A DNA stretch of 64,000 nucleotides from the NCBI GenBank assembly GCA_028289585.1, contig JANQPI010000042.1:124001-188000 (forward strand). Reading direction: 5' to 3'. Under the pieces are notes generated by a model. The model saw only the letters and a program-made list of their open reading frames with translations. It was not told where the DNA came from and made no database searches. This DNA comes from Candidatus Zixiibacteriota bacterium. GTDB taxonomy: Bacteria; Zixibacteria; MSB-5A5; GN15; FEB-12. The position numbers and the translations under genes were made by a program. Each line of letters begins with the position of its first letter. The first letter of the stretch is position 1. Positions 1-64,000 of the stretch are shown here, piece by piece.

Positions 1-28
1 GCTAGCTAAAACCCAACAGAATCACCGA

Positions 29-61
29 ACGAGCCCTCCTTTCCGGACGGCTCGTTTTTTT
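29..61 (+). terminator. Rho-independent terminator of a gene left of the window
   Basis: A 7-bp GC-rich stem (ACGAGCC at 29-35 with GGCTCGT at 49-55) is followed directly by a run of seven T, the classic plus-strand intrinsic terminator. An in-frame TAA at 7-9 could be the end of the plus-strand gene it serves, but too little of that gene is in view to call it. The hairpin sits just beyond the end of the converging minus-strand lipoprotein gene and may also help end that transcript. Confidence 0.8.
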
Positions 62-932
62 ATGGCTGGTGCGGCTTGGCAATGCCCCCCGGTGCGGTCA
101 ATTCGAAGACATCGATCTGCCGTACAGTTGAATCTCCCAGCGTATCGGTGAAGACGACCAGGCCGACGGCATCCCACTGAAACTCAAACGCCGGCACCGC
201 TGGATCGGTCAAATCGAGGAAGGCACGGTCCGGGGGACCATAGACGGCCTCAACGTCGCGATACGGAGAGACATCCACTTGCAATGAATCCAGCGTCGGA
301 TGCACGTAGGCATTGGGGGTGTCGTACGCGGTGGCAAGGACCCCACGTACCGGTTCGGTGTCTTCGATCTGGCTGTTCGAATTGACATCCCAGACCATCA
401 CGACGAGACCTTCAGCTTGGTCGTAGAGAGCCAAGTTGTATGCACGTCCGCTCAACGGTACCGTCCCTGCCGGATTGCCCTTCCACGTCTTGACATCGGC
501 GTACCGATCCGAAAACAGAATCAGGTCACCCTGACCGTTGTTGCCGGGGATGAGCACCGGCGCCCGGAGAACAAACGTCAGCGTATCGTCCTCGTGCGTT
601 GCCTCAACAACCGCCTGACCGAGTGAGCCGGTGAAGGCATAGGAGAACGTCGCAACTCCGGAGACGTTGGTAACCGTATCGCTGCTGAATAGCCCGTCTC
701 CCGAAAGCACCCGAAACGTGACACGAGCACCGGGCACCGGATTATTGGACGCATCTCGCACGGTTACCTGTGGCGACGGTGTCAGTGTCGATTGGCCGAT
801 GCGCCCCACGATTCGTGTGGCATTGGCGGACAACGATCCAGAGGCGGGTGGCGGATCAACCGGGTTGTCCTCAGGACAACCCGCAACTAAAAGTCCAGCG
901 ATGACTATCGAGGCAATCGATACGTATCTCAA
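60..932 (-). CDS. Lipoprotein with a Big_1 (invasin-type) Ig-like domain
   Basis: A short hydrophobic signal ends in the lipobox LVAGC about 19 residues in, so the mature protein should be a lipidated envelope protein. Residues about 30-125 form a bacterial Ig-like domain of the Big_1 type, recognised by the VRDASNNPVPGARVTF and SGVATFSYAFTG strands. The remaining ~165 residues match no family I recognise. I chose the TTG at 932: it overlaps the upstream gene's TGA by four bases (TTGA), has a GGGGG ribosome site about six bases upstream and gives a basic residue at the start of the signal. A TTG at 944 is possible. It is probably co-transcribed with the beta-barrel gene before it, suggesting the two act together at the cell surface. 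The function is unknown. Confidence 0.75.
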   Translation of the reverse strand: MRYVSIASIVIAGLLVAGCPEDNPVDPPPASGSLSANATRIVGRIGQSTLTPSPQVTVRDASNNPVPGARVTFRVLSGDGLFSSDTVTNVSGVATFSYAFTGSLGQAVVEATHEDDTLTFVLRAPVLIPGNNGQGDLILFSDRYADVKTWKGNPAGTVPLSGRAYNLALYDQAEGLVVMVWDVNSNSQIEDTEPVRGVLATAYDTPNAYVHPTLDSLQVDVSPYRDVEAVYGPPDRAFLDLTDPAVPAFEFQWDAVGLVVFTDTLGDSTVRQIDVFELTAPGGIAKPHQP

Positions 933-1657
933 TACAACCCCCAATAACGAACCGCAGCGCCGATGTGCAGATATTGCGGTCGATCGTTTGTCGCGACAGC
1001 ATTCCAGGAAACCTGTGGTGAGACCGACCAGGCGCCGCGTGGCGAACGGCCAAACACGAACTCAACACCCGCGTTCAGGTTGATCCCCGTGCTGACATAG
1101 TATTCGGACTCAAATCCGTCGAGCGTCTGAGCGAGCAAACCCACCTGTCCCCCGGCACCGAACCAGGGCGCGATCGGCGATTGAGTGGGCGACAACAGGT
1201 ACCAGGCGAGGTTCAACTCCAGGTCCCAGACGTTAAAAGTCGGCACTTCGGGAACCCAGGAATAGAAGACGGTATCGCCGACCACCGGACCCGGAACGGC
1301 ATAGTCTTCGAAGGAGACCGTTGAGCCATCATCAAAGCGAAACCGTCCTGCATCCGGAGTTGTAGCTCGCGTGAAGCGAATGCCGATTGAGGCCGCGAAG
1401 TTGTTACCGGTCAGGCGACCCGCAGCGAGTCCAATCGAGAAGCCATTATCCCAGACCTCATCTGCATCGAGAGCCCGGGGAAAGTTAGCGGCATCGAGAA
1501 AGTCGATAACCCCAATACGGGTGTAGTCACCAACCGGTGATGTGGCTGATCCCGATAGTTCGAAGAACGTGTACGAACGTTCCTTTCGTGTCAGGGCCGA
1601 AGCGTCGGCGACCATGGCGGCAAGCAGAACGATACAGAGAACGCGAAAGCCGGACAC
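929..1657 (-). CDS. Secreted protein, probable outer-membrane beta-barrel
   Basis: The N-terminus is a clean signal peptide ending near ADASA (about residue 21). The mature part alternates short amphipathic strands with turns (for example FAASIGIRFTRATT and WDLELNLAWYLLSP) and ends in an aromatic-rich strand finishing WGLY, as small outer-membrane barrels often do. No named family is recognised. The start is a GTG preceded by GAGGAGAG at good spacing. It is the first gene of a two-gene unit with the Big_1 lipoprotein. The 255 bases upstream separate it from the divergent dehydrogenase gene and hold the promoters for both directions. Confidence 0.65.
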   Translation of the reverse strand: MSGFRVLCIVLLAAMVADASALTRKERSYTFFELSGSATSPVGDYTRIGVIDFLDAANFPRALDADEVWDNGFSIGLAAGRLTGNNFAASIGIRFTRATTPDAGRFRFDDGSTVSFEDYAVPGPVVGDTVFYSWVPEVPTFNVWDLELNLAWYLLSPTQSPIAPWFGAGGQVGLLAQTLDGFESEYYVSTGINLNAGVEFVFGRSPRGAWSVSPQVSWNAVATNDRPQYLHIGAAVRYWGLY

Positions 1658-1842
1658 AATTACTCTCCTCTCCCCTGTCGCACTGGGGGGTTCGATTAAC
1701 AGTCGTGTCGATTCGCCGATCCGTCAATCGTCGAATCACGCGCTCCCCCTTATACACGTCTACCGGCCAGCAAACGTCGTCTCATTAGATATTTGTTAAT
1801 CGTACTTTGTGAAAAGATTTTCGAGCTAACACTGTTGTACCC

Positions 1843-1871
1843 TTGATTAAGCGCCGAATCACCCATTAGAT
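1843..1871 (+). promoter_or_regulatory. Possible sigma-70 promoter for the hydroxyacyl-CoA dehydrogenase/ackA pair
   Basis: TTGATT (1843-1848) and TTAGAT (1866-1871) are separated by exactly 17 bases, and the predicted start near 1878 leaves a leader of about 35 bases before the ATG at 1913. The hexamers match the consensus only moderately. The rest of the 1658-1912 spacer is AT-richer than the genes and shows nothing else I can name. Confidence 0.35.
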
Positions 1872-1912
1872 GAGGTGGATCGGGGATATGCTAGAAAAGG
1901 GAGGCAAGCGCC

Positions 1913-2827
1913 ATGCCTAATCCTGCAATTGTCATTGTCGGTGCCGGGGCGATGGGTCAGGGACTCGCCGAGGCAATCGCGACGCAGGGATCTGAACTGT
2001 ATTTGCTCGACCAGTCGACCGACAAAGCAGAGCTGGGCAAGCAGCGAATCGCAGAGTCGATTGACCGGGAGATTCGTCGCTGGGGACTGACAAAATCAGA
2101 CAAGAAGGCAATCCTCGCCCGTATTCATCCGACCGCCGAATACGAGGTGCTCAAAGAGGCCGATACGGTCTTTGAGTCGATTCCTGAAAATCTTGATGCG
2201 AAACGGCGCATGCTCGCCGAAGTGGAACCGTACTGCCGGCCCGACGCTCTCATTGTCAGTACGACCGGAACACTGTCGATCACGCGGATTGCCCGCTATA
2301 CGCTCCGACCGGAACGACTGGTCGGCATGCACTTCCTCAATCCGGTCTCCCAAATTCCCCTGGCCGAGGTCGTTCGCGGACGCGAAACCTCCGATTCCGC
2401 GTTCAAACGAGCGGTGGCGTTCGCCCGGTCACTCGACAAGCAATGGATTGAAGTCAATGAATACCCGGGGTATGTAACAACCCGGATCATTGTGCCGATG
2501 ATCAACGAGGCAATGCATGTCCTGATGGAGGGGGTGGCATCGGCCGAGGACATCGATAAGGCGATGAAACTCGGATTCGGCTTTCATGTCGGCCCCCTGG
2601 CACTCGCTGACATGATGGGGCTCGACGTTGTGAATCATTGGATGAACAACCTGCTCGCCGAGCTGGCCGATCATAAGTACAACCCTGCCCCCATTCTCCG
2701 TCGCAAAGTCCTGGCCGGTGAGCTAGGCGTAAAAACCGGACGCGGCTTTTTTGATTACGACGAACGGGGGAACCGCCAGCTGGTTACGATCCAAGATACG
2801 GATCTGGAACGTGAGGTGGTGGCGTGA
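1913..2827 (+). CDS. 3-hydroxyacyl-CoA dehydrogenase (3-hydroxybutyryl-CoA dehydrogenase type)
   Basis: This enzyme oxidises a 3-hydroxyacyl-CoA to the 3-ketoacyl-CoA with NAD, or runs in reverse in butyrate-type pathways. The 304-residue length is that of stand-alone family members (about 280-310). The N-terminal Rossmann domain shows GAGAMG at 10-15, the catalytic motif GMHFLNPV places the His at 140 and the Asn at 143, and the C-terminal helical domain carries GPLALADMMGLD and ends with KTGRGFF. AAAGGGAGG precedes the ATG. Its stop overlaps the GTG start of acetate kinase by four bases, so the two are translationally coupled. Acyl-chain preference cannot be read from sequence. The GFGFHVGPLAL stretch differs from the usual clostridial Hbd wording, so I leave the symbol blank. 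Confidence 0.85.
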   Translation: MPNPAIVIVGAGAMGQGLAEAIATQGSELYLLDQSTDKAELGKQRIAESIDREIRRWGLTKSDKKAILARIHPTAEYEVLKEADTVFESIPENLDAKRRMLAEVEPYCRPDALIVSTTGTLSITRIARYTLRPERLVGMHFLNPVSQIPLAEVVRGRETSDSAFKRAVAFARSLDKQWIEVNEYPGYVTTRIIVPMINEAMHVLMEGVASAEDIDKAMKLGFGFHVGPLALADMMGLDVVNHWMNNLLAELADHKYNPAPILRRKVLAGELGVKTGRGFFDYDERGNRQLVTIQDTDLEREVVA

Positions 2828-4047
2828 GAATTCTTGTTCTCAACTGTGGTTCGTCGTCCGTTAAGTACCAGTTCATCAATACGGATACCGGAAGTGCCCT
2901 TGCCAAAGGCACCGTGCAGCGTATCGCCATGGCGGGCGCGTCGATTACCCACAAGCCGACCGGTAAGGATACGGTCGTGATCGAATCAGAGCTCCTTGAT
3001 CATACCGCTGCTATCGACCTGGTTGTCAAGACACTCTCTCATTCTGATCACGGAGTGATTTCATCGATGGATGAAATCGATGCGGTTGGACATCGCATCG
3101 CACATGGAGGCGAAACGTTCACCGATTCAGCACTCGTCACACCATCGATGATGACCGTCCTGCACGATTGTATCGAACTCGCGCCCCTCCACATGCCAGC
3201 CATGATTCGCGGCATCAAGGCATGTCAGCGCGTCCTCAGTGATCAGCCTCACGTATCGGTCTTTGACACGTCGTTTCACCACACGCTACCGGCGCAGGCG
3301 TACGTCTATCCGCTCCCGTATATCTTCTATGATGAGTATCGGATCCGCCGTTATGGCTTTCACGGCACGTCACACAAGTATGTCGCCCAGCGTGCCGCTC
3401 TGCTGACCGGGAAGCCGTTCGATCAATCTCGGATCATTACCTGTCATCTCGGGAATGGTGCGTCGATCACGGCGATCAAAGACGGACAATCGATTGACAC
3501 GTCGATGGGTTTCACACCGCTCGAGGGACTCATGATGGGTACCCGTTCTGGCGACGTTGATCCGGCGATTATCCTCTACATCATGGACAAGGAGGAGCTC
3601 TCCCGGCGAGAGGGTAACTCTCTGATGAACAAACATTCCGGTTTGGCCGGGGTCTCAGGGATCTCGGCTGACATGCGGGATGTCGTTGAGGCAATGGAAT
3701 CCGGTAACGAGCGCGCCAAGCTCGCCTTCGACATCTACTGTTACCGTCTGACCAAGTACATCGGCAGTTATGCCGCCGCCCTAGGTGGTCTTGATATTCT
3801 CGTCTTTACCGCCGGCGTAGGTGAGAACTCACCTCAAGCCCGGACACGGGTCTGCTCGACCCTGGGCTTTCTTGGTGTGGAACTCGACGAATCGCTGAAT
3901 CAGAAAACGCGAGCGGTCGAGGCCGAGATTTCATCGGCGGCCGCGACCGTACCGACCTGCGTCATTCCTACCAATGAGGAGTTGGTGATCGCTCAGGAAA
4001 CCGAGCGAGTGGTCAACAGCGAGCAGCCGCAGACGGCCGTTCGATAG
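2824..4047 (+). CDS. ackA: Acetate kinase
   Basis: It interconverts acetyl phosphate plus ADP with acetate plus ATP, a cytoplasmic substrate-level phosphorylation step. The 407 residues fit the family (about 400). Diagnostic motifs are NCGSSSVKYQ at the N-terminus (7-16), VFDTSFHHTLP in the centre, the nucleotide loop GNGASI, the signature MGFTPLEGLMMGTRSGD and FTAGVGENS near the C-terminus. The acetate-kinase form of these motifs argues against butyrate kinase. The start is a GTG within GTGA, sharing bases with the stop of the preceding dehydrogenase. No phosphotransacetylase gene lies nearby. It converges with the minus-strand gene that follows. Confidence 0.95.
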   Translation: MRILVLNCGSSSVKYQFINTDTGSALAKGTVQRIAMAGASITHKPTGKDTVVIESELLDHTAAIDLVVKTLSHSDHGVISSMDEIDAVGHRIAHGGETFTDSALVTPSMMTVLHDCIELAPLHMPAMIRGIKACQRVLSDQPHVSVFDTSFHHTLPAQAYVYPLPYIFYDEYRIRRYGFHGTSHKYVAQRAALLTGKPFDQSRIITCHLGNGASITAIKDGQSIDTSMGFTPLEGLMMGTRSGDVDPAIILYIMDKEELSRREGNSLMNKHSGLAGVSGISADMRDVVEAMESGNERAKLAFDIYCYRLTKYIGSYAAALGGLDILVFTAGVGENSPQARTRVCSTLGFLGVELDESLNQKTRAVEAEISSAAATVPTCVIPTNEELVIAQETERVVNSEQPQTAVR

Positions 4048-4070
4048 TCATCCCGCTTGCAGAACCGATT

Positions 4071-4086
4071 GGACCCGGCAGGGTCC
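4071..4086. terminator. Weak hairpin between convergent genes
   Basis: GGACCC and GGGTCC form a 6-bp stem with the four-base loop GGCA in the 52-base gap between ackA and the converging membrane-protein gene. No real T-run follows in either direction. It may act as a weak bidirectional terminator or merely be chance. Confidence 0.3.
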
Positions 4087-4099
4087 GATTGCCTGTTCG

Positions 4100-4507
4100 T
4101 TAGCTCGTCTTTGTTTCCCGACGTCGTGTTACAGCGACGAGGATGAGCGCAATGACGAAAAAGATCAGCAGCGCCCAAGCGAGCCCCCCCAACGTCCCAA
4201 TGACGGCACTGTAGATTTCATACCCCCAGCGCTCGGTGGTCAGGGTGATCACCGCCTCGGCTTTCTCGGGATCGGGTGACGTAACGAGTGGCTCAAGGTA
4301 CCGTTCGAGCTTCCAGACCTGAACTCCCGACGAAACCCCAACCACAAAGAGCGCGAACGTAATAAACTTGCGGTAGGCCGTCGCGAGTTCATCTCCCAGG
4401 ATCTTATTGAAGATCATTTGGACCGGTTTCTGGAAGGCGGTGATGACGAGCGCAGCAACGATGATGGCAGTTACCAGCGTGGCGATCAAGAGCAGGAGAA
4501 ATGACAT
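4100..4507 (-). CDS. Small integral membrane protein, unknown function
   Basis: This 135-residue protein has three probable membrane helices: residues about 3-24, about 47-64 and about 101-126. The first loop carries an amphipathic stretch (QKPVQMIFNKILGDEL), and the C-terminus is a short basic tail. A strong ribosome site (AAGGAGGG) precedes the ATG. It follows mdh on the same strand but lies beyond a terminator, so it is either a separate unit or expressed by read-through. I do not recognise the family. Confidence 0.7.
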   Translation of the reverse strand: MSFLLLLIATLVTAIIVAALVITAFQKPVQMIFNKILGDELATAYRKFITFALFVVGVSSGVQVWKLERYLEPLVTSPDPEKAEAVITLTTERWGYEIYSAVIGTLGGLAWALLIFFVIALILVAVTRRRETKTS

Positions 4508-4561
4508 CGAACTTCCCTCCTTGGTATTGCCGGAATCTGACTCGTTCTGTTTGGTCAGGCA

Positions 4562-4603
4562 ACTAAAGAAACGCGCCGCCTACCGAAACCGGTAAACGGC
4601 GCG
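4562..4603 (-). terminator. Intrinsic terminator after mdh
   Basis: A two-part hairpin (outer arms CGCGCCG 4572-4578 and CGGCGCG 4597-4603; inner arms TACCG 4581-4585 and CGGTA 4590-4594) is followed on the minus strand by TTTCTTTAGTT. It lies just past the mdh stop and marks the probable 3' end of the sucCD-ndk-mdh transcript. Confidence 0.75.
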
Positions 4604-4624
4604 AACAGTTCTTTCGCAAGATCC

Positions 4625-5551
4625 TTAGTATCCGAGAATCTTGAGATTCTCTTTATAGGTCGCAGCTGACTTCTGAAGCTTGGCCATCTCCGAATCTTCG
4701 AGTTTGAGTTCGACAATCTTCTCAACACCTCCGGCGCCCAGTATGACCGGAACACCAATGTACAGATCATCGATACCGTATTGGCCGGTCAGATGCGCCG
4801 ATGCCGGTAGCAGCTTCTTCTGGTCGGCGAATACCGCCTGAGCCATATCAACCGAAGCCGCAGCCGGGGCGTAATAGGCGGAGCCGGTCTTGAGCAGCCG
4901 GACAATCTCGCCTCCACCGTCGGTCGCCCGCGCAACCATGGCGTCGATCTTGTCCTGGGAGATCAGTTCGCGAATCGGAATACCTCCCACCGAAGCATAC
5001 CGCGGTAGCGGAACCATGGTGTCGCCGTGACCGCCCATGACCAGCGCCTGGGTATCGGACATCGCCACGCCGAGTTCCATGGCAATGAAAGCGCGGAAAC
5101 GAATCGAATCGAGGACCCCGGCTTGACCCATGACGCGATGTGACGGGAATCCCGTCACCTTTTGCATGTGATACGTCATCAAGTCGAGTGGATTAGAGAC
5201 AACTATGACGTATGCATCCGGGCAATGGCTCTTGATTTCCTTGCCGATACCGCCAACGATTTCCGCGTTCTTGTTGAGGAGATCCTCGCGGGTCATGCCG
5301 GGCTTGCGGGCTAATCCGGCGGTAACGATCACCAGATCGGACCCGGCGATGTCTTTGTACTCAGTGGTACCAGTAAGCATGGCGTTGTAACCGCGTACGG
5401 GGCCAGCTTGCGTCAAATCCAGTGCCTTGCCCTGCGGAATGCCATCCTGAATATCGAGGATGATGATGTCGGCGATGTTAGCCTCGGCGAGATACATAGC
5501 ACATGACGCACCAACGTTTCCCGCTCCGATTACTGCAATTTTGCGATTCAT
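4625..5551 (-). CDS. mdh: Malate dehydrogenase (LDH-like type)
   Basis: It oxidises malate to oxaloacetate with NAD in the TCA cycle. The 308 residues match the LDH-like malate dehydrogenases. The NAD-binding GAGNVG lies at 9-14, the mobile substrate loop reads ARKPGMTR with the Arg that selects a dicarboxylate, followed by VSNPLD and the catalytic-His segment GGHGDTMVPLPRY. The Arg in the loop separates it from lactate dehydrogenase. It is the last gene of the run sucC-sucD-ndk-mdh, 26 bases after ndk, and ends at an intrinsic terminator. Confidence 0.95.
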   Translation of the reverse strand: MNRKIAVIGAGNVGASCAMYLAEANIADIIILDIQDGIPQGKALDLTQAGPVRGYNAMLTGTTEYKDIAGSDLVIVTAGLARKPGMTREDLLNKNAEIVGGIGKEIKSHCPDAYVIVVSNPLDLMTYHMQKVTGFPSHRVMGQAGVLDSIRFRAFIAMELGVAMSDTQALVMGGHGDTMVPLPRYASVGGIPIRELISQDKIDAMVARATDGGGEIVRLLKTGSAYYAPAAASVDMAQAVFADQKKLLPASAHLTGQYGIDDLYIGVPVILGAGGVEKIVELKLEDSEMAKLQKSAATYKENLKILGY

Positions 5552-5577
5552 CTTTACGTTACCCCTGTCGGCAACGG

Positions 5578-5979
5578 TCAGTCACCGAAGAAGAATGCAA
5601 TCTCGCGAGCCGCATTCTCATCGGAATCAGATCCGTGTACCGAGTTCTTTTCAATGTTCCGGCCGATCTCCCATCGGATCGTGCCACAAGCTGCGTTCTC
5701 TGGATTCGTTGCCCCAATGAGCGTGCGGAAGTCCTCGACGGCGTTCTCTTTTTCCAACGCCATTGGCACGACGGGTCCGGAAGTCATGAACGCCACAAGG
5801 TCATTGATAAACGGCTTGTCCGCGTGAACCGCGTAGAATTCACGGGCCTGCTCATCGGTTAAATGCACGATTCTCATCTCGACGATCTTGAACCGGGCTC
5901 GTTCGATGCGATTGGTGATATGACCAATGAGATGACGCTCAGTGGCATCGGGCTTTATGATAGCAAGAGTTCGACTCAT
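5578..5979 (-). CDS. ndk: Nucleoside diphosphate kinase
   Basis: It moves the terminal phosphate from ATP to other nucleoside diphosphates through a phosphohistidine. At 133 residues it is slightly short for the family (about 140). IIKPDA is near the N-terminus and NSVHGSDS carries the phosphorylated His at 115. It lies between sucD and mdh, which makes sense because many succinyl-CoA ligases make GTP or ATP and Ndk equilibrates the nucleotide pool. Confidence 0.95.
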   Translation of the reverse strand: MSRTLAIIKPDATERHLIGHITNRIERARFKIVEMRIVHLTDEQAREFYAVHADKPFINDLVAFMTSGPVVPMALEKENAVEDFRTLIGATNPENAACGTIRWEIGRNIEKNSVHGSDSDENAAREIAFFFGD

Positions 5980-6003
5980 TTTTCGTTTCTGTTCCCTATT
6001 CCG

Positions 6004-7017
6004 TCAGCGCCGTTTCGACGCCGCTTTTTTCGCCGGTTTGGATTTCTTGGCAGCTTTCTTCGCTACAGCTTTCGTTGTCTTCGCCGAGGTCTTCTTCGTG
6101 GCGGTTGCCGCCTGGCGAGCCGCCTTCTTGGCTGCCTTCTCTTTCAACTTCTTGATTTGCGTCGTCAACAGCTCCGGTAACTCGGTCGGTGATCCTGCGA
6201 CCGGAACTCCGGCAGCGTTTAATGCCCTGATCTTCTCCTCAGCCGTTCCTGAACCACCGGAGATAATCGCCCCCGCATGCCCCATTCGCTTCCCGGGAGG
6301 TGCGGTCTGTCCGGCGATGAACGAGACCACGGGTTTGGAAACACGCTTCTTAATAAATGCGGCGGCTTTCTCCTCATCGGTGCCGCCGATTTCACCAATC
6401 ATGACGATTGACTTTGTCTGACTATCCGCCTCAAACGCCTCGAGGCAGTCGATGAAACCCGTTCCATTGACGGGATCACCACCGATGCCGACACACGAGG
6501 ACTGCCCCATGTTGGCTTGCGTAAGCGCCCAGATTGCCTCGTACGTCAGCGTTCCCGACCGAGAAACGACGCCCACATTGCCTTTCTTGACAATTGAACC
6601 CGGCATGATTCCGACCTTCGATGTTCCGGGGCTGATCAACCCGGGGCAGTTACCACCGATGAGTCGGGCGCCATGTGCGGAGACATACTGGACGACACGT
6701 GTCATGTCGTTGGCCGGGATACCCTCAGTAATGCAGACAACGAGCTTGATCCCAGCGTCGACCGCCTCATAGATCGCGTCAACCGCGAACTTGGGTGGCA
6801 CGAATACTGCCGACGTATTCGCCTTCGTTTTGGTCACCGCATCGGCCATCGTGTTAAAGACCGGGATACCGTGGACCTTGGTTCCACCCTTCCCGGGCGT
6901 AACTCCGGCAACGACCTTCGTGCCATACTCTTTCATCAGTTGAGCGTGTAAAGAACCGTCCCGTCCTGTAATTCCCTGAACCACCAGAGCCGTCTTCTTG
7001 TCGACAAAGATCGCCAT
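6004..7017 (-). CDS. sucD: Succinyl-CoA ligase alpha subunit with a lysine/alanine-rich tail
   Basis: With SucC it converts succinyl-CoA to succinate with nucleotide triphosphate synthesis. The family core is complete over residues 1-290: CoA-binding Rossmann domain ([10 protein letters not shown]), [11 protein letters not shown], and the phosphohistidine segment [13 protein letters not shown] with His at 247. Typical SucD proteins stop near residue 290. This one continues for 46 residues (292-337) containing about 16 Lys, 3 Arg and 15 Ala with a single acid, resembling the C-terminal tails of bacterial histone H1-like proteins. The reading frame is clean and the true stop is 24 bases before ndk. 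The role of the tail is unknown; nucleic-acid, polyphosphate or membrane binding are possible. Confidence 0.93.
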
Positions 7018-7019
7018 AA

Positions 7020-8177
7020 CTAGACCCCCTCCGCGGGTTCCGACGGCACGCCGGCGAGTGCGATCGCCTGTTTCACGCCATCATCGAGTGTGTCGGCGGT
7101 GTGGAGATCGACGCCCGACAAAATCTTCTTTGCCTTTGCCTCATTCGTGCCGGTCAATCGGACAACCACTGGCACCGGCGGCTTGAGCGTCCGCAAAGCG
7201 GTTACCAGGCCATTCGCGACATCGTCACAACGCGTAATGCCGCCAAAGATGTTGATAAGAATCGCACGAACTTTGGGGTCGTCGAGGATGATCTCCATTG
7301 CGGCGACCACTTTGTCCGGATTTGAGGAGCCACCAATGTCGAGGAAGTTTGCCGGATCGGCGCCGTAACGTTTCACGAGATCCATGGTTGCCATCGCCAG
7401 ACCGGCCCCATTGACCATACAGCCAATCGTACCGTCGAGCTTAACAAACGATAGATCCGCTTCCTTTGCTTTGACTTCCGATGGTTCTTCGGCATCGATA
7501 TCGCGCATCGCGACAATTTCAGCCTGTCGGTAGAGCGCGTTGTCATCCACGTTGAGTTTCGCATCGAGCGCAACAACGTCACCCAGAGGTGTAGTGACCA
7601 GCGGATTGATCTCGATGAGACTGGCGTCGTATTTCCAGTAGAGATCGTACAGTTTGAGAATGATATCCGTTGCCTGTCGGACCTGGGTGATATCCCGATA
7701 AAGCTGGTAAGCAAGATTACGTGCTTGGAACTCGAGCAACCCGACAGTCGGGTCGACAGCGAGCTTAGTGATCTTCTGTGGTGTCTTGGCGGCAACCTCT
7801 TCGATGTCGACTCCCCCCGACGATGAGACCATAATGACCGGTCGCTTCGTTTCGCGATCGAGTACAATCCCGACATACGATTCGGTTACGATCTCCTCGG
7901 CAACGGTAACCAGGACTTTCTTAACCACATGCCCCTTGATGTCCATTCCCAGAATCGCCTGGGAGAGTATCTGGGCCTGCTCCGGAGTTTCAGCATATTT
8001 AACACCACCCGCTTTACCACGTCCGCCGGTGTGAACCTGCGCCTTAATCATGACCGGGCGTTCGTACTTCTGCGCCAGCGCTTTGGCACCGGGGACGTCG
8101 GTCGCAATAGCACCTTCGGGAACGGGTATGCCGGCCTGCTTAAACAGCTCTTTCGCCTGATACTCGTGTACGTTCAT
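7020..8177 (-). CDS. sucC: Succinyl-CoA ligase beta subunit
   Basis: This is the ATP-grasp subunit that binds the nucleotide and completes succinyl-CoA ligase. At 385 residues it is normal length. Visible motifs are [11 protein letters not shown] at the N-terminus, [10 protein letters not shown] in the ATP-grasp fold, LIEINPLV, a metal-binding [12 protein letters not shown] and the CoA-side [16 protein letters not shown] precedes the ATG. It lies two bases upstream of sucD, and 23 bases separate it from the tRNA nucleotidyltransferase before it, so the operon may extend further upstream. Whether it prefers ADP or GDP cannot be told. Confidence 0.95.
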
Positions 8178-8200
8178 TGGGGATTCCTTGTCCTAATTCC

Positions 8201-9583
8201 TTACGACGCATCGTTCTCGGCGAGGAACTCGCGAGCGTGCGCGATGAGCCGAGAGTGCGTATTATCCTCGGGGTGGTCAAGCGCCTTTTCGAGCAAATGC
8301 TCCAGAATCCGGCCGATCAACGGACCCTGAGGGAGTCCGAACACCTGCATCAGGTCACCGCCCGAGAGAGCAAGGTCATGCGTTGAGAACGGGGCTTTGC
8401 GTTTAATCTCACTACGAATCCGTGATTCCAGTTCATCGACTTCATCAAATGTCCCCCCCTTTCCCTGACCGACAATGTCGGCACGACGGAGGTCTAACAG
8501 GTCGAAGATAAGTTCCGGGCCAACCCTCCGGATCAAACGCCGCAGGCCGCGATCGGTCATTGGGTCAGCGAACATATGCCGTTCGACAAGTGTCGCAACG
8601 TCGGCGATTACAGATGCACCGACGGGGAACCGGTCCAGAACTTGTCGCGCCGTTCGAGCACCGATCACATCATGACCGTAAAACGTTGCGCGCTTGCCAC
8701 CGTCGATAACTCGTCGCGTACTCGGCTTCTCAATGTCGTGCATGAGCGCCGCCAGCCGAACACGCAGTCGGTGTGGTGCGGCATCGACCACCCGCAGCGT
8801 ATGTTCGAAGACATCATATTCGTGATACGGGCCTGGCTGATCGACACCGACACAGGCGGCTAACTCCGGCAGCACATGCTCTAGCAGACCGGTATCGTTC
8901 ATGAGATGGAAACCGATCGACGGTTGCTCGGCCCGCTCCAGAAGCTTGGTCAGTTCCTCCCAGATTCGCTCGGCGCTGACCGAAGCGATTTTCGCGGCAT
9001 GACGACGCATCGCAGCCGCAGTCGCCGCTTCGAGATCGAATCCAAGCCGGGCGGCAAACTGAACGCCCCGCAGCATGCGCAGTGGGTCATCAACGAAGCT
9101 GGTGTCGCAGGTCATCCGCAGCACGCGATCGTTTAGGTCGATCTGACCGTCGAGTGGATCAACGAGTTGACCGGTTCGCAATGAGCGAGCGATGGCATTG
9201 ATGGTGAAGTCTCGCCGATGAAGATCATCCTCGACCGGCAGTGAGTGATCAAAGTCGACCTCAAAATCCCGGTGACCGATCCCGGTTGACAGCTCTCGAC
9301 GCGGCAGGCTGACATCAAACAGCGCGGTCTCGGTTGCTGAGAGGAAGTAGCGGAATTTGATGACACCAAACGATCGACCGACAAGGTCAACTCGTCCGTG
9401 GCGACTTAGTCGTTGGGCCAGCCGGTCGTAGGGGATTCCTGTAACAAGGATATCAGTGTCTTTGGTCGAGCGCGACTGACCCAGGAGGTCATCACGAACA
9501 GTCCCACCGACCTCATACACCTCGCCATCAGCCAACAGATCATCGATGACGGCAGTCGGAAGCGCACTGGCTGCCACCATCAC
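8201..9583 (-). CDS. tRNA nucleotidyltransferase / poly(A) polymerase family protein with HD domain
   Basis: This class II nucleotidyltransferase adds or repairs the CCA end of tRNA, or only part of it in organisms that split the task. The head domain shows GGTVRD (26-31) and the metal-binding pair DTD (42-44). The RNA-binding region GVQFAARLGF follows, and an HD hydrolase domain carries LMHDIEKPSTR with further His residues (GHDVIGA, VERHMF). The length of 460 residues fits HD-containing CCA enzymes. The start is a GTG immediately followed by ATG, two bases after arcC. CCA-adding, CC-adding and A-adding enzymes cannot be separated safely by eye, so no symbol is given. Confidence 0.88.
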   Translation of the reverse strand: MMVAASALPTAVIDDLLADGEVYEVGGTVRDDLLGQSRSTKDTDILVTGIPYDRLAQRLSRHGRVDLVGRSFGVIKFRYFLSATETALFDVSLPRRELSTGIGHRDFEVDFDHSLPVEDDLHRRDFTINAIARSLRTGQLVDPLDGQIDLNDRVLRMTCDTSFVDDPLRMLRGVQFAARLGFDLEAATAAAMRRHAAKIASVSAERIWEELTKLLERAEQPSIGFHLMNDTGLLEHVLPELAACVGVDQPGPYHEYDVFEHTLRVVDAAPHRLRVRLAALMHDIEKPSTRRVIDGGKRATFYGHDVIGARTARQVLDRFPVGASVIADVATLVERHMFADPMTDRGLRRLIRRVGPELIFDLLDLRRADIVGQGKGGTFDEVDELESRIRSEIKRKAPFSTHDLALSGGDLMQVFGLPQGPLIGRILEHLLEKALDHPEDNTHSRLIAHAREFLAENDAS

Positions 9584-9585
9584 CG

Positions 9586-10536
9586 TTAATCGGGGACGAT
9601 ACGGGTCCCCCCCGCTCCTTTGATCGCGTCGCGGGCCATCGTGAATGAGGTGACAACGACCATCTCGCCACCCTGCTCGATGAATGAAATCGCGGCCCGC
9701 ACTTTGGGGCCCATCGACCCTTTGGGGAAGTGTCCGGCGTCGAGATACGCCTTCATTTCGTTCACGGTCACGGTACCGAGTTGCTGTTCATTTGGCTCAC
9801 CAAAGTTAAGGCAAACACTCTCTACGGACGTGAGGATACAGAGTACCGTTGCGCCGATCTCCTGACCGATAACCGCCGACGCGTGATCCTTATCGATAAC
9901 CGCATCGAGTCCTTCCAGCTTGCCATCCTCTGTCTCGAAGACCGGAACCCCGCCGCCGCCCGCCGCGATGACAATCGTGTCTCGCTCGACCAGCGTACGA
10001 ATCGTATCAGCAGCGATAGCCCGCACCGGAATGGGGGATGGTACGACCCGACGCCAACCGCGTTTGCCATCCTCCTTCATCTGCCAGCCACGGGTTTCAG
10101 AGTACAGTTTTGCGTCGTCAGCAGAGTACCACTGGCCGACGAATTTTGACGGATCAGCAATTGCCGGATCGTTGCGATCGACCAGCATCTGAGTGATGAC
10201 CGTGGCGACGGATCGATCGAGTCGCTCTTCCCGAAGCCGATTCATGAGCGACTGCTCGATCATGTAACCCATCCCTCCCTCGGTGTCGGCGACCAGTACG
10301 CCAAGAGGAAGAACTGGGGCTTTCCCACGCGTCTCCTCAACCCGCAGTAGCGCGTTGCCGACTTGGGGACCGTTGCCGTGGGAGACGACCAGCTGGAAAC
10401 CATCGCGAGCCAGGTCAATGATGCCGTCCAACGACCGTCGCGTATTCGCGAACTGGTTGGCAATCGTATCTTCCTGACCGGGCAGGGAGATCGCATTCCC
10501 GCCGAGGGCGACAACTGCCCGTTTCGCCGCTGCCAT
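9586..10536 (-). CDS. arcC: Carbamate kinase
   Basis: It reversibly makes ATP and carbamate from carbamoyl phosphate and ADP. The 316-residue length is standard. Motifs in order are ALGGNAI near the N-terminus, SHGNGPQVGNAL, the central DKDHASAVIG with ILTSVE, and GSMGPKVRAAISF near the C-terminus. No arginine deiminase or ornithine transcarbamylase gene is near. Instead it follows a COG2403-type protein and an aldehyde dehydrogenase, a context that does not suggest ordinary arginine fermentation. The gap to the preceding gene is 19 bases. Confidence 0.92.
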   Translation of the reverse strand: MAAAKRAVVALGGNAISLPGQEDTIANQFANTRRSLDGIIDLARDGFQLVVSHGNGPQVGNALLRVEETRGKAPVLPLGVLVADTEGGMGYMIEQSLMNRLREERLDRSVATVITQMLVDRNDPAIADPSKFVGQWYSADDAKLYSETRGWQMKEDGKRGWRRVVPSPIPVRAIAADTIRTLVERDTIVIAAGGGGVPVFETEDGKLEGLDAVIDKDHASAVIGQEIGATVLCILTSVESVCLNFGEPNEQQLGTVTVNEMKAYLDAGHFPKGSMGPKVRAAISFIEQGGEMVVVTSFTMARDAIKGAGGTRIVPD

Positions 10537-10555
10537 TGAGTTCAGCGAAGCCGGC

Positions 10556-11890
10556 CTAGGCGCCGGACCCCACGCGGTTCAACCATTCACCGATGACATC
10601 GTCGAGTTTGGGTCGGCCAATCTCTTCAAGGTCATAGCGAACACGGACCCACGGCTTCTTGATGTCAATCATGCGGCTCAGGTCGATCGGGGTGGCAACG
10701 ATCACCATGTCACAATCAGTCTTATTGATCGTTTCCTCAAGGTCTTTGACCTGCTGATCACCGTAGCCCATGGCCGGCAACAGAGTGCCGATGTCTGGAT
10801 ACGTCTCGAACGTTTTGGTGATGCTACCGACAGTAAATGGGCGCGGGTCAACCAGTTCGGACGCACCGAACTTTTGGGCAGCAACAACACCGGCACCGTA
10901 GGCCATCTCACCGTGAGTCAGCGTCGGACCGTCTTCGACTACCAGAACACGCTTCCCGCGGACGTCGTCGCCGTTCTCGACAGCCAGGGGCGACGCACCA
11001 TCGATGATGATGGCATCCGGGTTGTACGCGCGAATGTTTTCACGAACGGTCTGGACCGCATCCGGGTCGGCGGAATCGATTTTATTGATCACCACCGCAT
11101 CAGCGAGGAGGAGATTTGTTTGACCCGGATAGTAACTCAGCTCATGGCCGGGTCGATGCGGATCGACAACGGTGATCGTAAGGTCGGCGCGGTAGAACGA
11201 CATGTCGTTATTGCCACCGTCCCAGAGGATAACGTCGGCTTCCTGCTCGGCCTGACGGATGATTGTCTCGTAGTCTATCCCGCAGTAGACAACGATACCG
11301 CTATCGATGTGCGGCTCGAATTCTTCGCGTTCTTCGATCGTCGTCTTGTGGAGATCGAGGTCCTCATAGGAGGCAAAGCGCATGCATTCCTGCTTGCTCA
11401 GATCGCCGTACGGCATCGGGTGCCGAATCGCGACAACCTTTTTCCCCTGTTCCTGCAGAAGCTGAGCGACACGACGCGTTGTCTGCGATTTACCGCAGCC
11501 CGTGCGGACCGCAACAATCGACACGACCGGCTTCGACGACTCGATCATCGTCGGCGCCGCCCCCTCGACCGTGAAACGTGCCCCGGCAGCCATGACGTAG
11601 GCAGCCTTCTCCATCAAGGTCTGATACGAAATGTCGGAGTAGGAGAAGACGACCTCGTCGATGTCATGATCCTGAATCAACTCGATCAGATCGGCTTCGG
11701 GTCGAATCGGGATACCGTCAGGGTAGTTCTCGCCGGCAAGGCTGGCCGGGTACTTGCGGTCGTCGATATCCGGAATCTGCGCCGCGGTAAAAGCAACGAC
11801 ATTGACATCCGGGTCATGCCGGTACAAGACGTTGAAGTTGTGAAAGTCTCGCCCCGCGGCACCCATGACGATGATATTACGTTTGGCCAT
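10556..11890 (-). CDS. COG2403 predicted GTPase (cyclic 2,3-diphosphoglycerate synthetase-like)
   Basis: This 444-residue protein belongs to the family whose archaeal member makes cyclic 2,3-diphosphoglycerate; in bacteria most members are only called predicted GTPases. The N-terminal ~125 residues form a Rossmann-like domain (VMGAAGRDFHNFN). A P-loop-like RTGCGKS then begins the nucleotide-binding domain, with WDGGNND and an NKID guanine-specificity-like motif further on. I use the ATG at 11890, which has GGAG upstream, rather than the in-frame GTG three codons earlier. It lies between an aldehyde dehydrogenase and carbamate kinase in one operon. The reaction in this organism is unknown; a kinase or ligase acting on a small acid is a reasonable guess. 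Confidence 0.8.
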   Translation of the reverse strand: MAKRNIIVMGAAGRDFHNFNVLYRHDPDVNVVAFTAAQIPDIDDRKYPASLAGENYPDGIPIRPEADLIELIQDHDIDEVVFSYSDISYQTLMEKAAYVMAAGARFTVEGAAPTMIESSKPVVSIVAVRTGCGKSQTTRRVAQLLQEQGKKVVAIRHPMPYGDLSKQECMRFASYEDLDLHKTTIEEREEFEPHIDSGIVVYCGIDYETIIRQAEQEADVILWDGGNNDMSFYRADLTITVVDPHRPGHELSYYPGQTNLLLADAVVINKIDSADPDAVQTVRENIRAYNPDAIIIDGASPLAVENGDDVRGKRVLVVEDGPTLTHGEMAYGAGVVAAQKFGASELVDPRPFTVGSITKTFETYPDIGTLLPAMGYGDQQVKDLEETINKTDCDMVIVATPIDLSRMIDIKKPWVRVRYDLEEIGRPKLDDVIGEWLNRVGSGA

Positions 11891-11908
11891 ACCCCACACT
11901 CCGAAAGC

Positions 11909-13402
11909 TTACTGGTTGTCGATCTGGGCGCGCTGCATCGTGCCCGAGAAATCGACATACACCGATTTCCACTCTGAATATACATCAAGCGCGGCCGCCG
12001 AGGCCTCGCGATGTCCGTTTCCTGTATCTTTCACACCACCAAACGGCAGATGCGTCTCTGCCCCGATCGTCGGCGCGTTGACATAGAAGATGCCAGTCTG
12101 CACATCTCGCATCGCCGCGTACGCTTTGTTGAGATCACGTGTGTAGATCGATGCCGAGAGTCCGTACGGTGTGTCGTTAGCCAGAAAGATCGCTTCGTCG
12201 AACTCCTTGAAGGTTGCAACCGACAGAACCGGCCCGAAGATTTCCTCTTTCCAGACGGTGTGATCCCGGTTGATGCCGGAAAGGATCGTCGGCCGCAGGA
12301 AGAAGCCCTTGTCGTACGCACCGCCGGTCAGGCGCTCACCACCACAGACGACTGTCGCCCCCTCGTTCCGTGCGATGTCGACATAGCGCATGACCGTATC
12401 GAGCTGTCCCTGATTCACCGATGGGCCCATCTGGATGGATTCATCGAGTCCGTTCCCGACCCGAATGGCATTCGCCCGCTTGGCGAGCTCGGCAACGACC
12501 TTATCGTGAATCGATTCGTGAATGAGGAGTCGCGACGTTGCCGTGCAGCGTTGTCCGGTTGTCCCGAAAGCACCCCAGAGGACCCCCTCGAGAGCAAGTT
12601 CAAGGTCGGCGTCGTCCATAATGATCTGGACGTTTTTACCACCCATCTCCAGGCACGAGTGCTTGAATTTCGGTGCACACTTCTTGGAGACCTCGCGACC
12701 GACCTCGGTCGACCCCGTAAAGGAAACGATCTTGACCCGGTCATCGTCGATGAGCGGATCACCCAACGCTCCTCCGGACCCGGTGACCATATTGATCACG
12801 CCCTTGGGTACCCCGGCTTCTATGAGTGTGTTAAAGAAGTTCACCACGGAAAGCGGCGTATCGGTCGCCGGCTTGATTACCACGGTGTTCCCGCAGATCA
12901 GAGCGGGCATCATTTTCCACGACGGAATCGCCATCGGGAAATTCCACGGGGTGATCATCGAGCAGACACCGACCGGCTGACGAATCGTCATGTTGAATTT
13001 GTTGGCCAATTCCGATGGCGTGGTCTGACCAAACAGACGTCGGCCTTCGCCTGCCATGTAATAGGTCATATCGATCGCTTCCTGCGTATCGCCTCGGGTC
13101 TCCGCGATGATCTTCCCCATCTCTCGGGTCATGTCGCGCGAGTATTCTTCTTTCCGTGCCAGCAGCATCTCGGCCGCGCGATAGAGGATCTCCCCGCGTT
13201 TGGGAGCCGGGACAAGACGCCAGGATTGAAACGCCTCGGCGGCGGCATCGATAGCATCCTTAACATCGGCCGCATTCGATTTCTGAAAGATGCCGACGAC
13301 CTCATCGGTGTTGGCCGGATTGCGGTTTTCGAACGTTTCTCCGGAGCTGGAAACGACCCATTCCCCGTCGATGAAGTTTTTGTACGTTGTTGCGGCAGCC
13401 AT
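11909..13402 (-). CDS. NAD(P)-dependent aldehyde dehydrogenase
   Basis: It oxidises an aldehyde to the acid. The 497-residue length and motifs are those of the ALDH superfamily: [25 protein letters not shown], the general-base segment CLEMGGKN and the catalytic Cys in [10 protein letters not shown]. The wording around the Cys (followed by HESIHDK) recalls ketoglutarate-semialdehyde and aminoadipate-semialdehyde dehydrogenases, but the substrate is not certain. I chose the ATG at 13402, with GAAGGG upstream, over a longer in-frame reading that would run through the promoter region. It is the first gene of the run leading to the GTPase-like gene, arcC and possibly cca and sucCD. Confidence 0.88.
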
Positions 13403-13453
13403 GCTTATCCCTTCGCGCGCAGCGCCCGAGACGGACCTCACGCGGCACTTGAT

Positions 13454-13469
13454 TGTGACCTTTTTCACA
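13454..13469. promoter_or_regulatory. CRP/FNR-family-like palindrome
   Basis: TGTGA and TCACA are separated by exactly six bases (CCTTTT), the canonical geometry of a CRP-family operator, inside a 230-base divergent spacer. It lies about 20 bases downstream of the predicted transcription start of the aldehyde dehydrogenase operon, a position more typical of repression, and far upstream of the divergent outer-membrane gene. The match is perfect in both five-base arms, but a chance occurrence cannot be excluded. Confidence 0.45.
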
Positions 13470-13489
13470 CCCCGTCGGCAGAAGCCTTG

Positions 13490-13519
13490 AATATATCGAG
13501 GCGATCGAGACAAAGTCAA
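13490..13519 (-). promoter_or_regulatory. Sigma-70-like promoter of the aldehyde dehydrogenase operon
   Basis: Read on the minus strand, TTGACT (13519-13514) and TATATT (13495-13490) are separated by 18 bases, each hexamer matching five of six consensus positions. The start should fall near 13483, giving a leader of about 80 bases that contains the CRP-like palindrome. Confidence 0.6.
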
Positions 13520-13571
13520 CCGGCATCGCGGCTCAGCCGGGGAACCTCGGCGCTCGCTCCGCATTACTTTT

Positions 13572-13587
13572 GGATAGAAAACTATCC
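13572..13587. promoter_or_regulatory. Small inverted repeat upstream of the outer-membrane protein gene
   Basis: GGATAG and CTATCC flank AAAA, about 50 bases before the ATG at 13633 and just upstream of an AT-rich TATATT (13597-13602) that could be a -10 element. It could be an operator for this gene. The evidence is position and symmetry only. Confidence 0.25.
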
Positions 13588-13632
13588 TCAAACGTGTATA
13601 TTTCGGGTCTTCTGGAGAGTTACGATTCTACC

Positions 13633-14250
13633 ATGTTGTCGGCTGTTCTCACATCGCTTCTGCTCCTTCCGATCGCACCGCTGAATCCGATCGAACAGGA
13701 TACCCTTGCGACCGACAATCTGCAGTTTGCCATTGGCCTGTCGACGCCGAACGGGATTCTTGATGCCGGTCCCTCGGCCGCCCTCTTCTACGAGTACCGC
13801 CCACTCCACCCGTGGATTGTGCGAGCCGGCGTGGAGTATCGCTATGGTGAAGTGAGCGGCGCTCTGAATCCCAACGGTGAACTCAACTCATACACCTTTT
13901 CGTTGGAAGGCTTCTACTACCGCGGCTCCGGAAACTGGATCGGCTATATTGGTGGTGGCGGTCTCCTCGCTCTCAATTCCTATAATCTGGGCTCGGTCGA
14001 TGCTGACTCGCTGTTCGCAATTGAGGGTGTCACCGACGTTGAGATGTCGCAGTCGTTCGGCTACCGCATCCTGCTCGGCCTTCGCTACAAAACCGACTAC
14101 GCTATCGAGATCCGGGTGTCGGAAGTACGCCCGGACTTCATCTTTGAGACAGCGACGGGGCCAAATAGTACCCGCTTTGAGACTCGACAAACTAAGACGA
14201 GTACGATTTCACTTTCGTTCGGGTACATTCTGCCCCTGAACACGCTCTAG
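13633..14250 (+). CDS. Outer-membrane beta-barrel protein, unknown function
   Basis: The 205-residue product starts with a signal peptide (MLSAVLTSLLLLPIAPL). The rest reads as about eight to ten alternating strands with aromatic belts, for example WIVRAGVEYRYGEV, YTFSLEGFYYRG and YAIEIRVSEVRP, ending in ISLSFGYILPLN. A longer in-frame ORF exists, but its extra 21 residues would spoil the signal, so the ATG at 13633 is preferred. No strong ribosome site precedes it (GGAG is 16 bases away). It converges on tgt with a four-base overlap of the two stop codons. A small OmpW- or porin-like barrel is likely. Confidence 0.7.
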   Translation: MLSAVLTSLLLLPIAPLNPIEQDTLATDNLQFAIGLSTPNGILDAGPSAALFYEYRPLHPWIVRAGVEYRYGEVSGALNPNGELNSYTFSLEGFYYRGSGNWIGYIGGGGLLALNSYNLGSVDADSLFAIEGVTDVEMSQSFGYRILLGLRYKTDYAIEIRVSEVRPDFIFETATGPNSTRFETRQTKTSTISLSFGYILPLNTL

Positions 14251-15377
14251 CGCTGCTCTCCCGAGCGATACGTGGACAGAAATTCAGTAGCAAATCGGGT
14301 GAACTCGTGCGCCGTAATCGCGCCACGAATCTGCCGCATCAGATCCTGATAGAACCAGACATTGTGATAGGTCGCGAGCACGATTCCCGTGATCTCGTTC
14401 TGCTTGTAGAGGTGTCGAAGATAGGCGCGGCTGTGGAGCTGACAGACCCGGCAATCGCAGTCGGGGTCGAGTGGGCGGTCATCATCAGCGTATTCTGCAT
14501 TGCGGTAGACGAGAGGTCCAGTCGACGTAAACACTAAACCGGTTCGCGCGGACCGAGTCGGTAGCACACAGTCGAACATGTCGATACCGTAGCCGACCGC
14601 CATCACAAGGTTATCCGGATAGCCGACCCCCATGAGATAGCGCGGGCGGTCTTCAGGCAGGAGAGGCGTCGTCACGGCCAGCATCTCCTCCATGACTTCC
14701 ACCGGCTCACCGACCGATAGTCCACCAATGGCAAAACCTGGCAGATCGTAATCAGTAACTTCGGCTGCCGAGCGTTCCCGCAGGTCGGCCAGTATCGATC
14801 CCTGAACAATGCCAAAAAGTGCCGGCCCAGTGTCCGCGTCCGTAAGCTGGCGAGCATGTTCGGCAACGCATCGCGACAGCCAGTGGCTGGTGCGATTGAC
14901 AGCGATCTCAGCATTCACTCGTTCGCAGGGGTACGGAGAGCATTCGTCGAATGCCATAATGATAGATGGTGACAATGCGTGTTGAATCTCGATCACTCGT
15001 TCCGGAGTGAAACGGTGGGTTGAGCCATCAAGATGCGACTGAAACGTCACACCGTCGTCGTCAATCTGCGCGATGTCACGAAGTGAGAAGACCTGATACC
15101 CTCCCGAGTCGGTGAGCATCGGTCGCTTCCACCCGGTGTACGCCGGCAGCCCACCGTGTCGCGAGATCAGCTCGTGCCCGGGTCGCAGGTAAAGATGATA
15201 CGTGTTGCCGAGGATGCAATCACTACCCGTGACGATCAGATCATCGACCGAAAGACCCTTAACCGACCCGTGGGTACCGACCGGCATAAACGCTGGAGTC
15301 GCGACTCGTCCGTGCCGGGTTGTCATCTCCCCCGCTCGGGCAGCGCCGTCGATCGCGTGAATGTCCAGGCGCAGCAT
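14247..15377 (-). CDS. tgt: Queuine/preQ1 tRNA-ribosyltransferase
   Basis: It exchanges guanine 34 in the anticodon of GUN tRNAs for a queuosine precursor. The 376-residue length is typical. The substrate-binding DSGGYQVFSL puts the key Asp at 90, the nucleophile lies in DMFDCVLPTRSARTG, and the zinc site is formed by the closely spaced Cys residues of CDCRVCQ with a downstream His. It is three bases after radA on the same strand and is the last gene of the smg-coaBC-UDG-dnaB-radA-tgt run. No queA is nearby. Confidence 0.95.
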   Translation of the reverse strand: MLRLDIHAIDGAARAGEMTTRHGRVATPAFMPVGTHGSVKGLSVDDLIVTGSDCILGNTYHLYLRPGHELISRHGGLPAYTGWKRPMLTDSGGYQVFSLRDIAQIDDDGVTFQSHLDGSTHRFTPERVIEIQHALSPSIIMAFDECSPYPCERVNAEIAVNRTSHWLSRCVAEHARQLTDADTGPALFGIVQGSILADLRERSAAEVTDYDLPGFAIGGLSVGEPVEVMEEMLAVTTPLLPEDRPRYLMGVGYPDNLVMAVGYGIDMFDCVLPTRSARTGLVFTSTGPLVYRNAEYADDDRPLDPDCDCRVCQLHSRAYLRHLYKQNEITGIVLATYHNVWFYQDLMRQIRGAITAHEFTRFATEFLSTYRSGEQR

Positions 15378-15380
15378 GGA

Positions 15381-16745
15381 TTAGTCGAGAGCGATCTCGA
15401 TGGCCTCGGCCAACGACCCAACCGCGTGCACACTGATCCCCGGAGGCACCGAACCAGTTGAATTGGAGATAATCGCTCGGGAGAAACCGAGCCGACCCGC
15501 TTCGGCCAGGCGAAGGTCGAGTTGGGTCACCGGACGAAGTTCCCCGGCGAGAGTTACCTCGCCAATCAGGACAGTACGAGCGTCGATTGGCCGATTGGTA
15601 AGTGACGACACGATGGCCACCATCGTTGGGAGATCAAACGCTGGCTCGGTAACCCGCAGACCACCAGCGATCGAAACAAAGACATCGTGCGTTCCCATCG
15701 GGTATCCACCGCGCTTCTCAAGAATGGCCAGGATTAAGGCAAGCTTCCGATTATCGAGCCCGCCGGCCACTCGTTGCGGGTTACCATAGTTCGCTGGTGT
15801 AACGAGGGCCTGAACTTCGACCAACAACGGTCGGCTCCCCTCGCAGAGACAACAGACAGCTGCCCCGGTGCGTGACGACTCCGTCTCGGACAGAAAGAGG
15901 GCCGACGGGTTATCCACCGCGAGCAGTCCCTGGCCGGTCATCTCAAAGAGACCGATTTCACTGATCGACCCGAAGCGATTCTTGCTGGCCCGCAGGATGC
16001 GGTAACGAAGTGATTGATCTCCCTCAAACGTCAGCACCGTGTCAACCAGGTGTTCAAGCACCTTAGGACCGGCGACCATACCATCTTTCGTCACATGGCC
16101 AACCAGCACGAGAGCAGCCCCACTCATCTTGGCAAGGGCCGCCAGTTGATGGGCCGCTTCGCGCACCTGCCCCACCGTTCCCGGGGGAGAATCGAACTGA
16201 GCGGCGGCGACGGTCTGGATCGAGTCGACAAGGATGAGATTGTAGCTCTTACGGGCAAACGCACCGGTGATTTCGTTCAGATCAGTTGTGCCAAGAACAT
16301 CGATTGCCCGATCACCGACCGCGAGTCGTTCGGCTCGCAGGCGCAACTGCGCGGGCGATTCCTCCCCGGAGACATACAGCACGGCAAGGGCTTTCTCCGC
16401 AAAGGCAGCGGCAGCTTGGAGCAACAGAGTTGACTTACCGATCCCCGGATCGCCTGCCAGGAGGACCGTCATACCGGGTACCAACTGCCCCCCGAGGACC
16501 CGATCGAATTCATCGATACCGGATTGATATCCAGCGGTTGATGCCGTCGCGACATCGCCGAGACGTTGAACCTCAGCTGCCGAGGCACCTGCTGTTGCGC
16601 TGGCCGAGCGGGTCGGCAAGCGTTCTTCGACGAGAGAGTTCCATTCACCGCACCCCTTGCACTGTCCCTGCCACTTCGAATGGGCGGTTCCACAGGCGGT
16701 GCAGACAAAGGCTGTCTTGGTGCGAGATTTTGACTTCAGGCTCAT
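15381..16745 (-). CDS. radA: DNA repair protein RadA
   Basis: RadA is a RecA-fold, DnaB-like branch-migration helicase used in recombination repair. The 454 residues show a four-Cys zinc finger at the N-terminus (Cys 15, 18, 29, 32), Walker A GDPGIGKST (98-106), the RadA-specific KNRFGS and a C-terminal Lon-protease-like domain (GTHDVFVSIAGGL onward). It sits between dnaB and tgt, a sensible neighbour because both RadA and DnaB act at replication forks. Confidence 0.95.
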   Translation of the reverse strand: MSLKSKSRTKTAFVCTACGTAHSKWQGQCKGCGEWNSLVEERLPTRSASATAGASAAEVQRLGDVATASTAGYQSGIDEFDRVLGGQLVPGMTVLLAGDPGIGKSTLLLQAAAAFAEKALAVLYVSGEESPAQLRLRAERLAVGDRAIDVLGTTDLNEITGAFARKSYNLILVDSIQTVAAAQFDSPPGTVGQVREAAHQLAALAKMSGAALVLVGHVTKDGMVAGPKVLEHLVDTVLTFEGDQSLRYRILRASKNRFGSISEIGLFEMTGQGLLAVDNPSALFLSETESSRTGAAVCCLCEGSRPLLVEVQALVTPANYGNPQRVAGGLDNRKLALILAILEKRGGYPMGTHDVFVSIAGGLRVTEPAFDLPTMVAIVSSLTNRPIDARTVLIGEVTLAGELRPVTQLDLRLAEAGRLGFSRAIISNSTGSVPPGISVHAVGSLAEAIEIALD

Positions 16746-16772
16746 GACCTCTCACCCGGGCGGCAAATCACC

Positions 16773-18245
16773 CTAGAAGGGAGAATCGGGAGGTGTTTCA
16801 CCTCCGTTCGTTGGAGGAGCCGACGATGTCGACTGGCCGACCCAGTCGGCTCCCGGGGGAAGTTCATGGCGCACCGGGTCGAGGTTTTCGAACCGGGTGT
16901 AGTCGCGGACGAACGCCAGGTGTGCCGTATCGGTTGGGCCGTTTCGCTGTTTGGCAACGATGACTTCCGCCTTCCCCTGTGCCTCACGATATTTGGGATC
17001 GTCTTTGTCCAGGTGCGAAAGGTAGTACTCCTCGCGGTACACGAACATCACAACATCGGCATCCTGTTCGATCGCACCCGACTCACGAAGGTCCGACAGC
17101 TGCGGGCGCTTCGATGCGCCACGCTGTTCAACCAGTCGCGATAGCTGAGAAATCGCAATGACCGGAACGTCGAGGTCCTTGGCCAGCGCCTTCATTGAGC
17201 GCGAGATCATCGCAATCTCCTGCTGACGGTTCTCGGCACGTCCGGTTGCATGCATCAACTGGATATAGTCGACAATGAACAGGCCGATGTCGTAGCGCGA
17301 TTTCAGGCGGCGAGCCTTCGCGCGCATCTCAAGTGGGGACAAGGCCGACGAGTCATCGACAAAGATCGGAGCCTGGGCCAGGATACCGCCCTTAACCGCC
17401 AGCTGGTTCCGTTCGGCCTGCGTCAGTTTATTCGACCGCACGCGCTTCTGATTGACACGCGCCCGCCCGCACAACATGCGCATCACCAGTTGCTCTTTCG
17501 ACATCTCCAGCGAAAAGATGCCCACGCCTTTTTTGAGATCGACCGCCACGTGTTCGGCGAAGTTCATGGCCAGGGCTGTCTTCCCCATCGAGGGACGTCC
17601 CGCGACAATAATCAGATCGCCATTATGCATCCCATCTGTTATCTGATCGAGCTGTGTATACCCTGTCGGGATCGCCTGCTCCTCGACGATGCTGTCGGGG
17701 TCGGCGGCAATTCGGTCGAAGATACCTCGAAACGGTTCCTCAATCGAAACGAATCCAACCTTCTGACGACGCTGTGATATCTGGAAGATCGATGCTTCCG
17801 CTTGATCAAGCAACTCGTCGGCGGGACGGTCGAGGCGATAACAGCTTTCTTGTATCTCGCTGCTGGTCGCAATCAACTGCCGCAACACCGATCGCTCCAG
17901 CACGATCGCCGCATGCCGATCGACATTAGCGGTAGAGATGATCGATTCGACGAGCGTCACGAGATACGAGCGGCCACCGATCGATTCCAGACGGCCCATT
18001 TTGCGCAGTTCGTCGGCGACCGTCGTAATGTCGCATGGTTCGGAGGCATGATACAGCGACAGAACAGCTTCGAAGATATGCTTGTGCTTGGGGGCGTAGA
18101 AGTGATCGGGAGAATCGAGGACCTCAAGGACCTCGTTGACCGCGTCTGCCTTCTTGAGAATTGAGCCGAGGACCTGAACCTCGGTCTCCATCGACTGCGG
18201 CGGCTGAAGATGCTGAGTTGATCCGTTGTCGGAGCGGGATGTCAT
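16773..18245 (-). CDS. dnaB: Replicative DNA helicase
   Basis: This is the hexameric 5'-3' helicase at the replication fork. Its 490 residues comprise the N-terminal helical domain (beginning PPQSMETEVQVLGS), a linker, and a RecA-type motor with Walker A GRPSMGKT (216-223), Walker B LFIVDYIQLM and the late DLRESGAIEQDAD motif. No intein interrupts it. It follows the family-4 UDG by eight bases. Confidence 0.96.
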   Translation of the reverse strand: MTSRSDNGSTQHLQPPQSMETEVQVLGSILKKADAVNEVLEVLDSPDHFYAPKHKHIFEAVLSLYHASEPCDITTVADELRKMGRLESIGGRSYLVTLVESIISTANVDRHAAIVLERSVLRQLIATSSEIQESCYRLDRPADELLDQAEASIFQISQRRQKVGFVSIEEPFRGIFDRIAADPDSIVEEQAIPTGYTQLDQITDGMHNGDLIIVAGRPSMGKTALAMNFAEHVAVDLKKGVGIFSLEMSKEQLVMRMLCGRARVNQKRVRSNKLTQAERNQLAVKGGILAQAPIFVDDSSALSPLEMRAKARRLKSRYDIGLFIVDYIQLMHATGRAENRQQEIAMISRSMKALAKDLDVPVIAISQLSRLVEQRGASKRPQLSDLRESGAIEQDADVVMFVYREEYYLSHLDKDDPKYREAQGKAEVIVAKQRNGPTDTAHLAFVRDYTRFENLDPVRHELPPGADWVGQSTSSAPPTNGGETPPDSPF

Positions 18246-18253
18246 GGCGGAAG

Positions 18254-18997
18254 CTAACGCGAAACGCCGAGTCGCGCCATGACGAGTTGCATGTCTTTCC
18301 AGGTTTCTTTCTTGTATTCTGGAAAGCGAAGCAGAGCGGCTGGGTGGTAGGTTACGAGCAGCGGGATGCCCTCGTACTCATGCCAGCGACCCCGAAGCTT
18401 TCCCAGCGGCGTCTTCGTCTGGAGTAATGCCTGCCCCGCGATCCGGCCGAGACCCACCAACAACTCAGGTTTGATCAGACGAATCTGCTCACGCAGGTAC
18501 GGGAAGCACTCGTTCATCTCCTCCGGTAACGGGTCACGATTTCCCGGAGGACGGCACTTGAGAATGTTGGCGATATAAACCTGAGTGCGATCAAGCTGCA
18601 TTGCCGCCAAGATCTTATCCAAGAGTTGGCCGGCGCGGCCAACGAACGGTTCGCCGAGTCGATCTTCGTCCGCTCCCGGGGCCTCGCCGATGAACATCGC
18701 CCGCGCTGTGGGTTTACCCACACCATAGACGAACTTCGTTCGTGTCTTGCCGAGCGGACACTTAAGGCAGTTGCAGATCGCCTCGTTGTGCTCGGTAAGG
18801 GAGGCAAAGTCTGCTTCGACCGGAATCGCCATTCCGACCTGACTCGCGGGGACGAGCGAAGGGGACTCAACCGCTGTGGTCGGCTTGTCATCGGACAAGA
18901 GTTGCTGATCGAGAACGATCGTTCGGTCACCGGCGGCAACGCGCTGATCAAGCGCGCGTCGTAAACGCGCGAGTGGCGTCAGTTCCTGATCGCTCAC
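18254..18997 (-). CDS. Uracil-DNA glycosylase, family 4 (Fe-S)
   Basis: It removes uracil from DNA. The 247-residue product has a ~75-residue low-similarity N-terminus followed by the glycosylase core. The iron-sulfur cluster Cys are CLKC (before [12 protein letters not shown]) and the pair in [18 protein letters not shown]. The active-site motif is [17 protein letters not shown], and the C-terminal motif is [10 protein letters not shown] start at the GTG at 18997 because it overlaps the coaBC stop by four bases (GTGA); a longer reading would intrude about 100 bases into coaBC. It lies immediately before dnaB, suggesting a role in replication-linked repair. Confidence 0.9.
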
Positions 18998-20241
18998 GGA
19001 CGCGACGGTTCGTTGATTGCTGCGGTGCTGAGTAGCGTGGCCACCCGCTTGATAAGACGCTTCGCAACCTCGCGCTTGGAGAGCATTGGCCAAGCTTCTT
19101 CTTGGTCGCTCCGGTCAATGAGCGTCACTTTATTGGTAGCGAAGTCGAAACCAGCCCCCTCATCAACCAGTGAATTGAGGACGATCATGTCGAGATCTTT
19201 GCTGGCTCGCTTGGCGCGTGCGTTAGCAACTCCCTCATCGGTTTCCAGCGCGAAGCCGACAATCACCTGAGCACGCGTTCGGGTCTCGGCGACTGACCGC
19301 AGGATATCCGGCGCGGCACTTAACGGCAGTGTCTCGGGACGCTCGCTCTTCTTCATCTTTGTATCGACGGCATGGGCGGGCGTGAAGTCCGCGGGAGCCG
19401 CAGCCATGAGGAGAACGTCTGCATCCGAAAGCTGTCGCATGACGGCATCTCGCATCTCGGATGTCGTTTCGACATTCTCCATCGCTACCCCCGGGGGAGA
19501 CGCCAGGGCGGTCGGACCACTAATCAAGGTCACGCGAGCTCCGGCGTCGCGAGCAGCCTCTGCTAATGCGTAGCCCATTTTGCCTGAGCTACGGTTCGAA
19601 ATGAAACGCACCGGATCAACCGGCTCCCGCGTGGGTCCAGCGGTCACAATGAGATGCCGACCCGCCAACAGGTCGGACTGGGCGTGGGTCTGCTGCAAGA
19701 TATCGGCGAGCCGATCGAACATCGCCTCGGGCTCGGCCATGCGACCAATACCATACGAATCGCACGCCATCTCCCCTGCGTCGGGATCAATCAGGAGCCA
19801 GCCGAGCTCATCAACGAGATAGCGGAGATTGCGCTGAGTAACGGGGTGTCGCCACATTTCGGGATTCATCGCCGGAGCAAGAACGATCGGCTTGCTCGTT
19901 GCACAGATGACCGTCGTCACGAAGTCATCACACAAACCAGCTGCAGCCTTCGCCATCAGATTCGCGGTGGTCGGTGCGATCACGATCAGATCCGGCCACT
20001 CGGCGGTGTCAATATGTCGGGTGCCCACATACTCACCCGGCTTGGGCCACATGTCGGTGATGACCGGCTGCTGCGCGACTGATTCTAATGTCAGCGGGGC
20101 GACAAAGCGGGTCGCCGACTCCGTCATCATGACGCGAACATCGGCCCCGGCTTTCTTAAGCAGACGAACGAGGTGAGGTGTCTTGTAACAAGCAATGCCG
20201 CCGGTCAGACCGACGAGAATGTTGCGGCCCGCGAGCGTCAT
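18994..20241 (-). CDS. coaBC: Bifunctional phosphopantothenoylcysteine decarboxylase/synthetase
   Basis: It carries out two consecutive steps of coenzyme A synthesis: coupling Cys to phosphopantothenate, then decarboxylation. The N-terminal flavoprotein half has GGIACYK, the active His 76 in HIDTAEW and the PAMNPEMW motif (123-130). The C-terminal CoaB half opens with TAGPTREPVDPVRFISNRSSG. The 415-residue length is normal. It is 12 bases after the smg-like gene and overlaps the UDG gene by four bases. Confidence 0.95.
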   Translation of the reverse strand: MTLAGRNILVGLTGGIACYKTPHLVRLLKKAGADVRVMMTESATRFVAPLTLESVAQQPVITDMWPKPGEYVGTRHIDTAEWPDLIVIAPTTANLMAKAAAGLCDDFVTTVICATSKPIVLAPAMNPEMWRHPVTQRNLRYLVDELGWLLIDPDAGEMACDSYGIGRMAEPEAMFDRLADILQQTHAQSDLLAGRHLIVTAGPTREPVDPVRFISNRSSGKMGYALAEAARDAGARVTLISGPTALASPPGVAMENVETTSEMRDAVMRQLSDADVLLMAAAPADFTPAHAVDTKMKKSERPETLPLSAAPDILRSVAETRTRAQVIVGFALETDEGVANARAKRASKDLDMIVLNSLVDEGAGFDFATNKVTLIDRSDQEEAWPMLSKREVAKRLIKRVATLLSTAAINEPSRP

Positions 20242-20253
20242 TGTGACGGGCAG

Positions 20254-20727
20254 CTAATTGATCCGCGAGGGCGGATCGAGGCGCAGGGGAATGTCGTTTT
20301 CGGATGGCTCGGGAACGAGTTCACCGGACATGATGCCGGTAACCAGCCACTTCACCTGATCAACCGTAACCGGTTGCTGACCATAGACAAACGCCTGGTC
20401 AACTATCGCTTCCAGCTGTTGGATATCGATGATCCCGAGATTGGCGAGCTTGAGCAGGAACGAGCGAGCGTCGACGTCTAACAGCGCCCGTTCTTCCTCG
20501 GTGAAGACACGTTGAACGACCTGCATCCGAGGTGCCTGCGTATAGAGCGTACCCCGGTGGTGACGCAGTCGATCGGCCAGCCAGTGGTGAGCAATGGCGA
20601 TGTCGTCGGGGCTGAAACCGAACTCTTCAAGATCGGGCATAACCTCGGTGAGTGAATCGAGCGAAAGTTTGTCGTCGCGCAGAGAGTCCATGAGATAGAA
20701 GACGATTTCAAGAATACGGTGGTCCAC
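20254..20727 (-). CDS. smg: DUF494 / Smg family protein
   Basis: A small acidic protein of the Smg family, whose gene is often found beside dprA or topA in other bacteria; its molecular role is poorly known. The product is 157 residues, beginning with a helix typical of the family (ILEIVFYLMDSL) and ending with a helical region (DQVKWLVTGIMSGEL). The start is chosen as the GTG at 20727 because AAGGAG lies seven bases before it and the predicted promoter would leave an upstream ATG at 20748 almost leaderless. It is the first gene of the run to coaBC, UDG, dnaB, radA and tgt. Confidence 0.75.
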   Translation of the reverse strand: MDHRILEIVFYLMDSLRDDKLSLDSLTEVMPDLEEFGFSPDDIAIAHHWLADRLRHHRGTLYTQAPRMQVVQRVFTEEERALLDVDARSFLLKLANLGIIDIQQLEAIVDQAFVYGQQPVTVDQVKWLVTGIMSGELVPEPSENDIPLRLDPPSRIN

Positions 20728-20756
20728 GGGGTCTCCTTGGGGTCTCATTGCCCTCG

Positions 20757-20785
20757 AAGATATCGGCGAATACGATTCGTTGCAA
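20757..20785 (-). promoter_or_regulatory. Sigma-70-like promoter for the smg-coaBC-dnaB run
   Basis: On the minus strand TTGCAA (20785-20780) and TATCTT (20762-20757) are spaced by 17 bases. The predicted start near 20750 gives a leader of about 23 bases to the GTG of the smg-like gene. The same -10 sequence and spacing occur upstream of the first glycine-rich lipoprotein gene. Confidence 0.5.
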
Positions 20786-20877
20786 TAAAGAACCCGGAGA
20801 GGCCAAGATTTGGTTTCAACGAGTGCCAACAATCGCCGCCGAAGACATTCAAGGCATTATCTATCAATGACTTACGA

Positions 20878-22455
20878 CTAGTGACGGAAGTGTCGGATCC
20901 CTACCATGATCATGGCAACATTGGCGTCATCGGCGACCTGAATAATCTCGGTATCTTGCTTGGCTCCACCCGGCTGGATAATCGCCACAACCCCGGCATC
21001 AAGTCCCGCCTGGAGACCGTCCGGCATTGGGAAGAACGCATCGGATGCCATTACGCCACCGCGGGCTCGCTCGCCGGCGCGCTTGACTGCGAGCTGTGCG
21101 GCATCGACACGAGACGTTTGCCCCATTCCGATTCCCACAGTTGCCCCGTTCCGTGCAATGACAATCGCATTTGACTTGGTGTGCTTGACGATCTTCCACG
21201 CGAACAACAGATCGCGCCACTCGATCTCCGACGGCTGACGTTTACTTGCTAGCTTCGCCTCATTGCGACTGGCAACATGCTGATCATCGGTTTGAACCAG
21301 GAAACCACCCCGCACCTGGGTGAAACGCAGACGGTGTGCTTGGTGATAATCCGAAATTCCGGGAAGCGCGAGAAGACGGCGATTCTTCTTCTTGCGCAGA
21401 AGCTTGAGCGCCTCGTCGTCGAAACTGGGAGCGAGGATACATTCCACAAACGGCGTTTCGTGTAGTCGTTCCGCGGCGTCTCTGTCGACAGTCCGATTGA
21501 GGCCAATGATCGATCCATAGGCCGAGAGCGGATCGGAGTCGTACGCCTTCTGGTACGCCTCAGCTATCGTCGTTCCGACGGCAGCACCACACGGATTGGT
21601 GTGCTTGACGACTACGGCGAACGGTTCGTCGAAATCGAGGACCATTTCGAGCACGGCCGCCAGATCGTTGTAATTGTTATACGAAAGCTCCTTGCCCGAG
21701 AGGACTTCCGCCTCGACGAGCGAGGGACCGGGGTCGGACGCGTACCGATACAGCGAAGCCATCTGGTGGGGGTTCTCGCCATACCGCAGAAGTCGCTCGC
21801 GCCCTAACGCCAGCATCATCGACGCCGGCATGTAGTCGGCAGCGTCTTCTTTGCCGTCGGTAGCGGCAAACCAACCGGCGATCGCCTGGTCGTAAGCAGC
21901 AGTTCGGGTAAACGCGCGAGCGGCAAGTTCACGACGAAGGGACAAACTTGTTTCACCATCGTGAGCACGTAGCTCTTCGATCAGTGCCGGATAGTCATGG
22001 GGGTCGACCACACAGGTAACGTCGTGAAAGTTCTTTGCGGCGGAACGGATTGTTGCCGGACCACCGATATCTATCTGCTCCAGCGCTTCGGGCTCAGTGA
22101 TTCCGGGCTGGGCGATCGTCTGTTCGAACTGATACAGATTGACAACAACCAGATCGATCGGTTTCCCGTCGAGCGCTTTCAACTGCTCGACATCGGTCGG
22201 ATTGTCGCGCCGAAAGAGAATCCCCCCATGAACTTTGGGGTGGAGCGTTTTCACCCGTCCACCCATAACCTCGGGAGAACCAGTGAACGACGAAACACCA
22301 ATGGCGTGGACGCCGGCATCGCGCAGCGCCTTGAGCGTACCTCCAGTTGAAATGATTTCAACTTTGAGTTCGTCGAGTACACGACCGAGTTCGACGAGGC
22401 CGGTCTTATCGGCAACCGAGAGTAACGCCCGCTTGATGGGCACCAATTGACTCAC
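20878..22455 (-). CDS. purH: Bifunctional AICAR transformylase / IMP cyclohydrolase
   Basis: It performs the last two steps of IMP synthesis. The N-terminal MGS-like cyclohydrolase domain (VADKTGL, STGGTLKALRDAGV) is followed by the transformylase domain with KHTNPCGAAVG and the late segments SDAFFPMPDGL and IQPGG. The 525 residues match the family. The start is a GTG overlapping the purC stop in GTGA, preceded by AGGA. It is the last gene of the gatA...gatB-purN-purC-purH run. Confidence 0.96.
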   Translation of the reverse strand: MSQLVPIKRALLSVADKTGLVELGRVLDELKVEIISTGGTLKALRDAGVHAIGVSSFTGSPEVMGGRVKTLHPKVHGGILFRRDNPTDVEQLKALDGKPIDLVVVNLYQFEQTIAQPGITEPEALEQIDIGGPATIRSAAKNFHDVTCVVDPHDYPALIEELRAHDGETSLSLRRELAARAFTRTAAYDQAIAGWFAATDGKEDAADYMPASMMLALGRERLLRYGENPHQMASLYRYASDPGPSLVEAEVLSGKELSYNNYNDLAAVLEMVLDFDEPFAVVVKHTNPCGAAVGTTIAEAYQKAYDSDPLSAYGSIIGLNRTVDRDAAERLHETPFVECILAPSFDDEALKLLRKKKNRRLLALPGISDYHQAHRLRFTQVRGGFLVQTDDQHVASRNEAKLASKRQPSEIEWRDLLFAWKIVKHTKSNAIVIARNGATVGIGMGQTSRVDAAQLAVKRAGERARGGVMASDAFFPMPDGLQAGLDAGVVAIIQPGGAKQDTEIIQVADDANVAMIMVGIRHFRH

Positions 22456-23357
22456 GAGGTGATCCTTCCTGTCAGCCGACGTTCGGCTTCGGCATAACGA
22501 GCAACCGTCGCGGAGATAACATCCTCAGGCAACGCCGGACCGGGCGGGCGGCGATCCCAATCGAGGCCAGCCAGATAATCACGAATCGGCTGCTTATCAA
22601 ACGACACCTGTGCCTGGCCCGGTGAATACTCTTCCACCGGCCAGAAGCGGGAGGAATCGGGCGACAACACTTCGTCGATAAGAATCAAGCAACCGTCAAG
22701 ATATCCAAACTCGAGTTTGGTGTCGGCGATAATGATTCCCCGTTCGCGGGCGTGGGCAGCGGCCCGGGCGTAGATTTCAAGCGTTACCTTGCGGCACAGA
22801 TTGGCTGTCGCCTCGCCCACCTCATCGATCATCCGCGCAAAGGAGATGTTCTCATCGTGACCATCGTCGTTCTTGGATGATGGCGTGAACAACGGCTCGG
22901 CGAGTTGTCCAGCCTCGACGAGGTTATCGGGGAAATCAAATCCATGGATCGACGACGTCCCCGCCTTTCGCGCACTCTCGAGTTCTTTCCAGAACGAACC
23001 GGAAAGGTATCCCCGAACAATGCATTCAATATCGACGCGTTCGGCCTTGCTCACCAGCATCGATCGGTCCGTCAGTTGGTCAGCATAGTCAGAGAGCGGG
23101 TCCGGGTAGAGGGACACGTCGGCGGTAATCAAATGATTGGGGACAATCTCCTCAAGGAAGTCGAACCAAAACAACGACATGCGATTCAAAATCCGTCCCC
23201 GTCCGGGAATGCCGTTGGCCATGACGACATCGAATGCTGAGATCCGATCGGTCGCCACGAAGAGCAACGAGTCCCCCAAGTCGTAGACGTCGCGAACTTT
23301 ACCCCGTCGAAAGAGAGGGACACCCGTGAGATCAGTAGCCAGGAGCGCTTCGCTCAT
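22452..23357 (-). CDS. purC: Phosphoribosylaminoimidazole-succinocarboxamide synthase
   Basis: It condenses CAIR with aspartate using ATP. At 301 residues it is the longer form of SAICAR synthetase rather than the ~240-residue E. coli form. Motifs are GKVRDVYDLGD and ATDRISAFDVVM near the N-terminus, CIVRGYLSGS in the middle, and LIDEVLSPDSSRFWP. It overlaps purN by four bases (ATGA) and purH by four, so all three are translationally coupled. Confidence 0.95.
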   Translation of the reverse strand: MSEALLATDLTGVPLFRRGKVRDVYDLGDSLLFVATDRISAFDVVMANGIPGRGRILNRMSLFWFDFLEEIVPNHLITADVSLYPDPLSDYADQLTDRSMLVSKAERVDIECIVRGYLSGSFWKELESARKAGTSSIHGFDFPDNLVEAGQLAEPLFTPSSKNDDGHDENISFARMIDEVGEATANLCRKVTLEIYARAAAHARERGIIIADTKLEFGYLDGCLILIDEVLSPDSSRFWPVEEYSPGQAQVSFDKQPIRDYLAGLDWDRRPPGPALPEDVISATVARYAEAERRLTGRITS

Positions 23358-23953
23358 GTCCTCACCGTCCGACTACTGCTAATCCAATCGGCGATCACCG
23401 CGGGATAGAGTCGATGCTCGACGTCGTGAATGCGTTCGGCCAAGCTCTCCGGCGTATCACCGGAGACAATTGGTACTCGCTCCTGCGCAATGATCCGTCC
23501 TGAGTCGTACTTGCGATCAACAAGATGCACGGTCACACCGGATTCTGTATCACCGCTAGCCAGCACCGCGCGATGGACGCGGTGGCCGTACATTCCCTTT
23601 CCACCATACCGAGGCAGCAGCGCCGGGTGGAGGTTGACGATTCGTTCGGGAAAGTTGTCGACCACCTCGCCAGGCACCAGTTTGAGAAAGCCGGCCAGGG
23701 CAATATGGCTGATATGCGCCTGGCGGAGAGCTGTGAGCAGCTGCGATGCCGCTCCGGGTGCCGTCTGATTATAGATAAACGTACCAATGTTCCGTGACGT
23801 GGCATACGCCAGACCGGGAGCATCGGGTCGACTCGCGACGACGAGTTCGATTGTCGCCGGCAGGTCGCCCTGTTCAGCAGCGTTGAGAAGGGCGTTAAGA
23901 TTCGAACCGCGCCCGGAAATGAAAACCGCGAGGCGAGCAGCAGGTCCGTTCAA
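23354..23953 (-). CDS. purN: Phosphoribosylglycinamide formyltransferase (folate-dependent)
   Basis: It formylates GAR with 10-formyl-tetrahydrofolate. The 199 residues carry the family hallmarks: SGRGSNLNALL at the N-terminus, HPALLPRYGGKGMYG with the catalytic His, and a GVTVHLVDRKYDSG segment with the catalytic Asp. The start codon is TTG, overlapping the gatB stop as TTGA; no ATG fits. An ordinary enzyme in an unusual neighbourhood, since purN is joined to gatB. Confidence 0.94.
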   Translation of the reverse strand: MNGPAARLAVFISGRGSNLNALLNAAEQGDLPATIELVVASRPDAPGLAYATSRNIGTFIYNQTAPGAASQLLTALRQAHISHIALAGFLKLVPGEVVDNFPERIVNLHPALLPRYGGKGMYGHRVHRAVLASGDTESGVTVHLVDRKYDSGRIIAQERVPIVSGDTPESLAERIHDVEHRLYPAVIADWISSSRTVRT

Positions 23954-25401
23954 GTATCAAGTGCCTTCTTAAGCAGGTCGTTGACAATCTGAGGATTGGC
24001 CTGTCCGCGGGTCTGTTTCATCACCTGCCCGACGAAGAATCCAAACAGTGCGACCTTGCCCCCGCGATACGCCTCAACCTGTTTGCCGTTGGCGGCGATG
24101 ATCTCGGCAATAACCGGTTCAAGCTGCGACGGGTCGGAGATCTGGACCAGGCCTTTCTCCTTGATGATCGAGGCGGCTGACTTACCGGACTCCAACATCT
24201 CGGCGAATACCGTCTTGGCAATCTTCCCGGAAATCTCACTCGACTTAACGCGGTTCAAAAGATCGGCGATCTCTCCCGGCGGCACGGGACAATCAACGAT
24301 CTCCTCACCTCGTTTCTTGAGGGCACCGAGCAGTTCGGTTTGAATCCAGTTCGATGCCCCGACGGAGTCCTCGCAGGTCGTCATCACAGTCTCATAGTAG
24401 TCAGCCAAAGCCCGAGAATCGGTCAGCACAGTCGCATCGTAAACGCGGATACCATACTTCGCCACAAAGCGTGCGGCTTTCTCGGCGGGTAGTTCGGGGA
24501 GAGCTGAACGTGTCTCCGCCAACCACTCATCGGAGATAATCAACGGAAAGAGATCGGGCTCAGGGAAATACCGGTAGTCGTGCGATTCCTCTTTCCCCCG
24601 CATTGCGATCGCTTCCTGTTTCTGCTCATTCCACAGCAGGGTCGATTGGATGACTGCACCACCGGATTTAATCACCTTCACCTGCCGTTCGATCTCGAAG
24701 AGCAACGCCCGTTCGACGCCTTTGAACGAGTTCAGGTTCTTCAGTTCGGTACGGGTGCCGAATTGCGACTCCCCAATCGGGCGGACCGACACGTTCGCAT
24801 CGCAGCGAAGCTGCCCTTTCTCCATATCTCCGGTACAGATCTCAAGGTACTGAACGATCTGCTTGAGCCGGTTGAGATAGGCGTACGCATCCTGAGGAGA
24901 CACGATATCCGGTTCACTGACGATTTCGATAAGCGGGGTACCCGATCGGTTGAGATCAACGCGGGTGAAGTTCTCCCCGCCTTCGGGATGCAGCGATTTA
25001 CCGGCATCCTCTTCCAGGTGGATGCGAATGAGCCCGACTGATCGTGGCGTTCCGTCGTCGAGCTGATAATCAATCGAGCCACCCGTTCCGATTGGTCGGT
25101 CGAATTGGGAAATCTGATAGCCTTTGGGCAGATCAGGATAGAAATAGTTCTTACGAGCGAAGATCGACGTCTGGTGAACTGTTCCACCAACCGCAAGAAT
25201 CATGCGCATCGCGTAGTCGACCGCAGCTCGATTGCAAACCGGCAGTGCCCCGGGCAGAGCAAGGGTCACGGCTTCGGTCTGGCTGTTCGGTTCCTCCCCG
25301 TAGGAATACGGGCAGGCGGTGAAGAGCTTGGTCTTAGTTTCGAGCTGACAATGGACTTCCAGCCCGATTACGGCTTCGAAGCCGTCGTGGGTATATCTCA
25401 T
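23950..25401 (-). CDS. gatB: Asp/Glu-tRNA amidotransferase subunit B
   Basis: GatB is the tRNA-binding kinase subunit of GatCAB, which converts misacylated Glu-tRNA(Gln) or Asp-tRNA(Asn) to the amide. Its 483 residues show EAVIGLEVHCQLETKTKLF at the start, the YFYPDLPKGYQISQFDRP segment, the EEDAGKS motif and the C-terminal YqeY-like helical domain (FVGQVMKQTRGQANP). Two unrelated genes separate it from gatA, and no gatC is recognised nearby. Confidence 0.96.
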   Translation of the reverse strand: MRYTHDGFEAVIGLEVHCQLETKTKLFTACPYSYGEEPNSQTEAVTLALPGALPVCNRAAVDYAMRMILAVGGTVHQTSIFARKNYFYPDLPKGYQISQFDRPIGTGGSIDYQLDDGTPRSVGLIRIHLEEDAGKSLHPEGGENFTRVDLNRSGTPLIEIVSEPDIVSPQDAYAYLNRLKQIVQYLEICTGDMEKGQLRCDANVSVRPIGESQFGTRTELKNLNSFKGVERALLFEIERQVKVIKSGGAVIQSTLLWNEQKQEAIAMRGKEESHDYRYFPEPDLFPLIISDEWLAETRSALPELPAEKAARFVAKYGIRVYDATVLTDSRALADYYETVMTTCEDSVGASNWIQTELLGALKKRGEEIVDCPVPPGEIADLLNRVKSSEISGKIAKTVFAEMLESGKSAASIIKEKGLVQISDPSQLEPVIAEIIAANGKQVEAYRGGKVALFGFFVGQVMKQTRGQANPQIVNDLLKKALDT

Positions 25402-25420
25402 AAGCGTTGATCAACGGCTA

Positions 25421-26020
25421 CTAGCGTTGAAGCAGGACAGGGAGCGACGGAAGCGCAAGGATGTCAAGCCATATCCATGACGCCAGGCCGGTCCGCCAGA
25501 CAACCAGGGTGAACAGGGTGATCTGCGCGACCAAGAGATAACCTCGCCAAACCGGTGCCGAGCGCAGAGAATCGACATCGAACCCTGCCCGTTCGAGAAA
25601 GGTCAACGGAGTCGACGCTATCCATGTCGTCGCAGTTGCAAACCAGAAGAGCGGATTGGCCAACTGAAGACTCTCGCGCCAAAGACGACGCCGGTAGGCG
25701 AGAATCGCGCGATCGAGCACTTGCAAAGGTGCGCGCTCATCAAGACCGTACCGCTGCATCACCTCATCGCGAAAGATCGCACGAATCAAGTTAACGCGAA
25801 CCGTGCGGCCGCCCCGCGACGGCGCATCCTTGGTGATGAGACCACCGAGACGGGCGCGTCGCAGGGAATCGACAACAAGAACGGTTGAAGGTTCGAGGCG
25901 AGCGCGGACAATCTGGGCGGCGGGATTCGATTCGCGATCAGTAAATGTCAGATACTCGGCGTAGGTGTGCCGAAAGCATTCCAGCGCTTCAAGTCGACTT
26001 CTGATCTCGAAAAAGTTCAT
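25421..26020 (-). CDS. Hypothetical membrane-associated protein
   Basis: The 199-residue protein has a soluble, Arg-rich first half (residues 1-125) and a C-terminal half with two or three hydrophobic helices (LFWFATATTWIAS near 126-140, then the last 40 residues). The ATG overlaps the stop of the alpha/beta hydrolase by four bases (ATGA), so the two are translated together. I recognise no family. Its place between gatA-hydrolase and gatB is the only clue to its role. Confidence 0.65.
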   Translation of the reverse strand: MNFFEIRSRLEALECFRHTYAEYLTFTDRESNPAAQIVRARLEPSTVLVVDSLRRARLGGLITKDAPSRGGRTVRVNLIRAIFRDEVMQRYGLDERAPLQVLDRAILAYRRRLWRESLQLANPLFWFATATTWIASTPLTFLERAGFDVDSLRSAPVWRGYLLVAQITLFTLVVWRTGLASWIWLDILALPSLPVLLQR

Positions 26021-26808
26021 GGATGATCACTAAACCAGGTTCTCAGATCCTCGGAAAACCGCTCCGGACTTTCCATCGGTAACATATGTCCGACAGCGTC
26101 ATAGATTGCCAGCTCACTGTTTGCGATACCCTGATGAAGAAGTTCGGCAAGTTGCGCGAACGCTTTATCGTCGCGACCGGCGAGGATTCGGACGGGAGCG
26201 GTTATCGATGGCAGCCGGGGCAGATCCGGCTCAATCACGTAAGTTGGACGGTGCGGGTCAGCCATCGGCTGATAGCTATGCTGCTCCATCATTGCGGTAA
26301 TGGCACTTTCGATATCGGACTGATCTTCGCGGTAGAACCGCGTCGACCAATCGATCCAGAGACGCGCCGCAGCCTCGCGCCCCTCGTCACGGGCGATCCG
26401 AAAGAGCCGGTCAACCTTCGCTGTCGTTCGATAGCCTGCCGCCCCCGTGGAGATCAGGATCGCTGAGATCACCCGGTCAGGATGGTCAAGCAGTGCCCCC
26501 AAGACCGTCGACCCGCCCATCGAGAGACCGACAAGATGGGCTCGATCGATACTTATGGTGTCGAGGAAGGCGACCAGATCCGCAACGCGGTCGGTGCGGC
26601 TGTAGCTAGATTCTGTCACTTCAGACTGACCGTGACCGCGGGCATCGAGAAGGATCGACTGATAGTATGACGGATCGAGCAGCGGCCAGGTGCCACCAAA
26701 CGTCCACATCCGAGAATCAAGTGTATAGCCGTGAAGAAAGATAACCGGCGCGCCGGAGCCGGATGCCTCATACCACAACCGGCACCGGGCCGTAACGGCA
26801 TGCGGCAT
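26017..26808 (-). CDS. Alpha/beta-hydrolase
   Basis: A 263-residue serine hydrolase of the alpha/beta fold. The oxyanion strand FLHGYTLDSRMW lies early, the nucleophile elbow is GLSMGGS near residue 97, the acid is in the AGRDDKAF segment and the catalytic His is in AVGHMLPMESPERF near the C-terminus. It resembles haloperoxidase, 3-oxoadipate enol-lactonase and MenH-type hydrolases, but the substrate cannot be named. It starts at an ATG sharing one base with the gatA stop (TGATG). Confidence 0.82.
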   Translation of the reverse strand: MPHAVTARCRLWYEASGSGAPVIFLHGYTLDSRMWTFGGTWPLLDPSYYQSILLDARGHGQSEVTESSYSRTDRVADLVAFLDTISIDRAHLVGLSMGGSTVLGALLDHPDRVISAILISTGAAGYRTTAKVDRLFRIARDEGREAAARLWIDWSTRFYREDQSDIESAITAMMEQHSYQPMADPHRPTYVIEPDLPRLPSITAPVRILAGRDDKAFAQLAELLHQGIANSELAIYDAVGHMLPMESPERFSEDLRTWFSDHP

Positions 26809-28238
26809 CAGGCGAGGGAGGCGGCAGCCTGAAACAGGGTCCGATCGTCTTTGAGCGCCGCGATCAATTGGACACCAACCGGGCGACCATCGGGGACGGA
26901 GCCATACGGAATCGAGATCGCCGGGTTGCCGGCGAGAGACGACGGCGCCGTATACATATCCGACAGGTACATTGCCAATGGATCGTCAATACGTTCGCCG
27001 AGTTTGAATGCGGGAGTCGGCGATGTCGGCGTGATCAGCAAATCGACCTCGTCAAACAGACGAGCAAACTCCTCACGTAGAAGCTGACGAACATCGGACG
27101 CTTTCTGGTAGTAGGCGTCGTAATACCCCGACGACAATGCGTACGTGCCGAGCATAATGCGTCGCTTGACTTCGTCGCCAAACCCTTTGGCGCGTGTTGC
27201 CGCATACATGTCATGGAGCGCGAGATCGGCGCCTTCCCGCTTGCCGTAACGGACACCGTCGTAGCGTGCCAGATTGGCTGATGCTTCAGCCGAGGCAACG
27301 ATGTAGTAGATCGGAATCGCCATTCGGCTCATGGGAGATTTCACGTCGACAATCGAGTGACCCGCTGTCTTTAAAGCATCGATCGCCTTGTCCACGACTG
27401 CACGAACATCGCTGTCGAGTTCCGGTGGGAAGTAATCTGCCGGGACACCTATCGTCAGTTTACGACCAAGTTCCAGATCATTTGGATAGTCGGGATGCTC
27501 AAAGTCAAGCGACGTCGAATCGTTGTGATCGTGCCCCGAAGCAACTTTGTAGGCGAGCGCCAAGTCGCGCGGATCCCGAGCGAGCGGTGAGATGACATCG
27601 CACGACGACGCGAACGCTACCAGCCCGAACCGCGAGATGCCACCGTAGGTCGGTTTGAATCCGTACGTTCCACAGAACGCGGCCGGTTGACGCACCGAAC
27701 CGCCCGTCTCCGAACCGTAGGCGATCGGAACAATGCCAGCCGCGACCACCGCGGCGCTGCCTCCCGACGATCCTCCCGGCGCGAGTGAATGGTCGACCGG
27801 ATTGTGGACGGGTCCGTACGCAGAGTTTTCGTTTGACGAGCCCATCGCAAACTCGTCCATGTTCGCCTTACCAATGATCACTGCGCCGGCTTCGACCAGC
27901 CGCACGGCAGCCGTGGCATCGAAAGGAGGGACGTAGCCATTGAGAATCTTCGAGGCGCAGGTCAACGGGTAGTCACGATAGGAGATGTTGTCTTTGAGAA
28001 CGATCGGCACACCGGCCATCGGCCCAACCGACTCACCCGCGGCAACGTTGCGGTCGATGTCATCCGCCTGGGCGAGCGCCTTGTCGGTGCAGATCGTAAT
28101 GAACGCGTTGAGCTCGCGACCGGTCGATTCAGCAAGTTCGAGAGCGTGTTGAGCAAACTCGCGAGCCGAAGTTGTGCCGGAGGTGACCCGATGATGGATA
28201 TCGAAGGCGCTGAGAGCGCGGTAGTCGTCGACAGTCAT
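26808..28238 (-). CDS. gatA: Asp/Glu-tRNA amidotransferase subunit A
   Basis: The amidase subunit of GatCAB releases ammonia from glutamine. The Ser-cisSer-Lys triad is visible: Lys in VLKDNIS, the cis-Ser in GGSSGGSAAVVAAG and the nucleophile in SETGGSVRQPA. The 476-residue product (from the ATG at 28238) is standard; an in-frame ATG eight codons earlier is possible and neither has a good ribosome site. It heads a run that passes through a hydrolase and a membrane protein to gatB. Confidence 0.94.
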   Translation of the reverse strand: MTVDDYRALSAFDIHHRVTSGTTSAREFAQHALELAESTGRELNAFITICTDKALAQADDIDRNVAAGESVGPMAGVPIVLKDNISYRDYPLTCASKILNGYVPPFDATAAVRLVEAGAVIIGKANMDEFAMGSSNENSAYGPVHNPVDHSLAPGGSSGGSAAVVAAGIVPIAYGSETGGSVRQPAAFCGTYGFKPTYGGISRFGLVAFASSCDVISPLARDPRDLALAYKVASGHDHNDSTSLDFEHPDYPNDLELGRKLTIGVPADYFPPELDSDVRAVVDKAIDALKTAGHSIVDVKSPMSRMAIPIYYIVASAEASANLARYDGVRYGKREGADLALHDMYAATRAKGFGDEVKRRIMLGTYALSSGYYDAYYQKASDVRQLLREEFARLFDEVDLLITPTSPTPAFKLGERIDDPLAMYLSDMYTAPSSLAGNPAISIPYGSVPDGRPVGVQLIAALKDDRTLFQAAASLA

Positions 28239-28284
28239 GCGGCGAATATAGACACGCCACATCGATCAGCAAGAAACGATACGA

Positions 28285-29736
28285 CTATTTGATCTCGATG
28301 GAAACCGAGTCACCGACAATCGAAACCCGATCGATAGCCCGTCCATTGGCAGCTGGCTCGGCGCCACCTGCGCCGCCGAGCCCAACGGAGCCCAAGCGGA
28401 TTTGAGAATCACTGAGCACAGTCGTGCCGCCGTTCTCGATGACACCAATCGATGAGCCACCTGCACCAGCACCACCTGTGCCGCCGTCCCCACCCCGACC
28501 TCCGTCGCCACCGTCGGTTCCCGCCATTAGGTAGTAGAAAAACTCGCCGGGCCAACCGTCGTCCCCCACACCGCCCAAACCGCCGAGACCACCGTCGCCG
28601 CCACTTCCGCCATGACCAACGTGTACCACCGACTCATGTAATCGTATAACACCGCCACGATTCCAGATACCGATTGCAGTTCCACCCATCTTTCCCGGCA
28701 AACCGCCCTCGCCTGGGGATCCACCGTCACCGCCCCGGCCTCCATCGGGACCATTCTGACACCCACTGTTCTCGTAGAATGCCCATCGGCCGCCCCCACC
28801 GCCGCCGCCCGACCCACCGACACCGATGCCTCCGGGACCGGAAGTATCGTTTGGTTCAGCACTGATTCGTCCCTCGTCGTTAATCGAATAGAGTATCTTG
28901 AGATCGTCCGGTTGGTAGCCGTGTGCACCGTTCGAACCGTCAGAACCGTCCTCCGCCGGCATCCCCCCTGTCTGGGTACCATCGGGGGCAAAGCCCCGCT
29001 CGGGCGGGACTCCGTAAATGTTCTCGCCACACATTCCACCCAAGCCTTTTCGACCACCGTAGCCTAAGTGCTTTCGTGGATCAGTGTCGTCCAGCCGCCA
29101 AAGCGAATCGCCAGAGACGCCATTACGGCCGGATGCCCCGTTTAGTCCGTTCACGCCATCCGCGGATGCAAACTCGCAGAATCTCACCGTCACCAGAACC
29201 CCGCTGTCTATCACCACGGCGGCGGAGACGGCATCCGGGGTGACCGCCATCGCCGATGCGAACGACAATCGGTAAAGATAGATCGGCTTACTTCCCTGTG
29301 GCACGTACAGCGATACGGGGCGTGATGCCTCCCCCCCAATCACGTTGCTCGTGACCGGTCCCGCCTGTTCTATCCAAAACATTGATGGATCACGGCTACC
29401 AAAAATGCCTATCACGGATGCCGTAGGTCGAACGACTCCACTAAACTCGACAGTTCCAGCCGCGACAAGGATTGCAACTTCCGTAGCTAGTCCGTCAGCA
29501 TGGACCAAAGCACTATCCAGCGAGCCGAACGGGTTGCCCAGCGAACCATCGCCGTTGGCTCCCGCCTGCACGTAGATTCGCGGCGCGCCATTGAACAGGC
29601 CGAGATCGAAGTCGAATACCCCCCCATCCCCTCCGGTTTCACTCTGGGTCGGTGGATCGCTCTGACAGCCGCCAATCGCCAAAATCGCCGTGAGAAGTGA
29701 GATAAGTGTAGCGTGCCGGAGTTTGATTCGCGCCAT
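28285..29736 (-). CDS. Glycine-rich lipoprotein with DUF1565-like region (paralogue 1)
   Basis: The 483-residue product starts with a lipoprotein signal (lipobox AIGGC near residue 24). A DUF1565-like stretch follows (IYVQAGANGDGSLGNPF leading to SALVHAD), which in other proteins marks the start of a right-handed beta-helix. From about residue 190 the sequence is extremely rich in Gly arranged as GGxGGxGG blocks (GGSGGDGGLGGLGGVG is typical). The ATG at 29736 has GAGAGG upstream; an earlier in-frame start would precede the promoter signals. It is a paralogue of the next gene on the same strand. Likely an outer-surface or periplasmic repeat protein; ligand unknown. Confidence 0.75.
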   Translation of the reverse strand: MARIKLRHATLISLLTAILAIGGCQSDPPTQSETGGDGGVFDFDLGLFNGAPRIYVQAGANGDGSLGNPFGSLDSALVHADGLATEVAILVAAGTVEFSGVVRPTASVIGIFGSRDPSMFWIEQAGPVTSNVIGGEASRPVSLYVPQGSKPIYLYRLSFASAMAVTPDAVSAAVVIDSGVLVTVRFCEFASADGVNGLNGASGRNGVSGDSLWRLDDTDPRKHLGYGGRKGLGGMCGENIYGVPPERGFAPDGTQTGGMPAEDGSDGSNGAHGYQPDDLKILYSINDEGRISAEPNDTSGPGGIGVGGSGGGGGGGRWAFYENSGCQNGPDGGRGGDGGSPGEGGLPGKMGGTAIGIWNRGGVIRLHESVVHVGHGGSGGDGGLGGLGGVGDDGWPGEFFYYLMAGTDGGDGGRGGDGGTGGAGAGGSSIGVIENGGTTVLSDSQIRLGSVGLGGAGGAEPAANGRAIDRVSIVGDSVSIEIK

Positions 29737-29764
29737 GAGTAAATCCTCTCGCACTCAATGACAC

Positions 29765-29793
29765 AAGATAACAGTCAAACGGTTGTCGTACAA
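29765..29793 (-). promoter_or_regulatory. Sigma-70-like promoter for glycine-rich lipoprotein 1
   Basis: On the minus strand TTGTAC (29793-29788) and TATCTT (29770-29765) lie 17 bases apart. The start near 29758 leaves a 22-base leader containing GAGAGG before the ATG at 29736. The layout repeats that seen before the smg-like gene. Confidence 0.5.
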
Positions 29794-29808
29794 GATTGGT
29801 TCGTCGAC

Positions 29809-31236
29809 TCAGCGCGGATCGACCAGGAACAACGAATCGAGCGACTGACCGGAGGCACCGCCATTCCCCGGTGAGAATTCGGCACCACCCGCTCCGGGTG
29901 TACCCGGAACAAGCGTCGAGGTACCGTCGCGCGTCAGGATAGCCTCAAAGAGAACAACCGGTACCGACCAGCCGCCCGCGCCACCACCACCGTAGCCACC
30001 GGGTCCGCCATCACCACCATTGCCACCGACCATCGGCGGGTAGACGAACGTCAACACCTCACCACCGCTACCGCCCCGTCCCCCGGGTCCACCATCGCCA
30101 CCGACTCCCCCGCTTCCGGCGGCTTCGGATGTGATCGTGGTATTCGTAAGCGTGACGACCGATTTTACCGCCACGAGTCCAAGTGACATTCCACCTGGCT
30201 GTCCGCCGAATCCGGACGTTCCGCCAAGGGCACCGGCTCCGCCGCCAGCACCGGGGAATCCGGTATAGGTGAACCGTCCGGGCTCAAACACCGAGGCCGA
30301 GCCACCGGATCCGCCCCCTCCGCAACCAGGTCCACCGGTCGTGCCGCGTCCTCCTGACGCTCCAAAGGGGATCACATAAATCTCTTCGATAATCCCGACC
30401 CGCAGCGAATCGGCCGCACCAACACCATCGTTCCCAGCCACGCCGACCGTTCCCGTAATCCCGGGTGAACCTTCAGCCTTCGTTCCACCCAACCCGCCGG
30501 AGCCACCCGTACGTGATCCGTCGGCACAGAACCCGTCCTGACCCGGCGTCCCGGGAATCTGCTGCTCGGTAGAGAAGTTTCCGCCGATACCGCCAGTACC
30601 ACCGGCAATCGGAAAGAGTCCCGGTTCAGTGCGGTCACCCGGTTCTCCGGCCGTGCCCGATTCACCCGGCTCACCGCTAGCGCCCGTCGAGCCCGTCCCA
30701 GCGATGACGGTGCAGTCGATGAGTTGGAGATCGGCAATGTCGGTCGCATGAATACCGATTGAACTGGCACCAAAACCGGTGGCGTCGGCAGCGACGATAT
30801 CAAGTTGCCGGAGTTCAACCGTTCCGGTGAGAAAACGCATCGAAACCGCTAACGCCTGGTTATCGAGTTGCTGTCCGATAATGACACTTCGCGAAGATGC
30901 TGACTCTCCCCACCCACGGCTCGGATCACGCGAGCCGAGCAACCGAACGGGCGCACGGATACGCAACGATTCGCGGTAGTCGCCAGCGGCCACGAGCACC
31001 GTCGAGACGTTGCCGTCAAGATAGGCAAACTCCAACGCCTGGCTGATCAGCCGAAACGGCGCACCGGGAGAACCGTTACCACCCGGTGAGGCCGCATCGA
31101 CATAGAACGTATCCGGCGCGGCTGCGATCGCGACCGGGTCGTCGGTAAACGGATTCTCACCGTTATCGCAGCCGGCAGCGACGAAGATCGCCAGGACAGC
31201 GGCCGGCGTGAAGAATCGGAAAAAACGGGTTGGCAT
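29809..31236 (-). CDS. Glycine-rich lipoprotein with DUF1565 domain (paralogue 2)
   Basis: The 475-residue product starts with a lipoprotein signal (lipobox VAAGC near residue 20). It has a clear DUF1565 motif (FYVDAASPGGNGSPGAPF followed by ISQALEFAYLDG), then predicted parallel strands (VRLLGSRDPSRGW; the SRDPS motif is shared with paralogue 1). The second half is a long glycine-rich tract with GGxGG blocks. Length and plan match the neighbouring gene, so the pair arose by duplication. Its place after the glnA terminator suggests an independent transcript, although I cannot point to a convincing promoter. Confidence 0.75.
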   Translation of the reverse strand: MPTRFFRFFTPAAVLAIFVAAGCDNGENPFTDDPVAIAAAPDTFYVDAASPGGNGSPGAPFRLISQALEFAYLDGNVSTVLVAAGDYRESLRIRAPVRLLGSRDPSRGWGESASSRSVIIGQQLDNQALAVSMRFLTGTVELRQLDIVAADATGFGASSIGIHATDIADLQLIDCTVIAGTGSTGASGEPGESGTAGEPGDRTEPGLFPIAGGTGGIGGNFSTEQQIPGTPGQDGFCADGSRTGGSGGLGGTKAEGSPGITGTVGVAGNDGVGAADSLRVGIIEEIYVIPFGASGGRGTTGGPGCGGGGSGGSASVFEPGRFTYTGFPGAGGGAGALGGTSGFGGQPGGMSLGLVAVKSVVTLTNTTITSEAAGSGGVGGDGGPGGRGGSGGEVLTFVYPPMVGGNGGDGGPGGYGGGGAGGWSVPVVLFEAILTRDGTSTLVPGTPGAGGAEFSPGNGGASGQSLDSLFLVDPR

Positions 31237-31270
31237 TGTCCTAGAGTATACGCCCAGACAGGAAATCGGC

Positions 31271-31307
31271 CACAGAAAACGGCCGTCGAGTCGCCCCGAC
31301 GGCCGTT
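31271..31307 (-). terminator. Intrinsic terminator after glnA
   Basis: A perfect 11-bp stem (AACGGCCGTCG 31278-31288 paired with CGACGGCCGTT 31297-31307, eight-base loop) follows the glnA stop and reads into TTTTCTGTG on the minus strand. Confidence 0.75.
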
Positions 31308-31338
31308 TGACGAGCATCACCGCGTAGCCGGAGGTCGG

Positions 31339-32664
31339 CTACAGCACCCCGAGATACGTTTCGATTTCGTATTGGGTCACGACCGAGCGGAAGCGATCCC
31401 ACTCGAGTCGCTTGTTCTGAATCAATTTTTCAAACGTATGGTCACCGAGCGTTTCGCGGCAGAGCGACGAAGCCTCGAACGCGTCGATCGCGTCAAAAAG
31501 TGATCCCGGCAGCGAATCGATCTCGCGATCAAGCTTCTGGGCCGCTGACATGGCGAAGATGTTCTCCTCGATCGGTTCCGGCAGCGGATACTGCTGCTCG
31601 ATCCCTTTCAGTCCGGCGGCGAGCATCACCGCGAACGCGAGGTAGGGATTGCAGGCCGGATCGGGTGAGCGCAACTCGATACGGGTCGCCTTCTCCTGGC
31701 CGACGCGATACATCGGGACGCGGATCAGCGACGAACGGTTGCGACGGCCCCAGCCAATGTTAACCGGTGCTTCATATCCTGGGACTAAGCGCTTGTACGA
31801 GTTGACCCACTGATTAAGGACAAGCGTAATCTCTTTGATGTGGGTCAGGACGCCAGCGATGAAATGCCGGGCTGTATCGGACAGCAAGTGCTCGCCGTTT
31901 TTGTCAAAGAAGAGGTTCGTGTTGTTTTCAAAGAGCGACATATGGCAGTGCATACCGGAGCCGTTTTCACCAAAGAGCGGCTTCGGCATAAACGTCGCAT
32001 AGAGATCATTCTGCGAGGCAACCTCTTTGACCGTGAAGCGATAGACCTGCATGTAGTCAGCCATTTCGAGCGCTTCCTGGTAGCGAAGATCGATCTCGTG
32101 CTGCGACGGGGCAACCTCGTGATGAGCACACTCGACCGGGATGTCCATTAACTCGAGAGCGTTGACTGTCTTCTGAACGAGCAGCGTACCGAGGTTGACG
32201 TCCTGGTAATCGAAGTAGCCGGCTTTGTCGAGGATTGCCGGTTCTTTGTCATTCTCGAAATAGAAGAACTCTGCCTCGGGGCCAACATAGAACGTCTGCC
32301 CTTTCTGGGCGACGCGTTCGAGCTGCCGACGCAACAGATAGCGCGGATCACCGACGTAGGGAGTGCCGTCGGGATTCTGAATATCGGCAAACATGATCGC
32401 GACTTTCGATCCGGCGACTTCCCACGGGAGAATGCGGAACGTGCGCGTGTCCGGAATCGCCATCAGATCGGATTCATCGATGCGGGCAAACCCGGCGACC
32501 GAGGAACCATCGAACCCCTGCCCGGAATCGAGAACGCCTTCAATCTCAGAGCGGGTAATCGACATCCCCTTGATATGGCCGAGGACATCGGTAAAACAGA
32601 GCCGGACGTTATGGACGCCCGCCTCGTCGATCAGTCGGAGTACATCTTCGCGGGTCTTCGTCAC
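31339..32664 (-). CDS. glnA: Glutamine synthetase, type I
   Basis: It makes glutamine from glutamate, ammonia and ATP. At 441 residues it is the shorter GSI-alpha-like form. Motifs in order are GFDGSSVAGFARIDESD, the Mg-binding PEAEFFYF, GSGMHCHMSLF, the ATP segment NRSSLIRVP and the C-terminal FRSVVTQYEIETYLGVL. I do not see the NLYDLPP adenylylation loop of the GSI-beta class. The start is a GTG with GGGAGAG seven bases upstream. The 161 bases before it hold two hairpins described separately. An intrinsic terminator follows. Confidence 0.95.
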   Translation of the reverse strand: MTKTREDVLRLIDEAGVHNVRLCFTDVLGHIKGMSITRSEIEGVLDSGQGFDGSSVAGFARIDESDLMAIPDTRTFRILPWEVAGSKVAIMFADIQNPDGTPYVGDPRYLLRRQLERVAQKGQTFYVGPEAEFFYFENDKEPAILDKAGYFDYQDVNLGTLLVQKTVNALELMDIPVECAHHEVAPSQHEIDLRYQEALEMADYMQVYRFTVKEVASQNDLYATFMPKPLFGENGSGMHCHMSLFENNTNLFFDKNGEHLLSDTARHFIAGVLTHIKEITLVLNQWVNSYKRLVPGYEAPVNIGWGRRNRSSLIRVPMYRVGQEKATRIELRSPDPACNPYLAFAVMLAAGLKGIEQQYPLPEPIEENIFAMSAAQKLDREIDSLPGSLFDAIDAFEASSLCRETLGDHTFEKLIQNKRLEWDRFRSVVTQYEIETYLGVL

Positions 32665-32768
32665 GGGGCAACTCTCCCTTCCGGTGGGTCGTTAAGGCCG
32701 CTAATAAATGGTCGCTTGCGGGTCGGGCAAGAGTTTAAGCAGGCAGGTCTGACGATTCTATCAACCAG

Positions 32769-32827
32769 ACCCGAAACGGGTTTAGCCCACGGCCTTATCA
32801 CCCCAACAGAGGTGGCTCAAGCCACCT
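32769..32827. repeat. Two short inverted repeats between glnA and the dCMP deaminase gene
   Basis: ACCCG-AAA-CGGGT (32769-32781) and AGGTGGC-TCAA-GCCACCT (32810-32827) lie within 60 bases. The second overlaps the deaminase stop codon and could weakly terminate that gene, but no T-run follows. The rest of the 161-base spacer has no feature I can name. The style recalls dispersed intergenic palindromic units, which can only be tested against the full genome. Confidence 0.35.
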
Positions 32828-33317
32828 ATTCGAGGATGATTTCGATGCGGGTCTTTTCGGGATGGAGCGGCCGGAGCTTGACCCCGGCCATGCTGAAGAT
32901 CTTCCGGGCCGCCTTGAAGCTATCCTCGTGGGCGTACTTGTCGGTCAGGTAGACGACCTCTTTGATGCCGACCTGGACGATCAGCTTGGCGCAGTCGTTA
33001 CACGGAAAGAGCGAGACGTAGAGCGACGCCCCCTCCAGCTCCGGTTTGTTCGACGCGTTGGTGATCGCGTTCATCTCGGCGTGGCAGACATAGGGGTATT
33101 TGGTGTCGAGCCAGTCACCCTCGCGTCCCCAGGGGAGTTCGTTGTCGTCGAGGCCGGACGGGAAGCCGTTGTAGCCGATGCCGATGATCCGTTTGCGTGC
33201 GTTGACGATACACGCGCCGACCTGGGTGTTGGGGTCTTTGGAGCGGTGGGCCGAGAGTTGGGCGACAGCCATGAAGTAGTCGTCCCACGAGATATAGTCA
33301 GTCCGCTTGGTGGTCAT
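32826..33317 (-). CDS. dCMP deaminase family protein
   Basis: A zinc-dependent cytidine/deoxycytidylate deaminase of the ComEB type that feeds dUMP synthesis. The 163 residues carry the zinc sites HAEMNAI (His plus catalytic Glu) and PCNDCAKLI (two Cys), with SKDPNTQVGACIV upstream. I start at the ATG at 33317; a TTG four codons earlier is less likely. It overlaps the end of the upstream secreted-protein gene by 20 bases. The usual dCMP deaminase length (about 150-170) is matched. Confidence 0.88.
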   Translation of the reverse strand: MTTKRTDYISWDDYFMAVAQLSAHRSKDPNTQVGACIVNARKRIIGIGYNGFPSGLDDNELPWGREGDWLDTKYPYVCHAEMNAITNASNKPELEGASLYVSLFPCNDCAKLIVQVGIKEVVYLTDKYAHEDSFKAARKIFSMAGVKLRPLHPEKTRIEIILE

Positions 33318-33957
33318 CCTGGCGATCAATCAACTTGAGCGGTGCCGACTCTTCGGAGTCGGGAAACCACCGTCGGAAATTCACAATGTATGGTTCTAGC
33401 CTTGTGACGCATTCGAGTTCAATTACCTCCGGCAATCTGCTGGCAGGAAAAACTGCGTACGGACCAAGCGTGCTGTCAACATCGAATCGAATCCCCAGTG
33501 TCGCAAACTCCGGGCGCTCGCATACTCCGGCAATCCGGCACTTCAGCATGAGCTGGTTACCGTCCCGATAGCTCGTCTCATCTTGAGCGTCGTATGGGTA
33601 CCACAGGGTCCAGACGTTTGAATCGACCTGTATTCCCATTTGTGAGAGCTGAAGACGTTTGCCAATCAGTTCGTTGGAGGTTGGGTAGTAACTTCTGATT
33701 CCCGGCATCGCATCGAGAATAGAGTCTGAGCCTCGAAAGAGCGGGCCATGTCGCCGCTCCAAATCCCGATAGTCTTCGAGAATAGAGTCGGCGTATGCTC
33801 GCCATACCTCTGGGCTGAACTCTCGCCAATACTTAGCGACGATTGCGGGGTGTGCTTTCTTAAGAAAATCATCGATATCAGCGCTTGGCTCCGACTCGCC
33901 GGAAGCCGCTAGCGTGCAAAGCGTGAAACCGATTAAGCAGAGGAGTATGCGGCGCAT
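33298..33957 (-). CDS. Secreted protein, unknown function
   Basis: The 219-residue product starts with a signal peptide (about residues 1-19, ending near TLAASG). The mature part is soluble and mixed in charge, with an Asp/Arg/Tyr-rich central stretch (YWREFSPEVWRAYADSIL). A strong ribosome site (AAAGGGGG) precedes the ATG. I recognise no domain. It lies between the slipin gene and the dCMP deaminase gene, all on the same strand. Confidence 0.6.
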   Translation of the reverse strand: MRRILLCLIGFTLCTLAASGESEPSADIDDFLKKAHPAIVAKYWREFSPEVWRAYADSILEDYRDLERRHGPLFRGSDSILDAMPGIRSYYPTSNELIGKRLQLSQMGIQVDSNVWTLWYPYDAQDETSYRDGNQLMLKCRIAGVCERPEFATLGIRFDVDSTLGPYAVFPASRLPEVIELECVTRLEPYIVNFRRWFPDSEESAPLKLIDRQDDHQAD

Positions 33958-34021
33958 CAGATTCCCCCTTTGACCTGATACAGATAGAGACGATTAGTTA
34001 TGCCAGTTGTGCAACGTTACG

Positions 34022-34825
34022 TTACCCCGTCACTTGTGCGGGTCCGCTGTCATCTCGTTTCGGCGTATTCGCCTTCATGTACTCGCCGGCGATCTGGAGC
34101 AGATCGATCGGGACCGGGAAGATCAACGTCGAGTTCTTCTCCGCCGACACCTCATTCAGCGTCTGAAGGAAACGCAACTGCATCGCACCCGGGGCGGTAC
34201 CAATCTCGGTCGCGGCCTCGGCCAGACGCTTCGACGCCTGGAATTCACCGTCGGCATGAATGACCTTCGCGCGACGCTCACGTTCGGCCTCGGCCTGACG
34301 CGCCATTGCACGCTGCATCTCGATCGGCAGGTCGACATTCTTGACCTCGACGACGGAGACTTTGACACCCCACGGCTCGGTCTGTTCGTCGATAATCGAC
34401 TGCAATTTGGCGTTGATCTCGTCGCGGTTGGTCAACAGGTCATCGAGTTCGACCTGACCCAGCACCGACCGCAATGTCGTCTGGGCAATCTGCGAGGTTG
34501 CCTCGAAGAAATTCGCTACCTGAACAACGGCGTTATCCGAATCGACAATCTGGAAATAGAGCACCGCGTTGACTTTAACCGACACGTTGTCTTTGGTAAT
34601 GATATCCTGCGCGGGAACGTCATAGGTGATCACACGCAGGTCGACGCGGACCATCTTATCGATGATCGGAATCAGGATAATCAGACCGGGTCCCTTACTG
34701 CCGATCAGTCGACCAAGACGGAAAACGACACCACGCTCGTACTCCTTGAGAATCTTGATCATGTTGAACAGGAGCAGTAGTGCGAGGAAAAGTAATATTG
34801 CTAAGGCTGGCAATCCGGGTCCCAT
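34022..34825 (-). CDS. SPFH-domain membrane protein (slipin/stomatin type)
   Basis: The 267-residue protein has one N-terminal membrane helix (residues 5-27) followed by the SPFH/band-7 domain ([19 protein letters not shown], then [22 protein letters not shown]) and a charged coiled coil rich in Ala/Glu/Arg ([20 protein letters not shown]). Such slipins scaffold membrane microdomains and bind NfeD proteases. It directly follows an NfeD-type gene, the classic stomatin-NfeD pair, with an 11-base gap. Confidence 0.92.
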
Positions 34826-34836
34826 GAGAATACTCC

Positions 34837-36234
34837 TTATTCGGTAACCGGCTTCGAAGCCGGGGCAACGACTAACTTGAGGGCATGGACACTCTGGATC
34901 GTCACTTCCTGACCGACCGTTAGTTCGGACGGGCTTTCGTACTTCCAGAGGGCACCATCGACATAGACAAATCCATTCGGCCGCACGGTGGCGGTCTTCC
35001 CAATCAAACCCTGTTGGCCGGTCGAAACCTGTTTTCGCGCCGCTTTGACGACGAGATACAACGCTCCGCCGACGGCGATTCCGACGCCAACAACCGTGGT
35101 GATTAAGACTTCAAGTGACACACGCATCGCTCCTGTGAAAACGTCCGTATCGATCAGCATCAAGCCACCGAAAAAGAGAGCGGCGAGTCCACCAATTGTC
35201 AAGAGGCCACCCGAGGTGACTTTGATTTCGGCGATGAATAATATGATGGCCAGGATAATCAGCGCCACTCCCGCGTAGTTAATCGGCAGCGTCTGAAACG
35301 CATAGAACGCGAGGATCAGCGAGATCGCCCCGATGACACCCGGGAAGATCGCCCCCGGATTGTAGAGTTCGAGCACGATGCCGAGGCCGCCGATTGAAAA
35401 GAGCAGGAAGGCAATCGACGGGTCAGTGATGATATCGAGAATCTGGTGGGCGAACGACGTTTCGATCTCGACAATCTGGGCGTCTTCAACCAATACCTCG
35501 ACCTCACCGTCGGGCAGCTCGACTGTGCGGCCGTGAATCTGTGCGAGGAGATCTTCGGTCCCCTCGGCGACGATGTCGATGACGTTCGAATCGAGCGCGA
35601 CGTTATAGGGAATCGATTCCGAGTTGCGGACCGCGCGCTCAGCGAAATCGGCGTTGCGGCCGCGCTTTTCGGCCAGGGCGAGAATCTGCGCCACGGCGTC
35701 GTTGGTAACTTTCTCATTCATCACCGAATCAGGCTGCTCTCCCCCGGCTCCGACCGGGTGGGCAGCGCCGATGTTGGTCGACGGTGCCATCGCCGCGATA
35801 TGGGCAGCGTAGGTGACAAAGACCCCGGCCGACCCAGCGCGGGCCCCCTGCGGGGCGACAAACACGCAGATCGGTATCTCGGCGTTCAGGAACTGCTTAT
35901 TGATATCCTGGGTGGCAGTCATCAGCCCGCCCGGCGTATCAAGATAGATCAAGAGCATATCCGCGCGGGCGGCGGTCGCTTCTTCGATGGCATCGGAGAT
36001 CCGGTCGTTAGTCACTACCCCGATGGGACCGTCGATCGTCAACGTATAGACAACCGGTCGCGCGGTGGTCGTGCGCCCCGAACTTGTGATCGTATCGCCA
36101 GGATCGGCCGTATCAGTCACGATCATCGTGTCGCCGACTGGCTCGTCGGCAATAGCAAGGCGGAGACCGGCGGACCAGAATGGCGCGGTCAGGCAGACCA
36201 AGAAGAAACCCAGGAGAAGGCGTCGAAGTCTCAT
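34837..36234 (-). CDS. nfeD: NfeD family membrane-bound serine protease
   Basis: A long-form NfeD (465 residues). A signal peptide is followed by a ClpP-like protease domain ([22 protein letters not shown], then the catalytic Ser in [14 protein letters not shown] and the Lys in MNEKVTNDA). Four or five membrane helices (about residues 235-375) and a C-terminal OB-fold ([19 protein letters not shown]) come next. Known relatives cleave the C-terminal hydrophobic segment of stomatins. GGAGG lies seven bases before the ATG. It is co-transcribed with the adjacent slipin gene. The 141-base upstream spacer holds a short GCCGGA/TCCGGC palindrome (36261-36275) and no clear promoter. Confidence 0.93.
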
Positions 36235-36375
36235 AGTACGTCCTCCAACAGCAGTTTAGGGCCGGAAGGTCCGGCTAGACAACTACTATTGGCGTACGTG
36301 CCTGATCCCCGAAACTTCGATACTTTCGTGAGGGGACACAACTTACGTGATTTGCCTCATCACGCTGCGGGAACG

Positions 36376-37959
36376 TTAGAGTTTAACCGACGAGTCGAGC
36401 CAGACCGGCTTACCGTTGAGAATTGTCCCGACAACGCGTGCGTCCTCGAGGCGGCTAACCGGCAACTCGGTAATGTCATCGGAGAGAATCGTTAGGTCGG
36501 CCGGATAGCCGGGCAAGAGATAACCATGCCGATGCTCCTGACCAACAGCATATGCGGCCCCGGCAGTGAATCCATGTAGCGCTTCGTAAGCGGTCAGTCG
36601 TTGCTCCGGGAAGAAATGGTCACGCTTACCGACTCGGGAACGACGGACAGCGGCAACGATACCCTCGAGCGGTGCCAGTGGTTCGATCGGCGCATCGGAG
36701 CCAAATGCCATCGGAATGTGGGCCTGGGCGAACGTTTTAAAGAGAAATGCATTCTGCGCCCGGCTCGCCCAGTAGCGATTGATCAGCGGAATATCCGACG
36801 GGCAATGCGAGGGCTGCATGGAGGCAACCGCACCAAGTGATTTGAGCCGGGCGATGTCGCGACGGCGAATGAGTTGAACGTGCTCGATTCGGTGGCGCGC
36901 TCCAAATGCGAGCGCAGGAGCATCTTCGAGAGCATCAAGGACATTGGCAACGGCTCTGTCACCGATTGCGTGGACCGCGAGCGGAAATCCGAGCTTCGCT
37001 GCTTGGCGAGCCGTTGATCGCATCTCGTCGACGGTTGTCGTCGCAATGCCATAGTTGCTGGTCCCGGGATATCGCTGAAAACAGAGCGCCGTTTGGCTCC
37101 CGAGCGCACCATCGGCAAACAACTTGATGCCCGCCAGACGAAAGTACGGTGTGCCGGTTCCATAGTAGGTCTTTGTCTTGAGCAGATCGGGCAACAGCGC
37201 TACGCGTGGAAAGTGGTTGATACGCAAGCCAACCTTGTTACGCTCGGCCAGATCGAGATAGAACGCAAACGCATTCGGCGAATCGAACGAATGGACTCCC
37301 GTCACGCCGCGCTGGTAACAGAAAGCGAGAGCCTCCTGATACCGCTTTCTCATCTCGGTCTTCTTCAAGGGGGGCACGAACGAGAAGACATGCTCGTAGC
37401 CGATTTTTTCGCGCAGAATGCCAGTCGGCGTTCCGTTGGGAAAACGCACGATTTCGCCGTCGCTCGGATCGGGCGTAGCAGCATCGATGCCCGCTATCTC
37501 CAATGCTTTGCTATTGACCCAGCAGGAGTGGTTGTCTTTGGAGAAGATAAACGCCGGTCGCCCGTGACTGACGTTGTCGAGAAGGTAGCGATCCGGTTCG
37601 ACCCGACGACGCAGCGCATCGGGAGAATATCCCTCGCCCACGATCCAATCTCGGGGACCGAGTGAACGGGCATGGCGGCTGATGCGATCGAGATAGGCCT
37701 GGACCGAAGTAGCATCGGCCAGATGGACTCTCGCTAGAGACAGAGCGAAGTTGAAAAGATGAGCGTGAGCGTCCACCAAACCCGGGACGACCATCTTGCC
37801 GCCCAGATCGAAGTTCGCATAGCCTTTGAAGTCAGCGGTCCCTTTGAGACCGTTGCCGACCGCGACTACCTCCCCCCGGTTCAGAACGAGAGTATCAAAG
37901 ATACGTCCGTCGGCCATCGTGTAGATACGTCCGTTATACAGCAACGTACGCGCCTTCAC
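36376..37959 (-). CDS. Amidohydrolase, YtcJ-like
   Basis: A 527-residue metal-dependent hydrolase of the amidohydrolase superfamily. The metal ligands are visible as HAHLFNF (first HxH), the Lys/Glu region in the middle, AVHAIGDRAV, HRIEHVQLI and FGSDAPIEPL (final Asp). YtcJ relatives act on N-acyl or cyclic amides and formamides; the substrate here is unknown. The start is a GTG in the GTGA overlap with the selB stop, so it is coupled to selB. Its C-terminus shows the expected composite beta-sandwich (GYPADLTILSDDITEL). Confidence 0.88.
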   Translation of the reverse strand: MKARTLLYNGRIYTMADGRIFDTLVLNRGEVVAVGNGLKGTADFKGYANFDLGGKMVVPGLVDAHAHLFNFALSLARVHLADATSVQAYLDRISRHARSLGPRDWIVGEGYSPDALRRRVEPDRYLLDNVSHGRPAFIFSKDNHSCWVNSKALEIAGIDAATPDPSDGEIVRFPNGTPTGILREKIGYEHVFSFVPPLKKTEMRKRYQEALAFCYQRGVTGVHSFDSPNAFAFYLDLAERNKVGLRINHFPRVALLPDLLKTKTYYGTGTPYFRLAGIKLFADGALGSQTALCFQRYPGTSNYGIATTTVDEMRSTARQAAKLGFPLAVHAIGDRAVANVLDALEDAPALAFGARHRIEHVQLIRRRDIARLKSLGAVASMQPSHCPSDIPLINRYWASRAQNAFLFKTFAQAHIPMAFGSDAPIEPLAPLEGIVAAVRRSRVGKRDHFFPEQRLTAYEALHGFTAGAAYAVGQEHRHGYLLPGYPADLTILSDDITELPVSRLEDARVVGTILNGKPVWLDSSVKL

Positions 37960-39839
37960 AGCTCACTCCCGGCTTTTCGCAAATTCCCCTCCCGCCGCGT
38001 GATTCGTCGCCTATCCATTTCCTCAAGAACCGGAATCACGTGCTTGCGCGTGATTGCGAAATGATCTCGAAACTCGGTAACCGCCATCTGATCATGTTGA
38101 TGAAGATGGTCCTGTACAAAACTCACAAACGCCCTCCATGTCGAGGCCGGAAAGACAAACTCGGAACCTACCTTAATCACGTCCCCATTTTCAATGAGAA
38201 TACGTATTGCCTCCTGCCAGGCTTTCCCCCGATCAGCAAAGCTCTTGAGCGGTGGTGGAGCCAGGGCAGATTCCGTTAGTTGCTTGCGAATCTGATCCCG
38301 TGCTTTGGCAACGGCCGATGGGAGATTATCGGTCGCGGTTGACAACGTCACCCATTCGCCATCTCGACGCACTCGATTACGACTGACCAGGTAATCAACC
38401 AGCACTGCCGTTTCATCATTGGACAACATCAGGTCGTCGGCCAGACGTGGAAGTGCTTGTCGTGTGGCGCTACCATTGCTGTCAACGGCGGCGCGCAGGA
38501 CGGCTACGGCTAGATCCGTCGTTCGTTCAAGTCGCTCTTGACATGCCACGTAGCCAACGTGCGTTGTCACCACCCCCTCGGCGAGCATCGCCTTGAGCGT
38601 CTCCTGAGTTTGGTCTTCGGGAACATCGGTGTTTGAAAGCAATTCCGTTTGGGGTACGAAGAGCAAACGATCGAGCGTACTTGCGATAAGCTGGCGGGCC
38701 GTCAGCTCGCCCTTGTGTGTCAGCCAGGTCATCTGAGCGTGCTCCCGACGCTTCGGGAAACGAGCCAAATGCCCAACGATCGTCGCCCCACCAAGTGTCA
38801 TCATCGGAGTTGGTAGTCGAATGATCACAGGATCGCCAATCGGAGCAAAAAGCGGCGCTGTCGGCTGTACGAACACAAGGTCCTGCTGACCCGGCAGTAA
38901 CTCTTTCGCCCCAAAAAGCCGCACCTCCGCACGGACTGATGTGGTTGCGTGAAGAAGCTCGACCTCGCGGCGATCTTGTAGTGGTATCGGTGATGACGAC
39001 AGCAGTGTAGTCCGCAACGCCAGAACGGGTCGACGAGAGAAATAGCTGAGATCTTCGCGGGTCGTGACAACACCGCCTCGAACAAGCTCGGCGCCATCGA
39101 CACCGGAGAACGACAAGGCAGTCCGTGCTCCGGGTTGTGCGGTCGTTTGCGCCTCGTTGTGCGACTGAATCGTGCGAATGCGGCCAGAAGTTAATGATGG
39201 CCACACCGTTATCGTATCCCCCACTGACAGCGGGCCACCACGCAGCGTACCAGTAACAACACGACCAATGCCGGACTGAACGAAGACCCGATCGATGGCC
39301 AAGCGCGTGTGTCGCGCGCTCGGAACGTGCGTATGCAAGGCCGGTAACTGGTCGAGCCAATCACTCAACGCATCGAATCCGTCGCCTGTCACCGCCGAAA
39401 CAGTGAAAATGGGCGCACTCTCAAGGAACGTTCCAGCGACGCGCTGCCGCACGTCATCAGCGAGCAGTGTCAGCCAATCATCCTTGGCCAAGTCTGACTT
39501 GTTGATAACGATCGCACCCGTCCGGTGACCAAGAAGCTGAAGAATATCGAAGTGTTCCTGGCTCTGCGGCATCCAACCGTCGTCCGCTGCAATCACTAAC
39601 AAGACCACGTCGATCCCCCCCGCACCGGCAATCATCGTTCGCACGAAGCGTTCATGGCCGGGGACATCGACAAAGCCGAGCACGTCACCCGATCGTGTCG
39701 TGCGGAAGGCAAATCCAAGGTCGATTGTCATACCTCGACGTTTCTCATCCGGCAGTCGATCGGGATCGGTACCTGTCAGGCGCCGCACAATCGCCGACTT
39801 GCCGTGGTCGATATGGCCGGCCGTACCGACAACAATCAT
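37956..39839 (-). CDS. selB: Selenocysteine-specific elongation factor
   Basis: SelB is the GTPase that delivers Sec-tRNA to in-frame UGA codons that are followed by a SECIS hairpin. Its 627 residues show the EF-Tu-like GTPase domain ([11 protein letters not shown] at 5-15, [33 protein letters not shown]), domains II and III, and a C-terminal region of winged helices that binds SECIS (roughly residues 380-627). It overlaps selA by four bases (ATGA) and is followed by the amidohydrolase. The tRNA-Sec gene lies about 12 kb away on the other strand. Confidence 0.96.
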
Positions 39840-41221
39840 GATGCGAACTCGGGGGCAGTGAGGAGAGCTTTGGTAGCGGCAACAACCGTCGCATCGAGGT
39901 GCTCGGGGATAGCTTTGAAATCGATGACAAAGGCATCATCGAGAATGCGACCGACCAGAGAAACGTCTCCATGCCGGAATGCTTCAGCAACACGAGTTGG
40001 GTTGAATCGCTCCGGTGCGAAACGAATCGCAAGCGAAGGGATATCGACTTCAGGTGACGCTCCACCACCAATCCGGGCTGACGTTCCCTCGACCGTTAAC
40101 CCCTCCGGATGATTGAGTTCGGCAAGAATCGACTGTAGCCGAGAATAGAGCTTCGACTCGGGAACGGCCAACTGCCGCCAGATCGGAATGTCGTGATCCG
40201 CGTTCCCCTCGAGATACGACGGGAGAATCTCCTGCAGGAGGGCGAAAATCACCTTGTCGGCACGGACGGTACGAAAGAGTGGATTCTTCTTGAGGCGCAT
40301 AACAGTCTCCGCAGCACCAACCACGAGTCCCGATTGTGATCCACCCAGAAGCTTATCCCCGGAAAAGAGTGTCAGGGCTGCTCCGACAGCCACGGATTGC
40401 TGGACTGTCGGCTCAGTGTAGCCAAGGCGATCGGTCGTTGGGACGAGCACACCGGACCCAAGATCATTAACAACCGGTACGTTGTACTCGTTGCCGAGAC
40501 CAACCAAATCAGTCAGTGTCACTTCAGACGTGAATCCACCCTGGACAAAATTGCTGCGGTGAACTTTGAGAATCAGTCCGGTTCGATCTCCAATCACCTC
40601 ACGATAGTCATCGAGCGTCGTAATGTTGGTCGTGCCGACTTCCACGAGCCGGCTACCGGCCCGCCGGAGGATATCCGGGATTCGAAAGCCTCCACCGATT
40701 TGAACGAGCTCGCCTCGGGATATGATGACCTCTTTGCGCAACGCGAGACTGTTGAGACTAACATGAAGCGCTGCGGCACAGTTATTGACAACGGTCGCAG
40801 CCTCGGCTCCCGTGACGACAGCGAGCAACTGTTCGACGTATCCACCCCGTTGACCGCGGCGGCCATCGGCAATATCGATCTCCAAATTGCAGTAACCAGT
40901 CATCACGTCAGCCAGTCTCTGCCAAACGTCTGCAGGGAGAGGAGCTCGACCAAGATTAGTGTGAATCAGGATACCGGTACCATTAATCACCGGTTGTAGC
41001 CGAGATCGATCAAGGTCGCGTAGCCGGTGATGAAACACCTTTGCAATGCCGTTGGCATCCAGCGATTCACCCGCTTGAATTCGCGAGCGAACTTCATCAA
41101 CTGCCTGCCGCGCGATGACAACTCGCAGCGCGCGCGGAATGTTAGGGAAGTGCTGAACAACGTCAGTGAGATCCGCGAGACTATCAACGGCAGGGAGATC
41201 ACGCAGAGTCAGAGACGACAT
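39836..41221 (-). CDS. selA: L-seryl-tRNA(Sec) selenium transferase
   Basis: SelA is a pyridoxal phosphate enzyme that converts Ser-tRNA(Sec) to Sec-tRNA(Sec) with selenophosphate. The 461-residue product has the N-terminal helical region, [15 protein letters not shown], and the PLP-Lys in [15 protein letters not shown] use the ATG at 41221 because it shares a base with the preceding stop (TAATG) and gives the family length of about 460; a longer ORF into the upstream gene is not credible. It sits in the run sprA-M28-selA-selB. Confidence 0.96.
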
Positions 41222-42147
41222 TACAGCTCCGGCCATCGTGACGGCGTGTAGAGAAGGTAAGCGAGGACGCGACCCACATTGGAGAGGGCCTCGGGGGAGC
41301 AATTCTCGGGGATGTCAAACTCGGTATGCCAGTGCGGGTAGTCGAAGTCAATGATAAGTACCGAGGGGACACCGCCGCCGTTGAGTGCCACCTGATCATC
41401 ATACACGCGATGCCGGATCTCATTGCGCCAGGTAGTAATTCCGAGTTCGGCAGCGATTTCCCACAGAACATCGTTGAGCGGAGCAACGAACTGCTGCGAA
41501 ATAAATTCGCGGTAGATTTCCTGATTCTTATCCCCGACCAGTGAGGGAACAATCGCGAAGCGATACTTATCACGGATTCCCTGGAAGGCGAAATGGCGTG
41601 CACCGAGAAGATACCAGTCGAGGTCACCGGCTCGGCCGTAGTCTTCGCCGTCAGAGCAAACAAGATCGACATTGATCGCGGGCGGTGACTCCTTGAACAT
41701 TGTCGCCAGCTCCATGAGAATGGCAACACCGCTCGCACCGTCTGAGGCACCAGCAACAGGTTCGTTCCGCCGGGCAGAGTCCGTGGACTGGTCGGCCCAC
41801 GGGCGACTGTCGTAATGTGCCATGAGCAGCACAGCTGTGTCATCCTCCCCCGCACCACGAAATGATGCGATAATATTCACTAGCCTCAGGGTATCACCGA
41901 AGTACGGTTCGATGACTTCAAACACCTGGGAATCGACAGCCAGTCCAGCCTCCAGGAAGTGCGACACCAGCAGAGTACGGCACGCCGCCGCCGCTTCCGA
42001 GTTGGGCACGCGTGGACCCAGGGCTACCTGCGCCTCAAGGTGGCCAAAGGCACGTTGTGCGTTAAAGGGCGGTGGGTCTCGATCAATCGGACCACAGGCG
42101 GAGAGGAGCAGGGCGACGACCCCACCAAAGAAACTGATTATTCGCAT
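41221..42147 (-). CDS. M28-family zinc peptidase / glutaminyl-peptide cyclotransferase-like lipoprotein
   Basis: The 308-residue lipoprotein (lipobox LLSAC near residue 18) carries the M28 metal motifs: AHYDSRPWAD (His and Asp), GASDGASGVA (bridging Asp) and DGEDYG (Glu). The similarity is as strong to bacterial glutaminyl cyclases (QC), which share this fold, as to aminopeptidases, and the choice cannot be made by eye. It is 36 bases after sprA and overlaps selA by one base. QC and T9SS-type exported proteins often go together because many surface proteins carry N-terminal pyroglutamate, so a link with SprA is possible. Confidence 0.82.
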   Translation of the reverse strand: MRIISFFGGVVALLLSACGPIDRDPPPFNAQRAFGHLEAQVALGPRVPNSEAAAACRTLLVSHFLEAGLAVDSQVFEVIEPYFGDTLRLVNIIASFRGAGEDDTAVLLMAHYDSRPWADQSTDSARRNEPVAGASDGASGVAILMELATMFKESPPAINVDLVCSDGEDYGRAGDLDWYLLGARHFAFQGIRDKYRFAIVPSLVGDKNQEIYREFISQQFVAPLNDVLWEIAAELGITTWRNEIRHRVYDDQVALNGGGVPSVLIIDFDYPHWHTEFDIPENCSPEALSNVGRVLAYLLYTPSRWPEL

Positions 42148-42183
42148 GTCGTGAAAGTGGTCCGAGTCCGAACGCCGGTCAAC

Positions 42184-45100
42184 CTAGAAGCGAATCTCCG
42201 TCCAAATAGCCAGCTGCCGAAGATGTGTCTTCCGGTCCAACTGGCGATTATTCGTATCCTGCCACAGACCGGAGAGTCCGCCCTTAATCTGCCGCGAAAA
42301 CTCATACTGAATGATCGGCTGGACCTGGAAGTCGGTCTGATCCCGAGTGGTCCGGAATGCGTTCCCAGCACTGGAACTCTCGCTCTTGTCAGCATTGTAT
42401 CGGATGGTCGCTTCAAATGTGACCCGGGACTGGAACCTAAGACGTCCGAGAAGCGGAATCTGTATACCACTGGGAGCCGAGAACTGCCAACGCGTGCTCA
42501 CCGCAATTCGCTGCCCGGTCGATCGCGTTTCCGTTGTCGACGCACCCGATGTACGGCTGAACTTCTCATCCGTCGTCCGAGTCGTTCCGTAGGAACCGGA
42601 AAGGGAGAAGTTACGGAACAACTTAAGCGTCAGCGCCAGCAGCGGTGTCTGGTTAACGGTCACAACACGCGATGTCACGATTCCTGTTTCGAGTGCCTCG
42701 GTTTCGCGCGTCGAGCGTGAATACGAAGTTCGTGGTGTGAAGATATCAATGAACTTATTGACGATCGGTTTGATCAACGGCAGCGTCTGGAACCGTCGGA
42801 TTGAAATCGTCAGGTCTGGCCAGCTCGTATTGCGGTCTTCATCACGACCACCTACAGCGATCAGATTGCGGTCGATCTGCTGGCGATACCGAACGTCCGT
42901 ACTGATACCGCCGAGAAGCGTAAAGCCTGATGACGCTTCGTACGAGACTCCTTCGCTCGCCCGTCGTGATGAGTTCGAAATACCAATCGGTACATTTGTT
43001 TCGTCACGCAGACCGAAGCGATACGCTAGCGACGGCCGACCGGTTAGTCCCGGCACCGTATTCGTATAACTCTCTTCGTACTTGTACGACGGAGGCCGAA
43101 CCCAGTTGGTCAAGAAGCGAATCACCGACTTCGGTGTTTCGATAATGCCCCACGATTGTCCGCGAGCAAAGAACCGCTGGTGGTTGATAACGCCGTTGAC
43201 AGACCAGGATCGCGACAGGTCCGACCGGCGGGTACCATTCGAACGATCAAGATCATCACGATAGTTCGCACGGTAGGAGAACGATGTGGTAAACCAGCCG
43301 AAGAGCTTGGGATCGTACGTACCACTGAAGTTTTGTGAATAGTTCAGCTGCTCGCCAAGGCGGAAATCGGACAACGAGAGATTAACGAGATTATCGTCGG
43401 CCAGATCGTTATTGGTCGACCAGACAAGACTTGTCTTCAACGTTGGAAAAATCTGGTGCGAGTAGTTCATCCGTGCGTTGAAATTGCGATTCAGGCTCGA
43501 ACGGCGATTCCCCTGGGGGTCATCGTTGATTGAGACCGTACGTGTCAACGAACCGGACCAGTTCCAGCGCTCGGGATAAAGCTGTAACGTACTCCCGGCA
43601 GCCTTATTCAGAAACGGAATCGGCTTGAGCCAGAAGAAGATCGGCACCTTAGGAGCGTTCCGCCAGCTCATGTCGTAGTCGCCACGAACGGTATAGTTCT
43701 CGGAGAATGAGAACGGTTGGGTCACTGACCGGCGATCAGAACGAGCATAACTGAGACTGAGTTTCTGACGATTGAGAAACAGGGTGAAGAGCGGATTGGT
43801 TGTCCGCTTATTGAAAGACTCACTGACACTAAACCGGCGCGTCTCCGAAGTTGTCTTCTCCAGCTCTCGAATCTCTTCTGGCAAGACGATATCCGAGTTG
43901 GTTCGCACCAGCGGCCGGGACTCCGTTCGGCTGTAGCCGGCCGAAATCGGGAGGGTCGCACCGAACGACTTGGGCAACAACTTATGCGCCTGGAATGTCA
44001 GGGAGTAGCTTTCGCTCACGTTCGATTGACCGGAACCAAGATTGTTGTTCGATCCCGCACGGGTAGCCGAAGAAATGCCGCGGAAAAATGCGTCCCTATT
44101 CTCAAGCGACGCATTAAACGTAAAGAGATCTGCGCCGCGCATATTCATCTCAACACGATAGGCTGTTCCGACATCGCGCCGAACATCGACTACTCGCATT
44201 TCGTCCATCCAGATCTCACCGGAAATCTCGTTCGAACCCGCGTTGACAACACCGGCAGCGAAGTACAGGACCTCGTTGATGTTCGGACGGCCAAAGATAC
44301 GGTACTTGCCACTGACAACATCAAGTTCGGCATTCGGGTTATCCAACGCTCGCAATGCTGAATCTTTGATTGCCGTAACTTCATTGAAATCAAAGTCGAT
44401 TTCATTACCGGATGCCCAACCCGGTTCCAAGAACGTTGACGTCTCGTAGTAGTTGACTGAGTCGCGGCCGACACGGAAGAAGAAGAAGACCGAGTCGGTG
44501 ACGGTTGCCTCAGGGCCGTAAACGAATAGTTGTAAACGACGGTACCCGGCATAACTCTCGGCTACCGGGTTTGTCTTCGTCGCCAGGCCGGTATCATTCG
44601 GCTTGAGGTTTTCATAGATCAGCGCCAGTGCTCGCTGCGCCTCGGTGACATTACTCGTCGGATCGGTGTAAGCCTCAACACCCGGAGGTGGTGTGAAGAA
44701 CTCATTGTCCTCTTCGGATACCGAGGCGACAACAAAGCTCGACGAGTCATTCGGGTTCACGACCCGCGTCGAGTCGATCAGAAGCGAGTCCGTCCAATTC
44801 GATTGGACAAAGTACCATCGTGCAACCTCAATCGTATCGGGGATCGTATCCGTAGCGGCTGACTCGATCCAGACACGCACATGGGTCGTGTTATCCCAGG
44901 TGGGATCACCCTCACGGAAGCTCTCTTCAATGATCTCCCGGACTGGAATTCGGATCGTCTTCCAGTCTGAGGCGTTGCGACTTCCGGGCACCTCATACTC
45001 ACCGGTCGACAGATCGACTCGGAAACTGCGGTACGTGTTGGTTTGATTCCAGAAGCCACCGGCGCGACGTGGCACCTCGGAGTCGACGTTATCCAGCGCC

Positions 45101-48100
45101 AAACCAAGCTCAACTCGATTCCCTTCGGTTCCGTTCAGCCACTCATAAAACCGCGGGTCGTTATCGGCAAAACGCTGATTGGGACAAGTGCCATCAGGTA
45201 GTGGACACTTTCCTTCGGCACCGTTGAACCAGTTGTCACCATTAGGATCCGGATTGAGGATCGGATCGTATCCCGGTTCTTCCTCGTCGGGTAAACCGTC
45301 GAGACCAACGTCTTCTTCTTCCGAGACGGCCTGGTTGAGATCTCGATCCTCAGTATCGAGATTACCATCACCGTCGATATCATCGGAGATTCGACCGAAG
45401 TCAAAGTTGATGACACCTCGATCACCACGGACACGCATCTCGAACAACTGCAGGCGATCCTCATCGAGACGATTAGCACCCAAGTAGTAGGTGATACCCG
45501 ACCAAGAATCTGAGCGAGGTGCGTCTGGCGGAGGCGGGTTGGTATCGGTCGTGTCGGTCACGAATGCTGCTTTGCGAAAGATCATGCGAAAGAGCGTAAT
45601 CGATCCCTCACCGGCCGCGCGCTCGGCATCAAAGACTTCCTGATAGCTGATTCGCGGAGGATTGTGCCACAGCATCTTACTGCGTCGACTCTCCGCCCCC
45701 ACCTGGAGTGGGAGACTGGAAAGCCGCCAGTCGTTACGCGTTGAGCCGAGACTCACCTGCTCAATCGCCGATTCGAAATCATCGACATAGGCAACACCAT
45801 CGACGTTCGGATTCGGGCGGGATTGCGCGAACTCACCGGCGATAGTGACCGACGACGGTGCCTCAGTGGTGATCAACGGCAATGCGTCAATTGCTGACGT
45901 GAGAAACGCCGGCTGGAAAGTGGCACGACCGTCGAACGACGTAACGAGTCCCGATGCCGTTTCCTGTCCAACCCGGGGCTTGCGGTCCTGGGCTTTGTCG
46001 GACTTGTAGAGTACCGTTGACCCGAAACGGACATCTTTGTTCCACTCGTAGTCGGCACGGGCGCCAAAGAGTGTCTTCCTGGCGATAGACACAAATGGTG
46101 CATACTCAAACTCGATCCGAAGATCTCCGTTTGGATCGAGAGCCCGATCAGAGAGGAGCGTCACCTGTCCAAAGTCGTATTGAATCGAGTAATCGACGTC
46201 TTTGGTCAGCGTTTCACCGTTGACGGTCACACGCTCTGACCCCTCGATAATGTTGGCACGGCCAAGACGAATCGTATTCGTCCGTTCCCGACTCGTCAGC
46301 TGAAGATAAAACTGCGTGCTGTTGACAACGCGCTGTTCAGTTGGGCGGCCGTTGTAGAGGAATGGATTACGCGCGATCGATGCCAGCTCCGGGGTCTGGT
46401 TGCCCAAAGAATCCGTAAATGTCGTATCCGAGTTAAAGGGAAAACGACTCGGGAAGAGCAGCAGTCCCCAGATCGGATTGTAGATCTCAAGGTTGTCATC
46501 CAATTGACCGTCGGGAATACGTGCCCCCGACGTTTGCGTCTGATCGAGACCGAAGATTTCGAGGTAGTTCCCCTCGCTCTGACCGGTCGATGAGTTAATC
46601 TGATAGTCGAGATTGGTGGCCTGATCCTCACGGCCTTGGACACCGACGAAGATTTTAAGTCCGAGATCTTCGGAGCGAAGGTTGCGGGGAACGTCATAGA
46701 CATTCCGCCACATCAGCGGCCAGGTCGGGTGCGTTTCGTTGTATTCAACATCGCTCGCCCGCAGCATCTTGAGCCGGTACGGCTGCTGGCTGATATCTCC
46801 AATCGTGTCGATGCCGAGGAAGTTGTTATTGTCGTCAAAGCGTGCCACTTCCATGTACACACCGAGCAGATCCCGGCGCGCGGTTCCGAAGTGGACATAG
46901 TGCTGATTGCGCGCGACATCGCGCCGAATGCCATCATCACTCGGGAAGACCTCGCGAATAGCAATCGAATCAGGTGTTGCATCAGTCTCGAAACGAGTTG
47001 GGTCGGTAGGATCGACAAAGAAGCGAGCAACCTCCGCAACGATCTGATCCTGTGAGTTTCGCTCCTGCTCGAAGAACTGGATCGTGATAATCGTATCGTT
47101 GCGTCCCAAATCCTGCTGGAGCCCGGTGGCGCTGCGGCGGAAGCCAAGGTCAAAGACGCGACCTTCGGCATACTGGTAGTCACGCACATAGCGAGCGTTC
47201 TCTTCACCACCCGGAGTGACCGCCGACGATTCCGATGATCCCTTCTCCTGCGAAGCGATCGCCGTCAAGTAGAGATTACCCAGCTGAGCTTCGGCTTTTA
47301 CGCCGAAGAGCCCCTGAATCGATTGCGAATAGCCAACAAACCGCGTGTTGGGAATCGAGAGATTCGTATTCCCGGCCTCGATCTTCTTGAGGATGTCATC
47401 CTCGTCGCCGTTGTAGCGAAGCTGAATTCGATTCGAAAGCGGGATGTCCGACTGACTGTCCTGATTGACACGAACGGTAATCTTGGTACCGATCGTACCC
47501 GTAACCTCGAAGCGCGACCGCTGATCCATATTGAGCGTTGGGAAACGACTCTGCTGAACGAGATCGGATTCGGCCCCGTCCGTCCAGGTCGAGCTTCCCG
47601 AGAACTCTATTCGCTGAAACCCGCTGATACGAAGCTGCCCGCCACCTTCACCGAAAATCTTGTCGAAGCGCTTTGGGAGTTGAACACCAACCGAGAGGCC
47701 GCTACCGCCGCCTGACTGACGAGCCTGATTGAGACCGTTCAGAAAGTTCTGCCGCCAGAGCTGCCGCTCTTTGCGCTGCATGCGGTAGTCCAGGTACTCG
47801 TTCGCGTCGACGGAGATCGGTACCTGCTCCAGGTTGTTGTAGAGCCGGGTGACGAAAGTGATCGAGTTCGTCTCGAAGTCGGCCCGCAGAAATTCGGGTT
47901 CGAAACGGAGATCGGTATCGAAGGACGGCGTCCGGGTACGGCCAATAGCGATCGAGAAGTCGTAGAGCGGCTCGGTATACCGAGTTACGAACTTGGAATC
48001 ATACGAGAGCGAACCCTGCCACCCAATCTGGGCAGAGACTTCCGAGGGGGCAGCGCCTGACAGGAAGAGAAGACCCAGCAGGAGTGCCCGGATGACGGTA

Positions 48101-48111
48101 TGCGGATGCAC
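42184..48111 (-). CDS. sprA: SprA-like giant outer-membrane protein (type 9 secretion translocon family)
   Basis: The product is about 1975 residues. After a signal peptide ending near SEVSA, it carries long regions typical of SprA: a repeated N-terminal domain rich in beta-strands (LPKRFDKIFGEGGGQLRISG; DQSQSDIPLSNRIQLR), acidic calcium-like motifs near DIDGDGNLDTEDRDLNQ, and a C-terminal half of repeating barrel strands (FSENYTVRGDYDMSWRN, YSHQIFPTLKTSLVWS and others). In Bacteroidota SprA forms the 36-strand translocon pore of the type 9 secretion system. The start is uncertain: a GTG at 48111 or a TTG at 48141; neither has a strong ribosome site. No other secretion genes are in view, so the partners must lie elsewhere. 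Confidence 0.88.
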   Translation of the reverse strand: MHPHTVIRALLLGLLFLSGAAPSEVSAQIGWQGSLSYDSKFVTRYTEPLYDFSIAIGRTRTPSFDTDLRFEPEFLRADFETNSITFVTRLYNNLEQVPISVDANEYLDYRMQRKERQLWRQNFLNGLNQARQSGGGSGLSVGVQLPKRFDKIFGEGGGQLRISGFQRIEFSGSSTWTDGAESDLVQQSRFPTLNMDQRSRFEVTGTIGTKITVRVNQDSQSDIPLSNRIQLRYNGDEDDILKKIEAGNTNLSIPNTRFVGYSQSIQGLFGVKAEAQLGNLYLTAIASQEKGSSESSAVTPGGEENARYVRDYQYAEGRVFDLGFRRSATGLQQDLGRNDTIITIQFFEQERNSQDQIVAEVARFFVDPTDPTRFETDATPDSIAIREVFPSDDGIRRDVARNQHYVHFGTARRDLLGVYMEVARFDDNNNFLGIDTIGDISQQPYRLKMLRASDVEYNETHPTWPLMWRNVYDVPRNLRSEDLGLKIFVGVQGREDQATNLDYQINSSTGQSEGNYLEIFGLDQTQTSGARIPDGQLDDNLEIYNPIWGLLLFPSRFPFNSDTTFTDSLGNQTPELASIARNPFLYNGRPTEQRVVNSTQFYLQLTSRERTNTIRLGRANIIEGSERVTVNGETLTKDVDYSIQYDFGQVTLLSDRALDPNGDLRIEFEYAPFVSIARKTLFGARADYEWNKDVRFGSTVLYKSDKAQDRKPRVGQETASGLVTSFDGRATFQPAFLTSAIDALPLITTEAPSSVTIAGEFAQSRPNPNVDGVAYVDDFESAIEQVSLGSTRNDWRLSSLPLQVGAESRRSKMLWHNPPRISYQEVFDAERAAGEGSITLFRMIFRKAAFVTDTTDTNPPPPDAPRSDSWSGITYYLGANRLDEDRLQLFEMRVRGDRGVINFDFGRISDDIDGDGNLDTEDRDLNQAVSEEEDVGLDGLPDEEEPGYDPILNPDPNGDNWFNGAEGKCPLPDGTCPNQRFADNDPRFYEWLNGTEGNRVELGLALDNVDSEVPRRAGGFWNQTNTYRSFRVDLSTGEYEVPGSRNASDWKTIRIPVREIIEESFREGDPTWDNTTHVRVWIESAATDTIPDTIEVARWYFVQSNWTDSLLIDSTRVVNPNDSSSFVVASVSEEDNEFFTPPPGVEAYTDPTSNVTEAQRALALIYENLKPNDTGLATKTNPVAESYAGYRRLQLFVYGPEATVTDSVFFFFRVGRDSVNYYETSTFLEPGWASGNEIDFDFNEVTAIKDSALRALDNPNAELDVVSGKYRIFGRPNINEVLYFAAGVVNAGSNEISGEIWMDEMRVVDVRRDVGTAYRVEMNMRGADLFTFNASLENRDAFFRGISSATRAGSNNNLGSGQSNVSESYSLTFQAHKLLPKSFGATLPISAGYSRTESRPLVRTNSDIVLPEEIRELEKTTSETRRFSVSESFNKRTTNPLFTLFLNRQKLSLSYARSDRRSVTQPFSFSENYTVRGDYDMSWRNAPKVPIFFWLKPIPFLNKAAGSTLQLYPERWNWSGSLTRTVSINDDPQGNRRSSLNRNFNARMNYSHQIFPTLKTSLVWSTNNDLADDNLVNLSLSDFRLGEQLNYSQNFSGTYDPKLFGWFTTSFSYRANYRDDLDRSNGTRRSDLSRSWSVNGVINHQRFFARGQSWGIIETPKSVIRFLTNWVRPPSYKYEESYTNTVPGLTGRPSLAYRFGLRDETNVPIGISNSSRRASEGVSYEASSGFTLLGGISTDVRYRQQIDRNLIAVGGRDEDRNTSWPDLTISIRRFQTLPLIKPIVNKFIDIFTPRTSYSRSTRETEALETGIVTSRVVTVNQTPLLALTLKLFRNFSLSGSYGTTRTTDEKFSRTSGASTTETRSTGQRIAVSTRWQFSAPSGIQIPLLGRLRFQSRVTFEATIRYNADKSESSSAGNAFRTTRDQTDFQVQPIIQYEFSRQIKGGLSGLWQDTNNRQLDRKTHLRQLAIWTEIRF

Positions 48112-48172
48112 ACTACCTATTGTCGAACCGTTCTTACGCAAGCATTAGAAAACGGTCAATAAGCAGCCTCCG

Positions 48173-49123
48173 CTAAAACTTTCCTACCTGCTGGACTTCT
48201 TCCTGGAGTTCGATACCGAATGTAGCCTTAACCTTTGCTTTCATCAAGTCAGCTAAGCGTCGAATATCGGAGGAAGTTGCCGTCCCCGTGTTGACGATGA
48301 TATTGGCGTGTTTGTCGAACACTTTCGCCCCACCAACGACAAGATCTTTCGCCCCCGCCTCATCGAGCAGTTTGCCCGCCGGAAGCTTGCCATGGGGCTG
48401 TCGCTCGTCGGGGATGTTCTTGAAAAAACAGCCGGCCGAGCAACCGGTATTGGGATGCTTGGCGTCTCGGGTCGTCGTGATCTCGTCAATCTTGGCCTCC
48501 AACGCCTCCCGCTTCCCCGCCTCAAGCCGGAGACGCGCACTCACGATGACATCCTTACTCTCCTTCAGGTAGGAGTCTCGGTAGCCAAACCGGCAGTACT
48601 CGGGATCAACTGTCCGGACCGTCCCCTCGGGGGTGATGATTGTCACCGATTCCACGACCGACCCGATTTCACAGCCGAACGCGCCCGCATTACCGTAGAT
48701 AGCGCCTCCCACCGAACCCCAGATCCCGGCAAGAAATTCAATACCAGCCAACGAGTTACGAGCCGCAAACCGCACTAAGTCCATCAAATCCTCACCGGCT
48801 CCCACCTCGATGTGGGTGTCATCGGTGACTGTCAGTCCGCGAACATCGATCTTGATCACAATCCCGTCGAAGCCATCGTCCGACACGAGCAGATTCGAGC
48901 CGCCTCCGACCAGGAAGAACGGAATCTCCAGGCGCCGGGCGGTGGCTATCGCCGCGACGATCTCCTCGGCCGACGTGACGCGAAGGAACAGCCGGGCCGG
49001 GCCACCGGTCTTGTAGCTCGTCAGTGGTGCCAGCGGAGTATCGAACTCAAGCTGGTCCCCAAAGGCGGCCCGAGCGTCGTCGGGGCTCAGTCGATCGGCA
49101 GCGGTTGAAGATAGAGATGACAT
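48173..49123 (-). CDS. murB: UDP-N-acetylenolpyruvoylglucosamine reductase
   Basis: MurB reduces UDP-GlcNAc enolpyruvate to UDP-MurNAc with NADPH and FAD in peptidoglycan synthesis. The 316-residue form starts at the ATG at 49123 (a GTG 14 codons earlier is possible). The FAD domain shows GGGSNLLVSDDGF and GIWGSVGGAIYGNAGAFG; the catalytic segment reads GCSAGCFFKN, so the usual proton donor Ser is replaced by Cys as in several type II MurB proteins. The family-ending Glu-rich LQEEVQQVG is present. It directly precedes sprA (a gap of roughly 30-60 bases, depending on the sprA start). Confidence 0.93.
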   Translation of the reverse strand: MSSLSSTAADRLSPDDARAAFGDQLEFDTPLAPLTSYKTGGPARLFLRVTSAEEIVAAIATARRLEIPFFLVGGGSNLLVSDDGFDGIVIKIDVRGLTVTDDTHIEVGAGEDLMDLVRFAARNSLAGIEFLAGIWGSVGGAIYGNAGAFGCEIGSVVESVTIITPEGTVRTVDPEYCRFGYRDSYLKESKDVIVSARLRLEAGKREALEAKIDEITTTRDAKHPNTGCSAGCFFKNIPDERQPHGKLPAGKLLDEAGAKDLVVGGAKVFDKHANIIVNTGTATSSDIRRLADLMKAKVKATFGIELQEEVQQVGKF

Positions 49124-49242
49124 CAGTTCTGGTGCTCCATCTGGTGGGCTATATGCCAGCGCCACAGGCTCTTAGACAGAGCAAATGAAGCGCCGGAACG
49201 GCCACCGGTTATACGCTCAATCGGTCAGATTGTCCCGTCCGA

Positions 49243-49584
49243 TTAGTCCGTCTCCGTCCCCGGCTCGGGGTCCGAGTCGGGGGAAGTGGGCGGCTCCTGG
49301 GACTCCATTCCCTCCGAGGCGGGCTTATTCGATTCGTCGACGAAATTCATCCGCAGCTCGTAGAGGACATGCTCGAGCATCTTGGCCTCGTCCTCGGCCA
49401 GGTTGCCGTCGGTCTTCCGCCGAATCATGTCGAGGAGGTCAATTGACTGGCGGGCAGCATCGAGATTGCGCTCAACACTGTTCGTCAGTGGGTTCATAAC
49501 CTTACCCATCTGCTGCATCGCTGCCGCTTGCAACGATAAGACCAGTGAGTAGAAGAGCGGATCGGCTTGATTAGTCTCAGTCAT
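49243..49584 (-). CDS. DUF1844 family protein
   Basis: A short acidic protein of 113 residues with the DUF1844 pattern: DPLFYSLVLSLQAAAMQQMGKV near the start, then an amphipathic region (NLDAARQSIDLLDMIRRKT) and an acidic Pro/Ser/Glu-rich C-tail of about 30 residues. The chosen ATG at 49584 lies after the recG stop; a longer in-frame ORF runs 80 bases into recG and is rejected. DUF1844 genes are small and often lie among housekeeping genes. Function unknown. Confidence 0.75.
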   Translation of the reverse strand: MTETNQADPLFYSLVLSLQAAAMQQMGKVMNPLTNSVERNLDAARQSIDLLDMIRRKTDGNLAEDEAKMLEHVLYELRMNFVDESNKPASEGMESQEPPTSPDSDPEPGTETD

Positions 49585-49612
49585 TACGGTCACCCCGGTG
49601 GTCCGGTCAGGC

Positions 49613-51718
49613 CTACCCACCTCCGAGCGACAACTCGTGGTGGGCAACGTTCTCCTGCAAGTACGAAAGCACCGCCTGCCCTGCCGCGTCAAGATTGTTG
49701 GCGGGGAGCCCGTCGGCAGTCATCACTCGTCCTGCGACATTTCGAGCGGCCTCAAGCAGGTCACGATCGCGGGCAAGGTTGGCCATCGTCAGGGCCGGCG
49801 CTCCCGATTGCCGTCGGCCAAACAGTTCTCCCGGTCCCCGCAGTTCGAGATCGGCCTCGGCGATCTCGAAACCGTTGGTATGGTCAGCAAAGTAAGTCAG
49901 GCGCTGGCGCGCAACTTCGGAGAGGTCGCCGTAGGCCAACGCAATCACCAATCCCGGCTTACCGCCGCGACCAACCCGTCCACGGAGCTGATGTAACTGC
50001 GCCAATCCGAAGCGCTCGGCATGCTCAATGACAAGAATCGTTGCGTTCGGGTTATCGATGCCGACTTCGACAACGGTCGTCGCAAGAAGAACGTCGATCT
50101 CACCATCGCGAAACTGCCGCAACGTGGCATCCCGCTCCTCGGGGTCGACTTTGCCATGAACGAACGCCGTGTTGAGGTCACGGAACGCTCCGCGCGACAG
50201 TTCGATGTACGCCTCCTCGACCGACTGAAGTGGCAGATCTTCGGACTTTTCAATCGCCGGATAAATGATGTACGCCTGACCGCGGTCGCCGGCGGCCATC
50301 TCCTCCCGGACGTATGACATCACTTTGGCGCGGGCGTCCGACGTTCGCCAGACGGTCCGAATCGGTGCACGCCCCGGCGGGAGTTCATCGATCGTCGAGA
50401 GGTCGAGATCGCCATAAGCCGTCAGGGCGAGCGTGCGTGGGATCGGCGTCGCGGTCATCACCAGCAGATCCGGGTCGTTCCCCTTCGCGTGCAGTTTTCC
50501 CCGCTGTTCGACGCCGAAGCGATGCTGCTCGTCGATAATCACCAGACCGAGCTTGAAGAACTCGACCGAATCGTAGATGAGCGCGTGGGTCCCGATCAGA
50601 ATGTCGACATCCCCATTGGCGACCGCGAACGCGATCTCTTTCCGCGTTTTCGGCTTCAGCGAACCGCTGATCCAGGCGACGCGGGCTCCGGCAGCAGTGA
50701 GGGCTTCTGACCAATTGCGGAAGTGCTGGGCGGCGAGGATTTCGGTCGGCGCCATCAGGGCGGCCTGCAAGCCGTTTTCGGCAGCATAGAGCGCAGCAAG
50801 GATGGCCACGAGCGTTTTGCCCGATCCGACCTCGCCGTGAAGCAACCGGGTCATCGGCTGGGGTTTGTTGAGATCGGCGACGATCTCCGCCCACGTCCGC
50901 TGCTGGGCCGTGGTTGGCGAGAAGGGGAGCGCGTCAAGAAACGTCGCTATATGGTCCGCCGGTGGCTGGTAGCTGTGCGGTTTGGTTCGACCACGTTTCT
51001 CCCCGCGGTTCTTCATAACAAAATACTGCAACGCCAGCAGTTCATCGAAGGCGAGTCGCCGGCGGGCAGCCTCATGATCAGCTTTCGTGTCGGGATAGTG
51101 AATCTGGCGAATCGCCCGGTCGCGACTCATGAGTTGCAGCGATGGTACGTAGTCCGAAGCGAGGTAATCGGGAAGCGGATCGGCGAGGGATTCAAGAACA
51201 AACGCGCTAATGCGGCGCTGCTGACGTGATGTCAGTCCGAGTTTCGACAGCTCAGCTGTCTGGGGATAGACCGGGACAATCCGTCCGGCGTGAATCATCT
51301 GATCCTGTTCCGAGTCGAGCCGCTCCAATTCCGGATGAACGAGCTGGAAGCCGTTGTAGAAACCGACCGTGCCGGTCGCCGCGAGCAGGTCTCCCTTCTT
51401 GAAGCTCTTCTCCAGCCAGCGGAGTCCACGGAAGAAGACGAGCGTCACCGCCGCGGTTTGATCCTCGAGGATCAGCTCATACCGACGGCGCCGACCGCGC
51501 AGCATGCCATGCGCCTTAACCGTGCCGATAATCGTTGTCTCCTCCCCCACGGTCAGTTTGGCGATCGACGTAACGGTCGTGCGATCGAGATAGGCGCGCG
51601 GGAAACGCATCAGCATGTCCATAACCGTCACCAGACCGAGCCGCGCCAATCCCTCGGCTTTGCGCGGGCCAACGCCTTTGACGTATTGGAGCGGAGAATT
51701 GGGAGTGAGCGACGCCAT
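49613..51718 (-). CDS. recG: ATP-dependent DNA helicase RecG
   Basis: RecG rescues stalled forks by branch migration. The 701 residues have the N-terminal wedge (LTPNSPLQYVKGVGPRKAEGL, OB fold), the DEAH-like motor with Walker A LHGEVGSGKTLVAI, DEQHRFGVEQR, TATPIPRTLAL and the second helicase domain (ATTVVEVGIDNPNATIL, LRGRVGRGG). It begins a run down to DUF1844, murB, sprA, M28, selA, selB and the amidohydrolase. The upstream spacer divides it from the tRNA-Sec gene and holds an 8-bp inverted repeat. Confidence 0.96.
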   Translation of the reverse strand: MASLTPNSPLQYVKGVGPRKAEGLARLGLVTVMDMLMRFPRAYLDRTTVTSIAKLTVGEETTIIGTVKAHGMLRGRRRRYELILEDQTAAVTLVFFRGLRWLEKSFKKGDLLAATGTVGFYNGFQLVHPELERLDSEQDQMIHAGRIVPVYPQTAELSKLGLTSRQQRRISAFVLESLADPLPDYLASDYVPSLQLMSRDRAIRQIHYPDTKADHEAARRRLAFDELLALQYFVMKNRGEKRGRTKPHSYQPPADHIATFLDALPFSPTTAQQRTWAEIVADLNKPQPMTRLLHGEVGSGKTLVAILAALYAAENGLQAALMAPTEILAAQHFRNWSEALTAAGARVAWISGSLKPKTRKEIAFAVANGDVDILIGTHALIYDSVEFFKLGLVIIDEQHRFGVEQRGKLHAKGNDPDLLVMTATPIPRTLALTAYGDLDLSTIDELPPGRAPIRTVWRTSDARAKVMSYVREEMAAGDRGQAYIIYPAIEKSEDLPLQSVEEAYIELSRGAFRDLNTAFVHGKVDPEERDATLRQFRDGEIDVLLATTVVEVGIDNPNATILVIEHAERFGLAQLHQLRGRVGRGGKPGLVIALAYGDLSEVARQRLTYFADHTNGFEIAEADLELRGPGELFGRRQSGAPALTMANLARDRDLLEAARNVAGRVMTADGLPANNLDAAGQAVLSYLQENVAHHELSLGGG

Positions 51719-51757
51719 CGCCCTATCGTGTGTCCCTCACCCCTCCAACGCAATCTC

Positions 51758-51776
51758 AAAGGCGCATCGCGCCTTT
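51758..51776. repeat. 8-bp perfect inverted repeat between recG and tRNA-Sec
   Basis: AAAGGCGC and GCGCCTTT flank ATC, forming an 8-bp stem with a 3-base loop. It lies 40 bases upstream of recG and about 70 bases upstream of the tRNA-Sec promoter. It could be an operator or a hairpin in the recG leader; no T-run follows in either direction. Confidence 0.3.
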
Positions 51777-51843
51777 CTGGCGTAGTTCCTACTTGTCGGT
51801 ACAGTCCCTGTGACCCTGGCACTCGAAATCGAGAGGTGGGGGC

Positions 51844-51872
51844 TTTACACGGTAACGTTGGACGGGTAGGAT
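51844..51872 (+). promoter_or_regulatory. Sigma-70 promoter of tRNA-Sec
   Basis: TTTACA (51844-51849) and TAGGAT (51867-51872) are separated by exactly 17 bases, and the end of the -10 hexamer lies six bases before the first nucleotide of the tRNA, so transcription should start at or near the mature 5' end. The placement makes this one of the better promoters in the window. Confidence 0.65.
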
Positions 51873-51878
51873 AGGCGC

Positions 51879-51975
51879 GGAAGAGGATGTCGTCTGGTGG
51901 CGGCCACGGCCTTCAAAGCCGCTCGGGGGGTAGTCGCACTATCCCTGGTAGGTTCGATTCCTACCCCTTCCGCCA
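51879..51975 (+). tRNA. selC: tRNA-Sec (anticodon TCA), gene encodes CCA
   Basis: The 97-nt gene folds as tRNA-Sec. It has an 8-nt acceptor 5' strand (GGAAGAGG), a long D stem of six pairs (GTCGTC with GGCGGC) around TGGT, the loop CTTCAAA with anticodon TCA at 51913-51915, a variable arm of eight pairs (51927-51934 with 51938-51945, including one G-T), the T-loop TTCGATT, discriminator G and CCA. Between the T-loop and the discriminator there are only 12 bases, not the bacterial 13, so the acceptor and T helices are 8/4 or 7/5, and position A6 meets a C. It is flanked by its own promoter. With selA and selB in the same window, selenocysteine use is likely. Confidence 0.95.
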
Positions 51976-51998
51976 AATTGTACAACGTTGGGTGAATC

Positions 51999-52559
51999 GT
52001 GCGAATCGTACAGCCTGACGACAGCCGACTGATTATCGAACAGACTCCGGAGGGTCGGCGCCTGACACTGCCCCGAAAGACTCGCGTAATTGACAAGGCG
52101 TACTATTGCTTTGTTCTGGCAGGCTGGCTGGTAGTGGGAGTGTTCGTCGTTGGCTTCGTGATTGAGTCTGGCCTCGAGGAAGTGGATCTGATGTTCGTGG
52201 GCTTGTTTCTCTCCTTCTGGGCGATCATGGGAGTAGTCTTCCTTCTAAAAATCTCGTGGTCGATCACCGGCAAGGAAACAATCACCATCAGCGGTCAGCA
52301 GATCACCCGTCGACTACAGCTGAAAGGTCTTAGCTTCACGAGGAAATATGATCGATCCAAGATGACGGTGATCCACGTATCAACGTCGATTGGCTACTGG
52401 CTATGGTACTTCTGGGGCGATCCGACGGATTGGTTCACGGGTAGACAGATTGTGCTCGTCGAGATTGACTATCGTGACATAACGTTACGATGGGGCGTCA
52501 CAACCTGGGATGTTTCCGAGGCCGAGAGCATCCGCGACTTCCTACTGCAGAAGCCTTAG
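51999..52559 (+). CDS. Hypothetical membrane protein, possibly PH-like
   Basis: A 186-residue protein with a GTG start 24 bases after tRNA-Sec. Residues 35-60 and 66-84 are two membrane helices (CFVLAGWLVVGVFVVGFVI; FVGLFLSFWAIMGVVFLL). The remainder is a soluble beta-rich domain (ETITISGQQITRRLQL, IVLVEIDYRDITLRWG), reminiscent of bacterial PH-like domains attached to membrane anchors. It could be transcribed with the tRNA. Its stop overlaps the converging bshB1 stop by three bases. No family name can be assigned. Confidence 0.6.
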   Translation: MRIVQPDDSRLIIEQTPEGRRLTLPRKTRVIDKAYYCFVLAGWLVVGVFVVGFVIESGLEEVDLMFVGLFLSFWAIMGVVFLLKISWSITGKETITISGQQITRRLQLKGLSFTRKYDRSKMTVIHVSTSIGYWLWYFWGDPTDWFTGRQIVLVEIDYRDITLRWGVTTWDVSEAESIRDFLLQKP

Positions 52560-53359
52560 ATCGAACGACCAGGGATGGCCAGCGGATCGTCAAGACGCAG
52601 TATCTCCCGCACCGTATACGGCTCCGCATACGCTACTCCAATCCGATTCCCCAACTCATGTGACCGCGTATGCAGCAAATCGTAGATTGAAATCCCCGGG
52701 CTGAAGACACGATTCGTGTCCTCCCCCGTCACCGCCGTCTCAAGCTTATCGTAGAGTTCAGCCAGCATCTGACGTAACGACGTTGGCGCTTTGAACTGCG
52801 ATGCGTACGCCGCAATCGCATCGACCTGTGTCTGGAAAACATCGGAGATATCGACGAGGAATGAGAAATCGGTGTTACGGTAGTAACTCGCATACAGGAT
52901 GCGCCGGGGACGATGCGGTTCACCATCCAATGGCGCGGCTTTGAGACCCGCAATGAAGCAGGCGTCGTAACCAATCTGGTACGCGGCCGTGTGGTCGGGA
53001 TGACGCTGGGTCCAGTGCGGCAGGATCACAAGTTCCGGCGTGAGATCGCGAATCGTCTGCGCTACCGCCAATCGACTCTCCTGCGTGACCAGGAGTCCCG
53101 AATCGGGCATTGCCAGATTGCCGCGGTACGTCATCTTCATGATCTCCGACGCCGCTTTCGCCTCGGCCAGACGCGTCTCCGGCGTCCCTTGCGTCCCCAT
53201 CTCGCCACGCGTAAAATCGACCGCACCGATCGTGCGACCGGAGCGCTGCGCTTTGATCATGTAGCCACCGGACGTTATCTCGATGTCATCCGGATGCGCC
53301 GCGAGCGCCAGAATATCGCAATGGTCCGGCGTCCCGAGCACGTCGATGCGCTCAGCCAT
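52556..53359 (-). CDS. bshB1: Bacillithiol biosynthesis deacetylase BshB1
   Basis: It removes the acetyl group from N-acetylglucosaminyl-malate to give glucosaminyl-malate, the second step of bacillithiol synthesis. The 267 residues belong to the LmbE/PIG-L family: AHPDDIEITSGG has the zinc-binding His 22, Asp 24 and Asp 25, and the BshB1-like segments FTRGEMGTQGTPETR and NLAMPDSGL follow, with the third zinc ligand in HWTQRHPDHTAA. It overlaps bshA by eight bases. Confidence 0.92.
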   Translation of the reverse strand: MAERIDVLGTPDHCDILALAAHPDDIEITSGGYMIKAQRSGRTIGAVDFTRGEMGTQGTPETRLAEAKAASEIMKMTYRGNLAMPDSGLLVTQESRLAVAQTIRDLTPELVILPHWTQRHPDHTAAYQIGYDACFIAGLKAAPLDGEPHRPRRILYASYYRNTDFSFLVDISDVFQTQVDAIAAYASQFKAPTSLRQMLAELYDKLETAVTGEDTNRVFSPGISIYDLLHTRSHELGNRIGVAYAEPYTVREILRLDDPLAIPGRSI

Positions 53360-54482
53360 TCAGAATCTCCTCGTAGTACGACTCGTACTCGCCGACCAGA
53401 CGTTCCGTTGCGAAGCGTTGGTTCGCCCGGGAGACCGAGCGATCTTTGAACTGCTGGAGACGGACCGGATCGCGCAACAACCCGAGGCCCGATTCGGCCA
53501 TTTCACGCGTCTCCCCGACCGGATGCAGATAGCCGGTCTCTCCATGGGCGATCACTTCCGATAGTCCGGTACCGGACGTTCCGATAACCGGTACCCCACA
53601 CGCTTGCGCCTCAAGTGCGGCGAGACCGAACGATTCTTCCTCGGACGGGCACAAGAAGAGATCACAACAGGGCAGCACCGCTTCGACCTGTGACTGGTTG
53701 CCGAGGAAGATGACGCGGTCCTGAATTCCTCGCTTGACGATGTTCCGACGCGTCAGCGTCAGCTCCGGCCCCTCGCCAATGAGAATCAGCTTGGCGGGTT
53801 GCTGTTGCTGAATCCGGTCGAAAATGTCGACGACGTCGAGCGTCCGTTTGACGGGACGGAAGTTGGAGACATGAATGATAAGCGCTTCGGATTCGTCGGC
53901 AAACTCCGATCGCGTGCAGTCCGATGTCGACGGCTTGAAGCGGGTTGCATCGAAGAAGTTATGAACAACGCGCACCTCTTTGCTGACCCGGAAGACGTCG
54001 ACAGTCTCATCGGCCAGGTATTTCGATACGGCGGTCAGACCGTCCGAGGTATTGATTGAAAACCGTGTGATATCGTAAAACGACGGATCGGCACCGACCA
54101 ACGTGATATCGGTTCCATGCAGTGTTGTGATGATCTTCGGCACGCGGTCTCCGGTCGACCGAAGAATCTCGCGAGCCAGGTACGCCGAGGTCGCATGTGG
54201 TACGGCATAATGAACGTGAAGTAATTCAAGGTCAAACGACCGGACAACGTCCGCCATCTTCCCCGCCAGCGTCAGGGTGTACGGTGGCGCCTGCATAAGC
54301 GGATACGCTGTCGTCTGAACTCCGTGGTACTTGATGTTTGGTCGGTACCGATCAAGTCGAAACGGCAGGGCGTACGATACGAAGTGGATATCATGATCGC
54401 GTGCTGCGAGCTGCATCCCGAGCTCGGTCGCAACGATCCCGGAGCCCCCGGCTACCGGATAGCAGGTAATACCTATTCTCAT
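53352..54482 (-). CDS. bshA: N-acetyl-alpha-D-glucosaminyl L-malate synthase BshA
   Basis: A GT-B glycosyltransferase joining GlcNAc from UDP-GlcNAc to L-malate, the first step of bacillithiol synthesis. The 376 residues begin with MRIGITCYPVAGGSGIVATELG, typical of BshA, include HVHYAVPHATSAYLAR and end with the donor-binding EEESFGLAALEAQACGVPV. It lies between bshC and bshB1 with overlaps of 4 and 8 bases, so the three are one operon. Confidence 0.93.
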   Translation of the reverse strand: MRIGITCYPVAGGSGIVATELGMQLAARDHDIHFVSYALPFRLDRYRPNIKYHGVQTTAYPLMQAPPYTLTLAGKMADVVRSFDLELLHVHYAVPHATSAYLAREILRSTGDRVPKIITTLHGTDITLVGADPSFYDITRFSINTSDGLTAVSKYLADETVDVFRVSKEVRVVHNFFDATRFKPSTSDCTRSEFADESEALIIHVSNFRPVKRTLDVVDIFDRIQQQQPAKLILIGEGPELTLTRRNIVKRGIQDRVIFLGNQSQVEAVLPCCDLFLCPSEEESFGLAALEAQACGVPVIGTSGTGLSEVIAHGETGYLHPVGETREMAESGLGLLRDPVRLQQFKDRSVSRANQRFATERLVGEYESYYEEILNG

Positions 54483-56101
54483 TGGTCGTCTCCGGGAAGG
54501 ATAGTGAGCAGTTGATGATCGGCGGTCGTAACGTCGAGCTGATCTCGCAGCTGATCAACGACACGATACCCATACTTCGCAATGAACATGCTGATGTTCA
54601 TCACCCGCTCCTGCAACGTGCGTTCCGGGTAGAGTGCTGAACTGATCCGATAGAGTCGGTCACGGGTCTGTTGGCTCTTCTTCTTGTGCGTTGCAAACAG
54701 CTTGCCTTCGAACTGCTTGAGCAGATGGTCAATCTTGCCTTTGGTTTGCTCCGCAAACGTCTGGAGCCCGGAATCAAAGCGGAGGGACTCTGCGATGAAA
54801 TGCTCGATCCGCGAACGCACGTCCGCCTTGAGTTCTTCGGCTTCCAAATCGAGATCAGCAGGGAATGAGTCGGCAAGCACACGGTTGATTGTCTGCTCGA
54901 AGTCGCCCAACAGATCATCAAAAGAGACCGAGTAATCATCCATCAACTGACGAATTCGCGGTTCGATGAGCGATACGGTCGGCCGCTGTCGGTGAATTGG
55001 CGCAGGGCGATCGAACAGGTCGAACAGTGGATTCAATTGCGCAAGGTAAGCGATCTCAGCCGGACCACCATGCTGCGACAGCACGGGAAAAAGCCAGGAC
55101 TGAAAGACTGGGCGAAGCATAACATCGGGTGAAAACGATTCAGGGGTGCGATCGATCTCAGACCGGATATCATCGAGCGTCAATGTACGATTGTCGCAGG
55201 TTAACGCTGTTCCGGAGCGAAGCACCGGCTTGCGGCCGTAGCAATCATAGAACAGATGCGTGTGGTTCGGGTCTTTGTGAACCTGCAGGTGATAGCCAGC
55301 CCGCTCGATAGCGGCGTTCGATTCGGTTGTTCGCTGGTGAATCGCTTCCTGATGGTCAAGAACAGCGTGGAAAAATGGTCGTGCCAGCGCCTTTGCCTCG
55401 GGGTCAGCCGGGCTGAAGAAAACGAGGCCGGTACCGCGCGTCAGCCAGGCCATGAAGTGACCAAACGCCTCGACCATTGTTACGCCCGGTCGATAAGAGC
55501 GTTCGACAGCGTCATACAAATCGTTGGTGAAATCAGTCGACCCGAGCGTGTCGCGAAGCGTTGCTTTCGCCTGCTCAAGCGCGGCGGTGTCGTCGAGTTG
55601 TATGCGACCGGTTGGAGCGTCGCGGTCCGGTTCCGCATCGTAGGCAACCCGAACAAGATCACCACTGCGGCCCATCAGATACGTATGGTTCGCTTCGGCA
55701 AAATCGTGATCATCTCCGGCGATCCAGAAAATCGGGATGACTGATCGGCCGAGCTCATCGGTAAAACGATGCGCGGCTTTGACAATACCAAAAGCTTTGA
55801 CCAGAGACAAATAGGCACCGCCGAACAGTCCCGCTTGTTGACCGGCAAAGACACACAGTGTCTGTTGGTCAGCGAGTGATTCGAGACTGCTGATTGCTCG
55901 CCCGTCGGCTTCGTACCGTTGGTTCTGTCGACGAAGGATCTCAACCAGTCGAGGTCGATCGAACGATCGTTGATCAATCTGACGTGCAATCTCGGCACCA
56001 GAACGCCCCGGGTAGAACGTGGCAGCACCGTCGTGGCCCGCGACAAAATCGAGATAGAGATCAGAGTAGCCGAGCCGTCGGCTGGGGGCTATCGTCGTCA
56101 T
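54479..56101 (-). CDS. bshC: Putative cysteine ligase BshC
   Basis: BshC adds Cys to glucosaminyl-malate in the last step of bacillithiol synthesis. At 540 residues it matches BshC size. Visible segments are FAGQQAGLFGG and PIFWIAGDDHDFAEANH near the N-terminus, a central coiled coil, and a C-terminal conserved region ending MNISMFIAKYGYRVVDQL. It is the first gene of the bshC-bshA-bshB1 operon and lies 46 bases downstream of corA. Confidence 0.92.
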   Translation of the reverse strand: MTTIAPSRRLGYSDLYLDFVAGHDGAATFYPGRSGAEIARQIDQRSFDRPRLVEILRRQNQRYEADGRAISSLESLADQQTLCVFAGQQAGLFGGAYLSLVKAFGIVKAAHRFTDELGRSVIPIFWIAGDDHDFAEANHTYLMGRSGDLVRVAYDAEPDRDAPTGRIQLDDTAALEQAKATLRDTLGSTDFTNDLYDAVERSYRPGVTMVEAFGHFMAWLTRGTGLVFFSPADPEAKALARPFFHAVLDHQEAIHQRTTESNAAIERAGYHLQVHKDPNHTHLFYDCYGRKPVLRSGTALTCDNRTLTLDDIRSEIDRTPESFSPDVMLRPVFQSWLFPVLSQHGGPAEIAYLAQLNPLFDLFDRPAPIHRQRPTVSLIEPRIRQLMDDYSVSFDDLLGDFEQTINRVLADSFPADLDLEAEELKADVRSRIEHFIAESLRFDSGLQTFAEQTKGKIDHLLKQFEGKLFATHKKKSQQTRDRLYRISSALYPERTLQERVMNISMFIAKYGYRVVDQLRDQLDVTTADHQLLTILPGDDQ

Positions 56102-56147
56102 TGGTAGAAGTATCTACGCCTGGCAGCTGAGTCTGTCAATCCGGACA

Positions 56148-57116
56148 TCAAATCCACTTCCGTCGCCGAAAAAAGATCAACATCGCAACGATGATCACAA
56201 AAATCACCGACATAACGACCCAGAATCCGGCGCGATCATCGAGCCCCGGCATGAGTTCGAAGTTCATTCCCCAGATACCCGTCACGAGTGTTGGGGGAAT
56301 GAAGATCGCGGTGAGCACTGTGAGAAACTTGATCACATCGTTGGTCCGCGTCGAGACTGTCGAGTAGTACACCTCAAGCGACGTATTGAGCATCTCGCGA
56401 TGCGTATCCGCCATATCGACGGTCCGTGCCAGGTGGTCGTGAATGTCGGAGAAATAGACTGCAAGATCGGGCGATATCAGCGTGAAGTGCTGCCGCGAGA
56501 ACTGATTGACTACCTCTTTCTGAGGAAGCACGACGCGTTTCATCTGAACAATGTCGCGGCGTAGGGTGAAAATTGACCGCAGTGTCTCCTCATCGGCATG
56601 ACCTAAAACATCTTCTTCGACCTGATCGACTTCATACTCCAGGATTTCGAGGGTTGTGTTGTGATTATCAACGACAGCGTCGACAATAGCATGCATTAGA
56701 AAGTCGGACCCACGAGCGATCAGTCGGTCGTCCCGCTCCGCTCGACTGAAGAGGAAGTCAAAGAGCCGATGATCGTTGAAGCGGACTGTTACCAGAGCGT
56801 TCCCGGTCAAAAAGAAGTTCAGTTCGGAGATCTTGAGTCCCTCTTCCCGACCGACGTAGTCAACGATGTGGAAGACGAGAAAGATGTATCGATTGTAGTC
56901 GTCGACTTTCGTACGCGACTTCTCGGCAATAACATCTTCGATTGCGAGTGGATGAAACGAGAAATCATGGGTCAGAATAAAGAGCTCTTCATCAGTTGGC
57001 TTGGCCAGATCGACCCAAACAACCGACTCGTCGTCGGAAACCCAGGCGTCAAAATCTGCAATCCCTTCCCCCTGTTCGATTCCCTCGCCCGGACGGTAGC
57101 GGAACCAGGTGATCAC
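56148..57116 (-). CDS. corA: CorA-family magnesium transporter
   Basis: A 322-residue inner-membrane divalent cation channel. The N-terminal ~240 residues form the cytoplasmic funnel and end in a long helix. Two C-terminal membrane helices follow, the first with the signature WGMNFE (GMN) and the second ending in a basic tail (FFRRRKWI). The length and the GMN motif are diagnostic. It overlaps the preceding membrane-protein gene by one base, and the bshC gene follows. Confidence 0.92.
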   Translation of the reverse strand: MITWFRYRPGEGIEQGEGIADFDAWVSDDESVVWVDLAKPTDEELFILTHDFSFHPLAIEDVIAEKSRTKVDDYNRYIFLVFHIVDYVGREEGLKISELNFFLTGNALVTVRFNDHRLFDFLFSRAERDDRLIARGSDFLMHAIVDAVVDNHNTTLEILEYEVDQVEEDVLGHADEETLRSIFTLRRDIVQMKRVVLPQKEVVNQFSRQHFTLISPDLAVYFSDIHDHLARTVDMADTHREMLNTSLEVYYSTVSTRTNDVIKFLTVLTAIFIPPTLVTGIWGMNFELMPGLDDRAGFWVVMSVIFVIIVAMLIFFRRRKWI

Positions 57117-58207
57117 TAACGCGTTTCCCGAGCAATCGGGTTTCCAAACTGGTCTTGTCCCTCATCGCGCAGTTCGTCCTCAATCGTACGATCATCGGGA
57201 GGACGAAAATCGCTCGGCCGCGAACGGTTGAAGATCAACCAGGTGAGTCCAACCGCAAAAATCGGCGTGAGCTCAACAAGATGCAGACAGAGTGCAAAGA
57301 GTACCGAATCACCACGCGGCACCGCGAACGCGGCCAGTGACGTTGTCACCGCAAATTGGAAGACTCCGACTGACGCCGGTGTGATCGGGACCATGAGCAG
57401 AATAGTATTCACGACGAGAATGATCGCCGCGGCCGCAAACGGCAATCGAATACCAAACGCCTCAAGCAGAAACCAGATCGCAAACAATTGTGACACGCGG
57501 GCTGCAACCGACGCCCCTAATGCCATCAGCGTATGCTGGCCGGATCGCAAGAGTTCAACACCCCGCGCAAAACTCCGGATAAACTTTCTGATTCCGATGT
57601 AGAGTTTTGGCGCGGGCTGTCGCAACCAATGTCCGGCAAGTCGCTCTAGCCGCCGCTGGTTGTGAACCATCACATAGAGACCCACGACACCGACCAGCGT
57701 CACTCCCGAAATAGCCCAGCCGATCGTTTCAAACTGATAATCGCCCAGCCGTTCCGGAATCGTGATTGCCAGGGCCGAAGTCGCAATGATGAAAATCACG
57801 AGCGTCAGCGCATCGAAGACAACTTCCATGAAGATGGTAGAAAACACGAATGTCTTGCGGAGATTCAGTTTACGAGAGAACAGCACGAGTCGAGCCAATT
57901 GACCAGTGCCCGCGGGAAAGCTGATCGAGAAGATGTTACCAGTCCCGAACAGACCAAGACTCTGGAGAAACGTTACGGGGACCTGTTGCCGAATGAGCAG
58001 ACGCCAACGGAGCGATCGCATGATCAGAAAGCCAAAGGCGCAGGCTATCGCGGGAAGAACCAACCAGACGTTGAGACGCTGACCCAGCTCCTCGATGTCA
58101 GCCAGGCGTAAGTCCTTAATGCAATAGGCGAGGAGAGCGAGTCCGAGGAGCACACCTAAGAGGTGCCGCGAGCGTTTCCAGGTCACCGGGTACCCCGTGG
58201 CGCGCAC
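57116..58207 (-). CDS. Lysylphosphatidylglycerol synthetase-like integral membrane protein (UPF0104)
   Basis: The 363-residue product has about eight hydrophobic helices, starting at residue 15 (LLGVLLGLALLAY), and the family feature SLRWRLLIRQQVPVTFLQSLGLFGTGN followed by FPAGTGQLAR. Such proteins match the flippase-like half of MprF, but there is no synthase domain here. In other bacteria members of this family are flippases for lipids or polyprenol-linked sugars. The C-terminal ~40 residues are a charged tail. It lies between the Bat operon and corA. Confidence 0.85.
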   Translation of the reverse strand: MRATGYPVTWKRSRHLLGVLLGLALLAYCIKDLRLADIEELGQRLNVWLVLPAIACAFGFLIMRSLRWRLLIRQQVPVTFLQSLGLFGTGNIFSISFPAGTGQLARLVLFSRKLNLRKTFVFSTIFMEVVFDALTLVIFIIATSALAITIPERLGDYQFETIGWAISGVTLVGVVGLYVMVHNQRRLERLAGHWLRQPAPKLYIGIRKFIRSFARGVELLRSGQHTLMALGASVAARVSQLFAIWFLLEAFGIRLPFAAAAIILVVNTILLMVPITPASVGVFQFAVTTSLAAFAVPRGDSVLFALCLHLVELTPIFAVGLTWLIFNRSRPSDFRPPDDRTIEDELRDEGQDQFGNPIARETR

Positions 58208-58283
58208 ATCGACATGCAGACAAGGTAGAACGGGACGGGAAACGAGTCAAACAGCAATCCGAGGGATGATACTGGCTAAGTTA

Positions 58284-59036
58284 TTAGATGACAGCGACTA
58301 AGTCCTGGCGAATCCAGCCGCGCCGGGCATTCTCAAGCTGAATCTCGTACCATCCCGCCTGATCATTGACGATCTCAACCATCATTCCAGCCGCCGCCAG
58401 TAACTCCGTTTCGGCCTGGTCCGATGGCCCGGTACTGACCGGGGCGTCGTTGGTTACAATCACCGCCCGCGGGATAAGGTAGTCGAGACGATACTTGATC
58501 GTAGTCAGTGCCGCCGCAGTGACAAACATGACTACAGTCACATAGATTGCGGGCATCAGCCAGCGCGCACGCCCTCGGAATCCCAGCCGATAGGCCAGCC
58601 CGCCGAGGAGAAGCAGAAACAGTACTGAAGAGATCCATCCGAGCCGATCCAGCCGGAACCCTCCGACCAGCGACCCGAGCACTGCGCGAACCGGATTCAA
58701 TTGTACGCCATCGACCTGGACAGCAACGCGGGAGCGTGCGAAATCAAGGTTGGCACGAATATCAGCGTCGGTCGGATCGAGTCGCTCTGCCTTGGCATAA
58801 TGCAGAATCGCATGACCGAGGTCGCCTGCCCGGAAATACGCATTGCCGAGATTGAAGTGGAGCGGAGCGGACTCTCGGTCGATTGCGAGAATCAGTTCAT
58901 AGGCGGCAATGGCGGAGTCGTAGTGTCGTGCTTCGTAGTGACTGTTTCCTGCTGAGAAGACCGAATCGACTGAAGCCCCGGCCGCACTCGACAGCTGAAG
59001 CATACCAATAACGATTGCGCACAACCATTTAGGCAC
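58284..59036 (-). CDS. BatE-like TPR and SH3-domain protein
   Basis: The 250-residue product has a signal peptide, two or three TPR units (residues about 25-95; for example HFNLGNAYFRAGDLGHAILH), two membrane helices in the middle and a C-terminal bacterial SH3-like domain (DQAGWYEIQLENARRGWIRQ). I start at the GTG at 59036 because GAGGAG lies eight bases before it and it gives a compact signal; an in-frame TTG five codons earlier is possible. It overlaps batD and ends the Bat operon. The combination is the standard BatE layout. Confidence 0.8.
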   Translation of the reverse strand: MPKWLCAIVIGMLQLSSAAGASVDSVFSAGNSHYEARHYDSAIAAYELILAIDRESAPLHFNLGNAYFRAGDLGHAILHYAKAERLDPTDADIRANLDFARSRVAVQVDGVQLNPVRAVLGSLVGGFRLDRLGWISSVLFLLLLGGLAYRLGFRGRARWLMPAIYVTVVMFVTAAALTTIKYRLDYLIPRAVIVTNDAPVSTGPSDQAETELLAAAGMMVEIVNDQAGWYEIQLENARRGWIRQDLVAVI

Positions 59037-60813
59037 GACGGAGCTCCTCAAGGCGGTTAATGACCACCTCAGCGTCGTTCAGCGCCGACTGTCGATTCTG
59101 GACAGCTCCCGCCTGTGGCGCAAACCGGGCGAAGTCACAGCTCTGAAGCAGCCCGCGTACGTCGGCGACCAGGTCTTCAGCAACTCCTCGATTGGTCAGA
59201 AGCGCGGCGACATCATCTTGAGAAAGTCCGTGGGGGGATACGTTGGCAGTGTCCGCGATGTAGGCGACAACAGCGCGCGAGAGCTCGGCATAAAACGCGA
59301 GATAATCATCCTGTTCACTCAATCGCCGTGCCTCGGCCAGACGACGGCGAGCAGCCTTCCCCGCTGAACGCGATCGCGACCGTCCCACATCCGCCCGCAA
59401 TCGTTCCTCGCGTGCCCGCCAGGCGATCAGGCCAATGAGGGCGAGGACCGGAAGGGCATTGACGGCAATATAGACGGGATTGGTAAGGAGAATGCCACCG
59501 GTCGGTCGCAAACGACCCGGCTCGGTCTTGATGAAACGGATGTCCGACATCTCGCCACCGACGGCCGTGTTGGGAGTCGCATAACCACCGTCATCAAACT
59601 GCGCCCAGCCTTCTGGTTCACTCACCGTAATGTCAATCGGCTGCGATGCAATTTCGCGATACCGTCCGTCTCGTGGGTCGAAGAAGTTGAATCGAGCAGC
59701 CGGAATGGTCAAGACACCGGGTCGGCGGGGAATGAATACTTCATTGACCGTACGACTCCCCCCCACCTGCTCATTGAGATTGGTTACGGACTCATCGGTC
59801 GATTCGCGATGCACCTGGAAACCGTCGACTTCCGGCAGAATCGGGTCAGCGACAGCTTTGATGTTGCCGGAGCCCTGAATTTGGAACGTTACCGAAATCG
59901 GCTCGTTCACCTCGGCGGTCGTCTTATTGGCGGAGGCACTCAGCGAGTAGTTACCAACCGAACCGGTGAAGTCGACAGGTTTGCCCGCGGTTGGAAGTGG
60001 TCTCACGTCGACAACAATCGGCTGTGTCCGCAGCGTTACCTGCTGTCCCCCACCAAAGAGACCAAGGACCGAGTTACGCTGTCCCCGCCGGGTGGCAAGG
60101 TTCACCGAAAGCGCCGCCCGTCCGATCGTCAACTTGCCGGTAATCGTCGGAAAGAGGGCGTAGTTAACTTCCAGAACATGGTACCGTCGGCCATTGATCT
60201 GCTGGTACGTAGGGGGCTTGTTACCGAGGTATTCCCGCCAGAATCCGGTGGTGGTAGGATGTGTCAGATCCGGCGAACCGAGTTGGCGGACCGCACGATA
60301 GTAGCGAATTGTCAACGTGACTTGCTGATTGACGTACGGAGTTTTCGTGCTCACATCCGCTTCCAGCCAGTAGTCACGGGCTTGGCCGGTAGCATCGCGA
60401 CCGGCCTCGGCAGTACTGTTGTCAACGGTACTCCCCTGTGTGAGAACAGTGATCGTCACCGGTTCCGCTATCGACCGCTGATTACCTCTCCCAACTGCTA
60501 TCCCCGATATCACGTAGCTTCCAGCCTGACGAGGGATAAGCGCAAAGAGATACGTATTCGACGTGGTCGTCGCGCCGTTAACAATACGCATATTGCTACG
60601 ACTGCCACTATTCAGCAGTTCGAACGCCGGAAAGACCGGCAACGTCGGGCGTGGAAGATCGCGACTGGATCCCGAGACGGTGATGGCCAGGATCGCCTGC
60701 TCGTCCATACCGATTGTATCCTGAGACAACTCAACCGCAATCTCGTAGTCCTCGGCCAACGCCGCTGCGGGCAACAACAACACCAGGATCGCAATGACGA
60801 CTAACTGACGCAT
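59029..60813 (-). CDS. batD: BatD-like aerotolerance protein
   Basis: The 594-residue product carries a signal peptide and a large periplasmic region of Ig-like strands typical of BatD (for example the AILAITVSGSSRDLP region and DYWLEADVSTKTPYVNQQVT), then a membrane helix (PVYIAVNALPVLALIGLIAW), and a cytoplasmic helical tail with a HGLSQDDVAALL segment. I take the ATG at 60813, one base after the batC stop, over a TTG six codons earlier. In Bacteroidota and spirochaetes the Bat genes support growth under oxidative or aerobic stress, but the molecular job is not settled. Confidence 0.85.
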   Translation of the reverse strand: MRQLVVIAILVLLLPAAALAEDYEIAVELSQDTIGMDEQAILAITVSGSSRDLPRPTLPVFPAFELLNSGSRSNMRIVNGATTTSNTYLFALIPRQAGSYVISGIAVGRGNQRSIAEPVTITVLTQGSTVDNSTAEAGRDATGQARDYWLEADVSTKTPYVNQQVTLTIRYYRAVRQLGSPDLTHPTTTGFWREYLGNKPPTYQQINGRRYHVLEVNYALFPTITGKLTIGRAALSVNLATRRGQRNSVLGLFGGGQQVTLRTQPIVVDVRPLPTAGKPVDFTGSVGNYSLSASANKTTAEVNEPISVTFQIQGSGNIKAVADPILPEVDGFQVHRESTDESVTNLNEQVGGSRTVNEVFIPRRPGVLTIPAARFNFFDPRDGRYREIASQPIDITVSEPEGWAQFDDGGYATPNTAVGGEMSDIRFIKTEPGRLRPTGGILLTNPVYIAVNALPVLALIGLIAWRAREERLRADVGRSRSRSAGKAARRRLAEARRLSEQDDYLAFYAELSRAVVAYIADTANVSPHGLSQDDVAALLTNRGVAEDLVADVRGLLQSCDFARFAPQAGAVQNRQSALNDAEVVINRLEELRRA

Positions 60814-60814
60814 C

Positions 60815-61585
60815 CTACCACGGATTCCCAACGTAGGTCTTGGTCTGCTGTTTCATCATCCGTAGCCGTGCCTGTTTCTGCACGTCACGCTCATTATCCC
60901 GAATCGCTTCAAGAATGCGCCGTGCATCTTCGGGCGACATCTTTCCTGACTGCTGTTGTTGCTGTTGGTCCTGATTCTGCTCGTTCTGATCAGTATTGGG
61001 CTGCTGTTCCTGCTGGTTTTCGTCCTGTTGTTGCTGCGGCTCCTGCTGTTGCTCCTGTTCCTGCTCCGATTGATCCTGCTGGTTCTCCTGATCCTGATTC
61101 TCATCGGACTGCTGCTGTTGTTGCTGTTCCTGCTCTTGCAGCTTGGAAAGGGCGAGTTCCAGGTTGTACTTGGTGTCGTCCTGGGTTGGATCGTGGCGCA
61201 GAGACTGCTTGTAAGCTTCGGCAGCGCCACCGAAATCGTCCTGACGAAAAAGTGCGTTCCCCTTGTTATGGAGAATCCGAGCTCGGTTACTATCGTCGGA
61301 AGTGATAGCGAGGGCGGAATCAAACGCCGCGACAGCCTCCTGAAATGCAGAGTCAGCGTAGAGAGCACCGCCGATGTTGTATCGCAGTTCGGGCGCTTCA
61401 GGGATCTCGACCTGAGCCGAACGGTACCCGTCGAGCGCTTCGCTGTACTGACCGCGAGCGTAGGCGCGGTTGGCGGCGTCAATATCTTCGAGCAGGTCCG
61501 CGCGAACGGGTGCACTCATAGCAAAAAGTCCGACCAGCGCGCACCCCCATCTCATGACGATTGAGCTAATATGGAGTAACTGCAT
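60815..61585 (-). CDS. batC: BatC-like TPR protein with a glutamine-rich region
   Basis: The 256-residue product begins with a signal peptide (the inner ATG at 61555 gives a shorter, cleaner one). It has three TPR units (residues about 35-150) and then about 65 residues made almost only of Gln, Glu, Asp and Asn. A conserved final helix follows (MSPEDARRILEAIRDNERDVQ) that also ends BatC of other bacteria. The low-complexity stretch lies at 60950-61145 in the DNA as repeated CAG/CAA codons. It overlaps batB by 20 bases at the first start. Confidence 0.85.
   Translation of the reverse strand: MQLLHISSIVMRWGCALVGLFAMSAPVRADLLEDIDAANRAYARGQYSEALDGYRSAQVEIPEAPELRYNIGGALYADSAFQEAVAAFDSALAITSDDSNRARILHNKGNALFRQDDFGGAAEAYKQSLRHDPTQDDTKYNLELALSKLQEQEQQQQQQSDENQDQENQQDQSEQEQEQQQEPQQQQDENQQEQQPNTDQNEQNQDQQQQQQSGKMSPEDARRILEAIRDNERDVQKQARLRMMKQQTKTYVGNPW
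60950..61145 (-). repeat. Low-complexity Gln-codon tract in batC
   Basis: The minus strand reads long runs of CAG, CAA, GAG and GAT/GAC codons. It is coding and in frame, but such tracts can change in length by slippage, so its size may vary between strains. Confidence 0.6.
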
Positions 61586-62603
61586 ACTGTTCTTTCTTAC
61601 GACGGCGACGCCGTTCCGGTAACAAGAATTCTGTAACCATCAGGATCAGGGCGATGAGTACCAGCCACTGAAATCGGTCTTCGTAGCGAGTAATCAATTC
61701 CCCCTCAAACTCGGTCGTTTCCAGCCCCTGAATATCCTCAAAGATACGGTCGAGTCCCAGCTCTCCGGCAGTTGCGGGATAGTACGCGCCGCCGGTCGTT
61801 CGCGTTATCTGGCGAAGGGTCTCCTCATCCAGCCGCGATACGACAACGTCACCGGTTTCTCTATTCTTCAAAAAGCCCAACTGCTCGCCAGTTCGATCGC
61901 GTTCAGGAATCGGAACTCCTGTCGGCGAGCCGATGCCTACCGCATAGATACGAATATCATCGTTGGCTGCCTTCTCGGCTTCGGCCAGCGCCTGATTTCC
62001 GTGATCCTCGCCGTCAGTGAGCAGAAGCAGCACCTTGTGGGTCTCCTCATCCTCAGTCATCGCCTGTCGTGACACGCGGATTGCCTCACCAAGATCGGTT
62101 CCCTGGACGGCGACGGCTCGGTTGTCCATCACGCTCAGCAGTAACTCCGCAGCGGAGTAGTCGAGGGTCAACGGACACTGAACAAACGCCTCGCCGGCAA
62201 ATGCAACGAGGCCAATGCGGTCACCGCGAAGGCGATCAATGATGCCCCGGATCTCATTTTTTGCCAACTCGAGTCGATTCGGAGGCATGTCCTCAGCGAG
62301 CATGGAGATCGAACAATCCAACGCGACAACGATGTCGAGCCCCTCACGTGTCACCCGCTCTTGATGTGTACCGAACTGGAGACGGGCGAGCGCCAGGACA
62401 ATGCAGGCTAAAGCAAGACTGGCCAGCAGAACTTTGATCCGTTGGCGACCAAGTGAGATTCCGGGAGAGATTCGCTGCAGCAAGTCACGATCACCAAAGC
62501 GCCGCAGGAGTCGCCCCTTGATTGCAATCGCCCAAACCAAGCCAATCGCCAGAAGAAAAACTGCGACGAGAAGCCAGAGAATTGAAGGGTCGAGCCAGCG
62601 CAT
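61566..62603 (-). CDS. batB: BatB-like von Willebrand factor A protein
   Basis: A 345-residue membrane-anchored VWA protein. Two N-terminal helices (residues about 5-28 and 57-73) are followed by the VWA domain with the metal site DCSIS (95-99), the Thr in QGTDLGEA and the Asp in LTDGEDHGN, then a C-terminal membrane helix near residue 320. It lies one base after batA. Metal-dependent VWA proteins of this operon are thought to assemble with BatA and an AAA ATPase. Confidence 0.92.
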   Translation of the reverse strand: MRWLDPSILWLLVAVFLLAIGLVWAIAIKGRLLRRFGDRDLLQRISPGISLGRQRIKVLLASLALACIVLALARLQFGTHQERVTREGLDIVVALDCSISMLAEDMPPNRLELAKNEIRGIIDRLRGDRIGLVAFAGEAFVQCPLTLDYSAAELLLSVMDNRAVAVQGTDLGEAIRVSRQAMTEDEETHKVLLLLTDGEDHGNQALAEAEKAANDDIRIYAVGIGSPTGVPIPERDRTGEQLGFLKNRETGDVVVSRLDEETLRQITRTTGGAYYPATAGELGLDRIFEDIQGLETTEFEGELITRYEDRFQWLVLIALILMVTEFLLPERRRRRKKEQYAVTPY

Positions 62604-62604
62604 C

Positions 62605-63651
62605 TCAGGGAAGTTTCCTCAAGAACGTTCCGTTGAGCAACAGTTCCAAGGCGAGCAGGATGAGCCCGATCCACGCGAAACGAGGAAACAGTTCCTCATA
62701 TTCGATCGATGTTGAGATGATCACCTCGGTCCGCTCAAGAGTGTCGATTTCATCGTAGATAGCAGCGAGTTCATCACCTGATCGCGCCCGAAAGTATTTG
62801 GCATCGGTGGTGGCGGCAATCTCCTTCAACGTCTCTTCATCAACCTCGGTTGCCTGATACGAGTAGCGCAATCCAAATACCGGATCGCGGCGAGGAATCA
62901 TGGCGTTCGCCGAACGGCCCACGCCGATTGTGTAGACGCGAATCCCCTCCGCCTCAGCCAGCCGCGCCGCGGTAATCGGATCGATCTCACCACGGTTGTT
63001 GTCACCATCGGTAAGGAGAATCATGATCTTCGTCTCAGCCGGTGAATCGCGAAGGCGATTGACGCCATTTGCGATTGCCATTCCAATCGCGGTTCCGTCT
63101 TCAACCAGACCGAATTCAACCTGATCGACAAAGTTAAGAAGGACATCGTAGTCGACGGTTAGTGGACATTGCGTAAATGATTGTCCGGCGAAGATGATCA
63201 AACCGATGCGATCCGAGATTCGCTGCTGAACGAAATCCTTGATCTCTTCTTTGGCGACATGCAGGCGGTTGTGCGGCTCAAAGTCCTCGGCCAGCATCGA
63301 CGCTGAGACATCGAGGAGCATCATGATGTCGATGCCGTCGGAGGTGACATCCCGCAGTTCTGTTCCTGCCCGTGGACGGGCAAAAGCGACAAGCAGAAAT
63401 CCGATGGCAATGAGACGGAGTACGGGCAGAAACTGACGTGCCCACGCCCGACCGGAGCGACCGACCCGGGTCGCCAATCGCGTATCCGAATACGTCAGCG
63501 CTGCCGAACGTGCTCGCCTACCTCGCAACCATAACCATGCCAGTAGCAGGAGTAACACCGCTCCCGAGCCAAGGATCACCCATCCCGGAAGGCTGATCTC
63601 GATCCCGTCAAAAAGAGAAACGGAAATGCCGGCAAACTCGAAACGGCTCAT
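62605..63651 (-). CDS. batA: BatA-like von Willebrand factor A protein
   Basis: A 348-residue VWA membrane protein with an N-terminal helix (residues 24-42), a second helix (77-91), the metal site DVSAS (114-118), DGTAIG, TDGDNNRGE and a C-terminal membrane helix. The spacing matches BatB, so the two are paralogues. It overlaps the gene before it by four bases. Confidence 0.92.
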   Translation of the reverse strand: MSRFEFAGISVSLFDGIEISLPGWVILGSGAVLLLLLAWLWLRGRRARSAALTYSDTRLATRVGRSGRAWARQFLPVLRLIAIGFLLVAFARPRAGTELRDVTSDGIDIMMLLDVSASMLAEDFEPHNRLHVAKEEIKDFVQQRISDRIGLIIFAGQSFTQCPLTVDYDVLLNFVDQVEFGLVEDGTAIGMAIANGVNRLRDSPAETKIMILLTDGDNNRGEIDPITAARLAEAEGIRVYTIGVGRSANAMIPRRDPVFGLRYSYQATEVDEETLKEIAATTDAKYFRARSGDELAAIYDEIDTLERTEVIISTSIEYEELFPRFAWIGLILLALELLLNGTFLRKLP

Positions 63652-64000
63652 ATCGGTGTCACCCGCTCGTGGTGCTGGGGAGGTGAATCGTCTACATGTC
63701 CCTCCGTCTCGATCGTCGCATGACGACGCTGATAGGTTACCCTAAGCCGTTCGATCAGCGAATGAGTGTAATCGAAGTCATCACGACATGACTCGCCAGA
63801 CGGCACCTGACGCGCGAACTTCACCAGGTCGGCCCGTGTGAAGAACGACAGTAACTTAGTTGCCTCCTCGCCAACCAGATCATCGGCCGGAAGTGCATGG
63901 CGGAGTTCATCGGTCGTCATCTCCAGTGCATGATCAACGCTTGTAATGCGTCCGAGGTATGCTTTGATGATCTCGGTTAAACCGAAGTAGTATTCGCGAA
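63648..64000 (-). CDS. Bat operon protein, C-terminal part, cut by the window edge
   Basis: The visible 116 residues read on without a stop past an internal ATG (63920) to the edge. The stretch REYYFGLTEIIKAYLGR, the MTTDELRHAL segment and the TRADLVKFARQVPSG segment match the tail domain found in proteins encoded between the MoxR/DUF58 genes and batA in other Bat operons. The N-terminal, probably membrane-spanning part lies outside the window. The reading frame overlaps batA by four bases. Confidence 0.7.
   Translation of the reverse strand, partial: REYYFGLTEIIKAYLGRITSVDHALEMTTDELRHALPADDLVGEEATKLLSFFTRADLVKFARQVPSGESCRDDFDYTHSLIERLRVTYQRRHATIETEGHVDDSPPQHHERVTPI

Follow-up and report, generated by a model that had tools for sequence, protein, structure and literature searches.

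In Escherichia coli the selenocysteine tRNA (tRNA-Sec) has 13 pairs in its acceptor and T stems, arranged 8/5 and without a bulge at position 5a. SelA reads the six-pair D stem of this tRNA; SelB depends chiefly on the long acceptor stem, which also acts against EF-Tu (PMC7609411; PMC4607533). PMC7609411 credits the finding that the 8-bp acceptor stem is the main SelB determinant to Baron and Boeck (1991). The survey of Santesmasses, Mariotti and Guigo (2017, PMC5330540) describes 47 bacterial tRNA-Sec genes, from several phyla, whose acceptor and T stems together make 12 bp. Most of these carry a bulged acceptor base at position 3a, 4a or 5a, and a bulge at 43a is common among them, not universal. 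The lineages named in its text are the Gammaproteobacteria, Clostridiales, Spirochaetes, two Alphaproteobacteria, Rubrobacter and Dehalogenimonas, and not the Zixibacteria; the Epsilonproteobacterial and Cloacimonetes forms are also noted there. A library search for Zixibacteria together with selenocysteine yielded a single paper, which deals with marine Deltaproteobacteria.

The window analysed here is a 64,000-nucleotide stretch of a Zixibacterial genome, and positions 51879-51975 of its plus strand hold a genuine selC gene, encoding tRNA-Sec(UCA) with an encoded GCCA end and recognised by ARAGORN and by Rfam model RF01852. A covariance-model search, the check proposed in the initial annotation, gave 65.6 bits (E 3.9e-11) against RF01852, above the gathering cut-off of 47 bits, and the gene is the sole match above that cut-off genome-wide. 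The 5' acceptor strand GGAAGAGG (8 nt, 51879-51886) is followed by the linker AT and by the D arm GTCGTC TGGT GGCGGC (51889-51904), with six pairs and a 4-nt loop in both the sequence and the parse of its relatives. Base 26 is a C, the anticodon arm spans 51906-51923, with the anticodon TCA (51913-51915) in the loop CTTCAAA, and the variable arm is long. The T arm reads GTAGG-TTCGATT; from 51948 to 51971 the sequence and pair counts give a T stem of five pairs, the T-loop TTCGATT and the 3' strand CCTACCCCTTCC, which occupies 51960-51971 between T-loop and discriminator and leads into G73 and the encoded CCA. Counting these bases confirmed the 12 reported in the initial annotation, whose six-pair D stem and TCA anticodon are likewise borne out by the sequence. 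The hallmarks of tRNA-Sec are thus present and are those of the E. coli molecule: UCA anticodon, G73, six-pair D stem with 4-nt loop and long variable arm. The mature tRNA-Sec would begin and end at the gene boundaries given here. In the precursor tRNA, base -1 (51878) could pair with G73.

The gene departs from the canonical 8/5 form, with its 13 pairs in acceptor and T stems, in that its 3' strand is 12 nt long. In a 7/5 register the acceptor 3' strand is matched by bases 1-5 and the next two Gs, G49-C65 is one of five T-stem pairs, and none of the twelve 3' bases is left unpaired; base 6, an A at 51884 (plus strand), is then bulged at position 5a, as register energies and pair counts both indicate. 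We are confident that this is the structure of the branch: twelve unbroken pairs in a 7/5 arrangement with A6 bulged, one 3'-strand base missing relative to 8/5, and an additional bulge at 43a. This second irregularity, absent from the initial annotation, lies in the anticodon stem, where A27 is unable to pair with C43 and pairs with U44 instead, leaving C43 (43a, 51922) bulged. Pairing of 27 with 44 without 27-43 occurs in 46 of 113 distinct relatives among the matches listed, mostly as C27-G44, and C27-G44 with a bulged U43 is found in many family members.

Base 6 provides a natural experiment. Named genomes were scanned with the 5' half of selC as query and base 6 left free; the sample is incomplete and its counts are lower bounds. 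The 12-base class comprises, among the matches listed, 113 distinct sequences from Zixibacteria, Spirochaetota, Photobacterium and Aliivibrio. In these, the 7/5 register is paired at all 12 positions, by Watson-Crick or G-U pairs; base 6 is an A, a C or a T, in no case a G, and pairs in none of the 113. The same 5' strand occurs in several other phyla, and a 13-nt 3' strand was found in Syntrophomonadaceae and other Bacillota, Thermodesulfobacteriota, Myxococcota, one Nitrospirota genome, and Elioraea and other Pseudomonadota (all among the matches listed). Among those 13-base genes with the same 5' sequence, base 6 is complementary to its partner in 29 of the 29 listed (C-G 18, A-T 3, G-C 4, T-A 4). 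Within the 12-nt class the SelA tree requires at least 15 changes of base 6, none of them to G; the chance of this is about 0.002 if the changes are taken at their minimum number and as equally likely to give any of the three other bases. Since base 6 is always paired in 13-base genes sharing the 5' sequence, the bulge would arise by loss of one 3'-strand base, and the simplest history suggested by these sequences is that base 6 lost its partner and was then kept unpaired.

The structural parse was applied to the window's own gene and 76 relatives and then to more genomes from the phylum. A 12-nt 3' strand is present in each of the 102 readable selC genes of Zixibacteria relatives, and the 5' strand is GGAAGHGG in every 12-base gene with a complete parse. 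Judged from these genomes, the 12-base strand is fixed across the phylum Zixibacteria, universal among readable genes and ordinary for the lineage. Three records call for separate mention. A record titled Calditrichaeota CLD4 (L256) has a selC identical to that of a Zixibacterial genome (G047, L061); its Calditrichota label is doubtful, and the genome is probably mislabelled. Photobacterium marinum AK15 (L193, 3253-3291 and 3490-3528) has two matches to the 12-base selC 5' half, about 240 bases apart. The Zixibacterial record Bin_366 (L243, from about 4262) is selC-like up to the anticodon stem and then continues into unrelated DNA; it is possibly an incomplete copy at a site of integration, or a misassembly.

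Two genes of the selenocysteine machinery lie in the window on the minus strand, overlapping by 4 nt. The selA gene for selenocysteine synthase (ORF 39836-41302, likely ATG start near 41221) matches TIGR00474 with 476 bits over model positions 1-451 of 455 and has relatives in the PDB (3w1h/3w1k and 8uzw); selB (37956-39839, 627 aa ORF), for the Sec-specific elongation factor, matches TIGR00475 with 265.5 bits, above the cut-off. Elsewhere in the genome is selD, which has one in-frame TGA in its N-terminal part (ACAGUASKL); the 55-nt stretch starting at that TGA forms a hairpin of -21.7 kcal/mol, only modestly better than shuffles (z -1.76). The genome therefore has selA, selB, selD and a selenoprotein, SelD itself with its one in-frame UGA. 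Since this SelD would require Sec and there is no other selC above the cut-off, the tRNA probably works in Sec synthesis and insertion. Next to selC lies recG (49613-51718, minus strand; RecG match in 54 of 54 family genomes), which adjoins selC in many relatives. Between selAB and murB, 42184-48141 (minus strand) encodes a 1985-aa predicted outer-membrane-like protein, SprA-like by eye, and three neighbouring ORFs at 52556-56101 (minus strand) resemble, by eye, genes of bacillithiol synthesis (LmbE-like deacetylase, BshA-like glycosyltransferase and BshC-like).

Set against the text of PMC5330540, the window gene agrees with the 5a type in all the features considered: a 12-nt strand to G73, a 7-pair acceptor stem, a single bulged base after acceptor position 5, a 43a bulge, and selA, selB and selD in the genome. 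It differs from the examples in that text in lying about 10-14 kb from selAB, not in one operon with them. Similar too is the Epsilonproteobacterial 7/5 tRNA-Sec (PMC4607533), with a seven-pair acceptor stem, 12 pairs, selA and selB in the genome and, according to PMC5330540, one bulged base; that form belongs to a different phylum and is likened here by description, not by sequences. The selC* tRNA-Cys and allo-tRNAs (Mukai et al., as reviewed in PMC7609411) also have 12-pair branches, theirs being 8/4 or 9/3, but unlike the window selC they have other anticodons and identities, with U73 in selC*. A second tRNA-Sec-like gene, with the anticodon GCA, was seen in a Zixibacterial genome (L296, about 300-395, minus strand; G084, contig C141:3355-3446). 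Its discriminator is apparently T, its variable arm is long and its 3' strand has 12 nt; it resembles a selC*-type tRNA-Cys, a type listed in PMC7609411 for phyla other than Zixibacteria.

The initial annotation left the branch as either 8/4 or 7/5, with an A-C mismatch at A6. A6 does face C if the branch is folded as 8/4, with eight acceptor positions, a four-pair T stem and G49 left unpaired. That register is geometrically open, bases 8 and 65, and likewise 7 and 66, being able to pair in every distinct 12-base sequence among the matches listed, and 8/4 tRNA-Sec species exist (PMC7609411). It has one pair fewer, though, and would impose the mismatch on 113 of 113 sequences among the matches listed; with the rest of the fold fixed, ViennaRNA gives it -21.5 kcal/mol against -24.8 kcal/mol for 7/5 with the bulge, a cost of 3.3 kcal/mol. 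On folding energy and pair counts we rejected 8/4 as improbable, and the mismatch is better read as the 5a bulge of the 7/5 fold. A thirteenth pair could instead be regained in the mature tRNA, between base -1 and G73, if RNase P cleavage were shifted. Base -1 is C in the window and C or T in 107 of 117 12-base sequences among the matches listed, and so could pair with G73; but T or C is also common there in the 13-base class (21 of 28 among the matches listed), and the GCCA encoded in 39 of the 113 distinct 12-base sequences among the matches listed pins down G73 as the discriminator that SerRS and SelA require, which makes this proposal very unlikely.

We regard decay or repurposing of the tRNA, as a pseudogene, an allo-tRNA or a selC*-type tRNA-Cys, as scarcely credible: the stem is non-standard and 12-pair branches are also found in allo-tRNAs, but the UCA anticodon, G73, six-pair D stem and strict conservation, with selA and selB intact and selD of the Sec type, led us to reject it on identity elements and Sec machinery. 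An assembly or sequencing error, in which one T-arm or acceptor base had been missed, has a negligible probability. A strand of 12 nt likewise stands in 102 independently assembled relatives, and the 12-nt strand recurs, among the matches listed, in named genomes of Spirochaetota, Aliivibrio and Photobacterium, isolates of the last included; the comparison with relatives called for in the initial annotation revealed neither a missed base nor a 13-pair selC among the 102 parsed, and no evidence favouring an error was found. With this strand length shared by every parsed relative, neither chance nor error can be its source. The preferred reading is still the 7/5 branch with its 5a bulge.

An altered recognition by the local SelA/SelB pair had also been suggested. 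The short branch behind that suggestion is real; the trait is not local, being phylum-wide and recurring in Spirochaetota and Photobacterium. Both proteins are ordinary full-length family members. On a SelA tree of 83 rows, of which only 7 have a 13-base tRNA, the 12/13 label is clustered and does not split into two clades; it needs 3 changes, at least 2 of them forced by well-supported branches, and no SelA clade specific to 12-base tRNAs emerged. The window protein's mean identity to its family, against that among members, is 48 versus 60% for SelA, 44 versus 58% for SelB and 57 versus 65% for RecG, used for comparison. SelA and SelB exceed RecG in divergence only slightly, and accelerated evolution of the local pair was rejected; since RecG is divergent too, most of the SelA/SelB divergence is general to the lineage. 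Family models, the 83-row SelA tree and the identity comparison with RecG gave no sign of a special SelA/SelB pair.

In the working we propose, the locus would encode the genome's sole selenocysteine tRNA, which SerRS would serylate; SelA, reading the six-pair D stem and G73, would convert the Ser-tRNA-Sec, and SelB would deliver the Sec-tRNA. The bulged base 6 may stack into the helix and so keep the 5' strand at 13 nucleotides, in which case the branch would still be long for SelB, against EF-Tu. This stacking is proposed because the 5' strand still has its full length (8+5) although the 3' strand is one base short. Counting against it is the 8-bp stem rule of E. coli, under which a bulged stem of seven pairs would be expected to work poorly in that species, and we put the odds that the bulge stacks in and preserves branch length at about even. 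More tentatively, and in our view rather unlikely, the 5a bulge of the Zixibacteria may have been selected as an unpaired stacked spacer in place of the thirteenth pair, with SelB, and perhaps SelA, co-adapted to a 12-pair branch.

The 12-bp tRNA-Sec with a 5a bulge has been known since 2017, and the lineage Zixibacteria is new for this variant relative to the groups named in the text of PMC5330540. A known minor architecture of tRNA-Sec is now extended to a whole phylum, in which it is universal among readable genes, with comparative evidence that the bulge is a true one: among the matches listed, G is absent from base 6 throughout the 12-base class, and base 6 is paired in every gene of the 13-base class. 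For annotation, tRNA-Sec models built on 13 pairs can misplace the discriminator in 12-base genomes. The bulge also opens a simple way of testing how SelB gauges the length of the branch, and, if the spacer reading were true, the Zixibacteria would offer a natural system that meets the E. coli length rule by a bulge, not by a pair.
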